Origin: Caenimonas sedimenti
Lineage (GTDB): Bacteria > Pseudomonadota > Gammaproteobacteria > Burkholderiales > Burkholderiaceae_C
Assembly (NCBI RefSeq): GCF_007833165.1
Contig: NZ_VOBQ01000011.1
Span: 124,001 to 188,000, forward strand
Direction: 5' to 3'
DNA: 64,000 nucleotides
In this document: positions 1-64,000 of the stretch, one piece after another
Numbering within the stretch: position 1 is the first letter of the stretch
How the letters are laid out: every line of letters begins with the position of its first letter
Program-made: the position numbers and the translations under genes
Notes under the pieces: model-generated
What the model was told of the DNA's origin: nothing
Databases searched by the model: none
The model's input: only the letters and a program-made list of their open reading frames with translations

Positions 1-165
1 CAAACTTGCGCAAGGCCATCGCTGGCTCTCCCGAAGCGGGCATGGCCACATGCTAGCGAAGTCCGGCCGTTCACGGCCTTGCAGTGCAGCATGCGTGAAA
101 GCGTCCTGAAAGCCACTGCCGCGTACCTTCACGGCCTGGCGCATCATGCGCAGACGGAGACACCC

Positions 166-1140
166 ATGACCATCACGAGACGAGACCTTCTGGGCGCCGG
201 CGCGGCGCTCGCCGCCACCCTGCCCTTCGAGGCCATGGCACAGGCCTGGCCTTCCAAGCCGATCCGCTTCGTCGTGCCGTTCGCGCCGGGCGGCAGCTCG
301 GAGATCGTGGCGCGCTCCGCCGCGGGTGAACTGAGCAAGACGATCGGGCAGAACGTCTTCGTCGACAACAAGCCCGGCGCCTCCGGCAACATCGCGATGC
401 AGGAGGTCGCGCGCGCCGACGACATGCACACGCTGATCCTGGGCCACATCGGCACGCTCGCGGTCAACCCGTACATGTTCAAGAAGCTCCCGTACGACGC
501 CAACAAGGACTTCAAGCCGGTCAGCCTGCTGGCCAAGGTGCCGAGCCTGTACGTCGTGCACCCCGACCTGCCGGCGAAGGACCTGAAGGAGTTCATCGCC
601 CTCGTGAAGGCCAAGCCGGGCCGAATGAACTACGGCTCGGCGGGCAACGGCAGCGCCGGCCATCTCGCGATGGAATACCTCAAGATGACTGCCAACATCT
701 TCATCACGCACATCCCGTACAGGGGCACGGGCCCGCAGCTCACCGACCTGCTGGCGGGCCGGCTGGACGCGGCCTCGGTGGGCGCCTCGGCCATCCTGTC
801 GCAGATCAAGGCGGGCAAGCTGCGCTGCATCGCCACGGGCTCGACCAAGCGCCTGGCGCAGTTGCCCGACGTGCCCACGGTCGCCGAGCAGGGCTTCCCG
901 GGCTTCGAGATGACGCAGTGGTACGGCATGATGGCGCCGGCCTCGATGCCGCAGGCGAACATCGACAAGCTGGCTGCCGAGACGCAGAAGGCAATGCGCT
1001 CGCCGGCGGGCACGGAGCGCCTCATCGGCGACGCGGCCGAGCCGGTCGGCGGCACGCCGGCGCAGTTCGCGCAGTTCATCACTGCCGAACAGAAGCGCTG
1101 GAAGCAGGTGGTGGAACGGGCGAAAATCGAGGCTGACTGA
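166..1140 (+). CDS. Bug/TctC-family tripartite tricarboxylate transporter substrate receptor
   Basis: Periplasmic solute-binding protein of the Bug (TctC) family, which captures carboxylates or related small molecules. The ATG at 166 is preferred because it begins directly with a Tat-like signal peptide (MTITRRDLLGAGAALAATL, then cleavage near AMA-QA). The longer reading frame from 79 adds 29 residues without signal character. Family hallmarks are WPSKPIRFVVPFAPGGSS after the signal and the DNKPGASGNIA segment. It is 324 residues, normal for the family. It lies 36 bases upstream of a response regulator gene and probably forms one operon with it and the kinase. No TctA/TctB membrane genes are nearby, so the ligand and partner are unknown. 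Confidence 0.9.
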   Translation: MTITRRDLLGAGAALAATLPFEAMAQAWPSKPIRFVVPFAPGGSSEIVARSAAGELSKTIGQNVFVDNKPGASGNIAMQEVARADDMHTLILGHIGTLAVNPYMFKKLPYDANKDFKPVSLLAKVPSLYVVHPDLPAKDLKEFIALVKAKPGRMNYGSAGNGSAGHLAMEYLKMTANIFITHIPYRGTGPQLTDLLAGRLDAASVGASAILSQIKAGKLRCIATGSTKRLAQLPDVPTVAEQGFPGFEMTQWYGMMAPASMPQANIDKLAAETQKAMRSPAGTERLIGDAAEPVGGTPAQFAQFITAEQKRWKQVVERAKIEAD

Positions 1141-1176
1141 TCCTTCCCTGCCGTCCTCGACTCGCAGGCTGAGCCC

Positions 1177-1842
1177 ATGCGCATCCTGCTGGTCGAAGAC
1201 GAACACAGCCTCGGCACCTGGCTGTCCAAAGCCCTGGAGAGCGCGGGTATCATCGTGGAATGGGTCGACACCGGCCGGGCCGCGCTGGCCGCGGCAGCCG
1301 CGGGCCACCACGACGCCATCGTGCTGGATCTCGGCTTGCCGGACCGCGATGGCCAGGAGGTGCTGGCCGAGCTGCGGCAGCGTGACCGCCACATCCCCGC
1401 GCTGGTGCTCACCGCGCGCGACGGTCTTGGCGACAAGGTGCGGGCCTTCCACGCGGGTGCCGACGACTTCCTCGCCAAGCCGTTCGAACTCGAGGAACTG
1501 CAGGTGCGCCTGCATGCATTGCTGCGCCGCGCGCGCGGCGCCGAGGCGGCGCGCCTGTCCTGCGGTCCCCTCAGCTACGAGCTGGCCACCCAGCGGTTCA
1601 CGCTCGCCGGCGAAACGCTGGCCCTGCCCCCGCGCGAATCCGCCGTGCTGCGCGTGCTGCTGCAGCATGCGGGCGAGCCGATGGCCAAGCAGCACATCCT
1701 CGAACGCGTCGTCTCCGACGACACGGACATCCACCCGGAGGCCGTGGAGGTCATCGTGCACCGCCTGCGCAAGCGCGTGGACGGCCGCGGCCTGGCCATC
1801 AAGACCTACCGCGGCCTCGGCTATGCGCTGGAAGCGGCTTAG
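1177..1842 (+). CDS. OmpR-family response regulator (TctD-like)
   Basis: DNA-binding response regulator of 221 residues. The receiver domain covers about residues 1-115, with acidic residues in VEDEH, phospho-acceptor Asp51 in VLDLGLPD and the conserved Lys in LAKPFELEEL. A winged-helix OmpR-type effector domain covers about 125-220 and ends in the typical KTYRGLGYALE. The kinase start at 1823 lies inside its 3' end, so the pair is translationally coupled. Flanking Bug receptors suggest TctD-like control of carboxylate uptake genes; that specificity is inferred from context. Confidence 0.92.
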   Translation: MRILLVEDEHSLGTWLSKALESAGIIVEWVDTGRAALAAAAAGHHDAIVLDLGLPDRDGQEVLAELRQRDRHIPALVLTARDGLGDKVRAFHAGADDFLAKPFELEELQVRLHALLRRARGAEAARLSCGPLSYELATQRFTLAGETLALPPRESAVLRVLLQHAGEPMAKQHILERVVSDDTDIHPEAVEVIVHRLRKRVDGRGLAIKTYRGLGYALEAA

Positions 1843-3232
1843 CCAGCTGACGCTGGCGCAGCAGCTGCTGCTGCTCCTGCTGCCGGCTTTGCTGCTGCTG
1901 TCGCTGGCCGAACTGCGCTGGACGGCGCTGGACGTGCATCGCGCGGCCGACGCGGCCTATGACCGCTCGCTGCTCGGCGCGCTGAAGGCGATCGACGCGA
2001 ACGTCTCCACCGAATCCGGCGGCCTGGCCATGGAGCTGCCCTACCGCATGTTCGAGTTCTTCGAACTGACCGCCAGCGGCGCCGTGCACTACCGCGTGGC
2101 GACGGCGGATGGTCTGGTCGAACTCGGCAGCGCGGACCTGCCCGCGCCACCGCGGCGCCTCGTTCCCGGCGTGCCGCAGTTCTACGACGGCGTGTACTTC
2201 GGCGACCCGGTGCGGGTCGTCGCCAACAGCCGCGAGCTCAATCGGCTGGCGGCCGGCTCCCCCTCGCGGCAATTGGTCATCCAGGTGGCGGAGAGCACGC
2301 GCTCGCGCGATGACTTCCGGCAGGTGTTCGTGCGGCGCGCTGCGTTCAACAGCACGTTGTTCCTGGTGCTCGCGGTCAGCTTGTGCATCGGCGCGGTGCT
2401 GTTCGTGCTGCGCCCGATCGGAAGGCTTTCGCGCGAGGTGCTGTCGCGGGCGCCGGGGGAACTGCAGCCGATCCCCGCCGACGGCGCCGCGCCCGACGTG
2501 CGCCCGCTGGTCGATGCCATCAACCAGCACCTGCGGCGCACACAGGAGCGCATGGCGCAGCAGCACGCTTTCCTGGACGATGCGTCCCACCAGTTGCGCA
2601 CCCACCTGACCACCCTGCGCATGCAGGTGGAGTTCGCCGTGCGGCAGCAGGATGCGGAATCGGTCCAGCAGGCGCTGGCCGCACTGATGCAGGAACTGCA
2701 GCGCGCCACCCGCAGCACCAACCAGTTCCTGAGCCTCACGCGCAGCGAAGCGGTGCAGCTGCAGCCGGAATGGTTTCGCGTGCACGAACTGCTGGACGAC
2801 GTCGCGCGGCAGTTCCTGCGCAGCGCGCGCGAGAAGGGCCTGGATCTGGGCGTGGAGTGCGAGCCGCTCGAAGCCTTCGGTGACCCCCCCTTGCTGCGGG
2901 AGGCGCTCACCAATCTCGTGGCGAATGCGATCGCCTACACGCCGGCCGGCGCGATCACGCTGGGCGCCGCGGGCGATACCATGGGCTGGAGTGTCTCGGT
3001 GGAGGACACCGGGCCGGGCCTGCCCGCCTCGCTCGCGGCCGGCGCCGGCAGCAGGTTCGCGCGGGTGCCCGGCGCGTCGTCGGGCGGCTCCGGCCTCGGC
3101 CTTTCCATCGCACGCGCCATCGCAACGAGGCACCAGGGCGTGCTGCGGCTGGAGCCGCGCGAAGGTGGGACGGGCCTGCATGCGGCGCTCTGGTGGCCGC
3201 GAAGCACCGCCGGCGCTTCAAAGGAATCTTGA
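1823..3232 (+). CDS. Sensor histidine kinase (TctE-like)
   Basis: Membrane histidine kinase of 469 residues, partner of the regulator just upstream; its ATG overlaps that gene by 20 bases. It has a first membrane segment at about residues 14-30, a periplasmic sensor region, a second membrane segment at about 176-196, a HisKA domain with His256 and a C-terminal HATPase with N-box NLVANAIAYT, EDTGPGL and GGSGLGLSIA. The H-box reads SHQLRTHL, with His where TctE/QseC kinases usually have Pro. The stop overlaps the next ATG by one base (TGATG at 3230-3234), so the following Bug receptor is coupled to it. Confidence 0.9.
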   Translation: MRWKRLSQLTLAQQLLLLLLPALLLLSLAELRWTALDVHRAADAAYDRSLLGALKAIDANVSTESGGLAMELPYRMFEFFELTASGAVHYRVATADGLVELGSADLPAPPRRLVPGVPQFYDGVYFGDPVRVVANSRELNRLAAGSPSRQLVIQVAESTRSRDDFRQVFVRRAAFNSTLFLVLAVSLCIGAVLFVLRPIGRLSREVLSRAPGELQPIPADGAAPDVRPLVDAINQHLRRTQERMAQQHAFLDDASHQLRTHLTTLRMQVEFAVRQQDAESVQQALAALMQELQRATRSTNQFLSLTRSEAVQLQPEWFRVHELLDDVARQFLRSAREKGLDLGVECEPLEAFGDPPLLREALTNLVANAIAYTPAGAITLGAAGDTMGWSVSVEDTGPGLPASLAAGAGSRFARVPGASSGGSGLGLSIARAIATRHQGVLRLEPREGGTGLHAALWWPRSTAGASKES

Positions 3233-4203
3233 TGCGGCATTTTCAGTTCGCGATAGGGCTGATGATCGGCGCGCTGGCGCAATTGGCCGCAGCCGCACCG
3301 GCGCAAGTGGAGTGCATCGCGCCGGCCAAGCCCGGTGGTGGCTTCGACCTGACCTGCCAGCTCCTGAAGCAGGCACTGGCGCTGCCGCCCGGACCGGCCA
3401 CCGACGTGCAAGTCCGCTACATGCCGGGCGGCATCGGCGCTGTCGTCTTCGACCGCGCGGTCACGCAGAACTGGAGCGATCCCGCCGTGTTCGTCGCCTT
3501 CTCGACCGGGTCGCTGCTGAACCTGGTGCAGGGCAAGTTCGGCCCGCATGGCCCGCAGGACGTGCGCTGGCTCGCCACGTTGGGCACCGAGTACGGTGTG
3601 GTCGCCGTCCGCAAGGACTCGCGCTTCGCGACCCTGCCCGCGCTGATGCAGCGCCTGCGCGAGAACGCCAGCGGCGCGGTGTTCGGCGCGGGCGGCGCCG
3701 TCGGCAGCCAGGACTGGGTGAAGGCGTCACTGCTGGTGCGCGCCGCGGGACGCGACCACCGGACGATGCGCTTCGTGTCGTTCGAAGGTGGCGGGCAGGC
3801 GATCGCGGCGCTGCGCGGCGGCCACGTCGATGTGTTCTGCGGCGACGCGGGCGAGGCGATGCCGGCGTTGGCGGCGGGCGAGATCCGGCTGCTGGCGGTC
3901 TTGGCGCCGCAACGGCAGCGCGGAACCTTGGCCGGTGTGCCGACCGCACGCGAGCAGGGCGTGGATCTGGTCTGGCCCACGGTGCGTGGCATCTACATGG
4001 GGCCCGGTGTCCCGGCGAAGGACCTGGATGAATGGACCCGCATCCTGCAGCGCGTCATGAAGACTCCTGCGTATGAGCAGGCGGCGCGCGCCAGCGGGAT
4101 GGAACCACTCGCGCTGGCGGGCCCCGAACTGCAGGAGCATGTGCAGCGCGAGGCGCAGCGCATGCGGGAACTGGCGCGCTCGCTGCACCTCACCGTGCGT
4201 TGA
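3232..4203 (+). CDS. Bug-family substrate receptor coupled to the kinase
   Basis: Second Bug/TctC-like periplasmic receptor of this cluster, 323 residues. The ATG at 3232 shares its first base with the kinase stop codon and is followed by a signal peptide (MRHFQFAIGLMIGALAQLAAA). Family features are the CIAPAKPGGGFDLTCQLL segment and the MPGGIGAVVFD region. The sequence is diverged from typical Bug proteins (AKPGGG in place of PFAPGG). Coupling to a sensor kinase suggests that the receptor may present ligand to the kinase, as proposed for some BctC/TctC systems. That is inference. Confidence 0.85.
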   Translation: MRHFQFAIGLMIGALAQLAAAAPAQVECIAPAKPGGGFDLTCQLLKQALALPPGPATDVQVRYMPGGIGAVVFDRAVTQNWSDPAVFVAFSTGSLLNLVQGKFGPHGPQDVRWLATLGTEYGVVAVRKDSRFATLPALMQRLRENASGAVFGAGGAVGSQDWVKASLLVRAAGRDHRTMRFVSFEGGGQAIAALRGGHVDVFCGDAGEAMPALAAGEIRLLAVLAPQRQRGTLAGVPTAREQGVDLVWPTVRGIYMGPGVPAKDLDEWTRILQRVMKTPAYEQAARASGMEPLALAGPELQEHVQREAQRMRELARSLHLTVR

Positions 4204-4279
4204 GGGCAGCCGGGGGAGCGCATGTAGAGCGCAGGCCGCTCTCTGGCCATTGCATGTCATGCAGCGCAAGACGCCGTCG

Positions 4280-4738
4280 TCAATCGCGTGAACGGATGCC
4301 GAACCAGCGTGCCAGCCGCTCGCGCCAGATGTCGCGGCCGGCCTGACGATAGTCCCGCAGCCACCCGCGGGTCGGCGGCATGCGGCGCACGATCCACTGC
4401 GCGACGACGATGAAGGTCATCATCCAGAACAGGCTGAGCCACAACGCGGCCCACCACCCGTGGCTGGCTTGCTCCAGTCCCTCCCGCAGCGCCGACCGCA
4501 GCACGATCACGCCGAAGAGCGGTACGGCCGCGATGCACAGGTAGCCGAGCAGGAACTTGGTGAGGCCAAGCCGGCGGCGGCGTTCGCGGGAAACCAGGGA
4601 CGTGATGCCCACCGCAACCAGCAGCGCCACGGCAAACCAGGGCAGCTGTTCGCTTGCACGCTCGACGAACGCAGTGGAGAGGATGTCGGGCACGGGCGTT
4701 AGGTCCAACCGAGCGGATGCCCCGGCAACTCGGAGCAC
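4280..4738 (-). CDS. Small membrane protein of unknown function
   Basis: A reading frame of up to 152 residues opening with GTG at 4738; another GTG at 4693 would remove the first 15 residues. Two hydrophobic segments are clear: PWFAVALLVAVGITSLV and WWAALWLSLFWMMTFIVVAQWIV. There is also a moderately hydrophobic stretch around FLLGYLCIAAVPLFGVIVL. The C terminus is basic (RRMPPTRGWLRDYRQ...). No family was recognised. It is convergent with the Bug receptor gene that ends at 4203 and has no clear operon partner. The start is uncertain because neither GTG has a strong ribosome binding site. Confidence 0.6.
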   Translation of the reverse strand: MLRVAGASARLDLTPVPDILSTAFVERASEQLPWFAVALLVAVGITSLVSRERRRRLGLTKFLLGYLCIAAVPLFGVIVLRSALREGLEQASHGWWAALWLSLFWMMTFIVVAQWIVRRMPPTRGWLRDYRQAGRDIWRERLARWFGIRSRD

Positions 4739-4866
4739 CTAGTTTACATAGAGCGATTGCCGCCGGCGCCTGCCACCCCCAGCCCGCCCATTGCTCAGCA
4801 TGATCCGCTTGGAGCCAAGCCCCGCTTCGATACTCTGCCAAGGGCCACTTTTGCCATCTGTGAGCA

Positions 4867-5373
4867 TCAGGAGCCGCTGACATTCTTCCGGTCCTGCGCG
4901 GTGCAAGGCTGCTTTGGGTCGAAGGCGCATTCGAGTATTTTCTTGAGACGACGCATGGCCGCATCGGCGCGCTTCTGCGTCGCCAGCCCAGCGAGGGGCA
5001 GGACCGTCCAGCGAGCAAGGGGCGTCGTGCTTCTGCTCAGCATCCGCCACTGGACCCGGCACGTGTTCAGTTCAATATCGTGGAGCTCGATCTCCATGCG
5101 CGGCATCAACAGCGGCAGCGACCCCTCGGTCACAAATTTCCGCGGCGGCGCCACTTCAGTCACTCGAATGACGACGGATTGCCTGCCACGAAGTGGAGTG
5201 AGAAGGGTCTCGTCGTACTCCTTTCCCACAGTGGCATGCGCAACCTGATCACGTGACTTGACTTCCACGACCCCGGGGAACCATTCGGCGAAGTTCGTGT
5301 GGTTCGACACGTAGTCGAAGACAACCACTCGTGGGCGTTCGATCACGACGCTTGTGCTGGCGAGCGAATACAT
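4867..5373 (-). CDS. SRPBCC-family (START/polyketide cyclase-like) protein
   Basis: A 168-residue protein with the SRPBCC lipid/ligand-binding fold pattern: an N-terminal strand with VVIERPRVVVFDYVSNHTNFAEWFPGV, then alternating beta strands and a C-terminal helix rich in Lys/Arg. The ATG at 5373 is chosen because AAGGAGG lies five bases upstream; a GTG at 5379 would overlap that ribosome binding site. It is divergent from a MerR-family regulator, and its promoter carries a 20-base spacer with a palindrome, so it is very likely the regulator's target. Ligand and enzymatic activity cannot be read from the sequence. Confidence 0.82.
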   Translation of the reverse strand: MYSLASTSVVIERPRVVVFDYVSNHTNFAEWFPGVVEVKSRDQVAHATVGKEYDETLLTPLRGRQSVVIRVTEVAPPRKFVTEGSLPLLMPRMEIELHDIELNTCRVQWRMLSRSTTPLARWTVLPLAGLATQKRADAAMRRLKKILECAFDPKQPCTAQDRKNVSGS

Positions 5374-5396
5374 GGGCACCTCCTTGCTGGAAGGCG

Positions 5397-5428
5397 ATGC
5401 TAGAGTGTGGACCCGGGTCCACAGTCAA
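5397..5428 (-). promoter_or_regulatory. MerR-type promoter with operator palindrome
   Basis: Read on the minus strand, a -35 TTGACT (5428-5423) and a -10 TAGCAT (5402-5397) are separated by 20 bases, the overlong spacer typical of MerR-activated promoters. An 18-base perfect palindrome, TGTGGACCCGGGTCCACA (5406-5423), fills most of the spacer. The promoter would drive the SRPBCC gene, whose ATG is 24 bases downstream of the -10, and it lies just upstream of the divergent MerR gene. Confidence 0.8.
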
Positions 5429-5437
5429 GAAAACTTC

Positions 5438-5806
5438 ATGGAAATTTCCGCGCTCGAGGCGCAGACGGGTCTTGGGCGTGACGCCATCCGGTACTACGAG
5501 CGCCGCGGCTTGCTGGGCAAGATCCCTCGCGGTTCGAACAACTATCGGGACTATCCTGCGTCGCTCGTGAAGGAAATCAAGCTTCTTCGCAGCATGCAGT
5601 CGCTTGGCTTTTCCCTGGACGAGATCCAGGAAGTGCTCAACGGATTGCGTTCCGGCGGCATCCAGTGCAAAGCAGGCGCCGAGCTCCTGGCCGAGAAGCG
5701 TCGAGGTGTCGAGCAGCAGATTCGCAGCTTGAGGGAGGTCAGCCGCTTGTTGGCACTCGAGCAGTCGCGCCTGGAGGATCGCGCTCGCCGGCATGCACGG
5801 CGATAG
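5438..5806 (+). CDS. MerR-family transcriptional regulator
   Basis: A 122-residue MerR regulator. The N-terminal winged helix-turn-helix contains MEISALEAQTGLGRDAIRYYERRGLL and the NNYRDY wing motif, followed by a helical region MQSLGFSLDEIQEVL and a C-terminal dimerisation coiled coil. The ATG at 5438 opens directly with the HTH and lies just downstream of the palindromic MerR-type promoter; the longer frame from 5354 runs through that promoter. One Cys (IQCKAG) is present, but the CxxC-type metal site of metal-sensing MerR proteins is missing, so a small-molecule effector is more likely. Divergent from its presumed SRPBCC target. Confidence 0.88.
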   Translation: MEISALEAQTGLGRDAIRYYERRGLLGKIPRGSNNYRDYPASLVKEIKLLRSMQSLGFSLDEIQEVLNGLRSGGIQCKAGAELLAEKRRGVEQQIRSLREVSRLLALEQSRLEDRARRHARR

Positions 5807-5842
5807 CGGAAGCCCTCGGGGCGACATGGCTGGCGCAGCCGC

Positions 5843-7009
5843 TCAATACGACTTGGGCAGGCCCAGCACCTTCTCGGCGATGAAGCACAGGATCAGCTGC
5901 GGGCTCACGGGCGCGAGCCGCGGGATCCACGCTTCGCGCAGGTAGCGCTCGACGTGGAACTCGCGCGAATAGCCCATGCCGCCGTGCGTGAGGATGGCGT
6001 TCTCGCAGGCGCGGAAACATGCCTCCGCACCCAGGTACTTCGCCGCGTTGGCCTCGGCCCCGCACGGCTGTCCCTGGTCGTAGAGATGCGCGGCTTTCTG
6101 CGCCATGAGGTGCGCCGCCTCCAGTTCCATCCAGTTGCGCGCCAGCGGATGCTGGATGCCCTGGTTCATGCCGATCGGCCGGTCGAACACCACGCGCTCC
6201 TGCGCATAGCCGGTGGCCTTGCGCAGCGCGGCGCGGCCCAGGCCGATGGCCTCGTGCGCGATCAGGATGCGCTCCGGGTTCAGGCCATGCAGGATGTATT
6301 CGAAGCCGCGGCCCTCCTCACCGATGCGGTCCGCCACCGGCACCTTCAGGCCGTCGATGAACAGCTGGTTGGAGTCCACGCACTGGCGGCCCATCTTGGC
6401 GATCTCGTGCACGGCGATGGCCGAACGGTCCAGGTCGGTATAGAACAGGCTCAGGCCATGCGTCCCCTTGGATTCCTCCACCGGCGTCGTGCGTGCCAGC
6501 AACAGCACCTTGTTGGCGACCTGCGCCGTGGAGATCCACACCTTCTGGCCCGTCACCACGTAATGGTCGCCGTTGCGCACCGCGCGCGTGCGCAGCTTCA
6601 GCGTGTTCAAGCCGGAGTTCGGTTCTGTGACCGCGAAGCAGGCGCGGTCCTGCCCCGCGATCAGCGGCGGCAGCCAGCGCGCCTTCTGCTCCGCCGTGCC
6701 GAACACGACCACCGGGTGCAAGCCGAAGATGTTCATGTGCACCGCCGATGCGCCCGAGAGCCCGGCACCGGTGGCCGCGATGGTGTGCATCATCAGCGCC
6801 GCTTCGCGGATGCCCAGGCCCGAGCCGCCGAAGGCCTCCGGCATGGCGATGCCCAGCCAGCCGGAGCCGGCGAGCGCGCGGTGGAACTCGTCGGGGAAGC
6901 GGCCGTCCTCGTCGCGCGCGTGCCAGTAGGCGTCGTCGAACGGCGCGCACACGCGCGCAACCGCGTCGACGATCTGGCGCTGCGATTCGTCCTGCGCGAA
7001 GTCCATCAT
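5843..7009 (-). CDS. Acyl-CoA dehydrogenase
   Basis: FAD-dependent acyl-CoA dehydrogenase of 388 residues, the usual family length. Recognisable blocks are the N-terminal helical domain, the central flavin-contact strand CFAVTEPNSGLNTLKLRTRA, KVWISTAQVAN, and the C-terminal ILTHGGMGYSREFHVERYLREA signature. It is the last gene of a four-gene minus-strand operon (Bug receptor, CoA-transferase, cupin, this gene). Its ATG overlaps the cupin stop by four bases (ATGA, 7006-7009). In context it probably oxidises the CoA thioester made by the class III CoA-transferase; the acyl group is unknown. Confidence 0.93.
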   Translation of the reverse strand: MMDFAQDESQRQIVDAVARVCAPFDDAYWHARDEDGRFPDEFHRALAGSGWLGIAMPEAFGGSGLGIREAALMMHTIAATGAGLSGASAVHMNIFGLHPVVVFGTAEQKARWLPPLIAGQDRACFAVTEPNSGLNTLKLRTRAVRNGDHYVVTGQKVWISTAQVANKVLLLARTTPVEESKGTHGLSLFYTDLDRSAIAVHEIAKMGRQCVDSNQLFIDGLKVPVADRIGEEGRGFEYILHGLNPERILIAHEAIGLGRAALRKATGYAQERVVFDRPIGMNQGIQHPLARNWMELEAAHLMAQKAAHLYDQGQPCGAEANAAKYLGAEACFRACENAILTHGGMGYSREFHVERYLREAWIPRLAPVSPQLILCFIAEKVLGLPKSY

Positions 7010-7386
7010 GGCCGCACCACGCGGCTCGGATCCTCGCCGTACGGCGGGCTGTAGATCACCAGCACGCGCGCGGGCTGCTCGCTGGTGACCGTGAACACGT
7101 GGAACAAGTCGGCGGGGAAAAAGCAGGCGTCGCCCGGCTGGAGGTCGAAGCTGTCGCCGCCCACCTCGGCGCGCGCACTGCCCTCCAGCAGGTAGCAGAC
7201 CTGCTCGACCCCCGGGTGCGCGTGCGGCAAGGCGCCGCCACCGCGGGCGATCGTTCCCAGCACCACCTCGATGTTGCGCGCGCCGATCGCCGGGCCGATC
7301 AGGCGCTGGTTGCTGGTGCCCTCATGGTTGGCCGGATGGTAGGCGGGCACTTGCGCGCCCCGCACGTGGTACTGGCTGGTGGTCAT
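7006..7386 (-). CDS. Cupin-domain protein
   Basis: Single-domain cupin of 126 residues. Cupin motif 1 is visible as ALPHAHPGVEQVCYLLEGSARAEVGG and motif 2 as PGDACFFPADLFHVF, with His residues suited to metal binding. The ATG at 7386 overlaps the stop of the upstream CoA-transferase by four bases (7383-7386), and its own stop overlaps the acyl-CoA dehydrogenase start. This tight coupling places it in the same catabolic operon. It may be a small-molecule-binding or isomerase/dioxygenase-like protein; the exact role cannot be read. Confidence 0.87.
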   Translation of the reverse strand: MTTSQYHVRGAQVPAYHPANHEGTSNQRLIGPAIGARNIEVVLGTIARGGGALPHAHPGVEQVCYLLEGSARAEVGGDSFDLQPGDACFFPADLFHVFTVTSEQPARVLVIYSPPYGEDPSRVVRP

Positions 7387-8633
7387 GGTGTCACGGGCTC
7401 CTGGGGTGCGGGGGCCACGTGGCAGGCGCCCGACTGCAGCAGCTGGGCGATATCGGCGTCGGCGTAGCCCAGCTCGCGCAGCACCTCGCGCGTGTCCTGG
7501 CCCAGTGCCGGCGCGGGGGAAAGATCGGGGCTGGGCGGCGTCGCACCCCAGCGCGTGGGCTGGCGTGGCATGCGCAAGGTGCCTTCGGTCGGATGCTCCA
7601 CCATGCGGATGAAGCCGGTCGCCGCGTGATGCGGGTCGTCCAGCAAGTCGGCCGGGGAGTTCATCGGCATGTTGGGAACGTCGGCCGCATCGAGCAAGGC
7701 CTGCCATTCGGCGGTGCCGCGCTCGCGCAGGATGCGAGCCAACTCCTCGTAGACCGCATCGATGTTGTCGGCGCGCTGGCGGTGCGTGGCGAAGCGCGCA
7801 TCGCGCTCCAGCCGGCCGGCGTCACCGATCGCGGCGAAGAAGCTTTTCCACTGCTTGTCGTTGTAGATCAGGACGCACAGGTAGCCATCCTGGGTGCGGT
7901 ACGGCCTGCGGTGCGGCGTGAGCAGGCGTGGATAGCCTGCGCCTCCTTGCGGCGGATCGAACGCGAGGCCCGCGAGGTGGTCTCCCAGCACGAACTGCGT
8001 CATCGCCTCGAACATCGGTACCACCACGGCCTGCCCGACCCCGCTGACCTGGCGCGCATACAGCGCCGCCGTCACGGCATACACGGCATGCAGGCCCGTC
8101 ACGCGGTCGGCCAGCGTCACCGGCGCGTAGCCAGGCGCGTCCGCGCCCGCCTGCTGCATCAGCCACGGCAGTCCGGTCGCGCCCTGGATCAGGTCGTCAT
8201 AAGCGGGGCGTGCCGCGTACGGCCCCTCCTGGTCGAAGCCACAGCAGCTGACGTGGATGATGCGCGGATTGCGCGCGCGCACCGAGGCGTCGTCGAGGCC
8301 GAGGCGCTGCAAGGCCTGGGGTCTCACGTTGCTGATCAGCACATCGCTGCGTTCGGCCAGGCGGTGCGCCACCTCCACGCCATCCGGGCGCTTCAGGTCC
8401 AGCACGATCGAGCGTTTGCCCTGGTTGGCCTGCAGGAAGATGTGGCCCATGCCGGCGTTGCGCATGGGGCCCACGTGGCGCATGTTGTCGCCTTCGGGCG
8501 GCTCCACCTTGGTGACTTCGGCGCCCAGGCCCGCCAGGATCTGCGTGGCGAAGGGCCCCATCACCACCGTGGTGAGGTCGAGGATGCGCACGCCGGCGAG
8601 CGGCCCCGCCGCCGGCTGCAAGCGTTCTGGCAT
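7383..8633 (-). CDS. CaiB/BaiF-family (class III) CoA-transferase
   Basis: Class III CoA-transferase of 416 residues that moves CoA between carboxylic acids. The family pattern is clear: GVRILDLTTVVMGPFATQILAGLGAEVTKVEPPEGD, QANQGKRSIVLDLK, and the likely catalytic Asp146 in PAYDDLIQGATGL. It lies four bases downstream of a Bug receptor and overlaps the cupin gene, so uptake, activation and oxidation of one carboxylate appear to be encoded together. The substrate is unknown. Confidence 0.93.
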   Translation of the reverse strand: MPERLQPAAGPLAGVRILDLTTVVMGPFATQILAGLGAEVTKVEPPEGDNMRHVGPMRNAGMGHIFLQANQGKRSIVLDLKRPDGVEVAHRLAERSDVLISNVRPQALQRLGLDDASVRARNPRIIHVSCCGFDQEGPYAARPAYDDLIQGATGLPWLMQQAGADAPGYAPVTLADRVTGLHAVYAVTAALYARQVSGVGQAVVVPMFEAMTQFVLGDHLAGLAFDPPQGGAGYPRLLTPHRRPYRTQDGYLCVLIYNDKQWKSFFAAIGDAGRLERDARFATHRQRADNIDAVYEELARILRERGTAEWQALLDAADVPNMPMNSPADLLDDPHHAATGFIRMVEHPTEGTLRMPRQPTRWGATPPSPDLSPAPALGQDTREVLRELGYADADIAQLLQSGACHVAPAPQEPVTP

Positions 8634-8637
8634 CGCG

Positions 8638-9603
8638 CTACTCCGGCTTGATGCCGGCCTGCCTGATGAGCGTGCTCCAGTGCGTCAACTGGTCTTCCAC
8701 GTATCTCGCGAATTCGCCCGGCGTCTTCGACGGCCAGACCTGGAAGCCCAGGCCGGCCAGCTTCTCCTGCACTTCGGCGTCGGCCAGCACCACCTGCAAT
8801 TCACGGTTCAGGCGATCGACGATGGGCGCCGGCATGCCGGCCGGGCCGAAGATGCCGTTCCACGACGTCAAGTCGAAGCCGGGCAGCGCCTCGGCCATCG
8901 AAGGAACGCCGGGCAGCAGTGGCGACGACTTGGCCGTGGTGACGGCGAGCGTGCGCACCTTGTCGGACTTCATCATCTGCAGGCCCGAGCCGAAATCGGT
9001 CACGTACACCTGCACCGAGCCGGCGATCAGGTCGGTCATCGCCTGCGGGCTGGACTTGTAGGGCACGCCCACGATGTCCAGGCCGGCAATGCGCTTGATG
9101 GTCTCCGACGCCACCAGCGAAGTGCTGTTGGGCGTGGCATACGAGAGCTTGTTGGGATTGGCCTTCGCGTGCGCGATCAGTTCGCGCATCGATTTCACCG
9201 GCAGCGAGGTCGGCACCACCAGCGCGAACGGCAGCTCGCCCACGCGCGCGACCGGCGTGAAATCCTTCACCGGGTCGTAGGGCAGCTTCTGGAACAGGCT
9301 GGGGTTGGCCGAGTGGGACGTGTTGGTCGTCATGAACAAGGTATAGCCATCCGGCTTGGCCTTGGCCGCGGCCTGCGCCCCGATCTGCGCGCTGGCGCCC
9401 GGCTTGTTGTCGATCACCACGGGCTGCTTCAGCCGGTCGGCGAGCTTCATGCCGACGATGCGGGCCACGGCGTCGGTCCCGCTGCCGGCCGCGAACGGGA
9501 CGATCAGCGTGATTTGCTGGGCGGGGTACTCCTGCGCCGAAGCGCCCAGCGCGGCGGTCCACAGCAAGCCGGCGCCCAACAGGCGGGTGAGGATGGTTCG
9601 CAT
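8638..9603 (-). CDS. Bug/TctC-family substrate receptor
   Basis: Periplasmic Bug receptor of 321 residues. The ATG at 9603 is followed by a signal peptide (MRTILTRLLGAGLLWTAALGASAQ) and preceded by GGAG in a sensible position; the TTG at 9621 is not needed. Hallmarks are YPAQQITLIVPFAAGSGTD and DNKPGASAQIGAQAAA. It is the first gene of the CoA-transferase/cupin/acyl-CoA dehydrogenase operon, so it probably binds the carboxylate that these enzymes degrade. Divergent from a LysR gene that probably controls the operon. Confidence 0.92.
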   Translation of the reverse strand: MRTILTRLLGAGLLWTAALGASAQEYPAQQITLIVPFAAGSGTDAVARIVGMKLADRLKQPVVIDNKPGASAQIGAQAAAKAKPDGYTLFMTTNTSHSANPSLFQKLPYDPVKDFTPVARVGELPFALVVPTSLPVKSMRELIAHAKANPNKLSYATPNSTSLVASETIKRIAGLDIVGVPYKSSPQAMTDLIAGSVQVYVTDFGSGLQMMKSDKVRTLAVTTAKSSPLLPGVPSMAEALPGFDLTSWNGIFGPAGMPAPIVDRLNRELQVVLADAEVQEKLAGLGFQVWPSKTPGEFARYVEDQLTHWSTLIRQAGIKPE

Positions 9604-9724
9604 GGTGAATGTCTCCTGCAAGGTGAAGCGGGCCTATCATCTGGCGGCCAATCATTCACGTCCAATCCTTTTTCCGGCTCGATGGATTGCTTTTGCGAAT
9701 CGCCGCAGCCGCCCGGAGCGACCG

Positions 9725-10612
9725 ATGAAACTGCATTTCCTGCGCTACTTCTCCGTGCTCGCGGAGGAGTTGCACTTCGGCCGCGCGGCCGAGCGGTTGG
9801 CGATGACGCAGCCACCGCTGTCGAGCGCCATCAAGTCCCTGGAACAGGAGCTGGGGGTGCAGCTGCTGGAGCGCGACAGCCGGCGCGTGCGCCTGACGCC
9901 GGCGGGCGCCGCCTTCCTGGTCGAGGCGAACCAGATCCTGGAGCGCGTCGCCAAGGCTTCGAGCGTGGCGAAGGCGGTTGCGCGCGGCATGCACGGGCGG
10001 CTGGAAGTCGGCGTGACCGGCTCGCTGATCTACCGCAAGGTGCCCGCCATCGTGAAGGCGTTCCGCCGCGAGATGCCTGGCGTCGACGTGGTGCTGCGCG
10101 AGATGTCGACCGCCGACCAGACGGCCGCGCTGCTGCACGGCCAGCTGCACGCGGGCTTCATCAATGCCGCCGCGGTGCCACCCCAACTGCAATCCATGCC
10201 GCTCGCCGCCGACGAGTTCGTGCTGTGCCTGCCTGTCGACCATCCGCGGTCGGGCGCGGCGTCAGTGAAACTGCAGGACCTGGCCGGCGAGCAGTTCGTG
10301 ATGTTCTCGCGCGACGTGGCGCCGGCCAACCACGACAACGTGATCGCGATCTTCAGCCAGGCCGGCATCCACCCGACGACGGTGCATGCCGCGCGCCAGT
10401 GGCTCACCATCATCGCGATGGTGGCGCACGGGCTGGGTGTGTCGCTGGTGCCGCGCTCGCTCTCGCGCTCGAAGGTGGATGGCGTGCGCTTCGTGCGCGT
10501 GCGCGGCTTGCGCGCGCAATCGCCAGCGCTGCTGGCCTGGAACCCGGAGTTCGAGGCGGCGGTGGTGGCGAGCTTCCTGGAGGTCGCCCGCGCCGCGATC
10601 GCGAAGGCGTGA
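9725..10612 (+). CDS. LysR-family transcriptional regulator
   Basis: LysR regulator of 295 residues, with the N-terminal winged HTH (MKLHFLRYFSVLAEELHFGRAAERLAMTQPPLSSAIKSLEQELG) and a C-terminal periplasmic-binding-like effector domain. The ATG at 9725 begins exactly at the conserved LysR N terminus. It is divergent from the Bug/CoA-transferase operon across a 121-base intergenic region. A weak T-N11-A candidate (ATTGCTTTTGCGAAT, 9686-9700) sits in that region. It probably controls the divergent catabolic operon in response to its substrate or CoA ester. Confidence 0.92.
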   Translation: MKLHFLRYFSVLAEELHFGRAAERLAMTQPPLSSAIKSLEQELGVQLLERDSRRVRLTPAGAAFLVEANQILERVAKASSVAKAVARGMHGRLEVGVTGSLIYRKVPAIVKAFRREMPGVDVVLREMSTADQTAALLHGQLHAGFINAAAVPPQLQSMPLAADEFVLCLPVDHPRSGAASVKLQDLAGEQFVMFSRDVAPANHDNVIAIFSQAGIHPTTVHAARQWLTIIAMVAHGLGVSLVPRSLSRSKVDGVRFVRVRGLRAQSPALLAWNPEFEAAVVASFLEVARAAIAKA

Positions 10613-10735
10613 GTGCTGGGTTCACAACGCCGGCGCGGGAGGGCTCCGGCAAATGCGCGGCTGTGATCGGCCGCCTTGCCGCGGCTCATCACTGGCGCCG
10701 ACGACAAGTCCAGGCCACTGCGCCTGGTTCGAACG

Positions 10736-10763
10736 CAAAAAAAGCCGGCAAAGCCGGCTTTCA
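10736..10763 (-). terminator. Rho-independent terminator of the RRM gene
   Basis: On the minus strand the sequence forms an AAAGCCGGC / GCCGGCTTT stem around a TTT loop and runs into a stretch of T residues, 16 bases past the stop codon of the RNA-binding protein gene. It is a typical intrinsic terminator. Confidence 0.85.
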
Positions 10764-10778
10764 GAGGCAGCGCCGGTC

Positions 10779-11129
10779 TCAGTAACGACCGCCGCCGAAC
10801 CCGCCATTGCCATAGCCAACGTCCGCCCGGTTGCTGGCCTTGAAACCGTCCGTACCGGCTCCGCCGGGGCCACGGCCTTCCTCGCGAGGGCGGGCCAGGT
10901 TCACGTTGATCGAGCGGCCATCCACGGACATGCCGTGGAGCCCCTTGATGGCAGCTTCGGCAAATTCGGCCGAGGCCATTTCGACAAAACCGAAGCCCTT
11001 GGAGCGGCCAGTTTCACGGTCCATCATGACCTTGGCGGAGGAGACGCTGCCGAACTCGGCAAAGTTGGATTCCAGGATGGAATGGGTCACGGAGTAGGGC
11101 AGGTTGCCCACGTAGATCTTGGTGCTCAT
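10779..11129 (-). CDS. RRM-domain RNA-binding protein
   Basis: A 116-residue protein with one RNA recognition motif: RNP2 is IYVGNLPY near residue 5 and RNP1 is SKGFGFVEM near residue 44. The tail is Gly/Arg-rich and ends in YGNGGFGGGRY. This matches the bacterial cold-induced Rbp family. AAAGG lies upstream of the ATG. Upstream are about 290 bases without a gene, possibly a long regulatory leader, and a strong terminator follows the gene. It probably binds single-stranded RNA as a chaperone or post-transcriptional regulator. Confidence 0.93.
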   Translation of the reverse strand: MSTKIYVGNLPYSVTHSILESNFAEFGSVSSAKVMMDRETGRSKGFGFVEMASAEFAEAAIKGLHGMSVDGRSINVNLARPREEGRGPGGAGTDGFKASNRADVGYGNGGFGGGRY

Positions 11130-11416
11130 GCTGAGCCTTTCTCAATAATGGCGCGCCGCAGTGCGCACAGGTGCCGCGCAGCAACCTGCCGCGCGGTGCG
11201 CAACGTCAGAAGACATCGAGAGGGATTCAGACAACGACGCGGCGGGATGCAAGTTCGCCGGAGGGAGACAGTCCTACCTGGAAGAGCGACGATCTGCTCA
11301 ACGTTCAGCAGCACCGAGGTTAACACGCCGGGCACCTTCGCGACGGGCACGCGCTTGGAACTGGTTCCAACCTGTCTTGAACCTTGGCAGGCACCGCGAA
11401 ACGCCGCCTGCCATCG

Positions 11417-11983
11417 TCAGGACACCAGCCCCAGGTACGCCTGTCGCGTCTGCGGCAACACGGCCCCGACGAGTTGCTCGTAGGACGTGCGATGGCGGGC
11501 CAGCATGCGGCCCGACGCCACGGATTTCGAACGGCAATACCAGTGGCAGGTGTGCTGCATCAGGAGCATCTCGGCCAGGATGACGAAGGCGCGGTCTTTT
11601 GGTGGGCTCTGTTCATCGATGGCACGGCAGATGCCGCGAGCGTGCATGCGCAGCGCCTCGCGCATGTCGAAGGACCTGTCGAACGCGGGCGAGCGGGGCA
11701 GCCAGATCGGGAACTTGCTCACGCGCGTGGCCGCAGGCTCGACGCCCGAGAAGTCCTCCGCGAGCTTGCGGACCTGCCGGCACAGGGCGTCCTCGGTCCC
11801 GCGCAGCACGCCCCAGACCTGCTCGCTGCGGGCGGGGTCCGATTCGCCAAGGGCGCGCGAGTAGCCCTGCGAGAGCGTCTCGATGTGCTTCTCGATGTCA
11901 TGGCCGGACAGGTAGCGGGCCAGGATGACGATGCGCCGTTGCTGCTGCCGGGCCCATGCGATCCACAAGGCGACCAGCGCCAT
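11417..11983 (-). CDS. Hypothetical protein
   Basis: A 188-residue protein starting with a short hydrophobic segment (MALVALWIAWARQQQRRIVILARYL), which may act as a membrane anchor or amphipathic helix. The rest looks helical and soluble, with several Cys and His residues (ILAEMLLMQHTCHWYCRSKS). The ATG at 11983 is chosen because the 37 residues upstream are low-complexity and unlike a protein N terminus. It is divergent from a DMT exporter gene. No family was recognised. Confidence 0.6.
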   Translation of the reverse strand: MALVALWIAWARQQQRRIVILARYLSGHDIEKHIETLSQGYSRALGESDPARSEQVWGVLRGTEDALCRQVRKLAEDFSGVEPAATRVSKFPIWLPRSPAFDRSFDMREALRMHARGICRAIDEQSPPKDRAFVILAEMLLMQHTCHWYCRSKSVASGRMLARHRTSYEQLVGAVLPQTRQAYLGLVS

Positions 11984-12053
11984 GGCAGGCCCGCCGGGTT
12001 TGGCACACTGTCTGCTGCCACCGCATTTTCTTTCACCTGGTTCGCCTGCCTGC

Positions 12054-12899
12054 ATGTCGTCGCCTCGCCCCTTTGTTCTTGCGGCTGCAGGCATCGCCGC
12101 ACTCTGTGCGCTCGACGCCGCGGTGAAGGAACTGACCCGGTCGGCGGTCGCTTATGCGGTGCTCGGGAGGTACGTATTCGGCACGGTCTTCGCACTGGCG
12201 GTCTGGTGGTGGCAAGGCCGGCCCAGCCTGACCCGGGAAATGCTGCCCGCTCACCTCTTGAGAGGAACCCTGATCACCATCACCGCGTTTCTCTTCTTTT
12301 TCTCCCTCACCCGGCTGGGCCTGGCTGAGGCAATCACGCTGTCCTTCGTTGCGCCGCTACTCATCCCGCCGCTCGCCCACCTGTTTCTCGGCGAGAAGAT
12401 GCGCGGGCCGGTGGTGCTGGCCGCCTTCGTGGGCTTTGCGGGAGTGTTGCTGACCCTGCAGGGCGCGCCGAGCTTCGACGGCGATCGCACCTTGGCACTC
12501 GGCGCGGTCCTTGGTGCGGCGCTGGCGTACGCGTTGGCTGCAATCGTGATGCGGGCGCGCGCTGCCAAGGATGGGTCCACGCTGCTGACGCTCACCAGCG
12601 CAGTCATCCCGATGGTCTTGCTTTCGCCTGCTGCCGTGGGCGCTCCCTTGCCGACCTGGGAGGCCTTGGGCTTGGCGCTGCTTGCGGGGTTGTTCGGCAA
12701 CCTGGGCATCCAGTTGCTTGCCCGCGCCTACGCCAGCGCCGAAGCACAGTCGCTCGGCGTGCTGGAGTTCACTGCGCTGCCTTGGGCGGCGCTCTTTGGA
12801 TGGCTGTTGTTCGCGGAAGCGGTGCGCCCCCAGGTGTGGCTTGGCGCGCTGGTGATCTTCGCCGCTTGCTGGTGGGTGGGGCGTGCGGGCAGGCAGTAG
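12054..12899 (+). CDS. EamA/DMT-superfamily transporter
   Basis: Inner-membrane drug/metabolite exporter of 281 residues with about ten hydrophobic segments in two EamA repeats. Typical features are the first-repeat segment FFFSLTRLGLAEAITLSFVAPLLIPPLAHLFLGEKM and the second-repeat segment FTALPWAALFGWLLFAEAVRP. The ATG at 12054 (MSSPRPFVLAAAGIAALCALDAAVK) fits the family start. Divergent from the hypothetical gene at 11417. The substrate is unknown. Confidence 0.92.
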   Translation: MSSPRPFVLAAAGIAALCALDAAVKELTRSAVAYAVLGRYVFGTVFALAVWWWQGRPSLTREMLPAHLLRGTLITITAFLFFFSLTRLGLAEAITLSFVAPLLIPPLAHLFLGEKMRGPVVLAAFVGFAGVLLTLQGAPSFDGDRTLALGAVLGAALAYALAAIVMRARAAKDGSTLLTLTSAVIPMVLLSPAAVGAPLPTWEALGLALLAGLFGNLGIQLLARAYASAEAQSLGVLEFTALPWAALFGWLLFAEAVRPQVWLGALVIFAACWWVGRAGRQ

Positions 12900-12966
12900 C
12901 GCGCTCGAGTCACCCATTCCGATGCTCTACCGCCTGGCGGTCCAGCGCGCCGCCGCCGCGACGCAG

Positions 12967-13377
12967 CTACGGAGCCGGAACGACGACAGGTTTGTTCTTC
13001 TCGACCACGAACGTGGCGACCGTCTTGGCGACAGTCTCTCCAACATTGATGGTTTCGTGAACCACGCCCTGCGGATTGTGATAAGCCTCGCCGGCGGTGA
13101 CGCGACGCGGGGGCTGCCCTTCCAGCCGGAGTTCCAATGTGCCTTGAAGCACCGCTGCGTACTCATCTCCGGGATGCGAGTGACGGCCCGTGGTGGCGCC
13201 GGGAGAGAATTCGATGGCGATGAGAACTGACTCCTTCGTGCTGTCACCGCTCAGTGAGGTACGCAGCAACGGTTTGGAGGTGACGCCGGCACGCTGCGCC
13301 AGGGCAGGTGGCGCAAGCGCCATCAGCGCTACCGCGGAAACAAGCGTCGAAAGGAAGAAGGCTGTCGTCGTGCGCAT
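12967..13377 (-). CDS. Exported cupin-domain protein
   Basis: A 136-residue protein with a clear signal peptide (MRTTTAFFLSTLVSAVALMALAPPALAQ) and one cupin domain: GRHSHPGDEYAAVLQGTLELRLEG for motif 1 and GEAYHNPQGVVHETINVG for motif 2. His residues suitable for metal binding are present. AAGGAGA precedes the ATG at good spacing. It appears to be a single-gene unit. Probably a periplasmic small-molecule or metal-binding cupin; the substrate is unknown. Confidence 0.88.
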   Translation of the reverse strand: MRTTTAFFLSTLVSAVALMALAPPALAQRAGVTSKPLLRTSLSGDSTKESVLIAIEFSPGATTGRHSHPGDEYAAVLQGTLELRLEGQPPRRVTAGEAYHNPQGVVHETINVGETVAKTVATFVVEKNKPVVVPAP

Positions 13378-13492
13378 GAATGTCTCCTTGAGTGGAACAG
13401 GCCTCGGTATTGGCTTCCAACAAGGTTAGCGGGATCTCTGTCTGGCGCATGTGCCGTTTCGTACGTCGCCATGCAGACGCCTCAATGAGGGA

Positions 13493-14503
13493 TCAGCCCA
13501 CCACACGAGTGGCCTGCAACATGACGTGGTTGGGGATGCGCAGCCCCATATCCGTCGCCGTCTTCATGTTCAGCACGAACTCATAGACGTTGATCTGTTC
13601 GACTGGCACATTCGACGGGCTGGCGCCACGGAGGATCTTGTCGGCGAGGGTGCCGGCGCGACGGAAGGCGGCGTTGAGGCTCACTCCGTACGAAACCAGG
13701 GCTCCGGTGTCGGCGAACTCGGGAGACCCGAAGATCCCGGGAATGCGATGCTGGATGGCAAGCGCGGCCAGTTCGCGACGCACCGCAAACGCCAGTTGGC
13801 TCGGCACGCTCAAGGTCGCCTGGATGCCGGTGCGAGACATGTCCGCATACACGAGGCCAAGATTTGCCGCGGTATACGGCGTCGGTGTTGCGGCAATCGA
13901 GAGAGATTGGGCGATGGCCGCCAGCCCCGCCGCGGACGCCCGCGCGCCGTCGTCGGCAACGGGATGAAGGACGACCAACCTGTTCAGTCGCGGTATCAGC
14001 TCCTTCAGGATCTGGATGCGCTTCGCAGCGATTTCGCGATCCATGGCCGAGTACCCCGTGATGTTCCCCCCCGGGCGAGCCAGGGACCGGACGACGCCGA
14101 GGCCAACCGGATCGAGCCCGTAGGCGAACACGACCGGCACTGAGCCGGAATACCGGGCAACCTCCGCGGCCTGTTGATCGGTCGAGGTGACCATCAGATC
14201 GCATGGAGCAGCAAGCAACTCGCGAGCCGCGATTGCCGTGCCGGCGGGGTTGCGCACGTCGGTGACGCGAACGTCGAGAACCAGGTTGCGGCCTTCCACC
14301 CACCCCTTTTCTGCCAAACCTTCGCGCAGAAGCTGGGCGGGAAGCATGTTGCGGCCCGATGCGCTGCTGAAGAGGAAACAGACCCGGCGGGCAACGTCCG
14401 GCCGCTGCGCAAATGCAACAGGCGAGGCGGCGGCCGCCCACAACACCAGGCGGCGCCTTGTCAATCCTGCGAGAGCTGGCATTGCAGGGAGGATCGTTCG
14501 CAT
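13493..14503 (-). CDS. ABC_sub_bind (TrpX-type) substrate-binding protein
   Basis: Periplasmic binding protein of 336 residues of the ABC_sub_bind family. It has an N-terminal twin-arginine-like signal (LTRRRLVLWAAAASPVAFAQ), then LREGLAEKGWVEGRNLVLDVR and the PVVFAYGLDPVGLGVVRSLARPGGNITG motif characteristic of the family. No permease or ATPase gene lies next to it, so it is an orphan receptor here. The start at 14503 is a choice; an in-frame ATG at 14482 also keeps the signal peptide. Confidence 0.88.
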   Translation of the reverse strand: MRTILPAMPALAGLTRRRLVLWAAAASPVAFAQRPDVARRVCFLFSSASGRNMLPAQLLREGLAEKGWVEGRNLVLDVRVTDVRNPAGTAIAARELLAAPCDLMVTSTDQQAAEVARYSGSVPVVFAYGLDPVGLGVVRSLARPGGNITGYSAMDREIAAKRIQILKELIPRLNRLVVLHPVADDGARASAAGLAAIAQSLSIAATPTPYTAANLGLVYADMSRTGIQATLSVPSQLAFAVRRELAALAIQHRIPGIFGSPEFADTGALVSYGVSLNAAFRRAGTLADKILRGASPSNVPVEQINVYEFVLNMKTATDMGLRIPNHVMLQATRVVG

Positions 14504-14586
14504 TCCGCCAAGGCTACCCGAACTCGCGCCGCCGGGGGGGTGCGCTTTCGCACGCCGTGCTGCAGCTGGCTCCTCTTGCGGCCCCA

Positions 14587-15018
14587 CTATTGAACCCTGG
14601 AGATCGACTTGACCTTGATGGCGCGAGCGCCTTTGTCGTCCGAGAGAGCCCCGTAGTAGTCGTCGCCGAGTTTGTAGTTGTGCCAGCACTGATCGGTCCG
14701 GCTGTTCCAGACGGGCATGTGTTTTTTCATGCACCACTTTCCATCGTCTTCAAGCACGTGTGTCCCGGTTGCAGGACTCTCGCTGCGGCTGGAGTAGTGG
14801 TGTTCCGATCCGCTCAAACTTCCATCAGCCCTGAAGACCAGGTCGCCTTCGCCCTGCCGGTTCGGCCATTGGTACTGCACCCGCATGGGCATCATCGCGA
14901 GGTAGTCTTCCTTCGCGAGCTTCTTCGCGCCTTTGTCCAGCAATTCGCCAACCGTCGATTGGGCAATGGCCGAGGTGGTCAGAAAAGCCGCGAGGAAGTA
15001 AAGGATGAAGGTCCGCAT
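14587..15018 (-). CDS. Exported hypothetical protein
   Basis: A 143-residue protein with a signal peptide (MRTFILYFLAAFLTTSAIAQ) and a mature part of about 123 residues containing two Cys residues (KWCMKKHM and DQCWHNY). The ATG at 15018 has GGAGA upstream and is preferred over the frame start at 15084. No family was recognised. Its weakly conserved, polar composition suggests a periplasmic protein. It follows the cyclic-nucleotide-binding membrane protein gene on the same strand, 75 bases downstream. Confidence 0.72.
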   Translation of the reverse strand: MRTFILYFLAAFLTTSAIAQSTVGELLDKGAKKLAKEDYLAMMPMRVQYQWPNRQGEGDLVFRADGSLSGSEHHYSSRSESPATGTHVLEDDGKWCMKKHMPVWNSRTDQCWHNYKLGDDYYGALSDDKGARAIKVKSISRVQ

Positions 15019-15093
15019 AGTGTCTCCAAGAAAAATTGCCGGGCGGCGGAAACTGACGGGCCGCCTCATTGAATCGGATGTCATTGATCGCGG

Positions 15094-15786
15094 CTATCCG
15101 CGTCCGCAAACCTCCATTTCCGAAACATGCGCTTGCAGCCTCTGGATATCGGCCCCAAGCCGCTGTGCGATCAGGTTCGTCACGAGGAATGCGAACTGCG
15201 GGTTCTGGAAATACAGCTGCCGAAAGTCCGTTTCGCCGATGCCGAGCACCACGCAGCTGGTCAGACAGCGCGCACTGAGCGTGCGCCGCCGGTCGGCGGC
15301 GAAGAACGACACTTCGCCGAGCAGTTCGTGCAGTGGCACCGGTTTCCCGATTTCGACGAGTTCCAGTTGTCCCTCCACCGGCAGGTAGAGCGTCTGCGCG
15401 GCATCCCCTTTCTGAAACAGCATGTGCCCCCCGGGATGGCGCTCTATCCGCATGTAGGGCTTCAGCCAGAGGCCGGAGAGGTCGCCGGTCCTGGCGGCGT
15501 GCTCCACCTTGCGGGTGAGCCAGAAGATTTCCCGCAAGCGCCAGACGTTGAGCGGCAACAGCACGACATAGAGCAGGACCGCCACCAGGTTCGGCATGAG
15601 CAGCGCCGCAACGAGCAGGAAGACGTTGCTGCAGGCCGTCAACGCGCGCAACCGCACCATGGTGCGGGCGAAAGTTCCCAGGAACACGAGACCGAGCCCC
15701 AGCAGACTCGCCAGCCCGATGGCCGCGCCGCGTGGACTGGCCATCGCCTGCGCCGACGAGGCGAATAGCGTCAGGAGGTCCACCAC
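15094..15786 (-). CDS. Membrane protein with cyclic-nucleotide-binding domain
   Basis: A protein of about 230 residues opening with GTG at 15786 (a second GTG at 15783 has better spacing to GGAG). Hydrophobic segments lie at about residues 20-38 and 50-85. They are followed by a cyclic-nucleotide-binding domain at about 105-225: MLFQKGDAAQTLYLPVEGQLELVE, LLGEVSFFAADRRRTLSARC, then a final helix. It resembles Popeye-like or membrane-anchored cNMP sensors. There is no HTH, so it is not a transcription factor. A nucleotide cyclase gene is 165 bases upstream on the same strand, which suggests that it senses that product. Confidence 0.82.
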   Translation of the reverse strand: MVDLLTLFASSAQAMASPRGAAIGLASLLGLGLVFLGTFARTMVRLRALTACSNVFLLVAALLMPNLVAVLLYVVLLPLNVWRLREIFWLTRKVEHAARTGDLSGLWLKPYMRIERHPGGHMLFQKGDAAQTLYLPVEGQLELVEIGKPVPLHELLGEVSFFAADRRRTLSARCLTSCVVLGIGETDFRQLYFQNPQFAFLVTNLIAQRLGADIQRLQAHVSEMEVCGRG

Positions 15787-15951
15787 GCTCCGCTTTCAGG
15801 ATGCCGGCGGTGAAATCCCGCGGAGGCGGGCGGGACGGCGACGGAAGGGAAGGAGCGGCGTCTCCACATGGTGGCTCTCAGTGGGATGGACAAGAGCCTG
15901 GAGTCTCGGCCACCCCCCGCGCCGGGTCGGTGCGAAATCGCACCTGCCGCG

Positions 15952-16989
15952 TCAAGTCACGGCGGTCACCAGCAGCGCCGGCACGGGCCTCGGAAACCCC
16001 TTCAGCTCCAGCGGGCCGACCGGCTCGCCCTGCACCTGGCCATCGAGCTTCCCGGCCACGCGCTGGTGCACCAGCGTCTGGCCGGCCTTTGCCTCGGCGC
16101 ACAGGCGGGCCGAGAGGTTGCAGACGGCACCGACGGCGCCGTAGTCGAAGCGGCCCTCGAACCCCACCAGGCCCATCGTCGCGTGCCCCTGCGCGATCCC
16201 GATGCCCAGCCCCAGTTCGAACCCCAGCTTGCGCCAGGCGTGCGCCCGATCGGCGAAGGCCTCCTGCATGGCCAGTGCCATGCGCACGGCCTGCAGCGCC
16301 GGGTTCTCCACCGGCAGCGGGTCATTGAAGAAGATCATGATCCCGTCGCCAGCGAAGTGTTCGACGGTACCTTCGTGGCGGACGATCAGCGCTCCCATGG
16401 ACGCGTGGTACTCGCGCAGCACGCCGAGCACGTCTTCCGGGTCGGCCGATTCGGAGAAGGCCGTGAACCCCCGCAGGTCCAGGTGCACCACCGTGATCTC
16501 GCTGCGGTGGCTCTTCATCGGATCGAGTTCGCCGCTGGCGATCATCGCGGCCACAGGTGGCGAGAAGAATCGCTTGAGCTGCGTGAGCCGCTGCGCCTCC
16601 ACTTCCTGGTGCAACGCCCGGATGCGCAGAAGCGAGCGAACGCGGGCCAGGAGTTCGTGCCGGTCGATCGGCTTGGTCAGAAAATCGTCGGCGCCGGCCT
16701 CCAGGCCACGAACCTTCTCGTCCTTGCCGTCCAGCGCCGTGACGAGCACGATGGGCAGCAGGGCGGTCACTGGATCCGAACGCAGCCGCGCGCAGACGTC
16801 GTAGCCGTTCAGCCCCGGCATCATCACGTCGAGAAGCACCAGGTCGGGCTGGACCTGCGCGACCATCTCCAGCCCTTCTTCGCCATTCCTCGCCGCGGCC
16901 GTTTCATAACCTGCCGCTTGCAGCAGGTCGACCAGCAGCTTGACGTTGGTCGGCGTGTCGTCCACCACCAGGATGCGGCGCATCGTCAT
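15952..16989 (-). CDS. Response regulator fused to a class III nucleotide cyclase
   Basis: A 345-residue protein. The receiver domain (about 1-122) has phospho-acceptor Asp54 in LLDVMMPG and Lys in LTKPIDRHEL. A short helical linker follows, then a class III adenylate/guanylate cyclase domain (about 165-345) with metal-binding Asp171 (VVHLDLRGFT) and Asp215 (HFAGDGIMIFF). His takes the place of the Lys that usually contacts adenine (GTVEHFAGD), so ATP or GTP specificity is open. Its start overlaps the upstream receiver gene by four bases, so it is the output of the kinase/receiver operon: phosphorylation probably controls cNMP synthesis. Confidence 0.9.
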   Translation of the reverse strand: MTMRRILVVDDTPTNVKLLVDLLQAAGYETAAARNGEEGLEMVAQVQPDLVLLDVMMPGLNGYDVCARLRSDPVTALLPIVLVTALDGKDEKVRGLEAGADDFLTKPIDRHELLARVRSLLRIRALHQEVEAQRLTQLKRFFSPPVAAMIASGELDPMKSHRSEITVVHLDLRGFTAFSESADPEDVLGVLREYHASMGALIVRHEGTVEHFAGDGIMIFFNDPLPVENPALQAVRMALAMQEAFADRAHAWRKLGFELGLGIGIAQGHATMGLVGFEGRFDYGAVGAVCNLSARLCAEAKAGQTLVHQRVAGKLDGQVQGEPVGPLELKGFPRPVPALLVTAVT

Positions 16990-17357
16990 GCGCTTTCCCC
17001 CAGCGCTCGCCGCACGGTGTCGAGGAAGCTGCGCATCTGGATCGGCTTGGTGATGAAGTCGTCGAATCCCGACGCCAGGATTCGCTGCTGTTCGTCCGGC
17101 ATCACCGAGGCCGAAACCGCGAAGACCTTGAGGCCGTCGCCGAGCGCCTCACGGATGCCCCGCAGCACCTCCACGCCGTCGATGTCGGGCAGGCGGATGT
17201 CCAGCAGGATCAGGTCGGGTGGCGGCGCCGCGAGCGCGAGCGCCAGGCCCTCGCGGCCGGTCCCCGCGCCCAGCACCTCGAAGCCCGCGAATCCCAGGAT
17301 GTCCCGGAACAGTTTCATGTTTCGCTCATTGTCTTCCACCACCAGGATGCGCTTCAT
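16986..17357 (-). CDS. Single-domain response regulator (receiver)
   Basis: Stand-alone receiver of 123 residues, with acidic pocket VEDNERN, phospho-acceptor Asp in LILLDIRLPDIDG and Lys in FDDFITKPIQMRSFL. There is no output domain. The ATG at 17357 overlaps the kinase stop by four bases, and its own stop overlaps the cyclase regulator start by four bases. It probably shuttles phosphate between the kinase and other partners, or competes with the receiver-cyclase. Confidence 0.92.
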   Translation of the reverse strand: MKRILVVEDNERNMKLFRDILGFAGFEVLGAGTGREGLALALAAPPPDLILLDIRLPDIDGVEVLRGIREALGDGLKVFAVSASVMPDEQQRILASGFDDFITKPIQMRSFLDTVRRALGESA

Positions 17358-19189
17358 GCGGCCTCCCTTTGCGGCAGCCTGAACACGAAAGTCGAACCCT
17401 GGCCGGGCTCGCTGGCCAGCGTGATGGTTCCCCCGTGCAACTCGACGAGGCGCCGCGTGAGGGCCAGGCCCAGGCCTGTGCCCTCCGCCTTGGCCAGGTG
17501 GTTGCCACTCGCCTGGCGGAACTCCTCGAAAACGACCTCGCGGTCCTCCGCGCGGATGCCGATTCCGTTGTCCTTCACCGACACCTGCAATCCGCGGTCC
17601 GCCTCCTGCGCTTCGACCTGCACGCTGCCCCCCGCCGGTGTGAACTTGATCGCGTTGCTCAGCAGGTTCAGCAAGATCTGGCGGAACTTGCGCTCGTCCG
17701 CCACCCACTCGTGCAATTCGGGATCGCACACCAGGGTCAGCCCGACCCGCCCCCTGCCGGCGCGCTCGCGCAGCAGCGAGACCGTTCCCTGGAGCACGTC
17801 GGGGACGCTGAATCGCGCCAGTTCCAGGTCCATCCGGCCGGCCTCGATCTTCGACAGGTCGAGGATGTCGTTGATGAGGGACAACAGGTGCTTGCCGGAA
17901 CCGTGAATGTCGACCAGGTACTCAGCCTGCTTGTCGTTGAGTTCGCCGAACATGCGCTCCAGCAGCACTTCGGAAAACCCGATCACCGCGTTGAGCGGCG
18001 TGCGCAGTTCGTGCGACATGCTGGCCAGGAATTCGCTCTTGTGCTGCCCGGCGAGCGCCAGCTGCGCGCTCTTGTGCTCGATCTCGGTGACCAGGCGTGC
18101 GCTCTCGCGCGTGCGCTCCTCGACCTTGCGCTCGAGGTTGCCCGTCATGTCCTGCAACCGCTCCGCCAGGTGGTTGACGCGCTGCGCGAGGTCCTGCAGC
18201 TCGTCGCCCGTACGGACGTCGATGCGGTGCGCCAGGTTGCCCTCGGCCAGGGTCAGCGCGCCTTTGCCGATCGCGCGGATCGGCCGCACCATGCGCCGCG
18301 CCACATAGGCGCTGGCCAGCACCGCGAGGACCAGGCCAAGCAACAGCAGGAGGGCCGTGCGGCGGACCGCCGCGACCACCGGCGCCAGCGCCTCCGCGAC
18401 GGGCTGTTCGACGAACACCGTCCAGCCGAGCGAAGGGATCCGGGCGTGGGCCGTCAGCACGCTTGCGCCGGAGGGCCCGGTGGCAACCGTGGCCTGCCGG
18501 GGTGCCCCGGTGATCGCGGCTTCCACGTGCGGCAACGCGGAAAGGTCGCGTTGCCGCAGCACGTTGGCGATGTCCGGGTGGGCGACGAGCCGGCCCTGGA
18601 CGTCGACCACGTAGGCTCCGCCCGTTTCGCCCACAGCGATCCGCGAAACCACCTCCCAGATGAACTTCAGGTTCACATCGGCCAGGATGACTTCCGGGCC
18701 GCCGATCTGCGAGACGGCCACGGTCATGTAGGGCTCGGTGTCCTTGCGGAATTCGACCGGGCCGAACCACGCCTCGGGCGCGTTGGAGGCCTTCATTCCG
18801 GGGTGGCTGGACAGGTCGGCCCGCGAAGCGACCGCGTCGAGCGTGACCCGGGAGACGCGCGCCACTTCCCGGCCGCCCGCATCGGCGTAGGCCACGTCCG
18901 TGATCGCGGGGACCTGCCGCAACAGCTTGAGGAAGTCGATGCGGACCTGTTCGGGCTGCGCGCCACCCGGGCGGGCGAAACGCACCCAACCGAGCTGGCG
19001 CTCGATCTCGCGGACGTAAGCCTCGATGCGGGCCGCCGCGAACGTCGCCTGCTCTTGCTGCAGGTTCAGCACCGCTTCGCGGTTCTCGCGCTCGGTAAAA
19101 GTGAGCTGCACGAGCCCCATGACCACAAGGGCGAGGCCGACCACGGTCACGAAGTAGACCGCATACTTTCTCCCCAACGAACCCTGCAT
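17354..19189 (-). CDS. Sensor histidine kinase with dCache, HAMP, HisKA and HATPase domains
   Basis: Membrane histidine kinase of 611 residues from the ATG at 19189, which has GGGG nine bases upstream. An ATG at 19198 is also possible but leaves no gap to that site. Order: membrane segment about 8-30; extracytoplasmic dCache-like sensor about 35-275; second membrane segment about 277-297; HAMP about 298-350; HisKA with SHELRTPLN (His near 393); HATPase with NLLSNAIKFT, DNGIGI and GTGLGLAL. It heads a three-gene operon with the receiver and the receiver-cyclase, each joined by an ATGA overlap. Confidence 0.92.
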   Translation of the reverse strand: MQGSLGRKYAVYFVTVVGLALVVMGLVQLTFTERENREAVLNLQQEQATFAAARIEAYVREIERQLGWVRFARPGGAQPEQVRIDFLKLLRQVPAITDVAYADAGGREVARVSRVTLDAVASRADLSSHPGMKASNAPEAWFGPVEFRKDTEPYMTVAVSQIGGPEVILADVNLKFIWEVVSRIAVGETGGAYVVDVQGRLVAHPDIANVLRQRDLSALPHVEAAITGAPRQATVATGPSGASVLTAHARIPSLGWTVFVEQPVAEALAPVVAAVRRTALLLLLGLVLAVLASAYVARRMVRPIRAIGKGALTLAEGNLAHRIDVRTGDELQDLAQRVNHLAERLQDMTGNLERKVEERTRESARLVTEIEHKSAQLALAGQHKSEFLASMSHELRTPLNAVIGFSEVLLERMFGELNDKQAEYLVDIHGSGKHLLSLINDILDLSKIEAGRMDLELARFSVPDVLQGTVSLLRERAGRGRVGLTLVCDPELHEWVADERKFRQILLNLLSNAIKFTPAGGSVQVEAQEADRGLQVSVKDNGIGIRAEDREVVFEEFRQASGNHLAKAEGTGLGLALTRRLVELHGGTITLASEPGQGSTFVFRLPQREAA

Positions 19190-19341
19190 TCCCAGCATCC
19201 CCTGAGTGTGGATGAATCGGTGACGTGCGCTCAAGCCGGCAGTGCCCGGATGTGGCGCGCATGCCGAAGGTAGCGCCGGTTTCTCATGCCCGATGTGCGC
19301 TTTCGTACTGCGCGCTGCCGCCAAGGCCGGAGAATTGGCGC

Positions 19342-20061
19342 ATGGCCCGTGCAACAGCGACAGCCCCACCTTCCGGCCTCGGGCTCCAGCGGATCCGCTT
19401 GCTCGAGGGCTTGCCCGCCGAGTCGCTGGAGCGGCTCGCCGCCAACTGCAGTTGGCGGCGCTTCACGGCGGGGCAGGTCTTGCTGCGCCGGGATGCGCCG
19501 GTCGGCGGGGTTCTCCTGATCGTGCAGGGGCAGGTGCGCATCGACATCTATACGGCCGCCGGGCGCCAGGTCGCCTTCCGCGACCTGGGCGAAGGCGACA
19601 TCGTGGGCGAGATCGCGGCCATCGACGGCGGGCGCCACTCGGCCGACGTCACCGCCCTCACGCAGGGCCTGGCCGCCGCCATCGCGCCAGCGGCCTTCCG
19701 GCGCTTGCTCGCGGAGCATGACGAGGTGGGCGACCGATTCATGCAGCACCTGGTGCAACTGATCCGGCTGCTCTCCGACAAGGTGGTGGAGCTCAGCACG
19801 CTTGGCGTGCGCAATCGCATCCACGGTGAAATCCTGCGGCTGGCCCGCGCAACGGCCACCGACGGCGGCGCCTGTGTCATCTCTCCGGCGCCGCGCCACG
19901 CGGACATCGCGGCGCGCATCAGCACGACGCGTGAACAGGTCACGCGCGAACTGTCGGCGCTCAGCCGGGCCGGGCTGCTGGAGAAGACGGCGCAGGGTCT
20001 GGTGGTCACGGACATCGGCAGGCTGGCCCGCAGCGTCGACGAAGCGATGCTGCAGGCATGA
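19342..20061 (+). CDS. Crp/Fnr-family transcriptional regulator
   Basis: A 239-residue regulator. The N-terminal cNMP-binding beta-roll spans about 20-135 (FTAGQVLLRRDAPVGGVLLIVQGQVRI, DLGEGDIVGEIAAIDGGRHSADV), then a dimerisation helix, then a C-terminal HTH (about 190-235: ADIAARISTTREQVTRELSAL). The ATG at 19342 has a GGAG site upstream. There are no Fnr-type N-terminal cysteines, so it is not an Fe-S oxygen sensor. It is divergent from the kinase/cyclase operon, so the made nucleotide might be its effector. Its stop overlaps the next gene by four bases. Confidence 0.9.
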   Translation: MARATATAPPSGLGLQRIRLLEGLPAESLERLAANCSWRRFTAGQVLLRRDAPVGGVLLIVQGQVRIDIYTAAGRQVAFRDLGEGDIVGEIAAIDGGRHSADVTALTQGLAAAIAPAAFRRLLAEHDEVGDRFMQHLVQLIRLLSDKVVELSTLGVRNRIHGEILRLARATATDGGACVISPAPRHADIAARISTTREQVTRELSALSRAGLLEKTAQGLVVTDIGRLARSVDEAMLQA

Positions 20062-21056
20062 AACAGGTTCACATGACCCACTCGATCACCCGCCGCGCCT
20101 TTGTGGCCACGGCCTCTTTCGTGACGCTGCCCTCACTCGCGCAGACGGCGCGGGTGTCGCGCGCCGCCTTCCTGGCGCAGATCGCCCGGCCCGAGCCGAT
20201 GGAGCCGCACATCTTCGGCACGCTCGCCAAGTCACTTCGCCAGCTGGGCCACGTGGAGGGCCGCAACATGGCGATCGAATGGCGCTTCGCCAATGGGGAC
20301 GTCGACAGCCTGCCCCGCCTGGCCAGTGACATCGTCGCCCGCACCCCGGATATCGTCATCGCCGCGGGAACGCTCTCGGCCGTCGCGATGCGCAAGGCGA
20401 CCACCACCATCCCCGTCATCTTCGGCAACGTGTCGGACCCGGTCGGCTTCGGTCTGGTGCAGTCCTTCCACCGCTCCGGCACCAACATGACCGGCGTGAC
20501 CAGCCAGCTCACCGTGCTGATGCCCAAACTGGTCGAGGTGATGCTCGAAGCCATGCCGAAGGCCTCGCGCCTCGCGCTGCTGATGAATCCGCAGCAAGTC
20601 TCGCATGCGGGTTTTGTCGCCAGCCTTTCGCCCATGGCGGAACGGCGCCAGGTTCGGCTGATGCCCTACAAGGCGGCAAATCCACAGGAGATCGAGCAGG
20701 CATTTTCCGCCATGGCCAAGGACAGCGTCGATGCCGCCGTCGTGCCGCGGGATGGCCTGTTCATCCAGCAGAGCCGCCAGATCGGCGAACTCGCGATGCG
20801 GCACCGGCTGGCCGTCGGCGGCTTCGACGAGGAGCTGGCACGCAACGGGGCACTACTCACCTTCGGCTCCGACCAGCACATCATGTTTCGCAAAGTCGCG
20901 GAATACGCGGACCGTGTGCTGCGCGGCGCCAAGCCGCAGGACCTGCCCGTGGAGCAGGCATCCGACTACGTGCTGGTGGTCAACCGCAGCGTCGAATCGG
21001 TGCTGCGCGTGCAACTGCCGCAGTCGCTGTTGGTACGGGCCGACAAGTTGATCTGA
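20058..21056 (+). CDS. ABC_sub_bind (TrpX-type) substrate-binding protein
   Basis: Periplasmic binding protein of 332 residues with a signal peptide after an ATG at 20058 or 20073 (THSITRRAFVATASFVTLPSLAQ). Family motifs are LRQLGHVEGRNMAIEWRFANGD and the TIPVIFGNVSDPVGFGLVQSF segment. Its first codon overlaps the Crp/Fnr stop (ATGA, 20058-20061), an unusual pairing of a transcription factor and a solute receptor. No permease or ATPase gene is adjacent. Confidence 0.87.
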   Translation: MKQVHMTHSITRRAFVATASFVTLPSLAQTARVSRAAFLAQIARPEPMEPHIFGTLAKSLRQLGHVEGRNMAIEWRFANGDVDSLPRLASDIVARTPDIVIAAGTLSAVAMRKATTTIPVIFGNVSDPVGFGLVQSFHRSGTNMTGVTSQLTVLMPKLVEVMLEAMPKASRLALLMNPQQVSHAGFVASLSPMAERRQVRLMPYKAANPQEIEQAFSAMAKDSVDAAVVPRDGLFIQQSRQIGELAMRHRLAVGGFDEELARNGALLTFGSDQHIMFRKVAEYADRVLRGAKPQDLPVEQASDYVLVVNRSVESVLRVQLPQSLLVRADKLI

Positions 21057-21114
21057 GCGACGCGCCTCCTCCCTCACGGTGCGTTGAGCGGCGCCGGAAG
21101 CGGACGTGACGCGC

Positions 21115-21408
21115 TCAGGACGCGAGTCCTTCGACGCTCACGAGGCGTGCCGAACTGCATTCGTCCCGCATCGATTTCAAGCCCTGGTAGACCGGGCCCT
21201 CATAAAACGCTTCCCACGCGGCGACCGAGGGGAACTCCAGGATGACGATGCGCCTTGGCGCCCAGTCGCCCTCGTAAACCTTGTGCGCGCCACCTCGGGC
21301 CAGGTAGCGGGCGCCCGCGAGTTCCAACGCCGGCTTGACGCCCTCCATGAACTCCCTGTAGCGGGCGGGATCGCGAATCTCGACGTCGAAGATCACAAAT
21401 GCGCTCAT
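21115..21408 (-). CDS. DUF1330-family protein
   Basis: A 97-residue protein of the DUF1330 (dimeric alpha/beta-barrel) family: MSAFVIFDVEIRDPARYREFMEGV followed by EGDWAPRRIVILEFPSVAAWEAFYEGPVYQ. Family members are small cytoplasmic proteins of unclear function. It is monocistronic and convergent with the ABC_sub_bind gene. No strong ribosome binding site was seen. Confidence 0.9.
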   Translation of the reverse strand: MSAFVIFDVEIRDPARYREFMEGVKPALELAGARYLARGGAHKVYEGDWAPRRIVILEFPSVAAWEAFYEGPVYQGLKSMRDECSSARLVSVEGLAS

Positions 21409-21525
21409 GGCAGGTTTCTTTCGTGAAAGAGGCCATTGTCTGCGTTCGGTCCTGGTACCCGCTTGCGCCTGATGACAAGCTCCTGCTGATCAGGAAGAAT
21501 GGGGCGTGCTCAAACAGGGGAGTCC

Positions 21526-21939
21526 ATGAAGAAGCTTCGCGCCGGCATGTTTGCCATGGCTTGCCTGCTGACCGCGGGACCCGCATTCGCCCAGGCCGAG
21601 GATTGGATCCCCGTCACGGATCCGAAGGACCTCGCCGACCTCTACACGAACAAGACGATCCGGAGCCTGGGCTTCGTGGGCTACTACCGTGGGGACGGCC
21701 GCGGCTTTCTCATCGTGCCGAACACGAAACCCCTCGGCCGGAAATGGTTCGTTCGCGGCAACGACCTCGGTTGCGCGACGCTGGATTCCGGCCCAACCCT
21801 GTGTTTCCGCTTCCAGCGCCACAAGGACAATCGCAACCTGATCCGCATCATCGATCTGGCACAGAACCTGAACTACACGGCGACGGTGGAGGAAGGTATT
21901 CCGGATCTGGAGCCGTTCGAGAAGGCGAGCCGGCCGTGA
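21526..21939 (+). CDS. Exported hypothetical protein
   Basis: A 137-residue protein with a clean signal peptide (MKKLRAGMFAMACLLTAGPAFAQ). The mature domain of about 114 residues has the pattern WIPVTDPKDLADLYTNKTIRS...GYYRGDGRGFLI and two Cys residues (LGCATLDSGPTLCF) that could form a disulfide. The ATG at 21526 follows an in-frame ATG at 21499 and is the one placed at the signal peptide. It overlaps the following hydrolase by four bases (GTGA), so the two are probably co-translated. No family was named with confidence. Confidence 0.78.
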   Translation: MKKLRAGMFAMACLLTAGPAFAQAEDWIPVTDPKDLADLYTNKTIRSLGFVGYYRGDGRGFLIVPNTKPLGRKWFVRGNDLGCATLDSGPTLCFRFQRHKDNRNLIRIIDLAQNLNYTATVEEGIPDLEPFEKASRP

Positions 21940-23030
21940 GCGCGCGCAACGCCTGGCTGGCGGCACTCCTGGTGGTCGCGGTCAGCACGGTGCATGCACA
22001 GGGTGCTCCGAAGCCCTTCAGGATTCCTGCGCGAAGCGTGGCCGATGTCGCGCCTTTTGAATGGCAGCAAGCCGGGCCCGAAGCCTTGGGGCTCTCCCGG
22101 GAACGCGTCGCGGCGCTGCCCGCGCTGTTGACGTCCGAGACTCCGCAAGTGAAGGTGCTCCTGGTCGTGCGCGACAACCAGCTGATGTTCGAGTACCACC
22201 GCGACGGATACGGTCCCGACGACCTGCACAACGTGGCATCCGTCACCAAGAGCGTGATGGCGACGCTCATCGGGCTGGCCCTCCAGGATGGCATCGTGAA
22301 AGGCCTCGACCAGAAGGCCGTCGCGCTGTTGCCACCCGCCATCCTTCCGCCGGCGGACGCGCGCTTCCAGGAGGTCACCGTGCGTCACTTGCTGACGATG
22401 CGCTCGGGCCTGCACCGCAAAGGGCCCGGCGGCGTGAGCAGCGCGGCGCTCACGCTCAAGCAGCAACTCACCGCCGCGCCCGGCACGTCTTTCAACTACA
22501 ACAGCTCCGCCAACCATCTGCTGTCGGTGATCCTCTCCCAGCAGACCGGCGCGCCGGCCAGGCAGTATGCGGAGCGCAAGCTCTTCGCCCCTCTGGGCAT
22601 CTCGGGCTACAACTGGTTCGGTGACGATGATGGCCACAGCTATGGCTCGCACGACCTGTACCTGAAGCCACGCGACATGGCGAAGATCGGCCAGCTTTAC
22701 CTGCAAGGTGGGGTCTGGCAAGGCCGTCGGATCCTGGACGCCGGGTACGCGGCGGATGCGGTCAGCAAACTGGTCCCGACCGGCCTCGCCGACGCCCCCG
22801 ATTACGGCTACTTGTGGTGGCCCACGCACTCGCTCGCTGACACGCCTGCCTATTCCGCGGCGGGCTTCGGCGGCCAATACATCTTTGTGGTGCCGGCGCA
22901 ATCGCTGGTGGTGGTGGCGTTGAGCGACCAGGACGAGGGCGGGCGGACCGCGGCGTTCATCCGCCGGCTGGTCCTGCCGGCGGTGTGGAAACCCGCACAG
23001 CCCCGGCCCACCGCGGTGGCGACCCCCTGA
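21936..23030 (+). CDS. Serine hydrolase, class C beta-lactamase/penicillin-binding-protein fold
   Basis: Exported serine hydrolase of 364 residues. GTG at 21936 overlaps the previous stop by four bases and opens a signal peptide (SARNAWLAALLVVAVSTVHAQ). Active-site motifs are S102-V-T-K105 and the Tyr motif Y188-N-S190. The third motif appears altered, as GFGGQY in place of a KTG or HxG motif. The length and the HLLTMRSGLHR segment match the beta-lactamase-related esterase/DD-peptidase group. It probably hydrolyses an ester or peptide in the periplasm rather than giving antibiotic resistance. Confidence 0.88.
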   Translation: MSARNAWLAALLVVAVSTVHAQGAPKPFRIPARSVADVAPFEWQQAGPEALGLSRERVAALPALLTSETPQVKVLLVVRDNQLMFEYHRDGYGPDDLHNVASVTKSVMATLIGLALQDGIVKGLDQKAVALLPPAILPPADARFQEVTVRHLLTMRSGLHRKGPGGVSSAALTLKQQLTAAPGTSFNYNSSANHLLSVILSQQTGAPARQYAERKLFAPLGISGYNWFGDDDGHSYGSHDLYLKPRDMAKIGQLYLQGGVWQGRRILDAGYAADAVSKLVPTGLADAPDYGYLWWPTHSLADTPAYSAAGFGGQYIFVVPAQSLVVVALSDQDEGGRTAAFIRRLVLPAVWKPAQPRPTAVATP

Positions 23031-23037
23031 GTCACCC

Positions 23038-24744
23038 ATGTCGTCCTTGACCAGCCTGGCTGATCGCACGCCCTTCGAACTCGGCAATGGCAACCAGACG
23101 ACCACCTGGGCCGAGTGCATCGCCTTCTATGAGCAGTTGGCCGAGCGATTCCCGGGGGTTCTGCGATGGTGGCGGATCGGCACGTCCGACACCGGCCTGC
23201 CGATGCACGCCGGCCTGGTCACGGCCGACGGCGTGTTCGACCGCGACACCTTGCGCGCGCAGGGGCGTCCCGTATTTTTCAACAACAACGGCATCCATCC
23301 GGGCGAGCCCGAAGGCATCGATGCCTGCATGGCCCTGGTGCGCGACTTCTGCGTCGAGCCCGAGCGGCTGGCGCGACTCGGCGGCACCGCCTTCCTTTTC
23401 ATCCCCGTCTACAACGTCGACGGCTGCGCGAACCGCCAGTCCACGTCGCGTGCCAACCAGCTCGGCCCCGAGTCGTTCGGCTTCCGGGGCAACGGCCGGC
23501 ACCTCGACCTGAACCGCGACTTCATCAAGTGCGACAGCCTGGCCGCCCAGGTGTTCAACCGTTTCTTCACCACCTGGGATCCGGATGTGATGGTCGACAC
23601 CCACACTTCCAACGGTGCCGACTACGCGTACACCATGACCCTGATCCCGACCCAGCCGGACAAGCTGGGCGGGGGCCTCGGCGACTTCCTGCGCGAGCGT
23701 ATGCTGCCCGCGATCTACGGCGACATGCAGCGGCGCGGCTGGCCGACCTGCCCCTACGTCAACCTGCTGGCCGAAACGCCGGACGACGGCATCGAGGATT
23801 TTCTCGATCTGCCGCGCTTTTCCACCGGGTATGCCGCGCTGCACCACACCATCGGCTTCATGCCCGAGACCCACATGCTCAAGCCCTTCGCCGACCGCGT
23901 GGCGGCGACGCGCGCGCTGGTCGAGGTGGTGCTGGATTTCGCCGTGGCGCAGGCGGGGCGCATCCAGCAACTGCGCCGCGAGGCGCGGGCGGAAGCCGGG
24001 CGCCGCACGCAGTGGCCGCTGCGCTGGCGCAACGACCACGCCCGGCCGGCGCGCCTTTCCTTCAAGGGCTACGCGGCGGTGCGTACGCCCAGCCAACTGG
24101 GTGACTATCTGAGGCTCAGTTACGACCGCGGCCAGCCGTGGGAGAAGGACATCGTCCACTACGACCGGTGCGTGGAGGAACTGGTGGTGACCGCACCGAA
24201 AGCCTACCTGGTGCCCCAGGCCTGGCGCGAGGTGATCGAGCGGCTGGAATGGAACGGCGTCGCGCTGCAGCGCCTGGCGGCCGACCGGCTGTTCGATGCT
24301 CGCGTCTACCGGGTGTTGGACGTCGACACGCGCGCGACGGCTTACGAAGGCCACATGTTCCATGACCGAGTGGTCCTGAGCACGCACACCGAGGCCATCC
24401 AGGCGCGTGCCGGCGACGTGCTCGTGCCGCTCGACCAGCCCAAGGCCCGCTACGCGGTCGAGACCCTGGAGCCCGAAGCGCACGACAGCTTCTTCCGGTG
24501 GGGGTTCTTCAACAGCGTGCTGGAGCGGAAGCAGGCCTCCATCTCCGCCTATGCCTTCGAAGACACGGCCTTGCAGATGCTGGCCGACGAGCCGCAGCTG
24601 CGGCACGCGTTCGCCGAATGGAAGGCCGCGCATCCAGCTCAGCTGTCAGACCCGCAAGCGGTGCTCTGGTTCCTGTTCACCCAGGGCCGGCGCCATGCCG
24701 AGCCGGAATGGCAGCGCTATCCGGTGGTGGCGTTGATGGAATGA
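23038..24744 (+). CDS. M14-family zinc carboxypeptidase
   Basis: Metallo-carboxypeptidase of 568 residues. The zinc-binding HxxE is H87-PG-E90 and the third ligand is probably His189 in MVDTHTSNG. DLNRDF (157-162) supplies the Asn-Arg pair that binds the substrate carboxylate in M14 enzymes. The C-terminal third (about 330-568) is an added domain not needed for catalysis. No signal peptide is seen, unlike the upstream serine hydrolase. It begins eight bases after that gene, so both may process related peptides or cell-wall fragments. Confidence 0.87.
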   Translation: MSSLTSLADRTPFELGNGNQTTTWAECIAFYEQLAERFPGVLRWWRIGTSDTGLPMHAGLVTADGVFDRDTLRAQGRPVFFNNNGIHPGEPEGIDACMALVRDFCVEPERLARLGGTAFLFIPVYNVDGCANRQSTSRANQLGPESFGFRGNGRHLDLNRDFIKCDSLAAQVFNRFFTTWDPDVMVDTHTSNGADYAYTMTLIPTQPDKLGGGLGDFLRERMLPAIYGDMQRRGWPTCPYVNLLAETPDDGIEDFLDLPRFSTGYAALHHTIGFMPETHMLKPFADRVAATRALVEVVLDFAVAQAGRIQQLRREARAEAGRRTQWPLRWRNDHARPARLSFKGYAAVRTPSQLGDYLRLSYDRGQPWEKDIVHYDRCVEELVVTAPKAYLVPQAWREVIERLEWNGVALQRLAADRLFDARVYRVLDVDTRATAYEGHMFHDRVVLSTHTEAIQARAGDVLVPLDQPKARYAVETLEPEAHDSFFRWGFFNSVLERKQASISAYAFEDTALQMLADEPQLRHAFAEWKAAHPAQLSDPQAVLWFLFTQGRRHAEPEWQRYPVVALME

Positions 24745-24874
24745 TCAGCAAAGAAACTTGGGCGGCGATTGCACAGCCCGGGTATTTCTGGCCCAATCGC
24801 AGACGGGGCTCCCAAAGGTCGGGCATCATGCAAGCGCGCCCTTTCTGTACACCCAGCCCTTTGAAAGTTGATTG

Positions 24875-26218
24875 ATGTTCGCACGAAGCCGGTGGGCGCT
24901 AGGCGTTGGCGCGGGCCTGACGATCGGTTTTCTCGCCCTGATCGTGATCGTGGGCGCCACCATCTGGCTGGTGGAACGCGGCAACAGCCTGTTCGAGCAA
25001 TCGGCGTTGCAGCGCTCGATCCGCATCATCGCGGTGGATCTGCGCGATGATTTGCGCACCGCGGAGTCGAGCCAGCGCGGATTTCTCCTGACCGGCAACC
25101 AGATTTATCTGGCCCCCTACGACACGGCCAAGACGCGAGCTCGGCAGAAGCTGGAGGATCTGGGCCGGATGATTGCGCCGGATGCCCCGAACCGGGCCAT
25201 GCTGCCCAGGTTGTCGGAAGCGGTGAGCGAAAAGATCGCCGAGATGGACAACAGCATAGCGCTGAAAAGCGCAGGCCGCGATGCCGAAGCCATGGCATTG
25301 ATCCAGCGCAATCGCGGCAAGACGCTGATGGATGAAATCAATGTCTTTCTCTATGGCGCGATCTTGACGGCCGACGAGAGCGGCGCGCTCAACAGCACAG
25401 AACAGCAACGCAATGCATCGTTGCTGCGCTGGATCTCGGCGGGCGCCGCCGTGGTCATCGTCCTGGTCGTGTTGGTGGTGGCCTTCACCGTCTACCGCAA
25501 CGGGCAGGATCTGAAACTGGCGCGCGACGAAGTGCAGGCCATCAACCTGACCCTGGAAGAACGTGTGAAGACCCGCACGGCCGATCTGGCCATGGCCCGG
25601 GAACGCGCGGAAGTCCTGCTGACCGAGGTCAATCACCGCGTGGCCAACAGCCTGCAGCTGGTGGCGGTGCTGGTGGGGATGCAAATGCGTTCCGTCACCG
25701 ACACGGCGGCCAAGGATGCATTGCGCGAAACGCAATCGCGCATCAATGCCATCTCGCTGATCCACAAGAGCCTGTACACGTCAGGCGACGTGACCAACGT
25801 CGCACTGAACGACTACCTGGGCGCCATGCTGGGCAACCTGGAAACGGCGATGAAGAAGGACGGCCACACCGCCATCCTGAAATGCTATCTGGAGCCCATT
25901 TCGCTGAGCACCGACGCCAGCGTCAGCCTGGGCGTGGCCGTCCAGGAACTGGTCACCAACGCCTTCAAATATGCCTATCCCGACGAGAAGCCCGGCGAGG
26001 TGCGGGTGCGGCTGAAGCGATTGGACGACGGCAAGGCCGAACTGACGGTGGAGGACGACGGCGTGGGGATGGCGCCGAACGCGCCGCGCGCCGGCACGGG
26101 GCTGGGCAGCAAGATCATCCAGACCATGGCGTCCGCGCTGAAGACCCAGGTGGAATACATCAATCGCGCGCCCGGGACGGTGGCGCGTCTGGTGCTGACG
26201 ACGGCGACTGCATCCTAG
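24875..26218 (+). CDS. CHASE3 sensor histidine kinase of HisKA_2/HWE type
   Basis: Membrane kinase of 447 residues. The first membrane segment is at about 8-33. A CHASE3-like periplasmic helical domain follows (DDLRTAESSQRGFLLTGNQIYL is typical), then a second membrane segment at about 189-211, a coiled coil, a HisKA_2 dimerisation domain with phospho-His in LTEVNHRVANSLQLV, and a C-terminal HATPase with ELVTNAFKYAYP and EDDGVGMAP. The ATG at 24875 follows a TTG at 24872. Directly followed by a sugar-type binding protein gene and a receiver gene. Confidence 0.9.
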   Translation: MFARSRWALGVGAGLTIGFLALIVIVGATIWLVERGNSLFEQSALQRSIRIIAVDLRDDLRTAESSQRGFLLTGNQIYLAPYDTAKTRARQKLEDLGRMIAPDAPNRAMLPRLSEAVSEKIAEMDNSIALKSAGRDAEAMALIQRNRGKTLMDEINVFLYGAILTADESGALNSTEQQRNASLLRWISAGAAVVIVLVVLVVAFTVYRNGQDLKLARDEVQAINLTLEERVKTRTADLAMARERAEVLLTEVNHRVANSLQLVAVLVGMQMRSVTDTAAKDALRETQSRINAISLIHKSLYTSGDVTNVALNDYLGAMLGNLETAMKKDGHTAILKCYLEPISLSTDASVSLGVAVQELVTNAFKYAYPDEKPGEVRVRLKRLDDGKAELTVEDDGVGMAPNAPRAGTGLGSKIIQTMASALKTQVEYINRAPGTVARLVLTTATAS

Positions 26219-26226
26219 GATCCGCG

Positions 26227-27342
26227 ATGAAATTTCGACTGTCCGCGGTAGCTGCACTGGCGTGTCTCATCGCGCCCTTGGCCGCCGGTGGCGAGGGACT
26301 GACCACGCCGGTCAAGCTGCCCGCGTACGACGCGGCACGGGCCGCCTGCAGGGCGCCGCCTGGTTTGCAGAAGAAGCTGGTCTTCGTGCAGGACAACAAG
26401 CGCGAATTCATGCAAGGCGTCGGGCGCGGGCTGGAAGCCGCGGCGCGGGCGCGGGGCATCAGCTACAGCGTTGCCCTTGCCGACAATGATCCTGTGCTGA
26501 TGGTCAAACAGGTGGGCGGCATTGCCACCGACAAGACGGGCGCGATCGTGGTCGCGCCGATCGATCCACCTTCGCTGGCGCCGGCCTTGAAGAAGGTCAT
26601 CGGCGCGGGCACCTATGTGGGCGCCATCGTGGCGCCGCCGGCGACGACGGTGCTGAACGCACCGCAGTATCTGACCGGCAAGGTCCTGGCGGAAGCGGCG
26701 GCCAATTACATCCGCACGCGGCTTGGCGGAAAAGCCAAGGTGGTTCTGCTGACGCATGACAACCTGCAATTCCTGGCGCCGCGTTTCACCGCCATGCGCG
26801 ACACCCTGCGGACACTGCCGGGCGTGACGATCGTGGCCGACATCTCGCCCGCCACGGTCGACAAGGAGGGCGGGTATCGCACCATGAAGACGATCCTGCT
26901 GGCGCAACCGAACATCGATGTGGTGCTCGGCGCGGACACGGTGGTGCTGGGAGCACTCAGGGCCTTGCGCGAAGCGGGCAAGGCACGGTCGGACCAGTTC
27001 CTGGGCGGCATCGATGGCGAGCAGGAAGCGGTCGTCGAAATCAAGAAGGGCGACAGCCCCTACAAGGCGAGCATCAGCCTTGCTTCATCCATCTTCGGTT
27101 ATGCGATGGGCCAGCAGGCCGCAGATTGGCTGGACGGGAAGTCCATCCCCCAGGCCATGGACATCCTGCCCAAGGCGCTCACCAGCAGCAACATCGCGGA
27201 CTATGAACGCGATACGGCCAACCCTGGCCCGGTCTATGCCGACCCGGCGCGGCGCGCGTCTTATCTGAAGATGTACGGCAATATCTGTTTCGATACGCGC
27301 GAAAACTACATCAATTTTCCCTGGTCATCGGAAACCAGATAG
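26227..27342 (+). CDS. Periplasmic sugar-type ABC binding protein
   Basis: A 371-residue solute-binding protein of the Peripla_BP_4 type, with signal peptide MKFRLSAVAALACLIAPLAAGGE, then KLVFVQDNKREFMQGVGRGLEAAARARG and GAIVVAPIDPPSLAPALKK, the pattern of ribose/xylose-binding proteins. It begins eight bases after the kinase gene, and no permease or ATPase follows. It is therefore likely to be a ligand-sensing partner of the CHASE3 kinase rather than a transport protein. That role is inference. Confidence 0.85.
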   Translation: MKFRLSAVAALACLIAPLAAGGEGLTTPVKLPAYDAARAACRAPPGLQKKLVFVQDNKREFMQGVGRGLEAAARARGISYSVALADNDPVLMVKQVGGIATDKTGAIVVAPIDPPSLAPALKKVIGAGTYVGAIVAPPATTVLNAPQYLTGKVLAEAAANYIRTRLGGKAKVVLLTHDNLQFLAPRFTAMRDTLRTLPGVTIVADISPATVDKEGGYRTMKTILLAQPNIDVVLGADTVVLGALRALREAGKARSDQFLGGIDGEQEAVVEIKKGDSPYKASISLASSIFGYAMGQQAADWLDGKSIPQAMDILPKALTSSNIADYERDTANPGPVYADPARRASYLKMYGNICFDTRENYINFPWSSETR

Positions 27343-27375
27343 TTCCTTCGCACAGAATCGAGCAGCCCGCCAGCC

Positions 27376-27738
27376 ATGACCGCCAACCCCTTCGTCATCC
27401 TCTACGTCGAAGACAACGACATGATCCGCGAGTCGTTCGCCGAGTTGCTCGCCACTGCCGATCGCCGGATCGTAGGTGTGGCGGATGGCGCCGGCGCGCG
27501 CGCGGCGCTGCGCGAGCAGCACGTCGACCTGCTGATGACCGACATCAACCTGCCCGACGGCTCGGGCCTCGACGTGGCGCGCGAGGCGCTCCAGCAGGAC
27601 CCGACGTTGCCGGTGATCGTCTGCTCCGGGAATGACTTGAAGGACGTCGCCCGGTCGCTCGGGCCGACCGTGCATCCGCTGATGAAGCCCTTCGACCTGG
27701 ACGAACTCGAGGCGCTGATCGCGCGGCTCGCGCGATGA
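27376..27738 (+). CDS. Single-domain response regulator (receiver)
   Basis: Receiver-only protein of 120 residues with acidic pocket VEDND, phospho-acceptor Asp56 in LLMTDINLPDGSG and Lys in HPLMKPFDLDELEAL. There is no output domain. It lies 33 bases downstream of the binding-protein gene and completes a kinase, receptor, receiver set. It probably takes phosphate from the upstream HWE-type kinase. Confidence 0.9.
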   Translation: MTANPFVILYVEDNDMIRESFAELLATADRRIVGVADGAGARAALREQHVDLLMTDINLPDGSGLDVAREALQQDPTLPVIVCSGNDLKDVARSLGPTVHPLMKPFDLDELEALIARLAR

Positions 27739-27766
27739 TCGGCTTCTGTGATGCCTGCCTTCCGTC

Positions 27767-28249
27767 ATGGATAAATTCTTGCTGCATCAGCAGGTGGTGA
27801 AGCGGCTCGCCGAAGACCTGCTGCAAGCCGAGCAGGCCGTGCGGGCGGCCTATGAAACGGCGACCCACGAAGAAAACATCGCTGAAAACAAGTACGACAC
27901 ATTGGGACTCGAAGCCGCCTACCTGGCCACTGGCCTGGTTCGGCGCACCGAAGCCATCCGCCTGGCGCTGGCCGATTGGCGGAAATTCCGCCCGCATCCC
28001 TACGATGCCCGCAAAGGTGTACAGCTCGGCGCGCTGGTCTGCCTGATGGATTCCGGCGGCCAGCGGCAATACCTCTTTCTTGGCCCGGATGGGGGCAGCA
28101 TGAAGTTGGACATCGGCACTCAGCTCGTCCAGGTCATCAGCAGCGAAGCCCCTTTGGGCTGGGCCATGCTGGGCAAATTCGAGGGGGATGAGGTGTCGAT
28201 CGAGATCGGGCCGTTGCAAAAGCGGTTCGAGGTCCTGCGGGTGCATTGA
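27767..28249 (+). CDS. GreA/GreB-like transcription elongation factor
   Basis: A 160-residue protein with the two-part Gre layout. The N-terminal coiled coil (about 1-75) is rich in Glu/Gln and has an acidic tip around HEENIAENKYD. The C-terminal FKBP-like domain contains SSEAPLGWAMLGKFEGDEVSIEIG, matching the SPLGRALLGKxxGDEV block of GreA. Gre factors stimulate transcript cleavage by RNA polymerase. This one is shorter at the N-terminal tip and probably a stand-alone GreA/B paralogue. No operon partner was seen. Confidence 0.8.
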   Translation: MDKFLLHQQVVKRLAEDLLQAEQAVRAAYETATHEENIAENKYDTLGLEAAYLATGLVRRTEAIRLALADWRKFRPHPYDARKGVQLGALVCLMDSGGQRQYLFLGPDGGSMKLDIGTQLVQVISSEAPLGWAMLGKFEGDEVSIEIGPLQKRFEVLRVH

Positions 28250-28391
28250 ATCGTGAACGAGAAGTGGGGCCCACGGAGAACCAGTCGACGGAGACCTCTC
28301 GGGCCGCGCGCTGATCGGTATTCGAGCCGGCGTCCGACATGTCGCCGGCTCCCAGGCCCTAGTCTCCAACGACACTCTTGGGAGACCCGAC

Positions 28392-28604
28392 ATGCCCAGC
28401 GACAACAAGCTCGATCCGGCCGGTGAACGTGCCGAGGCCACCGAGGCCATGGAGTCCACACCGATCAGCGGCAAGGAGCACGAGTACCGGGCTGACGGGG
28501 ACCATCGCCCCCGCCAGGACGCGTCGGATCCAGAGGCAGCGCCCGAGGTCGGCGTCGAGACCGAGCGTCACATCAGCGAAGGCATCCCGGGCGCGGGCCG
28601 GTAG
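28392..28604 (+). CDS. Small acidic hypothetical protein
   Basis: A 70-residue hydrophilic, acidic, probably disordered protein (MPSDNKLDPAGERAEATEAM). GGGAGA lies seven bases before the ATG, which supports translation. No family was recognised and no operon partner is clear. It lies between the GreA-like gene and rdgC. Confidence 0.6.
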   Translation: MPSDNKLDPAGERAEATEAMESTPISGKEHEYRADGDHRPRQDASDPEAAPEVGVETERHISEGIPGAGR

Positions 28605-28668
28605 CTGCGGAGACCTGTTTCGTCGGCTTTGGGGCGAGGGCGGACGCCGGCCCTAGAATGCGCCCCTC

Positions 28669-29610
28669 ATGTTCAAGAACGCCTGCTACTTCCGCATCGC
28701 GGACGGCTTCGAGCTGCCCCCGCTTCCCGCCTTGGAAAAGGCGCTCCAGAAAACCCGCTTCGTTCCCACCGGACCGACCCAAGCCGAGTCCAGTGGCTGG
28801 GTGCCGCCACGCGGTGCGAAGCACTCCCACCTCGCAGAGCTGGTCGGCGGCCAGCTGATCCTGAAGCTGTGCACGGAGAAGCGCGCCGTGCCCTCGTCGG
28901 CGATCAAGGCGGGCGTCGAAGAGAAGATCGAGCGCTACAAGAAGGAAACGGGCCAGGAGCGCGTGGGCGCCAGGGCCAAGAAGGAATTCAAGGAGGAGGT
29001 GCTGCTGGACCTGCTGCCGCGCGCCTTCACCAAGCGCGCCAACACCTTGCTCTGGCTCGCGCCGGAGCAGAAGCTCCTGGTGGTCGACAGCGGCACCCTG
29101 GCCGGCGCCGACCGGATCGTCTCGGCCTTGCTGGCCGCGTTGCTCGAGATCCCGGGTGTCGGTTCCGCGCTGGACTTGCAGCTGATCCAGACCGAGTTGT
29201 CGCCATCGGCGGCGATGGCGCATTGGCTCAGCACGCGCGAGGCCCCCTCCAACTTCACGATCGACCGCGACTGCGAGCTGAAGACGCCGGACGACGAGAA
29301 ATCCAGCGTCCGCTACGCGCGCCACACCCTCGACATCGACGAAGTCGCGCAACACATCGCAGCCGGCAAGGTGCCGACGCAGCTCGCGATGACCTGGAAC
29401 GACCGTGTCTCGTTCGTGTTGAGCGACACGGGCCAGGTACGCCGCATGAAGATGCTGGACGTGGTGATGGAAGGCGTGGACAAGCCGGGGAAGGACGAAG
29501 ATGGCTTCGACGCGGACGCGGCCATCCTCACGGGGGAATTGGCGGGGTTGCTGCCTGATCTGCTGGATGCGCTGGGGAGCGACTCTGTAGCGGTGCCGGC
29601 TGGGGGGTGA
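28669..29610 (+). CDS. rdgC: Recombination-associated protein RdgC
   Basis: RdgC is a nucleoid-associated, ring-forming DNA-binding protein that limits RecA action. The 313-residue length and the opening MFKNACYFRIADG fit the family, as do SHLAELVGGQLILKLCTEKRAVPSSAIK and TKRANTLLWLAPEQKLLVVDSGT. The gene stands alone, between a small acidic protein gene and a PilT-like ATPase gene. Confidence 0.94.
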   Translation: MFKNACYFRIADGFELPPLPALEKALQKTRFVPTGPTQAESSGWVPPRGAKHSHLAELVGGQLILKLCTEKRAVPSSAIKAGVEEKIERYKKETGQERVGARAKKEFKEEVLLDLLPRAFTKRANTLLWLAPEQKLLVVDSGTLAGADRIVSALLAALLEIPGVGSALDLQLIQTELSPSAAMAHWLSTREAPSNFTIDRDCELKTPDDEKSSVRYARHTLDIDEVAQHIAAGKVPTQLAMTWNDRVSFVLSDTGQVRRMKMLDVVMEGVDKPGKDEDGFDADAAILTGELAGLLPDLLDALGSDSVAVPAGG

Positions 29611-29672
29611 GCCGGCGTGCTGGGAGAATGGTGCCTCGCGCCCATGCGATCCCTCCCCTGAAAAAGCCAAAC

Positions 29673-30833
29673 ATGCCAACTGAAGTCAATGAAGTCGCCC
29701 TGCCACAGAACAAGCGCTCCGCACTCGCAACGACGCTCTGGGCATGCCAGCACTTCGCCGCCGGCATCACCGATCTGCTCGTTCACGAAGGGGAAGTGAT
29801 CCGCGCGAAAACCGCCGCGGGCGTCGTCCCGCTTTCGCGTGTGGGGAACCTGCCAAACGCCGACCTGGTCATCCACGCCGACGAGATCAAGCACTTCCTG
29901 GCCAGCTATGTCGACAACATGCCGACAACGGCGAGCGCGAACGAATACTGGGAACGCCACATCCAGCCGCGGCTGGATCGCCAGGAGTCGATCAACCGGT
30001 CGCTGCCGATTCCGCCGGCGAGCAAGAACCAGGAACCCGCCCAGCTGCGGATCTCCCTCTTCCTTCATGCTCGCGGCCGGCTGGCCATGTCCATCCGTCT
30101 GGTGACGCAACCGACCGACCTGGAATCGGTCGGCTTGCCGGAACCGCTGGTCGACCGGATCAAGACCAACCCGAGAGGGTTGATCATCATCACGGGCGCC
30201 ACCGGCTCAGGCAAGACGAGGACAGCCTATTCGATCCTCCAGTACCTGAATCACCATTCGCAAGGGCACATCCTCACGATCGAGGATCCGATCGAACTCA
30301 ACATCAAGTCCGCTGGGTGCGTCGTGACCCAGCGCGAGGTGGGGTACGACACCGTGTCCTTCTATGAAGGCCTCCTGGCGGCCATGCGGCAGGCCCCGGA
30401 AGCCGTCCTGGCCGGCGAAGTGCGGGACCAGGACGCGGCCCAGACCGCCATCCTGGGCGGTGAGTCCGGCGCCTTGATGCTGGTGACCACGCACGGCAGC
30501 TCCATCGTCGGGACCATCAAGCGCATCCTGGCATTGTCCGGCGGCAGCGACGCCTTCCGTTCCGTCCTGGCCGGCAGCCTCATCGGGATCGTGCGCCTCG
30601 ACCTGGTTGCGCACACGGACGGCAAGCAGTTCTCGCTGGTGAACGAGACCTTGATGGGGACGACCACGGTTGCCCAGGCATTGCAGGCTGGCGACTGGGG
30701 CGCGGTGGAGCAGATCTGCTCCAGGCAGACCCCGACGCCCGACTTCTTTCCGATGAAGCCGCACATCGACGCCCTGGTGAAGCAGAAGCGGGTCTCCCTG
30801 GATGCCGCGAGCCGGCTGCAGTACGCAAGGTAG
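29673..30833 (+). CDS. PilT-like secretion/retraction ATPase (orphan)
   Basis: Type II/IV secretion-type ATPase of 386 residues. The N-terminal region (about 1-150) is unlike standard PilT, but the motor domain is clear: Walker A GATGSGKT at 175-182, Asp box LTIEDPIE at 202-209, TQREVGYDT at 219-227, Walker B-like AVLAGEVRD at 244-252 and a His box VTTHGSS at 271-277. No pilus or secretion genes are near. The ATG at 29673 is chosen because the preceding 22 codons look non-coding. It may be a PilT/PilU paralogue or a DNA-transfer motor; the partner is unknown. Confidence 0.85.
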   Translation: MPTEVNEVALPQNKRSALATTLWACQHFAAGITDLLVHEGEVIRAKTAAGVVPLSRVGNLPNADLVIHADEIKHFLASYVDNMPTTASANEYWERHIQPRLDRQESINRSLPIPPASKNQEPAQLRISLFLHARGRLAMSIRLVTQPTDLESVGLPEPLVDRIKTNPRGLIIITGATGSGKTRTAYSILQYLNHHSQGHILTIEDPIELNIKSAGCVVTQREVGYDTVSFYEGLLAAMRQAPEAVLAGEVRDQDAAQTAILGGESGALMLVTTHGSSIVGTIKRILALSGGSDAFRSVLAGSLIGIVRLDLVAHTDGKQFSLVNETLMGTTTVAQALQAGDWGAVEQICSRQTPTPDFFPMKPHIDALVKQKRVSLDAASRLQYAR

Positions 30834-30838
30834 CGAAA

Positions 30839-31838
30839 CTACGCCTGCGCAGGCTCGACCAGGATCTTCCCCTGCCGCTCTCCGGCTGCCGCCGCAGCCA
30901 CTGCCTCTTTGATTCGCGCGACGTCGTAGGTCGCCTGGATGGCGGTGCTCAGCTTGCCCGAGGCAATCAGGCCTGCCAGTTCGGTGAGCAGCGCGACCTG
31001 CTTGGCCGGCGGCGTGGTGCGGAACCACTTGGCGAGCCAGAACCCCTTGAGCGAGACATCGCGGAACACCAGCTCGCGCGGCGACACCATGCACGGCTCA
31101 CCGCTCAGCGCGCCGTAGTTCACCACCGTGCCGCTTTCGGCCAGGCACGCGGCCAGGCGCATCGTGGCCTTGCCGCCGACCGCGTCGACGCCCAGGTTGA
31201 TCGCGGCGCCGCCGGTCGCGGCCTTCACGCGTTCGGCGAGATCGTCGCCGTCGACCAGCACGACGTCACCGCCTTGCGCCTGTACGCTGGCCACCGCTGA
31301 CTCGCGCCGCACGACGTTCACCGTCTTGAAGCCGCGCAACTTGGCCAGCTGCACCAGATAGCTGCCGACGCCGGAGTTGGCGCTGTTCTGGATCACCCAG
31401 TCGCCTGCCTGCAGGCTCACGAAAGTCGCTGAGCAGCAGCGAGGCCGTGGGCGGGTTCACCGTCAGCATGGCGAGCTGCTTCGCGTCGGCCTCGTTGGGC
31501 AACGGGATCAGGCGCGCGGCCGGCACCACGACGTGCGTGGACCAGGTGCCGGAGCCCGGGGGCAGCAGCACGGTCTGGCCGACGGCCGGCCCGGGCGTGC
31601 CGGGCGCGAGCTCGACGACGCGGCCCACACCTTCGCTGCCGCCCACCGCGGGCAGCGGCGGCAGCATGCCGTAATGGCCGGTGAGCGTGAGCACGTCGCC
31701 GGGGTTGATGGGGGCGGCGAGCACGGCCACCAGGGCCTGGCCTTCGGCCAGCGCGGGGCGGTCGAACGGCACGGCGGAAATCACGTCCTGCGGCACCGGG
31801 CCGCGCTGGGTGTATTGGGCTTTGAGCATGCGGGTCAT
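30839..31838 (-). pseudogene. Frameshifted zinc-less MDR quinone oxidoreductase
   Basis: The two parts of one medium-chain dehydrogenase/reductase lie in different frames. The N-terminal part (from ATG 31838 to about 31424) holds NPGDVLTLTGHYGMLPPLPAVGGSEGVGRVVE. The C-terminal part (about 31422-30839) holds AGDWVIQNSANSGVGSYLVQLAKLRGFK, the NADPH-binding fold. The join reads LLLSDF / VSLQAGDW, and one extra T in the TTT run at 31422-31424 (AAA on the plus strand) accounts for the shift. It may be a real frameshift or a sequencing error. Divergent from a LysR gene. Confidence 0.85.
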
Positions 31839-31927
31839 CGCGTTGTCTTTCGTCGCCGTTCACCGGCGCTGGTTGGGATGCATGAATGCTAGGGAAAACC
31901 CATTGCCGCGTGAATCCATCGCAATGC

Positions 31928-31941
31928 GCAAATTCATTTGC
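31928..31941. promoter_or_regulatory. Palindrome in the divergent LysR promoter region
   Basis: GCAAATTCATTTGC is a perfect 14-base palindrome (6-base arms, 2-base centre) between the divergent quinone oxidoreductase and LysR genes. It lies 37 bases upstream of the LysR start. It is a plausible operator for that regulator. Confidence 0.45.
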
Positions 31942-31978
31942 CGATCCGGCAACAATGCGCGCAGGAGGGCCGCGCGCC

Positions 31979-32896
31979 ATGGACAAACTCAGGGCCTTGC
32001 AATACCTGATCAAGGTGGCCGACACCTTGAGCTTCTCGGGCGCGGCCCGGGCCTTCGGCGTGCCGGCCTCGTCGATCTCGCGGCGCATCTCCGACCTGGA
32101 GGAGGAGCTGGGCGTCGAGCTGCTGCATCGCACGACGCGCACCGTGCGCCTGACCGAACTGGGGGCGCTGTACCTGGAGCAGGTGCGCGCCGGCGTCTCG
32201 CGGCTGGACGACGCGGAAGAACTGGTCGGCCAGCGCAGCAGCACGCCCAGCGGCACGCTGCGCATCAGCACCATGCCCTCGTACGGGCAGTTGCTGCTGC
32301 TGCCGGCGCTGGAGGATTTCAGCGACCGCTATCCCGGGATCGTGATCGACCTGCACCTGAGCGATTCGCTGGTGGACCTGGGGCGCGACCAGATCGACCT
32401 GGCGATCCGTGGCGGGCCCCAGCCGCAGGACCGCGTGGTGGCGCGCAGGCTGGATCCGAACCGGTTCATCCTGGTGGCTTCGCCGAAGTACCTGGCCGAG
32501 CGGGGGACGCCGAAGACGCTGGAGGACCTGGAGCTGCAGGGGCACAGCGCCCTGTACTACCGCGGGCCGAATGCGGTGATCAAGTGGCAAGGGCAGGAAG
32601 ACGGCGCGTGGCGCGAGCTGGCGGTGCCGGCTGGGTTCATCAGCAATGATGGGGTGAGCCTGGTGGCGATGGCGCGCAAGCACAGGGGGCTGGCGCTGTT
32701 GTCGGAGTGGGGGTTGCGGGATGCGCTGGCGAGCGGGGAGCTGGTGAGGGTGGAGCTGGAGCAGCCGGTGGCGGTTGGGAGGGGGAGGGAGGCGGGGATT
32801 TATCTGCTGTATTTGCAGGCGAGGTATCAGGTGCCCAAGGTGAGGGTGGCGGTGGAGTTTTTGGTGGGGCGGCTCACGGGAGGTGAGGCTGCTTAG
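31979..32896 (+). CDS. LysR-family transcriptional regulator
   Basis: LysR regulator of 305 residues. The N-terminal HTH contains MDKLRALQYLIKVADTLSFSGAARAFGVPASSISRRISDLEEELG; the C-terminal effector domain is standard. The ATG at 31979 starts exactly at the LysR N terminus and has AGGAGG upstream. It is divergent from a quinone oxidoreductase, which it probably regulates. The C-terminal codons are unusually G-rich but in frame. Confidence 0.92.
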   Translation: MDKLRALQYLIKVADTLSFSGAARAFGVPASSISRRISDLEEELGVELLHRTTRTVRLTELGALYLEQVRAGVSRLDDAEELVGQRSSTPSGTLRISTMPSYGQLLLLPALEDFSDRYPGIVIDLHLSDSLVDLGRDQIDLAIRGGPQPQDRVVARRLDPNRFILVASPKYLAERGTPKTLEDLELQGHSALYYRGPNAVIKWQGQEDGAWRELAVPAGFISNDGVSLVAMARKHRGLALLSEWGLRDALASGELVRVELEQPVAVGRGREAGIYLLYLQARYQVPKVRVAVEFLVGRLTGGEAA

Positions 32897-33125
32897 GAGT
32901 TGTCGGCGACGCGCGTCTCCTCGGCGACGCAGCGCGGACGTCTTGGGGGGTCGGAAGAGGACATTGGGCCGCCAAGTCTCCAGTTACTGCTTCGCAGCGG
33001 TTGCAGTCGGTCGCGGCAAGTCGCCGGATGTCCCCTTTCGGCCGATACCAGCCCGCAACGGGGGCAGAATGTCCGCTGGGACCGCAGAACAACGCGGCGA
33101 GCGCCCGTAGCCCAAGGGAGGGTCC

Positions 33126-34949
33126 ATGAAGGTCGTCAAACTTTCGATCACCAGCTATCGCGGCGTCAAATCCGCCGAGCTCCTGTTCGAGGGGCACACG
33201 CTGTTCGTCGGATCCAACAACGTCGGCAAGAGCACCATCTGTGAAGCGCTCGACTTGGCGCTGGGCCCGGACAGGCTGAACCGCACTCCGGCGATCGACG
33301 AGTTCGACTTCTACAACGCCCAATACCTCGAGCCGGCGGCGGAGGGAGAGGAGCCCAAACCCATCCCGCTCCGCATCGAGGTCGTGTTGGTCGAGCCCAG
33401 CGAGGCGGTGCTGAACCTGTGCGGCGGGCACCTGGAGTTCTGGCACGTGGAGGAGCGACGGGTGCTCGGGGAGGCGGAGGCCGACCTCGCCAACCCGCCG
33501 ACGTCGATCCCTTGCCTGCGCCTGGAGACGATCGGCGCCTACAACCCGGAGGAGGACGAGTTCGAGGCGAAGACGTATTTCTCGCGCAGCCCCGACGCCG
33601 ACGAAGGCGAGCTCACGCCGGTCTCACGCAAGATCAAGCGGGAGTTCGGGTTTCTCTACCTTCGCGCGCTGCGCACCGGCTCGCGCGCGCTGAGCCTCGA
33701 GCGCGGGACGCTTCTCGACATCATCCTGCGCACCAAAGGCATCCGGACGACGCTCTGGGAGAAGTCCATCCGGCGCCTGCGCGAGCTCGACGTCGAGTCC
33801 GACGCCACCGAGATCGCGCCGGTGCTGCGCGACATCGAGCAGCGCCTGGCGCGCTACATCCCCCTCGAAGCGCCGGGCAACGCCACGAAGCTGCACGTCT
33901 CCGAGCTCACGCGCGACCACCTGCGCAAGACGATGTCGTTCTTCCTGGCGCTGTCGGCCGACCAGGACCACGTCCCGTTCGCGCACGCCGGAACGGGCAC
34001 CCTGAACACGCTCGTCCTCGCGCTGCTGTCGGTCATCGCGGAGCTCAAACCCGACAGCGTGATCTTCGCGATGGAGGAGCCGGAGATCGCCGTGCCCCCG
34101 CCCACCCAGCGGCGCATCGCGCACTACCTGCTCACCAATACGAGCCAGGCCTTCGTCACCTCGCATTCGCCCTTCGTGATCGAGCGCTTCGAGCCCTCGC
34201 ATACGCTGCTGCTGTCGCGACAAGCGGGCGTCGTGTCGTCGCAGAAGGTGTCAGACGCCTCCGGGCTCACCGACAAGGAGTTCAAGCAGTTCGCGCGCTG
34301 GGGCCTATGCGAATGCATGCTCGGCAAGGGCGCCATCGTCGTGGAAGGGCTCACCGAGTTCCACGCGCTGCCGGTGGCCGCCGCGCGCATGGAGGCCGAA
34401 GACTCCGCCGCCACCGGCGGCCAGCCTCTCGACATCCTCGGAGCCACGTTCTTCCACGCGGGCGGCGAGTCGAACATGCCCAAGTTCGGCAAGTTCTTCA
34501 AGACGTTGGGGCTCAAGACGTTCGGCTTCTACGATCTGGACAAGAAGCGCTCGGAGAAGACGAAGGCCGCGCTCGCCGCGAGCTACGACGTCGACTTCGA
34601 GACCGAACACAAGGGCTTCGAGAACCTGGTCGCCCAGGAGATGCCCGCCGGCACGCTGTGGAGTTTTCTCGACCAGCTGCGCGACGGCGGCGAGGGGGTG
34701 GAGCTTGGCATCCCGGCGTCGAAGCCGGCCGACGACGCGGCCGTGCGCAAGCTCGCGGCCGTGGCCCTGCGCAGCGGGAAAGGCGCCGGTTGGGCGGCGC
34801 GGCTCTTCGAGGAGTGCGACTACGCGGACTTGCCGACGTCGGTCATGAAGTTCCTGTCCCAAGTGTTCTCCGCCATGCCCAAGATCAAGGAAAAGCCGGA
34901 TCCCGACGACGAAGCCGCGACCGCGGCGGACGCGAGCGACCCGGCCTAA
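33126..34949 (+). CDS. OLD-family ATPase/TOPRIM nuclease, GajA-like
   Basis: A 607-residue protein with an N-terminal ABC-type ATPase and a C-terminal TOPRIM nuclease, the class 2 OLD architecture found in Gabija GajA. Walker A is GSNNVGKST (29-37), the signature-like segment is HAGTGTLNTL (287-296), Walker B is SVIFAMEEPEI (311-321) and the H-loop is TSHSPF (345-350). TOPRIM motifs are EGLTE (407-411) and FYDLDKK (468-474). It is about the length of known GajA proteins. The next gene, eight bases on, is a UvrD-like helicase, so this is very probably the first gene of an anti-phage operon. Confidence 0.85.
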   Translation: MKVVKLSITSYRGVKSAELLFEGHTLFVGSNNVGKSTICEALDLALGPDRLNRTPAIDEFDFYNAQYLEPAAEGEEPKPIPLRIEVVLVEPSEAVLNLCGGHLEFWHVEERRVLGEAEADLANPPTSIPCLRLETIGAYNPEEDEFEAKTYFSRSPDADEGELTPVSRKIKREFGFLYLRALRTGSRALSLERGTLLDIILRTKGIRTTLWEKSIRRLRELDVESDATEIAPVLRDIEQRLARYIPLEAPGNATKLHVSELTRDHLRKTMSFFLALSADQDHVPFAHAGTGTLNTLVLALLSVIAELKPDSVIFAMEEPEIAVPPPTQRRIAHYLLTNTSQAFVTSHSPFVIERFEPSHTLLLSRQAGVVSSQKVSDASGLTDKEFKQFARWGLCECMLGKGAIVVEGLTEFHALPVAAARMEAEDSAATGGQPLDILGATFFHAGGESNMPKFGKFFKTLGLKTFGFYDLDKKRSEKTKAALAASYDVDFETEHKGFENLVAQEMPAGTLWSFLDQLRDGGEGVELGIPASKPADDAAVRKLAAVALRSGKGAGWAARLFEECDYADLPTSVMKFLSQVFSAMPKIKEKPDPDDEAATAADASDPA

Positions 34950-34957
34950 GGGCGGCG

Positions 34958-36730
34958 GTGGCCATCGATCCGAACTGCCCCAAGCGCGCGAGCGTCGTCG
35001 CGTGCCCTGGCCACGCCCTCGTGCTTGGAGGGCCGGGCAGCGGCAAGACGACCGTCGCCTTGCGCAAGGCCCTGGCGCGGATCCAAATCGGCATGCGGCC
35101 GGGGCAGAAGGTGCTGTTCCTGAGCTTCTCGCGGGCGGCGGTGACGCGCGTGCTCGACGCCGCGCGGCTGGAAGTGCCCAAGAAGCAACTGTCCCTGCTC
35201 TCGGTGCAGACCTTCCATGCGTTCTTCTGGAGCGTGCTCAAAACCCACGGATACCTGCTGGGCGCGCCCAAGCGGCTGGACCTCCTGTTGCCGCAGGACG
35301 AGAAGGCGATGTGCGGCGGCATCAAGCGCGGCGACGAGGGCTGGAACGAGTGGGTGGCCGAGAGGGAGCGGATGTTCCGCGAGGACGGCCGCGTGGCGTT
35401 CGACCTCTTCGCGCCCAACGCCGCGGAGCTTCTGGCGCGCTGCCGGCACCTTCCCAGCCTGTTCGGCGCCGCCCATCCGCTCATCATCGTCGACGAAGCG
35501 CAGGACACGGGGAGCGACGCCTGGCGCTGCGTCGAGCTGCTCGCTCCCAACGCGCAGATCCTGTGCCTGGCGGACCTCGAGCAGCAGATCTACGCCGACT
35601 TCCTGCCGGGCGTCGGCCCCGAGCGCGTGGTCGAGATCCGCGCCGCGCTCGATCCGTTCGAAGTCGATCTCGGGAGCGACAACGGCCGTAGCCCCGACAC
35701 CGAGATCTTGGCCTTCGCCAACGACATCCTCACCGCCCGCCCGCGAGGGAAGCCTTACAAGGGAGTGGCGCAGATCGGATACGAGCCGAAGACCGTCAAC
35801 TGGAATGCGCTGCTGCGCCGGGCAATCGGCGCGGCGATCAAGGCGGCCGAGTCTTCCAGGGGCGCGCGGCCCAACACGATCGCGGTTCTCGCCGACACCA
35901 CTCGCAACGCCTTGAAAGCCTCCAACGCGCTCAACGCCGTCGACGCGCCGGACGGAAAGCGCGTCCCGCACAAGCTGCATTTCGACGAGGCCGAGGCTCT
36001 GCTCACCGCCAGGCTTGCGGCGTTTCTGCTCGAGCCCAAGGACCCAGCGCGGGAAGACGACGACGTGGCCACGTGCATTGAGCTGCTCGCCAACGCGAGG
36101 CGCGCCACCGGCACCGGCAAGGCAGAGGTCGCGAACTATCTGCTGCGCGCGCAGCAGATCAGGGCGGGTAAGCCTCCGAAGGTGAACATCGTCAAAGCCT
36201 TCCGCGCGGCGCTCGCGGCGCTTCGGAGCTCGCCATTCACCGGAGACCCGCCGGCGGACTGGCTCACTGCCAAGCGCGCGCTGCGCGAGTCCGGCGAAGC
36301 CGCGCTGCAGCGCGCGGCACGACAGCTCGACTTCATGGTGGCCTTTCAGCGCGGACACCGAATCTCAGCGGCCCTTTCCGCGGAGTGGCTCCGCGACGGC
36401 GCCTACACGCGCGCGCGGGCCGCTCTGGACAGCGCGCTCGCGCAGGAGCAAATCCTCGACGGAGCCGAGCCGCCGCGTGGAGTTCAGGTGATGAACTGGC
36501 ACAAGGCCAAAGGCAAGCAGTTCGACGCCGTGATCCTGCTGCGGGAGGGCCGATTCGGCGACGGGGGGCTCGAATCGAGCTTCATCTGGCGGGGCGACCA
36601 GCCGCCCTACCCGAAGAGCCGCAGGCTTGTCCGCGTCGCCGCCACCCGAGCTCGCGACGGCCTGATCATCTTGAACCCCAATTGGCCCGCGTGCCCTCTG
36701 CTCAAGGGTCACATCCTTCAAAAGGGATAA
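34958..36730 (+). CDS. UvrD/Rep-superfamily helicase, GajB-like
   Basis: A superfamily 1 helicase of 590 residues starting with GTG at 34958, with AAGGG just upstream. Motif I is GGPGSGKTT (24-32), Ia FLSFSRAA (54-61), Ic VQTFHAF (83-89), II IIVDEAQDT (176-184), III ILCLADLEQQIY (201-212); motif V reads MNWHKAKGKQFD and motif VI RRLVRVAATRA. All motifs needed for ATPase and helicase action are present. It is longer than the typical GajB (about 500 residues). Its position behind the OLD nuclease supports a Gabija-like system. Confidence 0.85.
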   Translation: MAIDPNCPKRASVVACPGHALVLGGPGSGKTTVALRKALARIQIGMRPGQKVLFLSFSRAAVTRVLDAARLEVPKKQLSLLSVQTFHAFFWSVLKTHGYLLGAPKRLDLLLPQDEKAMCGGIKRGDEGWNEWVAERERMFREDGRVAFDLFAPNAAELLARCRHLPSLFGAAHPLIIVDEAQDTGSDAWRCVELLAPNAQILCLADLEQQIYADFLPGVGPERVVEIRAALDPFEVDLGSDNGRSPDTEILAFANDILTARPRGKPYKGVAQIGYEPKTVNWNALLRRAIGAAIKAAESSRGARPNTIAVLADTTRNALKASNALNAVDAPDGKRVPHKLHFDEAEALLTARLAAFLLEPKDPAREDDDVATCIELLANARRATGTGKAEVANYLLRAQQIRAGKPPKVNIVKAFRAALAALRSSPFTGDPPADWLTAKRALRESGEAALQRAARQLDFMVAFQRGHRISAALSAEWLRDGAYTRARAALDSALAQEQILDGAEPPRGVQVMNWHKAKGKQFDAVILLREGRFGDGGLESSFIWRGDQPPYPKSRRLVRVAATRARDGLIILNPNWPACPLLKGHILQKG

Positions 36731-37031
36731 CTTCGGGGTCGCCGACCGGCGAGCAACCGCTCCTAGACCCAATACAGGAGCGCAGGCGATGATCATCGAA
36801 CCGAAGGACGTTCAAGTCGACTCGGGCTCGGCGGGAAAGAGCGCCGTCCGCGCGCCGCCGGCGCGGTCTAGATGCTTCTCGCGCAGCTGCGCGCAAGCCG
36901 GTGGAGCTTGCGACTTCCTCGTCGAAGTCCACGCCTCCCTTCTCCAACTCCTCCCTCGCCCCTTCGGGCGTCCAACCATGGTCTTGGTGCAGCGCGCCCG
37001 GCTCGTCCCGCTCGGGCGGTCGCACATCCAT
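36702..37031 (-). CDS. Doubtful reading frame opposite the gajB-like 3' end
   Basis: A 109-residue frame from ATG 37031 whose first half reads like protein (QDHGWTPEGAREELEKGGVDFDEEVAS) while the second half is Arg-rich and low-complexity. It has no clear ribosome binding site, overlaps the helicase gene tail on the opposite strand and lies opposite a competing plus-strand frame (ATG 36789 with AGGAG eight bases upstream). It could be a decayed gene fragment. It is listed so that the 881-base gap is not left blank. Confidence 0.25.
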   Translation of the reverse strand: MDVRPPERDEPGALHQDHGWTPEGAREELEKGGVDFDEEVASSTGLRAAAREASRPRRRRADGALSRRARVDLNVLRFDDHRLRSCIGSRSGCSPVGDPEVIPFEGCDP

Positions 37032-37252
37032 AGATCCGTGCTGGTCCGCTTCCGGCCAAAGTGCGGTCGTCCAGCTACACGTCGCCGAACACCTGCAATC
37101 AGTCTGAAGGCGTCATTCAATTGCTGGACAGGCTGCGGGTATGGATGTCCGCTCTCGGCCAAGGCAGCCTTGCAGCCCGTCACCCGTCCCGCAACCCCTC
37201 CCCTTCTCCCCATCGCCCCATCCCCGACCCGTCCCCGCCGATTTCTGGGGCG

Positions 37253-37390
37253 GCTGCGATGTTCGGCCTGAAGCCGGAGCGCGCGTAGCGCGCATCGTGA
37301 TCTGACTTCCGTCAGTTGTTTGAACGGAGTGGTTGCGCAGCAAGCACGCAGTGAGTTCTGACGGACCGGCTTCAGGCCGAACATCGCAGC
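37253..37390. repeat. Long inverted repeat, possible MITE-like or REP-type element
   Basis: Two perfect 25-base arms (37253-37277 and 37366-37390) face each other across 88 bases. A second inner pair, TCCGTCAG (37308-37315) and CTGACGGA (37358-37365), directly abuts the right arm. A short direct repeat GAAGCCGGAGCG occurs at 37270 and 37391. A folded RNA or DNA cruciform is likely. No transposase was found. Confidence 0.7.
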
Positions 37391-37497
37391 GAAGCCGGAG
37401 CGAGCCGAAGGCGTAGCGCAGGCCGCCACAGTATGAGGCGGGGGTGGGTGTGGGATGGGGCGAAGGGGTGGCTACAAGAGGTGGCGCGCAAACAAAG

Positions 37498-37517
37498 AAG
37501 CGCGCCGCGGCGCGCTT
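37498..37517 (-). terminator. Terminator-like hairpin downstream of the aldehyde dehydrogenase operon
   Basis: AAGCGCGCCGCGGCGCGCTT is a perfect 20-base palindrome. On the minus strand it is followed by CTTTGTTTG, and it lies 95 bases past the aldehyde dehydrogenase stop. It would end transcription of the molybdenum hydroxylase operon. Confidence 0.7.
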
Positions 37518-37520
37518 TCC

Positions 37521-37549
37521 TGGATCCCAGCCTTCGCTGGGATGACAGC
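37521..37549. repeat. REP-like hairpin
   Basis: ATCCCAGC and GCTGGGAT form an 8-base stem around CTTC, inside TGGATCCCAGCC...GATGACAG. This is a common intergenic REP form in proteobacteria. A related, less perfect copy (CTGGATCCCCACG ... CGGGGATGACGG) follows at 37564-37605. Confidence 0.65.
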
Positions 37550-37611
37550 CAAACCTCAAAGCCCTGGATCCCCACGTACGCTTCGCTCCTCACGCGGGGA
37601 TGACGGCTGAA

Positions 37612-39057
37612 CTAGACGTTCATGACCGCGACAGCCCGCGCGTTCAGATACGCCTCCACCGCCTCCGGCCCGCCTTCGGACCCATACCCCGAATCCTTGA
37701 CGCCACCAAACGGCATCTCGGCCGAAGGCATCGCCGGCATGTTGATCCACAGCATGCCCACTTCCACCCGGCGCGCCAGCAGGTCAGCGTTCTTCAGCGA
37801 CTTGGTGAAGGCATAGCCAGCCAGGCCGTACGGCAGGCGGTTGGCTTCGGCGATCGCGTCTTCCAGCTTCTCGAAGCCGCGGATGCCGGCCATCGGTCCG
37901 AAGGGTTCGTCGTTGAAGACCTTGGCTTCCAGCGGCACGTCGGTCAGGATGGTGGGTTGCCAGAAGTTACCCGTGTCGCCGATGCGCGCGCCGCCGGTCA
38001 GCACCGTGGCGCCCTTCTCGATGGCGTCCTTGGTGAACTCCGCCATGGCGGTCAGGCGGCGCGGGTTCGCCAGCGGGCCCATCGTCGTGCCTTCGGCCAG
38101 GCCGTCGCCCACCTTCAGGCCTTGCGCCTGCTTGGACAACGCCTGGGCGAATTCATTTTTGATGCTCTCGTGCACCAGGAAACGCGTGGGCGAGATGCAG
38201 ACCTGGCCCGCGTTGCGGAACTTGGCGGCACCCGCGGCCTTGACGGCCAGCGCGATATCAGCGTCCTCGCAGACGATCACCGGGGCGTGGCCACCGAGTT
38301 CCATCGTCACGCGCTTCATGTGCTTGCCGGCCAACGCGGCCAGCTGCTTGCCCACCGGCGTGGAGCCGGTGAACGTGATCTTGCGGATCACCGGGTGCGG
38401 AATGAGGTACTCGGAGATCTCGGCGGGGTTGCCGTAGACCAGGCCCAGCACGCCGGGCGGGATGCCGGCGTCGGCGAAAGCGCGGATCAGCGCGGCGGGG
38501 CCCGCCGGGGTTTCTTCCGGCGCTTTCACCAACATCGAGCAACCGGCCGCCAGTGCCGCGCCGACCTTGCGCACCACCTGGTTGATCGGGAAGTTCCAGG
38601 GCGTGAACGCGGCGACGGGGCCCACCGGGTCCTTCAGCACCATCTGGCGCAGCGCCAGGTTGCCGCGCGAAGGCACGATGCGGCCGTAGACGCGGAAACC
38701 CTCTTCGGCGAACCACTCGATGATGTCGGCGGCGGCCATCGCCTCGCCCTTGGCTTCCACCAGCGGCTTGCCCTGTTCCTGCGTGATCAGGGCGCCAATG
38801 TCGGCCGCGCGCTCGCGCATCAGGCCGGCGGCCTTGCGCATGATCTTGCTGCGGTCGGCGGCCGTCATGTCGCGCCAGGTTTCGAAGCCCTTCTGCGCCG
38901 CGGCCAGCGCGCGGTCCAGGTCGGCCTTGCCGGCGTGGGCGACGCGGCCGATCTCCTTGCCCGAGGACGGGTTGAAGACGGCGAGCGTGCGGCCGTCGGC
39001 GGCGTCTTGCCATTCGCCGGAAATGAAGAGCTGGGTGGAGGGGTAGGAGGTCGTCAT
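37612..39057 (-). CDS. NAD(P)-dependent aldehyde dehydrogenase, succinate-semialdehyde type
   Basis: Aldehyde dehydrogenase of 481 residues. The start at 39057 begins [20 protein letters not shown]; a longer frame upstream overlaps the next gene and is ignored. Motifs are [14 protein letters not shown], the GSTPVGKQL cofactor segment, catalytic Glu in [10 protein letters not shown] and catalytic Cys in [14 protein letters not shown]. The pattern and length match GabD-type succinate-semialdehyde dehydrogenases. It is the last gene of an operon with a molybdenum hydroxylase, so it may oxidise a related aldehyde product. Confidence 0.92.
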
Positions 39058-39071
39058 AGCCCTCCATGGTA

Positions 39072-40001
39072 TCAAGCGTGGCTCGCCCGCGCACGCCGCA
39101 GGGCTTGCTCCAGGGCCAGCCGCGCGAACGGCAGCCGATGCGCCCCGGCGCGCGGCGGCCGAGCACCTTCCAGCCATTCGAGCCCCGCGCCCGCGGGCAG
39201 CAGCAACGGGCCGGGCGCGATGCCGCCCAGTGCGATGCGGACGGCGCCGCGTTCGTCGATCGTCACGGCGGCGCTCGCCCAGGCGAACTCGTTGGCGGCT
39301 CGCGGCGCGACCTTCTCGTAGGCCTGCCGGGCAGGCCAGCGCGGCACGACCAGCGCCACCAGCAGGTCGTCCGGCGCCAGCACGGTCTCGCCCTGCGGGT
39401 TGTCGGCCGCGCCGTCGTAGAGCCGCGCCAGCGGGACGCGGCGTTCGCCATCCGGACCCGCGATGCGGGCTTGCGCATCCAGCGCCAGCAGCACTGGGGC
39501 GAGGTCGGAGGGATGTCCCGCGTGGCAGGCGCCGCCGAACAACGCGCCAGGGTAGGCCTCCGCCGGTCCTGCCGCCGCCGGGCAACCTTGGCCACCTTTC
39601 TTGAAGCAGGAGATGTCGGGATGCCGGAAGTAGAGGCAGCGTGGCCGTTGCAGCAGGTTGCCGCCTAGCGTGCTGCGGGCGCGCAACTGCGGCGAGGCAA
39701 TGTGGTCAATGGCTTCGTGCAGCATGGGCGGCGCGCCAGCGAACCGCCGCAGCTGCGAGAGCCGGGCCATCGCGCCGAGGTGCAGCCCGTCGTCGGCCCA
39801 TGCGAGCCGGGCCAGTTCGGGCACGGTCGCCAGGTTCACCAGGACTTCGGGCGACTGCAACGCCGGCCCGGCGATGCCCTCCTTGTACAACTCCAGCAGG
39901 TCGGCACCGGCCGCGATGACCCGGGCGCGCGGACCGTGGGCACGCAGCAGCGCCACGGCCTCAGGTGCGCTGCGCGCATCGATCAGCCGGAACGGCGTCA
40001 T
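39072..40001 (-). CDS. FAD-binding subunit of a molybdenum hydroxylase (PaoB-like)
   Basis: A 309-residue FAD-binding subunit. The FAD-binding part has [11 protein letters not shown] and [15 protein letters not shown]. Four Cys residues (122, 132, 140, 159) in [22 protein letters not shown]...[11 protein letters not shown] match the extra 4Fe-4S site of PaoB-type subunits. The ATG at 40001 overlaps the large-subunit stop by four bases (39998-40001). It passes electrons from the Fe-S clusters to FAD. Confidence 0.9.
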
Positions 40002-42139
40002 GCACCGCGCTCCCCCAGCGCCCGCAGCACCTTGGCCGGCGTGATCGGATAGTCCCGCACCCGGACACCGATCGCGTTGTGCACCGCATTGGCAATGGCC
40101 GCCCCGCTGGCGATGAGGGGCGGCTCGCCGATGCCCTTGACGCCCAGGCTGTTGGCGCCGTCCGGCACTCCCGCATCGACGAAGTGGATGTGTTCCGGCG
40201 CCTCCAGCACACCCGGGGTGCGGTAGGCCCACATGGTGGCGTTCAGCATCTGGCCGGTGCGCGGATCCAGCAGGCGCTCCTCCTGCAGCGCCATGCCCAT
40301 GCCCTGCAGGAAGCCGCCTTCGACCTGGCCGCGCGCCAGCAGTGGGTTGAGGATGCGGCCGGCGTCGTGCGCGCAGACGGCGCGGACCACGCGCACCCGG
40401 CCGGACCGGACGTTGACCTCGACTTCGACGAAATGCGCGGCGAACATGCAGGGAAACACGCCAGCGGGGGCCTGCTCACGGTCGGCACCGCAGGTGATCA
40501 CTTCACCTGCCGGCGCTTGCACCAGCCGCTGCTTCAATGCGCGTGCCGCTGCGCGGACCGAGGGTCCCACCACTGCGCTCGTGCGGCTGTGATTGCTGGC
40601 ATCGATCGAGCGCGGCGTCGTCGCGGTGTCGCCGAAGTGCGTGTCCACCAGGTGCAACGGCACGCCCAGTTCTTCCGCGGCAATTTGCGCGAAGACGGTG
40701 TCCGCGCCGCACCCGATGTCGGTGATGCCGATGCGCACTTCGAAGCGGCCGTTGGCCAATCGACCAACCTCGGCGCGGCTGGGCTCGTACAACGTCGCGT
40801 CGTACGCGGCCGCGCCCAGGCCGATGCCACGCGCCAGATCGCCCGCGCGCTCGCTGCCGGCCGCGCGATGCCGCCAGCCGAACGCTTCGGCCCCTTGCGC
40901 ATAGCACTGCTCCAGCGCCTTGCCCGCATAAGGCAATTGCTGGAAAACGTCGATCTCCGCCAGGTTGCGCAGGCGCAGCACCAGCGGGTCCATGCCCATT
41001 GCCTGTGCCAATTCATCCACCGCCTGCTCCAGGCAGAAGACGTCTTCGGCGGTCGTCGGCCCGCGGAAGGGGATGGGCGCCTGCGTGTTGGTCGCGACCC
41101 GGCGGATTTCCGCGCGCACGGCATCCACGCGGTGCAGCCGCAGGCCGTTGGCGGCACCGGCCGAGACGCTGGCCAGGAACGCGCAGGGACCGGCCTGGCC
41201 CATCACCTGTTCATCGATGAAGCGCAGGCGGCCATCGCGTGACGCGCCGATGCGGATGCGGCGCTGCGTCGCCGCGCGCTGGTGGCTGGCGATGAACTCC
41301 TCTCGCCGGCCCATGAAGAGCCGTACCGGGCGGCCGATGCGCCGCGCGAGTTCGGCGGCGATCACGTGGTGGGGCTTCAGGTGGATTTTGCTGCCGAAGC
41401 CGCCGCCCACGTGGCGGCTGTGCACGCGCACCCGCGCTACGTCGATCGAAAGCGCGCGCGCCAGCCACTCGCGGATCAGGTGGCCGCCCTGGTTGCCGTC
41501 CCACAGCGTCAGTTCATCACCCGTCCATTCGGCCACGCAGCCATGCGGCTCCAGCGGGTTGTGATGCTGCGCCGGCGTCGAATACGAGGCTTCGACGATG
41601 ACGTCGGCGGAGGCCTCGGCTTGCTGCAGGTCGCCGTGCTGCAGCACCTCGATGCCCAGCGGGAGGTTGCCCTTGCCGGTCAGGTCGGGGGCGCCGTCAC
41701 GCTGCGCCTGGTGCAGGGTCATGCACGCGGGTGCTTGCTCGTACTCGACCCGCAGCAGGGCCAGGGCTTCCCGCGCGGCCCGTTCGGTCTCGGCCACGAC
41801 GGCGCCGATCTCCTCGCCGGCAAAGCGCACGTCCTCTGCGATCGCGCGGCGCACGCGCGGGGGATACGCAGGCCAGGGACCATCTTGCGGGCCGAACACC
41901 GCGAGCACGCCGGGCACGGCCAGCGCCGTGGAAGCATCGAAGCGGACGACCTGGCCACGTGCGATGGTCGAGCGCACGAGCACGGCGTGCGCCATGCCGG
42001 GCCGTACGACATCCGAGGGGAATTCCGCGGCGCCGGTGACCTTGGCCCATGCCGAAGCGCGGGGTGCGTTCCGGCCGACGGTGTCCAAGGGACCGGCGGG
42101 CCACGGATCAAGCAAATCAGGCGCGCTGGGCGAAGGCAT
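39998..42139 (-). CDS. Molybdenum-binding large subunit of a molybdenum hydroxylase (PaoC-like)
   Basis: A 713-residue catalytic subunit that binds the molybdenum-pterin cofactor. Visible blocks are GGGFGSKIHLKPHHVIAAELA, AGPCAFLASVSAGAANG, and the conserved Glu in VKGIGEPPLIASGA, needed for hydroxylation. The ATG at 42139 is inside the 3' end of the Fe-S subunit gene, giving a 23-base overlap. The gene order Fe-S, Mo, FAD differs from paoABC (Fe-S, FAD, Mo). The substrate is unknown; aldehydes or N-heterocycles are typical for the family. Confidence 0.92.
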   Translation of the reverse strand: MPSPSAPDLLDPWPAGPLDTVGRNAPRASAWAKVTGAAEFPSDVVRPGMAHAVLVRSTIARGQVVRFDASTALAVPGVLAVFGPQDGPWPAYPPRVRRAIAEDVRFAGEEIGAVVAETERAAREALALLRVEYEQAPACMTLHQAQRDGAPDLTGKGNLPLGIEVLQHGDLQQAEASADVIVEASYSTPAQHHNPLEPHGCVAEWTGDELTLWDGNQGGHLIREWLARALSIDVARVRVHSRHVGGGFGSKIHLKPHHVIAAELARRIGRPVRLFMGRREEFIASHQRAATQRRIRIGASRDGRLRFIDEQVMGQAGPCAFLASVSAGAANGLRLHRVDAVRAEIRRVATNTQAPIPFRGPTTAEDVFCLEQAVDELAQAMGMDPLVLRLRNLAEIDVFQQLPYAGKALEQCYAQGAEAFGWRHRAAGSERAGDLARGIGLGAAAYDATLYEPSRAEVGRLANGRFEVRIGITDIGCGADTVFAQIAAEELGVPLHLVDTHFGDTATTPRSIDASNHSRTSAVVGPSVRAAARALKQRLVQAPAGEVITCGADREQAPAGVFPCMFAAHFVEVEVNVRSGRVRVVRAVCAHDAGRILNPLLARGQVEGGFLQGMGMALQEERLLDPRTGQMLNATMWAYRTPGVLEAPEHIHFVDAGVPDGANSLGVKGIGEPPLIASGAAIANAVHNAIGVRVRDYPITPAKVLRALGERGA

Positions 42140-42584
42140 CGCAGGCGGCGTCCAGGATGGAGGGGTAAGCGCCGCAGCGGCAGATGTTCCCGCTGATCGC
42201 GCGGGCGATCCGGTCGCGGTCGGCCGGCACGCCGGCATCGAACGAGGCCTTCAGCGTCATCAGCATGCCCGGCGTGCAGAAGCCGCACTGCAAAGCGTCG
42301 TGCTCGATGAACGCCTGCTGCAGCGGATGCAGCGTGCCACCGGACGCGAGCCCTTCGATCGTCTGCAGGACGCCGCCGTCGGCTTGTGCCGCCAGGGTGT
42401 GGCAGGCGAACACCGCCTCGTCATCGAGCACCACCGTGCAGGCGCCGCAGGCGGCCTGGTTGCAGGCGACCTTGGTGCCCATGGCCCCGAGTCCATCGCG
42501 GATCAGTTCCGCCAACGTCGTGTGGTCCGCAACGTCGCACTGCACAGGGCAGCCGTTGAATTGAAGCTTGATGCGGCGTGGCAT
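42117..42584 (-). CDS. 2Fe-2S small subunit of a molybdenum hydroxylase (PaoA-like)
   Basis: A 155-residue iron-sulfur subunit with both 2Fe-2S sites: Cys41, 46, 49, 61 (CNQAACGACT...C) and Cys100, 103, 135, 137 (CGFCTPGM ... CRC). The ATG at 42584 starts the family-typical MPRRIKLQFNG. No Tat signal peptide is present (PaoA has one), so the complex is likely cytoplasmic. It is the first gene of a four-gene operon with the Mo and FAD subunits and an aldehyde dehydrogenase. Divergent from a LysR regulator. Confidence 0.93.
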   Translation of the reverse strand: MPRRIKLQFNGCPVQCDVADHTTLAELIRDGLGAMGTKVACNQAACGACTVVLDDEAVFACHTLAAQADGGVLQTIEGLASGGTLHPLQQAFIEHDALQCGFCTPGMLMTLKASFDAGVPADRDRIARAISGNICRCGAYPSILDAACDAFAQRA

Positions 42585-42638
42585 GGACCCGAGTGTCCGC
42601 GGGCGCCCCGCCGCTGGCGAATGACGAATGCAGCGGCC

Positions 42639-42657
42639 GCATGACGTGGCGTCATGC
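42639..42657. promoter_or_regulatory. Likely LysR operator between the hydroxylase operon and its LysR gene
   Basis: GCATGACG TGG CGTCATGC is a 19-base perfect palindrome holding a T-N11-A core (ATGACGTGGCGTCAT). It lies midway in the 97-base divergent region, which is where LysR proteins bind. Confidence 0.65.
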
Positions 42658-42681
42658 CGCGCCTTGACGGAGAATGGCCGC

Positions 42682-43638
42682 ATGCGCCGCCTTCCCCCCT
42701 TTGCCGAGCTCGTGGCCTTCGAGGCCGTGGCGCGCCACCTGAGCTTCACCCGCGCGTCCGAAGAGCTGTGCGTGACGCAGAGCGCCGTCAGCCATCGCAT
42801 CCGCCGGCTGGAGCGCCATTTCGGGACGGCCCTCGTCCAGCGCCTGAACCCCGGCATCGCGCTCACGCCGGCCGGCGCGGCGCTGCTGCCGCAGCTGGCC
42901 GCGGCGCTCGACGGCTTGGCGCAGCTTGGCCAGCGGGGCGAGCGCAGGTTGCGCGTGGCCGCGGGGACCGCGCTGTGCACCTGGTGGCTGGCGGGGCGGC
43001 TCGCGGACTTCATGGCCCAACGGCCCGGCGTGTCGGTGGAGCTGGTACCGATCGACAGCCCGCAATCGCCCATCCCGGTGGTCGACGTGCGCGTGCTCTG
43101 GGTGGCGCCCGGTGAGGATGCGCCAGGCCCCACCCAGGCCCCGCTGTTCGCCGAGCAGGTGTTCCCGGTTTGCGCGCCGCAGTTGCTGCCGGGCGGCCAT
43201 CCGCTGCCGGATGCCAAGGCGCTCAGCCGCTTTCCGCTGCTGCACAAGGCCGTGCACGCCACCGGCGAATGGAGTTGGACGCTGTGGCTGGAGCGCCTGG
43301 GTACGCCGGCACCGGCAGGTGACAGCGAGCTGCGTTTCGCCGACATGGGCCTGCTGATGTCGGCCGCCGTCAACGGCTCGGGCGTGGCGCTCACCCGGTC
43401 GCTGCTCGCACACGACGCATTGGCGCAAGGCCGGCTGGTGCCGGCGGTGCGGGACTTCACGCCCATGGCCTCGGTCAAGCGGCATGTGGCGCGCTGGCCC
43501 TCGGCCAAGGCCGACGACCCGGACATCCATGCTTTCGTCGACTGGCTGGTGGCCGAGGCGAAGCGGACGCTGGCCGCCACCGAAGCCATGCTGGCCGGCG
43601 CGGCCTCCGCGCGCACCATGCAGCGGCGGCGGGCCTGA
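42682..43638 (+). CDS. LysR-family regulator (GcvA-like)
   Basis: LysR regulator of 318 residues with the GcvA-type N terminus (MRRLPPFAELVAFEAVARHLSFTRASEELCVTQSAVSHRIRRLERHFG) and a LysR effector domain. The ATG at 42682 is placed at the family start. It is divergent from the molybdenum hydroxylase operon, with a strong palindrome in between, so it most likely controls that operon. Its stop overlaps the next gene by one base (TGATG). Confidence 0.92.
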   Translation: MRRLPPFAELVAFEAVARHLSFTRASEELCVTQSAVSHRIRRLERHFGTALVQRLNPGIALTPAGAALLPQLAAALDGLAQLGQRGERRLRVAAGTALCTWWLAGRLADFMAQRPGVSVELVPIDSPQSPIPVVDVRVLWVAPGEDAPGPTQAPLFAEQVFPVCAPQLLPGGHPLPDAKALSRFPLLHKAVHATGEWSWTLWLERLGTPAPAGDSELRFADMGLLMSAAVNGSGVALTRSLLAHDALAQGRLVPAVRDFTPMASVKRHVARWPSAKADDPDIHAFVDWLVAEAKRTLAATEAMLAGAASARTMQRRRA

Positions 43639-44258
43639 TGGCGGCTCCCGTCGCGGCCCTGCTGTTCGACATCGGCAATGTCGTCATCGATGTGGACTTC
43701 GCGCGCACGCTGACCGCCTGGCAGAAGTCGTCAGCGCTGTCGCTGGCGGAGCTGAAGGCCAGGTTCGGCATGGACGAGCCGTACCGGCAGCATGAAGTCG
43801 GCGTGCTGGCCACGCCGCAATACTTCGCGCACCTGCGCGGCCAGCTGCGGCTGGACTGCGACGACGCCACCGTGCTGGCAGGTTGGAACGCGACGTTCGG
43901 GGCGCCGGTGGCCGGCACGCTGGCACTGATCGACCAGGTGCGCGAGCGCGTTCCCTGCTTCGCCTTTTCGAACACGAACAAGCTGCACATGGACGAAATG
44001 CAGAAGAACTTCGCGGACGTGCTGCAGCGCTTCGAACACGTCTTCGCTTCCCACGAGATCGGGCATCGCAAGCCGCAGGCGGCCGCCTTCCGGTACGTGC
44101 TGGAAAAGATCGGCCGGCCGGCGGAACAGGTGTTGTTCTTCGACGACCTCGCCGAAAATGTCGAGGGCGCCGCGGCCTGCGGGCTGCAGGCCGTGCTGTT
44201 TCGCGAGCCGGAGGACGTGCGGCGCGAGCTGGCCGCCCGGGGCCTGCTCGCCCCCTGA
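43638..44258 (+). CDS. HAD-family phosphatase (YihX-like)
   Basis: HAD-superfamily hydrolase of 206 residues. Motif I is LLFDIGNVVIDVDF (Asp10), then CFAFSNTNKLH for motif II, the Lys in IGHRKPQAAAFRYV for motif III and FFDDLAENVEGA for motif IV. It resembles YihX-like sugar-phosphate phosphatases. The first codon overlaps the LysR stop by one base, so it is translated with that gene. The physiological substrate is unknown. Confidence 0.9.
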   Translation: MAAPVAALLFDIGNVVIDVDFARTLTAWQKSSALSLAELKARFGMDEPYRQHEVGVLATPQYFAHLRGQLRLDCDDATVLAGWNATFGAPVAGTLALIDQVRERVPCFAFSNTNKLHMDEMQKNFADVLQRFEHVFASHEIGHRKPQAAAFRYVLEKIGRPAEQVLFFDDLAENVEGAAACGLQAVLFREPEDVRRELAARGLLAP

Positions 44259-44262
44259 CCGC

Positions 44263-45561
44263 TCACGCGGCGGTCGGCCCCCGCGCGTCGCGCATCCTCG
44301 GCAGCGGCGACACCAGCATCGCCGCCACCGCCACCAGCACCAGCAACACACCGCAGCCGGCGAACAGCTGCGGGAGCGTGATCGCACGCAGCAGCCAGCC
44401 GGTGGCGGCCGCGGCGATGGGGACCAGGCCCATGAAGATGAACATGAACAGGCTCATGGCGCGGCCCAGCAGCGCCGGCGGAACGCGCTTCTGCAGCCAG
44501 GTGAACACGCCGACCTGCATGAAGCCGGCCAGCAGGCCGATCGATCCCATGATCAACGCGCCTTGCCACGCGGCTTCGACATAGCCGAACGGGATCGTGA
44601 TCAGGCCGATGACCACGTCGATCGCCAGCATGGTCGTGCCCAGGGTACCGAGCCGCAGGTCGGGGCGCATGCCGGACAGGATCATCCCCGCCAGGGTGCC
44701 CGCGCCATGCGCGCCCAGCATCAGGCCCAGGGCGGAGGCGCCCAGCTCCGGCCGGCTGCTGGCCAGCACCGGCAAGGCGATGTGCAGCGGCCCCATCACC
44801 AGCACTGCCACCGCCGCCCAGTACAAGTAGCAGGTGAACAGCTCCGCGTCGCCCCGCACGTGGCGCAGGCCCTGCGCGATCGAGTTCCACACGCCCAGCT
44901 GCGGCCCGTCAGGGCGCGGGGCCGTGGCGATCGTGACCACCTTGGACAGCGTCCACGCCGACAGGGCAAAGCTGAAAGCGTCGAAGGCCAGCGCGATCGC
45001 GATGCCTTTCGCATTGGCCATGTCGCCACCCGCTCCGTCGCCGAACACCGCGATCAGCACGCCGGCCACCAGCGGGCCCAGGAACATGCTGACCTGGCGC
45101 ATCCCCAGCATCACGCCGTTGGCCGCGGCCAGGTGCTCCGGCCGCACCACGTGCGGCAGCATCGACGTGCCCGAGGGAATGCTGAAGGCCGAAGCCACGC
45201 CGATGCCCAGCGACAACAGGTAGATGACGGGCAGGCTCAGGCCCCCGGTGAACACGCCCACGGCCAGCACGCCGAGCAGCAGGGTGTTGGCGTGCTTGGT
45301 GAGCATCAGCACCGTCTTGGGCGAATAGCGGTCCACCATCGCGCCGCCCACCAGGATGAACACGGCGCGCGGGACGGCGATCAACGCCAGCACGGTGCCC
45401 AGCACCATGGTGTCGCCGGTCATCCGGAGCACCAGCCACGGCAGCGCGATCAGCGTGAACTGGTCGCCCAGCAGCGAGATGGCGCCGCCGACCATCATCC
45501 AGAGGAAGTTGCGGTCGCGCAGCACGGCACCGCGCGTGGAAGGAGCAGGTCGGTCGTTCAT
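44263..45561 (-). CDS. MFS transporter
   Basis: Twelve-helix type major facilitator of 432 residues. The typical cytoplasmic loop 2-3 region reads GGAMVDRYSPKTVLML. Further hydrophobic stretches extend to the C terminus (LRAITLPQLFAGCGVLLVLVAVAAMLV). It follows a TipA-like MerR regulator gene by 21 bases and is convergent with the HAD gene. The pairing suggests a regulated drug or toxin exporter; the substrate is unknown. Confidence 0.92.
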   Translation of the reverse strand: MNDRPAPSTRGAVLRDRNFLWMMVGGAISLLGDQFTLIALPWLVLRMTGDTMVLGTVLALIAVPRAVFILVGGAMVDRYSPKTVLMLTKHANTLLLGVLAVGVFTGGLSLPVIYLLSLGIGVASAFSIPSGTSMLPHVVRPEHLAAANGVMLGMRQVSMFLGPLVAGVLIAVFGDGAGGDMANAKGIAIALAFDAFSFALSAWTLSKVVTIATAPRPDGPQLGVWNSIAQGLRHVRGDAELFTCYLYWAAVAVLVMGPLHIALPVLASSRPELGASALGLMLGAHGAGTLAGMILSGMRPDLRLGTLGTTMLAIDVVIGLITIPFGYVEAAWQGALIMGSIGLLAGFMQVGVFTWLQKRVPPALLGRAMSLFMFIFMGLVPIAAAATGWLLRAITLPQLFAGCGVLLVLVAVAAMLVSPLPRMRDARGPTAA

Positions 45562-45582
45562 GGTGACGCCGACTGTGGGGCC

Positions 45583-46599
45583 TCACGTCACGTGAGGGTC
45601 AAGCGTCTTTTCGCCTTGCAGCAGGAAATCGCGCACTTTGGCGGCGAGCGGCGAGCCGGCCAGCAGCAGGGGCTCGCTGCGCTGCGCCAGCAGGAGCTTG
45701 CGGCGCATGTCCTGGTCGCCGCCCACCAGGCGGTTCTGCAAGTCGAGCCAGCGGTCACGCAGGGCCTGGGCCTGTGGGCTGTCGGTGAGCGCCCCCGTGG
45801 CCAGCAGCGCCAGGCCGTCGGCATTCAGGGCTGCCCACTCCGCCTCCGGCAGGGGCCGGATGCGGCCCAGTTCTTCCTTGGTCAGGTGGCGCAGCATCAG
45901 CCCCATGCGGAGCTCGATGGCGGCCTGCATGAAGGCGAACATGTCCGTCGGCGGACCCCCCTTGTGGCCGTGCGCCGAGGGCTCGCGCCGGTACATGTCG
46001 CCCCAGCGCTCCATCAGCACGAAGTCCCCTTCCATCCAGTAGTGCACCAGGCCCATCCAGCGGCGGGCCAGAACCTGCACGTCGGCGCTGGCGGGCTCGG
46101 CGCCTCGATCCATCACGACGCGGACCTCGTCCAGCAACGCGTGCCACTCGCGCTCGATTTTCTTGAAGCCGCTGAAGATGGCCTTCAGCTCGGCGGAGCT
46201 GAAGTACTTGCCGTAGGTCGCCATCAGGGAGAGCGCCTTCAACCAGTCCTGCATGGCCGGTTCCGTGCCCTCGCGGATGCCGTCCCGGATCAGGGCCAGG
46301 CGGCCGCGCAGTTCGGTGGCCTGCGCGATCTCGCGGTCGAGCGCGCGCATCTGCTGCTCGAGGATCAGATCAGGCGCCGCCTGCTGGCCATCGAGCAGTC
46401 CAGCGATGTCGTTCAGCGCCAGGCCCAGGTGCCGCAGCGCCTGGATGCCGTGCAGGCGCGCGACATCTTCCTGGCTGTACAGGCGGTAGCCCGCATCGGA
46501 GCGGCCCGACGGTTTGAGCAGGCCGATCTCGTCGTAGTGGTGCAGCGTCCGCACCGTGAGGCCGGACGAGCGGGCGAGTTCACCGACCTTGAGCTGCAT
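45583..46599 (-). CDS. MerR-family regulator with TipAS-like C terminus
   Basis: A 338-residue MerR regulator. The N-terminal HTH is MQLKVGELARSSGLTVRTLHHYDEIGLLKPSGRSDAGYRLYSQEDV. The middle is a coiled coil, and the large C-terminal domain (about 120-338) is helical and rich in Met/Trp, as in multidrug-binding TipAS domains. The ATG at 46599 is set at the HTH; the longer frame is Ala/Gly-rich and unlikely. It lies just upstream of the MFS exporter gene and probably activates it when an antibiotic-like ligand binds. Confidence 0.87.
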   Translation of the reverse strand: MQLKVGELARSSGLTVRTLHHYDEIGLLKPSGRSDAGYRLYSQEDVARLHGIQALRHLGLALNDIAGLLDGQQAAPDLILEQQMRALDREIAQATELRGRLALIRDGIREGTEPAMQDWLKALSLMATYGKYFSSAELKAIFSGFKKIEREWHALLDEVRVVMDRGAEPASADVQVLARRWMGLVHYWMEGDFVLMERWGDMYRREPSAHGHKGGPPTDMFAFMQAAIELRMGLMLRHLTKEELGRIRPLPEAEWAALNADGLALLATGALTDSPQAQALRDRWLDLQNRLVGGDQDMRRKLLLAQRSEPLLLAGSPLAAKVRDFLLQGEKTLDPHVT

Positions 46600-46619
46600 G
46601 CGCGGATTGTGCGGGCTTC

Positions 46620-47321
46620 TCAGAACAGGCCCGGATCCTGGGGCGGGGCGGGCTTGCCGCGCTTGGGGGCCGGCGCCCGCGGGGGCAAGGGCTTGGCATA
46701 GCCTTCCAGCGTGCCATGCCATTGCCGGAAGAACTGCGGCGCCTCCTCCACCTCGCATTCCAGCCAGCGGTCGTAGTCGCCGGGATGCAGGATGACGACC
46801 ATGCGCTTTTCCTCGCCGGGCTTGTGGAAGCGGCGGTAGAACGGGTGGTCGTCGGCGTTCACGGTCAGCATCGCGAAGGTGAACATCTCGCGGCCGTCCG
46901 GCCCGCGCCAGGCCCGGTAGATGCCGGCCAGCCCCATGGGCACCGCACCGGGCTGGTGGATCATCCAGCGCTCGGCCTTGCCGCTTTCGTAGTTGGGCTC
47001 GTAGATGGCGAGTGCCGGGATGATGCAGCGCCAGCCCTTGCGCCAGGCTTCGCGAAAGCTCGGAAGCTGGTGCACGGTTTCGGAGCGGGCGTTGTAGGTG
47101 CGGCGGCCGAAAGCGAGGTCCTTGGTGAAGTCCGGCAGCAGGCCGAACATGCCGGACTCGGCGACCCGCCTCGTCTCACTGCCCGGGGGCGCCCGGCGGA
47201 TGAATGGCGCGAAGCCCAGCGGCCAGGCCTCTGGCGGCAGTTCGTTCTTGAAGTCGCGCTCCACCCCGAAGAACGTGAGCATGTGGTCGCCGCTGGTGAC
47301 GGGGACATAGTTGGCGCACAT
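46620..47321 (-). CDS. SRAP-family protein (HMCES/YedK-like)
   Basis: SOS-response-associated peptidase family protein of 233 residues. Cys2 forms the protein-DNA crosslink at abasic sites in this family; Asn77 (NARSE) and Glu108 (IYEPN) follow. The usual active-site His in an HxRM motif is missing: the sequence reads FHKPGEEKRM, with the nearest His (166) several residues upstream. The C terminus is Pro/Lys-rich. It protects abasic sites in single-stranded DNA. Located 20 bases upstream of the MerR gene on the same strand. Confidence 0.9.
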   Translation of the reverse strand: MCANYVPVTSGDHMLTFFGVERDFKNELPPEAWPLGFAPFIRRAPPGSETRRVAESGMFGLLPDFTKDLAFGRRTYNARSETVHQLPSFREAWRKGWRCIIPALAIYEPNYESGKAERWMIHQPGAVPMGLAGIYRAWRGPDGREMFTFAMLTVNADDHPFYRRFHKPGEEKRMVVILHPGDYDRWLECEVEEAPQFFRQWHGTLEGYAKPLPPRAPAPKRGKPAPPQDPGLF

Positions 47322-47342
47322 GGGCAGCGATGATAGGGCGCA

Positions 47343-47546
47343 TCATCCCGGGCCCTCGCGTTCGCGTTCCCCGTCCGGCAACTTGTCGTCGGGCACGTCG
47401 GTCTGCTGCCGCTGCAGATGCGGCAACACGCTGGCCGAGCCCTCGCCGGTGCGGGAACCTGGCGGGGCGGGCGGCGCCTCCTCGGGTGGATCGGCGTTGG
47501 TCACGGCGCGCATCTTACGCAGTCTGTCCTCATCCGTGGCACGCAT
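47343..47546 (-). CDS. Small hypothetical protein
   Basis: A 67-residue polar, Pro/Glu-rich frame (MRATDEDRLRKMRAVTNADPPEE...). It has no recognised family and no strong ribosome binding site. It lies just upstream of the SRAP gene on the same strand. The start at 47546 is tentative; an in-frame ATG lies seven codons upstream. Confidence 0.4.
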   Translation of the reverse strand: MRATDEDRLRKMRAVTNADPPEEAPPAPPGSRTGEGSASVLPHLQRQQTDVPDDKLPDGEREREGPG

Positions 47547-47650
47547 CCGGCCGGCTTTGCAATGCAAGCCTGCTGAGGATGCCCATGATCAGTTGCGTCC
47601 TACGCACAGGTGAGCCGCGATGGGGCATGGTGGGCTGAAGGTACAAACCA

Positions 47651-47917
47651 ATGAAGCCCCAATCGGATCGACCCATGCAGCACGCGCCGGAGCCCGTGAA
47701 GCAATGCCTGTCCGCGGAACTTCATGCCGCGCGCATGGCGCTCGAAGCCGCACTCGCCGAGGAGGCCGAAGGCCTGAGGTCGGCGTTTTCGCTGGCGGCC
47801 ACGGGCGCACCGAAGGCGCAGGTGCAGCGCGCCATGCAGGCTTCGGATGCGGGAAGGATGAAGAAGGTGAAGGTGCTGCAGCAGGTTCGTCTGCTGCGCG
47901 CCGGGCCGCCGCAGTGA
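47651..47917 (+). CDS. Small hypothetical protein
   Basis: An 88-residue basic protein with a long helix (LHAARMALEAALAEEAEGLRSAFSLAATG). GAAGG lies about 11 bases before the ATG. No family was recognised. It is convergent with the Bug receptor gene that ends at 47939. Confidence 0.5.
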   Translation: MKPQSDRPMQHAPEPVKQCLSAELHAARMALEAALAEEAEGLRSAFSLAATGAPKAQVQRAMQASDAGRMKKVKVLQQVRLLRAGPPQ

Positions 47918-47938
47918 TCGTTCGCGGCGGCCGCTGGT

Positions 47939-48946
47939 TCACGTATCGAGCTTCAGCTTGGCGTCCGAAATCACGCGCTTCCAGCGCGCGAAATCTTCCG
48001 CGATCTGCGACGCGAACAGCTCCGGCGAACTGCGCACCGGTGTCGACCCCGCATTCAGCAGGCGCGAGTGGACGTCGTCGTGCGCCAGGGTCTGCTTCAG
48101 CGCGGCATCGAGCCGGGCGATCACGGCGGACGGCGTCCTGGCGGGCGCCACCACACCGACCCACGAATTGATGTCGGTGCCCTTCAGCTCCGGCATCAGC
48201 TCGGCCAGCGCCGGGACGTTGGGCAGCGCGGCCGACCGCTTGGCACTCGTCACGGCCAGGCCCTTCAGCGCGCCGTGCTTGATGTCGCCGGACGTCGTGG
48301 GCACGGCCGCGAGCATCAGCGGAATCTGCCGGCCCAGCACCTGGCCCCGGGCTTCGCCACCACCACGGTAAGGGATGTGCACGGCGAAGAAGCCCAGGCG
48401 CTGCTTCAGCAACTCCATGGTGAGATGCCCCGTGCTCCCGACCCCGGCCGTGCCGTAGTCGTACAGCCGGCCCATCGCGCTGCCGGTGGTGAGCATCTGG
48501 CGCGACAGCTTGACGAACTCGGCGAAGTCGCGCGCGGGCAACGTCGGGTGCGAGGTGATGAGCACCGGCGCGTCGACCGCCTTGCCGATGGGTGCGAACT
48601 CGCCGATCGGGTCGAATCCGATCGCCGGATTGGCGGCCGGAATGGTGACGTGCGTGCCGTCGAACGCCATCAGCAGCGTGTGGCCGTCCGCGGCACTCGC
48701 CGCCACCGCGCGTGTGGCGATGGCGCCGCCGGCGCCCGTGCGGTTCTCGACCACGACGGACTGGCCGAGCACTTCACCCAGGCGCGGCGCGATGATGCGG
48801 GCGGTGATGTCGGCGATGCCGCCGGGAGCCAGCCCCACCACCAGCCGGATCGGCCGGTTGGGAAACGGATCCTGCGCGCGCACGCCCGGCGCGGCCAGGA
48901 CGGCGGAAGCCGCGAGGCCCTGGGTGAAGTGGCGGCGCGAAATCAT
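47939..48946 (-). CDS. Bug/TctC-family substrate receptor
   Basis: Bug receptor of 335 residues with a Tat-like signal (MISRRHFTQGLAASAVLAAPGVRAQ) and the family patterns FPNRPIRLVVGLAPGG and ENRTGAGGAIATRA. Its ATG overlaps the stop of the upstream dioxygenase by four bases (48943-48946). The pair suggests that the dioxygenase substrate or product is the ligand of this receptor. Confidence 0.92.
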   Translation of the reverse strand: MISRRHFTQGLAASAVLAAPGVRAQDPFPNRPIRLVVGLAPGGIADITARIIAPRLGEVLGQSVVVENRTGAGGAIATRAVAASAADGHTLLMAFDGTHVTIPAANPAIGFDPIGEFAPIGKAVDAPVLITSHPTLPARDFAEFVKLSRQMLTTGSAMGRLYDYGTAGVGSTGHLTMELLKQRLGFFAVHIPYRGGGEARGQVLGRQIPLMLAAVPTTSGDIKHGALKGLAVTSAKRSAALPNVPALAELMPELKGTDINSWVGVVAPARTPSAVIARLDAALKQTLAHDDVHSRLLNAGSTPVRSSPELFASQIAEDFARWKRVISDAKLKLDT

Positions 48947-49833
48947 GCGAACTCCTTGGGCGATGGGGTGGAACTGGCGGATTGGGGAATGTTCCGGCCT
49001 TTGATCTGCGAGCGATGCAAGGTGCGGAACTGGTCGGGCGGGAAGGCGTCGCGCCGGTGCATGGTGGTGAAGTTGTTCCAGAGCACCACGTCACCGAGCT
49101 GCCAGCGGTGCCGCAGCGTCACGCCCGGCGCGGTGGCGTACGCCCAGATGGTGTCCAGCAATTCATCGGACTCCGGCAAAGACAGGCCCGGGATGTAGGC
49201 GTTGCGGCGGCGGCCGAGGTAGAGCGTGCGCTCGCCAGTCTCCGGCTGGCGGATCACGATGGGATGCAGCGTACCGACCGATTGGGTGGGGTCGTCATTG
49301 GCGGTCATGCCCTTGCGCACGTTGCCGCCACTGTCGTAGGTGCCGTCGTGCTTGATCGACAGCCGCTCGATCCGCTGCACCAGGTCCGCCGGCATGGAAC
49401 GCAGCGCCGCCGGCATGCTCGCGAACCAGGTGTCGCCGCCTTCCGAAGGCAGTTCGATGGACCACAACATCGACGCGAACGGCGGCCGCTCCAGGTACGA
49501 CATGTCGGTGTGCCACTGCGCCTCGCCGTCGCCGAGCGCGCCCAGCGGCTCGCCCTGCTCCGACTTGCGGTTCGACACGACATAGAGGTTCGGATGGCCG
49601 GGAACGCTCTTGCGCCCGGCGCCCTGGTTGGGCGGCGGGTCGAGTTCGCCCAGCATGGCCGAAAAACGCTCGAACCCGGCGTTGGTCAGTTCCTGGTTGC
49701 GCAGCACCAGCACGTGGTGCTCGCCCCAGAGGCGGTAGAGCGCATCGAACTCCTGCGGGGTGAGGCTGGCGAGGGCAACGCCGTCGACCAGGACTCCGAG
49801 TGCGGGGGCGATGCGGGAATGCGTGAGGGTCAT
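48943..49833 (-). CDS. TauD/TfdA-family Fe(II)/2-oxoglutarate dioxygenase
   Basis: Dioxygenase of 296 residues of the TauD/TfdA family. The iron ligands are His108 and Asp110 (HTDMSY) and His259 (TTMHRRDAF); Arg274 (TLHRSQIKG) binds 2-oxoglutarate. The ATG at 49833 is used; a GTG at 49842 would add three residues. It is followed by a Bug receptor gene (4-base overlap) and preceded by a LivK-like receptor gene. The substrate cannot be read; TfdA-type enzymes act on sulfonates, phenoxyacetates and other carboxylates. Confidence 0.92.
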   Translation of the reverse strand: MTLTHSRIAPALGVLVDGVALASLTPQEFDALYRLWGEHHVLVLRNQELTNAGFERFSAMLGELDPPPNQGAGRKSVPGHPNLYVVSNRKSEQGEPLGALGDGEAQWHTDMSYLERPPFASMLWSIELPSEGGDTWFASMPAALRSMPADLVQRIERLSIKHDGTYDSGGNVRKGMTANDDPTQSVGTLHPIVIRQPETGERTLYLGRRRNAYIPGLSLPESDELLDTIWAYATAPGVTLRHRWQLGDVVLWNNFTTMHRRDAFPPDQFRTLHRSQIKGRNIPQSASSTPSPKEFA

Positions 49834-49843
49834 GCCCGCCACT

Positions 49844-50968
49844 CTAGACCAGTCCGGATCCGCGCGAGGCGAGGGACAGGTCCACGAAGCGCGACCCGGT
49901 ACGGTCGGTGCGGCCGAATCGCATGTTGGTGTATCCCAGGTCCAGCCCGCCGACGCGCGCCATGCCGTCGATGAAGCCCAGCCGGCTGTCGTTGCCCGAC
50001 TTGCGCAGGCCCTCGATCACCGCGAGACCCGTGACGTAGCCTTCGAGCGCGACCGGGGTGATGGTGAACTTCTGCTCCTTCGCCTGCGCGAGGAAGTCAC
50101 GCACCACCCAGTATTTCTCCTTCGTGTATTCCGGAACCACGACGCTGAAGCCGACGCCCGCGGCGTCCTTGCCCAGTTCGCCGAGCAGCTTCTCGCGATC
50201 GACGAACGAGATGACCATCTTGGGCAGCACCAGTTCGCGCGGCGCGTACTCGCGCAGGAAGGAGGTGAGCGGCGCGTTGTTGGCCAGGATGATCAGCACT
50301 TCAGGCCGGTTGGTCTCGAGCGTCTTCATCGCGGCTGCGTTCAGCGATGGCCCCTTGCGGTCGACCGCGGCTGTCACCGTGAGCTGGCCGCCGTTGCGCG
50401 CCAGGATGGATTCGAGCAGCGGCACGTTGGTGGCGCGCGCGTCCTCGAGGTGAACGAAACCGAACTTGGTCGCGCCGAGGAAGCGGTAGTGGCGCACGAT
50501 GGCTTCGAGCTCCCGCTCGTAGCTGGCGCGGGTCGTGAAGGTCGTCGCGGCCTTTTCGCCGTACAGCAGCGGCGTGCCCGAGAAGGCGCCGACCAGCGCG
50601 ATGCCGTCCTTCGCGGCCATCACGGCACCGGCCTCGGAACAGGGCCGCGTGGTGAAGCCGGTGAGGCCGAGGATGTCCTTGTTGCCCACGAACGCCGTGA
50701 CGTTGGCTTCCGTCTGCGCCTTGTCACCTTTGTCATCGAGTGAGACGAGGTGCACGGGGCGGCCGTTCCAGCCGCCCTGCCGGTTGTAGCGGTTGAACGC
50801 GGCCAGGATGCCGTCGCGCATCGCGGTGCCGAAACCTGCCTGGGGCCCGGTGAGGGCGGCGGATTGCCCCACGACGACGGGGCTGGCGGCGGTCGCCGTG
50901 GCCCAGGGGCCGGCGACGGTGGCGGCACCCAAGGCGGCGCTGCGGACAAGAAGGTGACGACGTTTCAT
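49844..50968 (-). CDS. LivK-like branched-chain amino acid or amide ABC binding protein
   Basis: Periplasmic binding protein of 374 residues of the Peripla_BP_6 (LivK) type with a Tat-like signal (MKRRHLLVRSAALGAATVAGPWATA). The mature part has VVVGQSAALTGPQAGFGTAMRDGILAAFNRYN. It lies ten bases upstream of the dioxygenase gene on the same strand, and no Liv permease genes are near. Probably an orphan receptor for the substrate class of the operon. Confidence 0.88.
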   Translation of the reverse strand: MKRRHLLVRSAALGAATVAGPWATATAASPVVVGQSAALTGPQAGFGTAMRDGILAAFNRYNRQGGWNGRPVHLVSLDDKGDKAQTEANVTAFVGNKDILGLTGFTTRPCSEAGAVMAAKDGIALVGAFSGTPLLYGEKAATTFTTRASYERELEAIVRHYRFLGATKFGFVHLEDARATNVPLLESILARNGGQLTVTAAVDRKGPSLNAAAMKTLETNRPEVLIILANNAPLTSFLREYAPRELVLPKMVISFVDREKLLGELGKDAAGVGFSVVVPEYTKEKYWVVRDFLAQAKEQKFTITPVALEGYVTGLAVIEGLRKSGNDSRLGFIDGMARVGGLDLGYTNMRFGRTDRTGSRFVDLSLASRGSGLV

Positions 50969-51303
50969 GGGGACTGCTCCGTGCTGTGCGGAGCGGAACG
51001 CATCGCGTTCCTCCTCTCGCGCACGCAGCGAAGTCTCTGCCAACGGATGAGTAACGCCAAGCGCAAAACCGCGGGGTTACGGCTCTTACGAGGAGTTGCG
51101 ATTAGCGATTGCGTCTGCTCTCAAAAGGAGAGCAGGAAAGCACGGTTTCCCCTAAGCGGGCGAGGAGCTGAAAGTTACGCGTCAGATGCAGCTTGTTACG
51201 GGCGCTGTGCGATGCCGCGACACCGCACCGCACGAATTTGCAATTTGTGTATTCCCATGGCGGTTCGATGCCGGGCTCGTTGAAGAGAACCGCAACGTTC
51301 GTT
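50969..51303. other. Intergenic region (335 bases) with two hairpin palindromes
   Basis: No gene was seen. GGAACGC ATC GCGTTCC (50995-51011) is a perfect 17-base palindrome just upstream of the LivK-like gene and may be an operator. CTGCTCTC AAAAG GAGAGCAG (51115-51135) is an 8-base stem-loop with no following T-run, so it is not a clear terminator. Confidence 0.6.
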
Positions 51304-52293
51304 TTACTCGATCGTGACCTTCGCATCCTTCACCAGCCTGGCGAAGCGTTCGGTGTCGTCCTTGATCTGCCTGGCCATCTGGACCGGCGTGCTGCCGATG
51401 GTCTCGGCGCCGAGTTCTTCCATCTTCTTCTTGAACTCCGGCTGGTTCACGATGCGCTGGATCTCCTTGCTGACGCGATCGATGATCGGCGCCGGCGTGG
51501 CCGCGGGCGCGAGAACGCCAAACCACGTGCCGAGATTGAAACCCTTGAGGCCGGCCTCGTCCAATGTCGGGACGTCGGGCAGTGCCACCGAACGCTTGTT
51601 CGTGGTGATCGCGAGCGCGCGCAGCTTGCCGGCCTTGATGTGCGGGAGCACCGGCGTGATGGTGTCGAACGACATGGCGATCTGGCCGCCCAGCAGATCG
51701 GTGGTGAGCGGGCCACTGCCCTTGTACGGGACATGAAGGAGATCGATCCCCGCCATGCCTTCGAACTGCGCGCCGATCAGGTGCTGGCCCGTGCCGTTGC
51801 CGTTGGAACCGTAGGTGAGCTTGCCCGGGCTGGCCTTGGCCAGCGCCACGATCTCCGCGACGCTCTTGGCCGCGACGTTGGGATGGACGACCAGCACGTT
51901 CGGCACCAGGGCGACGACACTGACGGGCGCCAGGTCCTTCTGGAAGTCGTACGGCAGCTTCTTGTAGACGCTGGTCGCGATCGTGTGGTGGACCGCGCCC
52001 ATGAGGAAGGTGTACCCGTCGGGCCTGGCCTTGGCGACGTAGTCGGCACCCAGCGTAGCGCCGGCTCCCGGCTTGCTTTCGATGACGACCGGCTGGCCCA
52101 GGGCGGTCGAGAGTTCCTGGCCCACGGCGCGCGCGAGCACGTCGGTGGTCCCGCCGGTGGCGAACGGAACCACCAGGGTGATGGGCCGCGCCGGCCAGGA
52201 CTGCGCGAATGCGGCCTGCGCGGCGAACGCCGCGATGACGCCGAAGGCAGCCTTGAAGACACCACGACGCGCGAACGGGATGGACGGTTTCAT
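51304..52293 (-). CDS. Bug/TctC-family substrate receptor
   Basis: Bug receptor of 329 residues. The ATG at 52293 has AGGAG at good spacing; the signal peptide is MKPSIPFARRGVFKAAFGVIAAFAAQAAFAQ. Family patterns are WPARPITLVVPFATGGTTD and IESKPGAGATLGADYVA. It follows the tartrate dehydrogenase-like gene by 17 bases on the same strand, suggesting a tartrate or similar hydroxy-acid as ligand (inference). Confidence 0.92.
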   Translation of the reverse strand: MKPSIPFARRGVFKAAFGVIAAFAAQAAFAQSWPARPITLVVPFATGGTTDVLARAVGQELSTALGQPVVIESKPGAGATLGADYVAKARPDGYTFLMGAVHHTIATSVYKKLPYDFQKDLAPVSVVALVPNVLVVHPNVAAKSVAEIVALAKASPGKLTYGSNGNGTGQHLIGAQFEGMAGIDLLHVPYKGSGPLTTDLLGGQIAMSFDTITPVLPHIKAGKLRALAITTNKRSVALPDVPTLDEAGLKGFNLGTWFGVLAPAATPAPIIDRVSKEIQRIVNQPEFKKKMEELGAETIGSTPVQMARQIKDDTERFARLVKDAKVTIE

Positions 52294-52310
52294 GCTCTTG
52301 TCTCCTGCGT

Positions 52311-53396
52311 TCACGCGGCCAACTTCCGCGCACCGACAAGTTCATCGCAGACGGCGCGCGTGACGTCCGCCGTGGTCGCCGTGCCGCCCAGGTCCCGGGT
52401 GTGCAATGAGCGGTCCGCGGTCACCCGCTCGATCCCGCGCATCAGCCGGCCGGCGGCCTCCTGCTCGCCCAGGTGCTCGAGCAGCATCACGACCGACCAG
52501 AAGGTGCCCACCGGGTTGGCCAGGCCCTGGCCCATGATGTCGAAGGCCGAGCCGTGGATCGGCTCGAACATCGACGGGTAACGGCGCTCGGGATCGATGT
52601 TGCCGGTGGGCGCGATGCCCAGGCTGCCGGCCAGTGCCGCGGCCAGGTCGCTCAGGATGTCCGCGTGCAGGTTGGTCGCGACGATGGTGTCCAGCGTGGC
52701 GGGGCGATTCACCATTCGTGCCGTGCAGGCGTCGACCAGTTCCTTGTCCCACGTCACGTCCGGGAATTCCTTCGAGATCTGGACGGCGATCTCGTCCCAC
52801 ATCACCATGGCATGGCGCTGTGCGTTGCTCTTGGTGACGACGGTCAGCAATTTGCGCGGTCGCGACTGGGCCAGCTTGAACGCGAAGCGCATGATCCGCT
52901 CGACGCCGGCGCGGGTCATCATCGAAACATCGGTGGCCGCCTCGATCGGATGGCCCTGGTGAACACGCCCGCCCACGCCGGCGTATTCGCCTTCGGAGTT
53001 CTCGCGCACGATCACCCAGTTCAGGTCGTCGGGGCCGCAGCGCTTGAGCGGGCCGTCGATGCCGGGAAGGATGCGCGTGGGCCGCACGTTGGCGTACTGG
53101 TCGAAGCCCTGGCAGATCTTCAGGCGCAGCCCCCACAGCGTGACGTGGTCCGGGATGTGCGGGTCGCCGGCCGAGCCGAACAGGATGGCGTCCTTGCCGC
53201 GCAGCGCCTGCAGGCCGTCCTCCGGCATCATCACGCCGTGGGCGCGAAACCAGTCGCCGCCCCAGTCGAAGTTCTCGAACTCGAAGCGGAACTGGCTGCT
53301 GCCGGAGGCCAGCGCCTGCATGACTTCCTGGCCGGCCGGCACGACTTCCTTGCCGATGCCGTCACCGGGGATGGTGGCGATTGCGTAAGTCTTCAT
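52311..53396 (-). CDS. Tartrate dehydrogenase-like enzyme (isocitrate/isopropylmalate dehydrogenase family)
   Basis: NAD-dependent beta-decarboxylating dehydrogenase of 361 residues. Features: IATIPGDGIGKEVVPAG at the N terminus, ENSEGEYAGVGGRV, TKSNAQRHAMVMWDE with the catalytic Lys, NLHADILSDLAAALAGSLGIAPTGNI, and FEPIHGSAFDIMGQGLANP. The pattern fits tartrate dehydrogenase/decarboxylase (TtuC) or D-malate dehydrogenase. It is divergent from a LysR gene with a strong operator-like palindrome between, and upstream of a Bug receptor gene. The exact substrate is not certain. Confidence 0.9.
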   Translation of the reverse strand: MKTYAIATIPGDGIGKEVVPAGQEVMQALASGSSQFRFEFENFDWGGDWFRAHGVMMPEDGLQALRGKDAILFGSAGDPHIPDHVTLWGLRLKICQGFDQYANVRPTRILPGIDGPLKRCGPDDLNWVIVRENSEGEYAGVGGRVHQGHPIEAATDVSMMTRAGVERIMRFAFKLAQSRPRKLLTVVTKSNAQRHAMVMWDEIAVQISKEFPDVTWDKELVDACTARMVNRPATLDTIVATNLHADILSDLAAALAGSLGIAPTGNIDPERRYPSMFEPIHGSAFDIMGQGLANPVGTFWSVVMLLEHLGEQEAAGRLMRGIERVTADRSLHTRDLGGTATTADVTRAVCDELVGARKLAA

Positions 53397-53460
53397 GGTT
53401 GCGATTCCGGGAAAAGGTGGCTGCGAATGTAGGGCCTGGACACACGCTGCAACCGCGTCT

Positions 53461-53483
53461 AGATTTGAACCATTGTCAAATCT
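53461..53483. promoter_or_regulatory. Likely LysR operator in the dehydrogenase/LysR divergent region
   Basis: AGATTTGA ACCATTG TCAAATCT is a perfect inverted repeat with 8-base arms and a 7-base centre, holding TTGA-N7-TCAA (T-N11-A). It lies 22 bases upstream of the LysR gene start and 65 bases from the dehydrogenase start. Typical for a LysR primary binding site. Confidence 0.75.
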
Positions 53484-53504
53484 GATTCAATAATCGTTTC
53501 GCCC

Positions 53505-54422
53505 ATGCCCTCCCGCGTTCTCCCGGCCGACCTCGGCTTCTTTGCCCTGCTGGCCGCATCCGGCAGCCTGAGCGCGACGGCGCGCGAGCAGGGCCTGACG
53601 ACCGCCGCCGTCAGCAAGCGCCTCTCGCAGATGGAGGCGCGGCTGGGGTTGCCGCTCGTCAACCGCACGACGCGGCGGATGAGCCTGACCGCCGAGGGGG
53701 AGATTTACCTCGAACACGCGCAGCGCATCCTGGGCGAGCTCGATGAGATGGACCAGTTGCTGGGCCAGTCGAAGTCCACCCCGAGCGGCCTGTTGCGGGT
53801 CAACGCCACCCTGGGCTTTGGGCGCATCCACGTGGGACCGGTGATTTCGCGATTCGGGCGCAAGTACCCGCGGGTGGAAGTTCGCCTGCAGCTTTCGGTG
53901 GATCCGCCCCCGCTCACGGAGGACGCTTTCGATGTGTGCATCCGGTTCGGGCCGCCGCCAGACGCGCGCGTGATCGCCCGCATGATCGCGCCCAACCGGC
54001 GCTTGCTGTGCGCCGCGCCTTCCTACCTCGCGCGCCACGGCGAACCGAAGTCACCCACCGAACTCGCCGGCCACAATTTCATCAGCATCCGGCAAGGCGA
54101 AGAGGCTTACGGCGTGTTGCGCCTCACGCGGGGACGCGCGGGCAAGCCGGAGAACATCAAGGTCCGGGGCAGCCTGACGACGAACGACGGCGAGATCGCA
54201 GTCAGCTGGGCCCTCGACGGCCATGGGATCCTGCTGCGCGCCGAGTGGGACATCGAGCGGTACTTGCGCAACGGCCGCCTTGTGGCCCTGCTGCCCCAGT
54301 ACAGCGCGCCCAACGCCGACATCTACGCGGTCTATCCGCAGCGCCACCAGGCGACGGCGCGCGTCCGCGCCTTCGTGGATTTCATGGCGCAGTCGCTGGG
54401 ACGCAGCGCCACGCCGGGTTGA
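53505..54422 (+). CDS. LysR-family transcriptional regulator
   Basis: LysR regulator of 305 residues with N-terminal HTH (FFALLAASGSLSATAREQGLTTAAVSKRLSQMEARLG) and an effector domain. Divergent from the tartrate dehydrogenase-like gene, with a clear palindromic LysR site between; it probably regulates it (TtuA-like role). Start at ATG 53505. Confidence 0.92.
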   Translation: MPSRVLPADLGFFALLAASGSLSATAREQGLTTAAVSKRLSQMEARLGLPLVNRTTRRMSLTAEGEIYLEHAQRILGELDEMDQLLGQSKSTPSGLLRVNATLGFGRIHVGPVISRFGRKYPRVEVRLQLSVDPPPLTEDAFDVCIRFGPPPDARVIARMIAPNRRLLCAAPSYLARHGEPKSPTELAGHNFISIRQGEEAYGVLRLTRGRAGKPENIKVRGSLTTNDGEIAVSWALDGHGILLRAEWDIERYLRNGRLVALLPQYSAPNADIYAVYPQRHQATARVRAFVDFMAQSLGRSATPG

Positions 54423-54433
54423 GGGGCACCCGC

Positions 54434-55783
54434 TCAGCGCGCGACGAACCCCGGCACCGGCAAGCTCACCAGGAAGCCGACCCCCTGCCGGGCCAGGCCC
54501 GCGGTGACCAGCGCCCGTCCACCCATTCGCAATGCCGCCTGCTTCACGATCGCGAGCCCCAGGCCGGAACCCGACACCTCCTGCCCCGCGCCCCGGTAGA
54601 ACCGTTCGAACACCAGCGCTTGCTCACTCTCTGGAATGCCCGGACCGTCGTCCTGCACCTGCAGGTGGATGCGCTCCTCGTCGCCGCGCAACGAGACCAC
54701 CACGTTGCCGCCCTCGCGGCCATAGCGGATGGCGTTGTCCACCAGGTTGAGCAGGATCGACGTGAAGGCCGGCTCGTCGATCGCGATCAGCAGGTGGTCC
54801 GGCGCTTCCAGCGACAACTCGATGCGCCGCGCCATCGCCTGCGGCACCGCCTGCGCCAGGATCTCGCGCGCGGCTTGCGCCACGTCGATGTGGCGCGCGG
54901 GCGGACGTTGCGAGTCGTCGAGCGTGGCCAGCATCAGCAGTTGCTGCGCCAGGTGCGACGCGCGGGCGATCGCCTGGTTCAGCAGGCCGTAGGCGCGCAC
55001 CCGCTCCTCGGCGCTTTCGGCATGCGCCATCACGTGCGCCTGCGTCGTCACCACGGCCAGCGGCGTGCGGATTTCGTGCGCGGCGTCCTGCACGAACAGG
55101 CGCTCGCGGTCGAAGCGATGCCGCAACCGGTCCAGCATGCCATCGAGCGCGCTGGCCAGCGGCTTCAGCTCCTGGTGCTTCGGCTGCTCGGCCAGCGGAC
55201 GCAGGTCGTCCGGGTGCCGCGACGCGATGCCCTGCGCGAAGCGCTGCAGCGGCTTCAGGCCGGTGCGCACGGACAGCCACACCGGAATCAACACGAAGGG
55301 CATGGCCAGCAGCAGGTATTCGCCGATGAAGGGCGTGTTGTAGGTGATGAAGCGCTGGGCGGTCCGCATCGGCTCCACCGAACGCAGCGTCCAGTGCTTG
55401 CCCGTGCCCTGGTAGCTGAGGTGCGGCCCGTGGTCGGCGTCGATGAAACCGTAGACCAAGCGGCCCTGCTTGTCCCGCAATTCGAACTGGATCTCGCCCG
55501 GCAGGCGCCCGATCTCCTTGCGGCGGATGTTGATCCAGCGCGCCGACGCGCGCAGTGCCGCGGCCGCCTGCGCGGCGTCGGGGATGTCGTCCACCGACAG
55601 CAAGACGGCATTGCCGAACTTCTGGTACGGCTGGTCTTCCTCGAGGAAGCGGTGGTACTTGTGGAACTGGTAGGCCACCAGCACGATCCACACGAGCAGG
55701 AATGCGGCCAGCACGGCACCGACGCTGCGCCGCTGCAAGGTCGGCGCGCGCAGCGCCTGCAGGAAATTCATTGCGCGATTCAT
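54434..55783 (-). CDS. Sensor histidine kinase (QseC-like)
   Basis: Membrane histidine kinase of 449 residues: first membrane segment about 18-38, periplasmic sensor about 40-150, second membrane segment about 155-175, HAMP-like region, HisKA with AAHEIRTPLAVVTT, and HATPase with NLVDNAIRYG, DDGPGIP and GSGLGLAIVKQ. Its ATG overlaps the response regulator stop by four bases (55780-55783). Fits the QseC/TctE group. The signal is unknown. Confidence 0.92.
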   Translation of the reverse strand: MNRAMNFLQALRAPTLQRRSVGAVLAAFLLVWIVLVAYQFHKYHRFLEEDQPYQKFGNAVLLSVDDIPDAAQAAAALRASARWINIRRKEIGRLPGEIQFELRDKQGRLVYGFIDADHGPHLSYQGTGKHWTLRSVEPMRTAQRFITYNTPFIGEYLLLAMPFVLIPVWLSVRTGLKPLQRFAQGIASRHPDDLRPLAEQPKHQELKPLASALDGMLDRLRHRFDRERLFVQDAAHEIRTPLAVVTTQAHVMAHAESAEERVRAYGLLNQAIARASHLAQQLLMLATLDDSQRPPARHIDVAQAAREILAQAVPQAMARRIELSLEAPDHLLIAIDEPAFTSILLNLVDNAIRYGREGGNVVVSLRGDEERIHLQVQDDGPGIPESEQALVFERFYRGAGQEVSGSGLGLAIVKQAALRMGGRALVTAGLARQGVGFLVSLPVPGFVAR

Positions 55784-56439
55784 GTCGCCTCCAGCATGTA
55801 GCCCACGCCGCGCACGGTGCGGATGCATTCCGCACCCACCTTGCGGCGCAGGTTCGAGACATGGACCTCGATGGCGCCGAAGTCCACCGGGTCGCCCAAC
55901 GGGTCGAGCCGCTGCGCCAGCACGCCCTTCGGCACCACGGCGCCGGGGTCACGCGCGAGTTCCAGCAACAGATTGAACTCGCGGGGCGACAGTTCCAGCG
56001 GCATCCCCCCACGCGTCGCCTGGTGGCGGCGCGGCTCGATCACCAGGTCGCCCAGCGCCCAGCGCTCGCACGCCTGGCGCGCGCTGCGCCGCAGGACGGC
56101 GCGGATGCGCGACACCAGTTCGGCCGTGGCGAAGGGCTTGATCACGAAGTCGTCGGCGCCGCCGTCGAGGCCGTGCAGCCGGTCTTCGATGGCGCAGCGC
56201 GCCGTGATCACGATCACCGGCACCTTGTTGCCCTGGGCGCGCCAGCGCGCGAGCACGTTGAAGCCGTTGCCGTCCGGCAGCATGAGGTCGAGCAGGACGC
56301 AGTCGACGGTGTCGGCATCCACGCTGGCCGGCGCATCGGCGGCACGGCGCCGCCATTCGCTGCTGAAGCCTTCCACCTTCAGGGCGGACTGCAGCGCGCC
56401 GCCGAGGTCCAGGTCGTCTTCGATCAGGAGGATGTGCAT
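55780..56439 (-). CDS. OmpR-family response regulator (QseB-like)
   Basis: Response regulator of 219 residues: receiver with acidic pocket IEDD, phospho-acceptor Asp in VLLDLMLPDGNG and Lys in VIKPFATAELV; OmpR-type winged helix at the C terminus ending IRTVRGVGYMLEA. The ATG at 56439 is chosen because the start MHILLIEDD fits the family; a shorter leader upstream is not needed. It forms a coupled pair with the kinase. The targets are unknown. Confidence 0.93.
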   Translation of the reverse strand: MHILLIEDDLDLGGALQSALKVEGFSSEWRRRAADAPASVDADTVDCVLLDLMLPDGNGFNVLARWRAQGNKVPVIVITARCAIEDRLHGLDGGADDFVIKPFATAELVSRIRAVLRRSARQACERWALGDLVIEPRRHQATRGGMPLELSPREFNLLLELARDPGAVVPKGVLAQRLDPLGDPVDFGAIEVHVSNLRRKVGAECIRTVRGVGYMLEAT

Positions 56440-56490
56440 GGCACGATTGTGCAAGCCGCGCCTTAACGGGAGCCAAAGACCGAAAGGCCG

Positions 56491-56520
56491 TCATTCCCGC
56501 GGAGGCGGGAATCCAGAGCT
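56491..56520. repeat. REP-like hairpin
   Basis: ATTCCCGC (56493-56500) and GCGGGAAT (56505-56512) form an 8-base stem around GGAG in TCATTCCCGCGGAGGCGGGA..., a common REP form in this group. It lies between the divergent two-component genes and the peptidase gene. Confidence 0.7.
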
Positions 56521-56565
56521 TCCATTCTTTGGCTTCCCTTAAGGATGGTTGCGCGAGAATTCCGC

Positions 56566-58668
56566 ATGATCCAACGCCGCGACCTTCTCCTATGGTCCCT
56601 CACTGCCGGTGTCTCCAGCACCTGGGGCCAGGCCAACCCCGACCCGAATGCCTGGCTCGAAACCCTCGAGAGCCCGGAAGCGCTCGGTTGGGTGAACGGC
56701 CAGAACGCCGATGCGCTGGCCCTGATCGCCAAGGATCCGGATTTCGCCCGGCGCCGCCGCGAGACGCTGGCCGCGCTTTCGTCGTCCAGCAACATCCAGT
56801 TCGTCTCGCGCCAGGGCGAGCATCTCTACAACTTCTTCCGCAGCGCGCGCCGGCCGCATGGCATGTGGCGCCGCACCACGCTGGAGGAATACGCCAGGGA
56901 ACAGCCGTCCTGGCAGACGCTGCTGAACGTCGACGACCTGGCGCGCGAGGAAGCCCGCAATCTGGTCTACGAAGGTGCCAACGTCGACGCCGGCAGCCAG
57001 CGCGCGCTGGTCTACTTCTCCTCGGGCGGCGAGGACAAGCTGGAACTCCGCGAATTCGACCTGAAGCAGCGCGGCTTCGTCGCCGATGGCTTCAAGGCGC
57101 CCACGGCCAAGCAGTCCATCAGCTGGTTCGGCCCCGACGAACTGCTGATCGCCCGCGCCACGCCGGACAGCCAGACCACGAGCGGCTATGCGATGGTGCT
57201 GCGCCGCTGGAAACGCGGCACCGACCTGCTGGCCGCGCCTGAAGTCCTGCGCTGCGCGCCGGGTGACGTGCAGGTCTGGGGCTGGGCCCGCCGCGGCGAA
57301 CAGCTGCCGCCCGCGGCGCTGCTGCACCGGCGCATCCGCTTCTTCGAGAACGAGCGGTTCCTGCTGCAAGCCGACGGGCCCGCGCGGCAAGTCGACCTGC
57401 CGCTGGATTGCAACGCCTGGCTCGATGGCGAATGGCTGATGGTGGGCCTGCGCAACCCCTGGACCACCGCAGGACGCACCTACCCGGAAGGCAGCCTGCT
57501 CACCATTCCCCTGGCGCAGGCCCTGGAAGCGAAGCGCGAGATCCACCTGCTGTTCGAAGGGGCCGGGCGCCGGCGCCTGGTGCGCACCGAGCGGGTGAAG
57601 AGCGGCTTCGTGGTGGCGGCCAGCGACAACCTGCGGCCGCAGCTCGTGTTCCATCGGCGCACCGCGGAAGGCTTCCGCGCCACGCCGCTGCCGGCCCCGG
57701 AATTCGGGGTGCTCAACATCAATGCCGACCAGCCGGACAAGAGCAATCGCTTCTGGATGACGACGCAGGCACCGATCTCGCCGCAGCTCTATGCACTGGT
57801 GGACGCGGAGGCGCCTGCGGCACCCGTGCTGGCCAAGTCGGCCCCGCACGCCTTCGACGCCTCCGCGCTGGCCGTGCAGCAGTTCGAAGCGCGCGCGCCC
57901 GACGGCACGCCAGTGCCCTACACCGTGGTCGCTCCGAAGAACCGCACCGGCCCCGTGCCCGCCGTGCTGTACGGCTACGGCGGCTTCGGCCTCACTGTCG
58001 ACCTCGAATACCAGCGCATGGCGGGCATCAACTGGCTGCAATACGGCGGGGCGCTGGTGCTCGCCCACATCCGCGGCGGCGGTGAGTTCGGCCAGGCCTG
58101 GACCAACGCCGCGAAGGGACCGCTGCGCCAGGTCGGCTTCGACGACTTCATCGCGGTGGCACAGGACGCCGTGACGCGCGGCATCACCACGCCGAAGCAA
58201 CTGGGCATCTACGGCGCCAGCAATGGCGGCGCGCTGGTCACGGCCGTCCTGGTGCAACGGCCCGAGCTGTTCGGTGCCGTCGTGTCGCGCGTGCCGCTCA
58301 CCGACATGCTCGGCTTCACGCGGCTCTTCGCCGGGCCTTCGTGGATCGAGGAATACGGCGACCCGGCGCGCCCCGCGGACCGCGCGGTGCTGGCGAAGTG
58401 GTCGCCCTACCAGAACGCCACGAAGGCGGATGGCGGCAAGACCTACCCGCCCACCCTCTTCATCGGCAACCGCAACGACGACCGCGTGCACCCGGCACAT
58501 GCGCGCAAGATGGTGGCGCAGATGCGCAGCCTGGGTCATGGCAGCACCTGGCTCTACGAGGAAACCAGCGGCGGGCATTCCGGGCGCAGCGACCCGAACA
58601 TCTACGCGCTGCGGGAAGCCTTGATCTACAGCTTCATGCGGCTGCAGCTGGCGAAGCCGGGGGCGTGA
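56566..58668 (+). CDS. Prolyl oligopeptidase (S9 family)
   Basis: S9 serine peptidase of about 700 residues from the ATG at 56566 (a start at 56545 adds seven residues). There is a Tat-like signal (MIQRRDLLLWSLTAGVSSTWGQ), then a long beta-propeller-type N-terminal region, and the catalytic domain with GASNGG (Ser near 552), the RNDDRVHPAHA segment with Asp and TSGGHSG with His. It probably acts in the periplasm on short proline-containing peptides. Convergent with the DUF192 gene, and the two 3' ends overlap by 35 bases. Confidence 0.9.
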   Translation: MIQRRDLLLWSLTAGVSSTWGQANPDPNAWLETLESPEALGWVNGQNADALALIAKDPDFARRRRETLAALSSSSNIQFVSRQGEHLYNFFRSARRPHGMWRRTTLEEYAREQPSWQTLLNVDDLAREEARNLVYEGANVDAGSQRALVYFSSGGEDKLELREFDLKQRGFVADGFKAPTAKQSISWFGPDELLIARATPDSQTTSGYAMVLRRWKRGTDLLAAPEVLRCAPGDVQVWGWARRGEQLPPAALLHRRIRFFENERFLLQADGPARQVDLPLDCNAWLDGEWLMVGLRNPWTTAGRTYPEGSLLTIPLAQALEAKREIHLLFEGAGRRRLVRTERVKSGFVVAASDNLRPQLVFHRRTAEGFRATPLPAPEFGVLNINADQPDKSNRFWMTTQAPISPQLYALVDAEAPAAPVLAKSAPHAFDASALAVQQFEARAPDGTPVPYTVVAPKNRTGPVPAVLYGYGGFGLTVDLEYQRMAGINWLQYGGALVLAHIRGGGEFGQAWTNAAKGPLRQVGFDDFIAVAQDAVTRGITTPKQLGIYGASNGGALVTAVLVQRPELFGAVVSRVPLTDMLGFTRLFAGPSWIEEYGDPARPADRAVLAKWSPYQNATKADGGKTYPPTLFIGNRNDDRVHPAHARKMVAQMRSLGHGSTWLYEETSGGHSGRSDPNIYALREALIYSFMRLQLAKPGA

Positions 58669-59041
58669 CGCCCTCGAGGGGTGGCAGCCCCTCGATCGTG
58701 TCGCCGGCCCGGATGCCGTGCTCGCCGAACCAGCCGAGGCGCATTTCCAGCACGTAGCGTGCCGGCCCGGCCGCGCATTTGCTTTCCAGGGAATCTGCTT
58801 CCATGTCCTCGACATTCAGGATCCTCCCCTGCTCGTCGATGAAGGCGACGGACAGGTCCAGCGGCGTGTCCTTCATCCAGAAGCAGGCTTCCTTCGCTTC
58901 GTCCTGCACGAAGAGCATGCCTTCATCGGGCCCGAGGGAGCGGCACTCCATCAAGCCCTGCTCCCGGTCCTCCTCCGACCGGGCGACCAGGGCTTCGATG
59001 CGGCTCTCGGCCAGGGTCAGGATGAGGCGGGGCAGGTTCAT
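58634..59041 (-). CDS. DUF192-family protein
   Basis: A 135-residue DUF192 protein: EDREQGLMECRSLGPDEGMLFVQDEAKEACFWMKDTPLDLSVAFIDEQGRIL is the family core. Start at ATG 59041, which overlaps the stop of the upstream Cys-rich gene by one base. DUF192 proteins are small beta-barrel-like proteins of unclear function, often exported; no signal peptide is seen here. Confidence 0.87.
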   Translation of the reverse strand: MNLPRLILTLAESRIEALVARSEEDREQGLMECRSLGPDEGMLFVQDEAKEACFWMKDTPLDLSVAFIDEQGRILNVEDMEADSLESKCAAGPARYVLEMRLGWFGEHGIRAGDTIEGLPPLEGVTPPASPAAAA

Positions 59042-59403
59042 CAGTTCGACGGCGCCGGCTTGACGCACATGGCCGCGCTGGCCGGCGCGCAACCATCGGT
59101 GCAGGCTGCGGCCGCGTTCATGTCGATGGCCGCGGATCCGCGGGCGGTGCGTGAGCAGTGGATGTCCCCGCGCACGTCGCGCACGCAAGCGCCGGCGCCA
59201 CAGACCGGGTTCTGGTAGCGGTCCAGCGCGATCCCGCCGCCCGAGGGCGAGCAGACGACCTCGCGGTAGCGGTCTTGCATGCAGCTGGACTCCGGCGGCC
59301 CGCAGACCATCTTGCCGCTGCCGTTGGGCATGCAGTCGGCGGCTGCCCGGTGCGCGAAGGAGCATGCCAGGAGCACGAAAAGAAGAGCGGATCGGCGTTT
59401 CAT
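59041..59403 (-). CDS. Exported Cys-rich hypothetical protein
   Basis: A 120-residue protein with a signal peptide (MKRRSALLFVLLACSFAHRAAA) and about ten Cys residues in the mature part, with a repeated pattern of the type C-x2-5-R-x2-V-C (CMQDRYREVVC, CVRDVRGDIHC). The Cys spacing suggests disulfide-bonded repeats. It is coupled to the DUF192 gene by a one-base overlap. No named family was recognised. Confidence 0.7.
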   Translation of the reverse strand: MKRRSALLFVLLACSFAHRAAADCMPNGSGKMVCGPPESSCMQDRYREVVCSPSGGGIALDRYQNPVCGAGACVRDVRGDIHCSRTARGSAAIDMNAAAACTDGCAPASAAMCVKPAPSN

Positions 59404-59555
59404 CGCCGGATTGTCCCCGAACGAACGGCCCGCAAGGGGTGAATCCCGGGTTTTGGAGCCCGGCCAGCCCAGCCCGGCCGGGCGCCGAGAAGGCACAATG
59501 GGCGCGTCGTCCGCCTCCTGCGCGGGCGGCGTCGACACTGCCCTACCGCGACACC

Positions 59556-60794
59556 ATGGATCTCTCCAGCCTGCGCTTCCTGATCGTCGAGGACGACGAG
59601 CTCCAGCGCGAAGCACTGGCCATCCTGCTGGAAGACCTGCAGGCCCGCCACATCCAGGCGGCGGTGGACGGCCGGGCCGGGCTCGACGCTTTCATCGGCT
59701 GCTCGCCGCCGGTGGACATCATCATTTCGGACCTGCAGATGCCCGGCATGGACGGCATCGAGTTCATCCGCCGGGTGGGCGAGACCGGCACGCCCGTTTC
59801 CATCGTGCTGGCGAGCGCGGTCGACGAAGCGGTGCTGGCCGCCGTGGAAAACGTCGCCGCGGCTTACGGCGTGACCTTGCTCGGCACCCTGCACAAGCCG
59901 GTCCGGTCGGAAGACCTGGAAGCGCTGCTCGGCCGCTACCAGCCGCCGCCGGCCGTGCGGCCTCCGGCCAACCCGGACAAGCCCCGGGTGCTCGTCGAGG
60001 AGATCGTGCGCGCCCTGCGCGACGATGAATTCCAGCCGTTCTTCCAGCCCAAGGTCGAGCTGGCGACCGGCCGGATCATCGGCTTCGAGGCCATGGCGCG
60101 CTGGTACCGCGACGGCCAGGGCCTGATCGCGCCGGATGTCTTTATCCCCCTGATGGAAGGCCACGGGCTGATCGACGGCCTGACGCGCTCGATGCTGCGC
60201 AAATCGGCCGCGTCCCTGCAGACCTGGCAGGCCGGCGGCGCCGGTTTCTCCATCTCGGTCAACATCTCGGTGCGGTCGCTGGCGCATGTGCAGTTTGCCG
60301 ACGAGCTGTCGGCCGTGGTGAACGAGGTCGGCCTCGAACCCCGCTACGTCACCCTGGAAGTCACCGAGTCGGCCACCGTCACCTCCGAGCTCGGCTACGT
60401 GCTCGAGAACCTCTCGCGGCTGCGGTTGAAAGGCTTCGGGCTGTCGCTCGACGACTACGGCACCGGCTATTCGTCGATGCAGCAGCTCACGCGCATCGCC
60501 TTCACCGAGTTGAAGATCGACCAGTCGTTCGTGCGCAATGCGTCCAAGAACGCGTCCCGCCTGGCCATCCTGCATTCCAGTTTCGAGACCGCCCAGCGCA
60601 TGAAGATCGTGTCCGTGGCCGAGGGCGTGGAGACCATCGACGACTGGATGCTGCTGCGCGGCCTGGGCTGCGACCTGGGCCAGGGCTATTTCATCGCCCG
60701 CCCCATGCCCGCCGCCGAGGTGATGCCCTGGTGCCGCCAATGGAACGACAACCTCCCCAACCTGCTTCAGGCCATCGCGCCCCCCTCACCATGA
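59556..60794 (+). CDS. Response regulator with EAL (c-di-GMP phosphodiesterase) domain
   Basis: A 412-residue protein: receiver (about 1-125) with phospho-acceptor Asp59 in IISDLQMPGMDG and Lys in LHKPVRSEDL; EAL domain (about 150-400). The EAL motif is changed to EAM (Glu178). Other catalytic residues are kept: Asn in VNISVRSL, Glu in EVTESA, LDDYGTGYSS, Lys in KIDQSFV, AEGVET. It is likely an active, phosphorylation-controlled c-di-GMP hydrolase. Its stop overlaps the next gene by four bases (ATGA), coupling it to a Bug receptor. Confidence 0.92.
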   Translation: MDLSSLRFLIVEDDELQREALAILLEDLQARHIQAAVDGRAGLDAFIGCSPPVDIIISDLQMPGMDGIEFIRRVGETGTPVSIVLASAVDEAVLAAVENVAAAYGVTLLGTLHKPVRSEDLEALLGRYQPPPAVRPPANPDKPRVLVEEIVRALRDDEFQPFFQPKVELATGRIIGFEAMARWYRDGQGLIAPDVFIPLMEGHGLIDGLTRSMLRKSAASLQTWQAGGAGFSISVNISVRSLAHVQFADELSAVVNEVGLEPRYVTLEVTESATVTSELGYVLENLSRLRLKGFGLSLDDYGTGYSSMQQLTRIAFTELKIDQSFVRNASKNASRLAILHSSFETAQRMKIVSVAEGVETIDDWMLLRGLGCDLGQGYFIARPMPAAEVMPWCRQWNDNLPNLLQAIAPPSP

Positions 60795-61774
60795 ACAAAC
60801 GCAAGTTGCTGCGCGCCGGCGCGCTGGCCCTCCCCGGCCTGCTGCTGGCCCATGCCAGCTGGGCCCAGGCGCCGGCATTCCCCCCCGCCAAGCCGATCAC
60901 GCTCGTCGTCGGCTTCGCGCCCGGCGGCGCCGCGGACGCGGCCGCCCGCCTGATCGCCAAGAAGCTGGGCGAGAACATCGGGCAGAACGTGCTGGTCGAG
61001 AACAAGGCCGGCGCCGGCGGAAATATCGCGCACCAGCAGGTCGCCCAGGGGCCGGTGGACGGAACCATGTTGCTGCTGGGCTCCATCGGGCCGTTGACCA
61101 TCGCGCCGCACATGATGAAAGTGGGCTACGACCCCTTCAAGGACCTGGCGCCGATCTCCGGCGGCGTGAACTTCCCGAACCTGCTGGTGGTGCACCCGGG
61201 TGCCGGCATCAAGAACATGGCCGACTTCCTGGCCGCCGCGAAGAAGTCGCCGAACAACGTGTCCTATGCGTCGACCGGCAACGGATCCGCTTCGTACCTG
61301 GCCGGCGAACTGTTCGCCGCGCGCACCGGCACCGAGATGCTGCACGTGCCCTACAAGGGCGGCGCACCGGCCATGAACGACCTGCTGGGCGGCCGCTTCA
61401 CCGGGTACTTCTCGGCCCCGCCCACCTCGCTGCCGCACGTGGAAGCCGGCAAGCTGATCCCGCTGGCGACGACCGGGCTGACCCGGCCCTCCTACATGCC
61501 CAACATCCCGACCGTCGCCGAGTCCGGCCTGCCCGGTTTCGAGGCGCTCAACTGGTATGCCTTCGTGGCGTCGTCCAAAGTGCCGGCACCCATCCTCGAC
61601 CGGTACAACCAGGAGATCGTGAAGGTGCTGAATGACCCGGCGATTCGCGATGCGCTGACCAAGCACGGCCTGTCGGCGCACCCGACAACGCGCGCCGAAC
61701 TCACCGACTTCATGCAGAAGGAATCCACCAAGTGGGCGCAGATCGTGAAGGAACGGAACGTCAAGCCGGAATGA
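60791..61774 (+). CDS. Bug/TctC-family substrate receptor
   Basis: Bug receptor of 327 residues. Signal: MNKRKLLRAGALALPGLLLAHASWAQ. Family patterns are FPPAKPITLVVGFAPGGAAD and ENKAGAGGNIAHQQVA. It overlaps the receiver-EAL gene by four bases upstream and the acetyltransferase gene by four bases downstream (61771-61774). A solute receptor in one unit with a c-di-GMP enzyme is unusual. Confidence 0.92.
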   Translation: MNKRKLLRAGALALPGLLLAHASWAQAPAFPPAKPITLVVGFAPGGAADAAARLIAKKLGENIGQNVLVENKAGAGGNIAHQQVAQGPVDGTMLLLGSIGPLTIAPHMMKVGYDPFKDLAPISGGVNFPNLLVVHPGAGIKNMADFLAAAKKSPNNVSYASTGNGSASYLAGELFAARTGTEMLHVPYKGGAPAMNDLLGGRFTGYFSAPPTSLPHVEAGKLIPLATTGLTRPSYMPNIPTVAESGLPGFEALNWYAFVASSKVPAPILDRYNQEIVKVLNDPAIRDALTKHGLSAHPTTRAELTDFMQKESTKWAQIVKERNVKPE

Positions 61775-62088
61775 GCACGATGGACGATATCTCCCTCGGC
61801 GACAACCCCGGCCAGCACCGCTTCGAATTGAAGAAAGCGGGCGAAGTCGCCGCCTACGCGGAATACAACGTGCTGAAGAACGCGCTGCTGTTCACGCACA
61901 CCGAGGTGCTGCCCGCCTACGAAGGCCAGGGCCTCGGCTCCAAGCTCGCCAAGTTCGCGCTGGAAGAGGTGCGCAAGCGCGGCGTGCACGCGATCCCGCA
62001 GTGCCAGTTCATCGCCGGCTACATCCGCAAGCATCCGGAGTACCTGGACCTGGTGGCCGAGGAACATCGACGGGCCTACCGCCTTTGA
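61771..62088 (+). CDS. GNAT-family N-acetyltransferase (YjdJ-like)
   Basis: A 105-residue GNAT-fold protein: NALLFTHTEVLPAYEGQGLGSKLAKFALEEVRKRG is the acetyl-CoA-binding region, then CQFIAGYIRKHPEYLDLV, typical of the short YjdJ group. The ATG at 61771 overlaps the Bug receptor stop by four bases. The acetyl acceptor is unknown. Confidence 0.9.
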   Translation: MSTMDDISLGDNPGQHRFELKKAGEVAAYAEYNVLKNALLFTHTEVLPAYEGQGLGSKLAKFALEEVRKRGVHAIPQCQFIAGYIRKHPEYLDLVAEEHRRAYRL

Positions 62089-62095
62089 GCCGCCA

Positions 62096-62767
62096 GTGAG
62101 GAAGCAAGGGAGCGTGGTGCGCTGGGACGAGGTGCGCGCATTCGGCTTCATCCGAAGTGCCGGCACCAGCGCCGACATCTTCTTTCACATCCGAGACTTC
62201 CGTGGAAGAGCCGGGGGCGCGCCGCGCGAAGGCATGGCCGTGTCGTTCGAAGAGATTCATGTAGGGGGCAAGGGACCACGCGCCATGGCGGTCCAACCCT
62301 CCGGGCCTGTTGGACAAGCTGATGGTGCGGGGCGGGTGTCCGCCCGCAGTCGCACTCCGTCCCGCAGCCGCAAGTCTGGCGACACCGGCGCAACTGTCGG
62401 CTCTGGCGCGCTGTTCGCACTGCCGTTGATGCTGGCGTACGCCGGTCTGCTGGCGTGGGCGGTCGCGTGGACGCGCCAACTTCCCTGGTGGGTTCTTGCC
62501 GGTTCGGTCGCCGTGAATCTGGTGACCTTCATGGTCTATTGGTTCGACAAGTACGCGGCGGGCACCCGTCAATGGCGCACCAGCGAAGCCACGCTGCATC
62601 TCTGGAGCCTGGCAGGCGGTTGGGCCGGTGCGTGGTGCGCACAACAGGTGTTGCGGCACAAGTCGCGCAAGGCGGAATTCCGCACCGCTTATTGGGCCAC
62701 GGTCATCCTTCACTGCGTCGCCGTGGCGGGCGCTCTCGCCTGGAAGCAGGGACTGTTGCCGCTCTGA
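62096..62767 (+). CDS. Cold-shock-domain and DUF1294 membrane protein
   Basis: A 223-residue protein from GTG 62096. The N-terminal cold-shock-like domain (about 1-70) has GSVVRWDEVRAFGFIRSAGTSADIFFHIRDF. A basic, polar linker follows, then the DUF1294 membrane domain (about 100-223) with several hydrophobic segments (PLMLAYAGLLAWAVAW, WVLAGSVAVNLVTFMVYWFDKYAA). This CSD-DUF1294 fusion is a known family. Its role is unclear; it may link cold stress to the membrane. Confidence 0.88.
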   Translation: MRKQGSVVRWDEVRAFGFIRSAGTSADIFFHIRDFRGRAGGAPREGMAVSFEEIHVGGKGPRAMAVQPSGPVGQADGAGRVSARSRTPSRSRKSGDTGATVGSGALFALPLMLAYAGLLAWAVAWTRQLPWWVLAGSVAVNLVTFMVYWFDKYAAGTRQWRTSEATLHLWSLAGGWAGAWCAQQVLRHKSRKAEFRTAYWATVILHCVAVAGALAWKQGLLPL

Positions 62768-62784
62768 CGACTGGCGTCCGTCCA

Positions 62785-64000
62785 TCAGGCGCCAACCGCC
62801 TCCTCGTGCGGCGCGTACCGCCGCCCGAACTCCGCCAGCCGAGCCGCGTAAGGCGCCAGCACCGCCGGATCCTGCGTCACCGCCAGCCCGAACAGCGCCG
62901 CCATGCGTTCGCGCGACACTTCTCCGTCGCGCGACAGCAGCCCCGCCACTTCGGAGAGCAGTGCCGCGTTCTCCTGCAGCAGCGCGTGCGCGCGGCTGAA
63001 CTGCGACGACAGGATCTGCTCGACCAGCTCATTGGTGGCGTCCACCGCGGTATTCACCTCGCAATCCGAATCGACGCCCACGTCGGTGCGGCTCAGCCGG
63101 CCGGCGAAGGCGTGCTTGCGCACGAACGCGGAGGCGTCGGCGGTCGCCTGCTTCAGGTCGCTCTGCGCGCCGGTGGTGCAGGCGTTCGGGCCGAACACCA
63201 GCGACTCGGCGGCGCGCCCGCCCAGGCCGACGCAGATCATGTCCAGCGTGTCCTGGCGCGACTTGGCGCGCAAGGGCTGGAAGCTGTTGTAGCCGCCGTC
63301 GAACGAGGCCACGTTGATCTTCACTTCCAGCGGAACCTGCTTGAGCAGCAGCGCATAGATGAGGGCGTGGCCGGCCTCGTGCACGGCGAGCAGCGCGCGG
63401 AAGTCCGCGTGCGTGCGCTGCTTCAGCCCGTTCAGCTCGAAGCGGGCCGGCAGCGCCTGGCTGCGCCCGTTCCACTCCGCGCGAAACTGCGTGCGATCTG
63501 CATCCAGCCGCAGCCTCACCACGTCGCCAGCGGCGGCACCCTGCTCCAGCGCCCACAGCGCCGCCGCGACCAGGCTGGCGCTCAGCATGGCTTGCACGGA
63601 CGAGAACAGCGGCCGCGTACCCTGCGCCGGGAACACGGCGTTGGCATAGATCTCCGCGCGGATCGCCGCGTCGATCTCCACCCGCAAGCCGCACGTGCCT
63701 TCCAGCTCGCCGCTGTAGCGCGCACACAGCGCCGTGATCAGCCGCTCGTACGTGGCACGAGCGAGGCTGGGATAGACCAGGTGGTTGTTGCCGAGACGCG
63801 CGATCTGCTCGGGCCGGAAGCGGTGGCCCAGGGCCTTCTTCACGTCGATCACCGACAGGCGGCGCGTGTACGCGTGGAAGATGTCGGCGTCGGTGTCGCA
63901 GTCTTCCACCCGCGTCGCCACGCCCTGGTACATCTCGTCCAGGTTGCCCGCGACGAAGACCAGCAGCCGGCTGTAGTCCGTGCCCCAGCGCTCGGGCTGC
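62785..64000 (-). CDS. AAA+ ATPase fused to M41-type peptidase, partial
   Basis: The gene is open at the right edge; the visible part is at least 405 codons. The AAA+ part shows RLLVFVAGNLDEMY at the edge and RLSVIDVKKALGHRFRPEQIARLGNN (sensor-2-like). The C-terminal peptidase has HEAGHALIYALLLKQ (HExxH zinc site) and DLKQATADASAFVRKHAFAGR, as in M41/FtsH peptidases. No membrane segment is seen in the visible part, unlike FtsH, so this is probably a soluble AAA+ protease. Confidence 0.85.
   Translation of the reverse strand, partial: QPERWGTDYSRLLVFVAGNLDEMYQGVATRVEDCDTDADIFHAYTRRLSVIDVKKALGHRFRPEQIARLGNNHLVYPSLARATYERLITALCARYSGELEGTCGLRVEIDAAIRAEIYANAVFPAQGTRPLFSSVQAMLSASLVAAALWALEQGAAAGDVVRLRLDADRTQFRAEWNGRSQALPARFELNGLKQRTHADFRALLAVHEAGHALIYALLLKQVPLEVKINVASFDGGYNSFQPLRAKSRQDTLDMICVGLGGRAAESLVFGPNACTTGAQSDLKQATADASAFVRKHAFAGRLSRTDVGVDSDCEVNTAVDATNELVEQILSSQFSRAHALLQENAALLSEVAGLLSRDGEVSRERMAALFGLAVTQDPAVLAPYAARLAEFGRRYAPHEEAVGA

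Follow-up and report, generated by a model that had tools for sequence, protein, structure and literature searches.

Gabija reportedly occurs in over 15% of the genomes sequenced (PMC10781630). The system of Bacillus cereus VD045, for which structures have been solved (GajA, 8SM3_A; GajB, 8SM3_B), consists of an OLD protein with ATPase and TOPRIM parts and a UvrD-like partner. The B. cereus GajA has been described as nicking DNA and as being inhibited by nucleotides (PMC8136825, PMC13304284), GajAB as forming a 4:4 complex (PMC10781630), and the B. cereus GajB as having no helicase activity, either alone or in the complex (PMC10681800). In Pseudomonas aeruginosa PA14 defence is reported to require both GajA and GajB, and P. 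aeruginosa Gabija to target phages with proteins that deny RecBCD access to DNA ends (PMC12407980). For class 2 OLD nucleases, the TOPRIM domains of the Burkholderia pseudomallei and Xanthomonas campestris proteins have been solved (6NK8, 6NJV). In the B. pseudomallei protein (BpOLD), metal A was assigned to E400, D455 and D457 and metal B to E404, T506 and E508, with K562 in addition, and the side chains of the metal sites were said to be conserved without exception across class 2 (Schiltz et al. 2019, PMC6755086).

The window, that is, the whole stretch of 64,000 nucleotides that was analysed, belongs to a genome of 5.9 Mb and contains two forward-strand genes of this kind, both with open frames and with 8 nt between them. 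The gene gajA (33126..34949, ATG start) encodes a class 2 OLD-type nuclease of 607 aa with an N-terminal ABC ATPase and a C-terminal TOPRIM, and a candidate ribosome-binding site, GGGAGGG, can be read off the same strand at 33116..33122. The translated ORF contains the ATPase motifs VGSNNVGKST (Walker A), GTGT, EEPE and SHSP and the TOPRIM motifs EGLTE and FYDLDKK, its Pfam domains are AAA_15, AAA_21 and OLD-like_TOPRIM, and its nuclease site is complete, with the TOPRIM glutamate E407, D470-x-D472 and K552. The gene gajB (34958..36730, GTG start 8 nt past the gajA stop) encodes a UvrD-like SF1A helicase homologue of 590 aa with an SF1A Walker A (GGPGSGKTT) and a DExQD box (VDEAQD), the latter invariant in an alignment of 20 GajB. 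The sequences GGPGSGKTT, LSFSRAA, QTFHAFF, IIVDEAQD, LADLEQQIY, NGRSPDTE, MNWHKAKGKQFD and RVAATRAR are what we take to be motifs fitting SF1A. The Pfam match of GajB is UvrD-helicase, and its predicted structure (pLDDT 84.3) matches UvrD/GajB folds and is most like UvrD. An earlier sequence-only reading of this DNA had described a class 2 OLD nuclease with these two domains and the EGLTE and FYDLDKK motifs, followed eight bases later by a UvrD-like helicase, and each of these elements was found where it had been placed.

The same reading had named the pair Gabija and suggested a search with GajA and GajB models, which we performed with PADLOC. The results showed that GajA matches PDLC00086 with 719.7 bits over residues 1-603 of 607, the runner-up GajA model reaching 102 bits, and that GajB matches PDLC00141 with 649.3 bits over residues 7-582 of 590, followed by PDLC00104 at 596; the E-values of these near-full-length matches are 8.5e-217 and 1.1e-195, respectively. 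From the family models and the order of the adjacent genes we concluded that the pair is Gabija, and that the locus is a further example, with an intact pair, of this already known defence. No Gabija model was among the NCBIfam matches of the window pair or of two other Gabija pairs, so the silence of NCBIfam is uninformative for the window pair. Assignment of gajB to housekeeping UvrD or Rep, the outcome that the sequence-only reading had named as speaking against Gabija, is ruled out by scores far below the NCBIfam cut-offs (TIGR01075, 48.1 bits against 1144.45; TIGR01074, 45.6 against 951.45). We also rejected a class 1 OLD identity for GajA, because class 1 OLD proteins (Thermus scotoductus 6P74, P2 Old) stand alone, whereas gajA is followed by a helicase gene here, as it is in all 48 relatives described below.

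The B. cereus system has the same gene order, and the window pair is, by sequence comparison, on a Gabija branch distant from the structurally solved one. When solved structures were searched with the single window proteins, no match to the B. cereus Gabija chains was found at E ≤ 1e-3. Family profiles built from 25 GajA and 20 GajB sequences, the window included, do reach these chains, but weakly (E-values of 5.3e-9 for GajA and 1.6e-7 for GajB); the GajA profile ranks the class 1 OLD 6p74 and PtuA above the B. cereus GajA, and the GajB profile ranks PcrA and UvrD above the B. cereus GajB. The helicase has 590 residues in the window compared with 494 reported for B. cereus (PMC10681800), and the window GajB model suggests a longer helical accessory region. 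The window GajA shares its C-terminal fold, the helical part included, with the class 2 OLD structures from B. pseudomallei and X. campestris. The PA14 system, compared by description only, follows the same two-gene plan; its GajB box is given as DESQ (PMC12407980), a departure from the DEAQD found in all 20 GajB of our alignment, so that the PA14 system may belong to a different branch from the window pair. Members of the PADLOC cluster PDLC00086, with the GajB clusters PDLC00141 and PDLC00104, have the same gene order, similar lengths and near-full-length matches. The plasmid examples of PDLC00086 used here, from P. aeruginosa p12939-PER, Rhizobium etli pRetIE4771e and a Paenibacillus rhizovicinus plasmid, are 36.8-41.7% identical to the window GajA, and closer copies, with up to 75% identity, occur in other Betaproteobacteria.

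To place the window pair among its relatives, we searched genomes, plasmids and viruses. Six peptide patterns from the window GajA found loci in 33 GTDB species, a set thus biased to near relatives; judging by the record names, 26 of the 33 are presumably betaproteobacterial, and the others include Acidithiobacillus, Bradyrhizobium, Pseudomonas, Muricauda and Sulfopaludibacter. The plasmid search gave 77 records for GajA at E ≤ 1e-5, other GajA clusters among them, and 18 records for GajB at E ≤ 1e-20. Relatives were present on nine viral contigs, and none was found in the annotated phages searched. PDLC00086 scored 707-844 bits on the P. aeruginosa, R. etli and Paenibacillus plasmid copies and on those of Muricauda and Sulfopaludibacter, and was weak on the copies of P. 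putida (174 bits) and R. leguminosarum (148 bits); the copies of Enterococcus, Acinetobacter and Rhodococcus were assigned by PADLOC to other GajA clusters.

The 33 GTDB loci, 6 of 14 plasmid stretches and the 9 viral contigs made up 48 relatives that were compared in detail. The genes gajA and gajB occur together in every one of them, at a spacing of -20 to +23 nt in 47. In the remaining one, L088 (positions 8001-11579; Robbsia andropogonis plasmid p3), they are annotated as one frame of 1192 residues; the joint is close to a stretch of nine consecutive C where gajA ends, and the single frame may be a genuine fusion or may stem from slippage or an error in sequencing. Distance matrices of GajA and GajB, which took in 46 relative pairs and the window, are correlated with r = 0.987, a value reached by 0 of 2000 permutations in a test that ignores shared ancestry; by sequence, this correlation is compatible with a 4:4 complex. 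The sequence-only reading had taken the length of the helicase as a possible sign of a divergent subtype. This did not hold for the branch: among the 47 relatives with the end of gajB present, 46 have a protein of 567-606 residues, so that 590 is normal; the exception is L032, with 291 residues and a stop near the contig end, and the cut gajB of L126 was left out of the lengths. The GajB profiles listed by PADLOC are themselves between 369 and 725 positions long.

An all-against-all comparison of flanking ORFs of at least 70 aa from the 33 GTDB loci and the window did not reveal a conserved third gene. Three clusters recur in at least three loci, one in six loci and two in three loci each. The three members of the six-locus cluster that were checked by Pfam are all tyrosine integrases, and the single members checked of the other two are a transporter and a YhcG-type nuclease, respectively. 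Members of both the YhcG-type nuclease and the integrase cluster lie downstream of gajB in L020, L023 and L026 (Pfam check on the L023 members).

The part of the result that a specialist may not expect is a branch-wide change of the TOPRIM site, and it is the only such part. By a correspondence drawn from alignment, motif order and spacing rather than from superposed coordinates, the likely window counterparts of BpOLD E400, E404, D455, D457, E508 and K562 are E407, E411, D470, D472, E499 and K552, respectively, and the counterpart of T506, two residues before the metal-B glutamate, is Gly497. The counterparts of E407, E411, D470 and E499 are kept in all 48 relatives. The second Asp of the DxD, D472 in the window, is present in 12 of them and missing in 36. 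At the position of Gly497, Thr occurs in none of the 48 and Gly in 43. The lysine corresponding to K552 was seen in 43 relatives; in four the pairwise match stops before it, and L092 has Ala there in the pairwise match but Lys in a multiple alignment of 40 sequences. The three plasmid GajA copies named above have the same active-site pattern except for the DxD, which the window has and they lack, and in the wider alignment some GajA have it, as DGD in P. putida and DND in Enterococcus. As aligned here, a site described as invariant among class 2 OLD nucleases is thus only partly retained in the branch.

The single change D457A in BpOLD was reported to have no discernible effect (PMC6755086), so the missing second Asp need not mean a loss of function; the archaeal protein Cran1 is described as having Leu at the place expected for the motif's first Asp (PMC12796447). 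It is possible, though we consider it doubtful, that the PDLC00086 branch is a widespread Gabija lineage whose nuclease would work with a reduced metal site (mostly D-x-(Q/K/M/A), and Gly for Thr) by a modified cutting or nicking mechanism, perhaps nicking rather than processive degradation, the DxD having been regained in the sub-branch of the window. If the branch defends with an incomplete DxD and without the Thr, the two-metal model derived from BpOLD would need loosening, and the B. cereus results would not be transferable to it without a test; the branch is in this respect a natural experiment on the TOPRIM metal site. In a literature search of papers outside subscription we found no statement, in the text accessible, on loss of the DxD in a Gabija branch. 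Nor did the text accessible to that search give laboratory work recognisably on this branch.

The operon lies between a LysR-type regulator gene (31886..32896, forward strand) and an aldehyde dehydrogenase gene (37612..39047, reverse strand), which form the left and right flanks of a variable site. The direct flanks are metabolic or regulatory (alcohol dehydrogenase, LysR, aldehyde dehydrogenase), in agreement with the ordinary neighbours that the sequence-only reading had noted. Upstream, at 30839-31838, the N and C domains of a zinc-type alcohol dehydrogenase are split over two frames, which may represent a broken gene or a sequence error. Before these, at 27767-30833, genes for a GreA/GreB-like protein, RdgC and a PilT/TraJ-like ATPase stand in a row; in congeners the matches of the first two are at separate places.

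For comparison of the site we used 60 genomes of the genus, inferred to be Ramlibacter, of which 45 have a completeness of 90% or more and a contamination of 5% or less. The gene gajA is found in two of the 60, the window's own genome and G064 (1 of 59 others). The G064 copy is at another place, and what it has in common with the window surroundings is the gene pair and three weak matches elsewhere. In G032, the only genome with a close LysR orthologue among the matches listed, the LysR gene and the preceding dehydrogenase are 89-90% identical to those of the window. What follows the LysR orthologue there (L068:7317-11697; G032:C212) is a YgjP-like peptidase gene, then incomplete type I restriction-modification genes, with a fragment of HsdM that continues into one of HsdR, and then a gene of the AbiEii type, apparently an alternative defence-type cargo that is partly decayed. 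The spot after LysR thus carries different defence-type cargo in two species, gajAB in one and restriction and AbiEii genes in the other. The G032 assembly is fragmented, and its aldehyde dehydrogenase copies are on other contigs. On the right side, the stretch with the aldehyde dehydrogenase, a conserved block in the genus, has matches in 60 of 60 genomes, with E printed as 0 in 57; in the congener stretches holding the gene that were compared, no match to the operon side of the window was obtained from the DNA 3' of it. The comparison with related genomes that the sequence-only reading had suggested thus revealed a variable site, but a clean empty site was not found among the genus genomes compared. 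Acquisition of the locus is supported by the rarity of gajA in the genus, the different cargo after LysR in a congener and the relatives on plasmids and viral contigs. The text accessible to the literature search outside subscription contained nothing on Gabija in Ramlibacter.

Taken together, the gene content and order, the open frames, the motifs, the strict pairing and co-variation of the two genes and their patchy and mobile distribution lead us to consider, with a probability of roughly 0.86, that this is a complete two-gene Gabija operon, horizontally acquired between the LysR and aldehyde dehydrogenase genes at a variable chromosomal spot, and most likely working. By analogy with the studied homologues, from which its complex, regulation, DNA cleavage and phage defence are inferred, the window pair is expected to follow the same mechanistic outline. 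GajA would oligomerise via its ATPase half and bear the TOPRIM nuclease, GajB would dock on the GajA oligomer, and in a healthy cell the nuclease would be held off. Infection would release it by one of the triggers proposed for Gabija elsewhere (a fall in nucleotide pools, or phage DNA ends inaccessible to RecBCD), and the released nuclease would then nick or cut phage DNA. Given how common Gabija is, the locus taken by itself is unremarkable; what it contributes is an intact betaproteobacterial pair from a branch with little direct similarity to the structurally solved system.

The helicase fold nearest to UvrD, the place of the locus among metabolic genes and a published archaeal OLD protein with a non-defence role (PMC12796447) would all suit a Gabija-derived pair of OLD nuclease and helicase with a present role in DNA repair or genome maintenance instead of defence. 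The distribution of the pair makes such a role very improbable: the search found no gajA in 58 of the 60 genomes of the genus, so that it is not a conserved maintenance gene, relatives are carried on plasmids and viral contigs, and one protein cluster, with three Pfam-checked members that are tyrosine integrases, recurs near 6 of the 33 GTDB loci. The copy might also be intact in sequence and yet silent or inactive in this host, and the alcohol dehydrogenase in two frames nearby points to some decay, or sequence error, close by. We regard a silent copy as improbable too, for both frames are open and of normal length, the catalytic residues are kept, and the family matches span almost the whole proteins.

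Downstream of the operon there is an intergenic gap of 881 bases with repeats (36731-37611). The sequence-only reading was right about the gap and its repeats, but the repeats do not point to an insertion, being dispersed elements that do not flank the operon. Comparison of the upstream gap with the downstream one gave no significant flanking repeat (best local score 14; null median 13, 95% point 16), and the GC content of gajA (0.669) and gajB (0.686) is not atypical for the window (0.678). We therefore rejected an insertion marked by the gap repeats, which are dispersed both in the genome and in congeners. Within the gap, and not part of Gabija, is a hairpin-like intergenic repeat of about 280 bases (37208..37488, no strand assigned). 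This stretch, together with short REP-like pieces of the gap, has 24 other matches in the genome at E ≤ 1e-5 (25 with itself); of these, 7 are full or partial copies of the 280-base stretch, some reaching past its limits, with 83-91% identity. The element resembles a non-autonomous dispersed element, and further, more diverged copies of the gap repeat are present in congeners.
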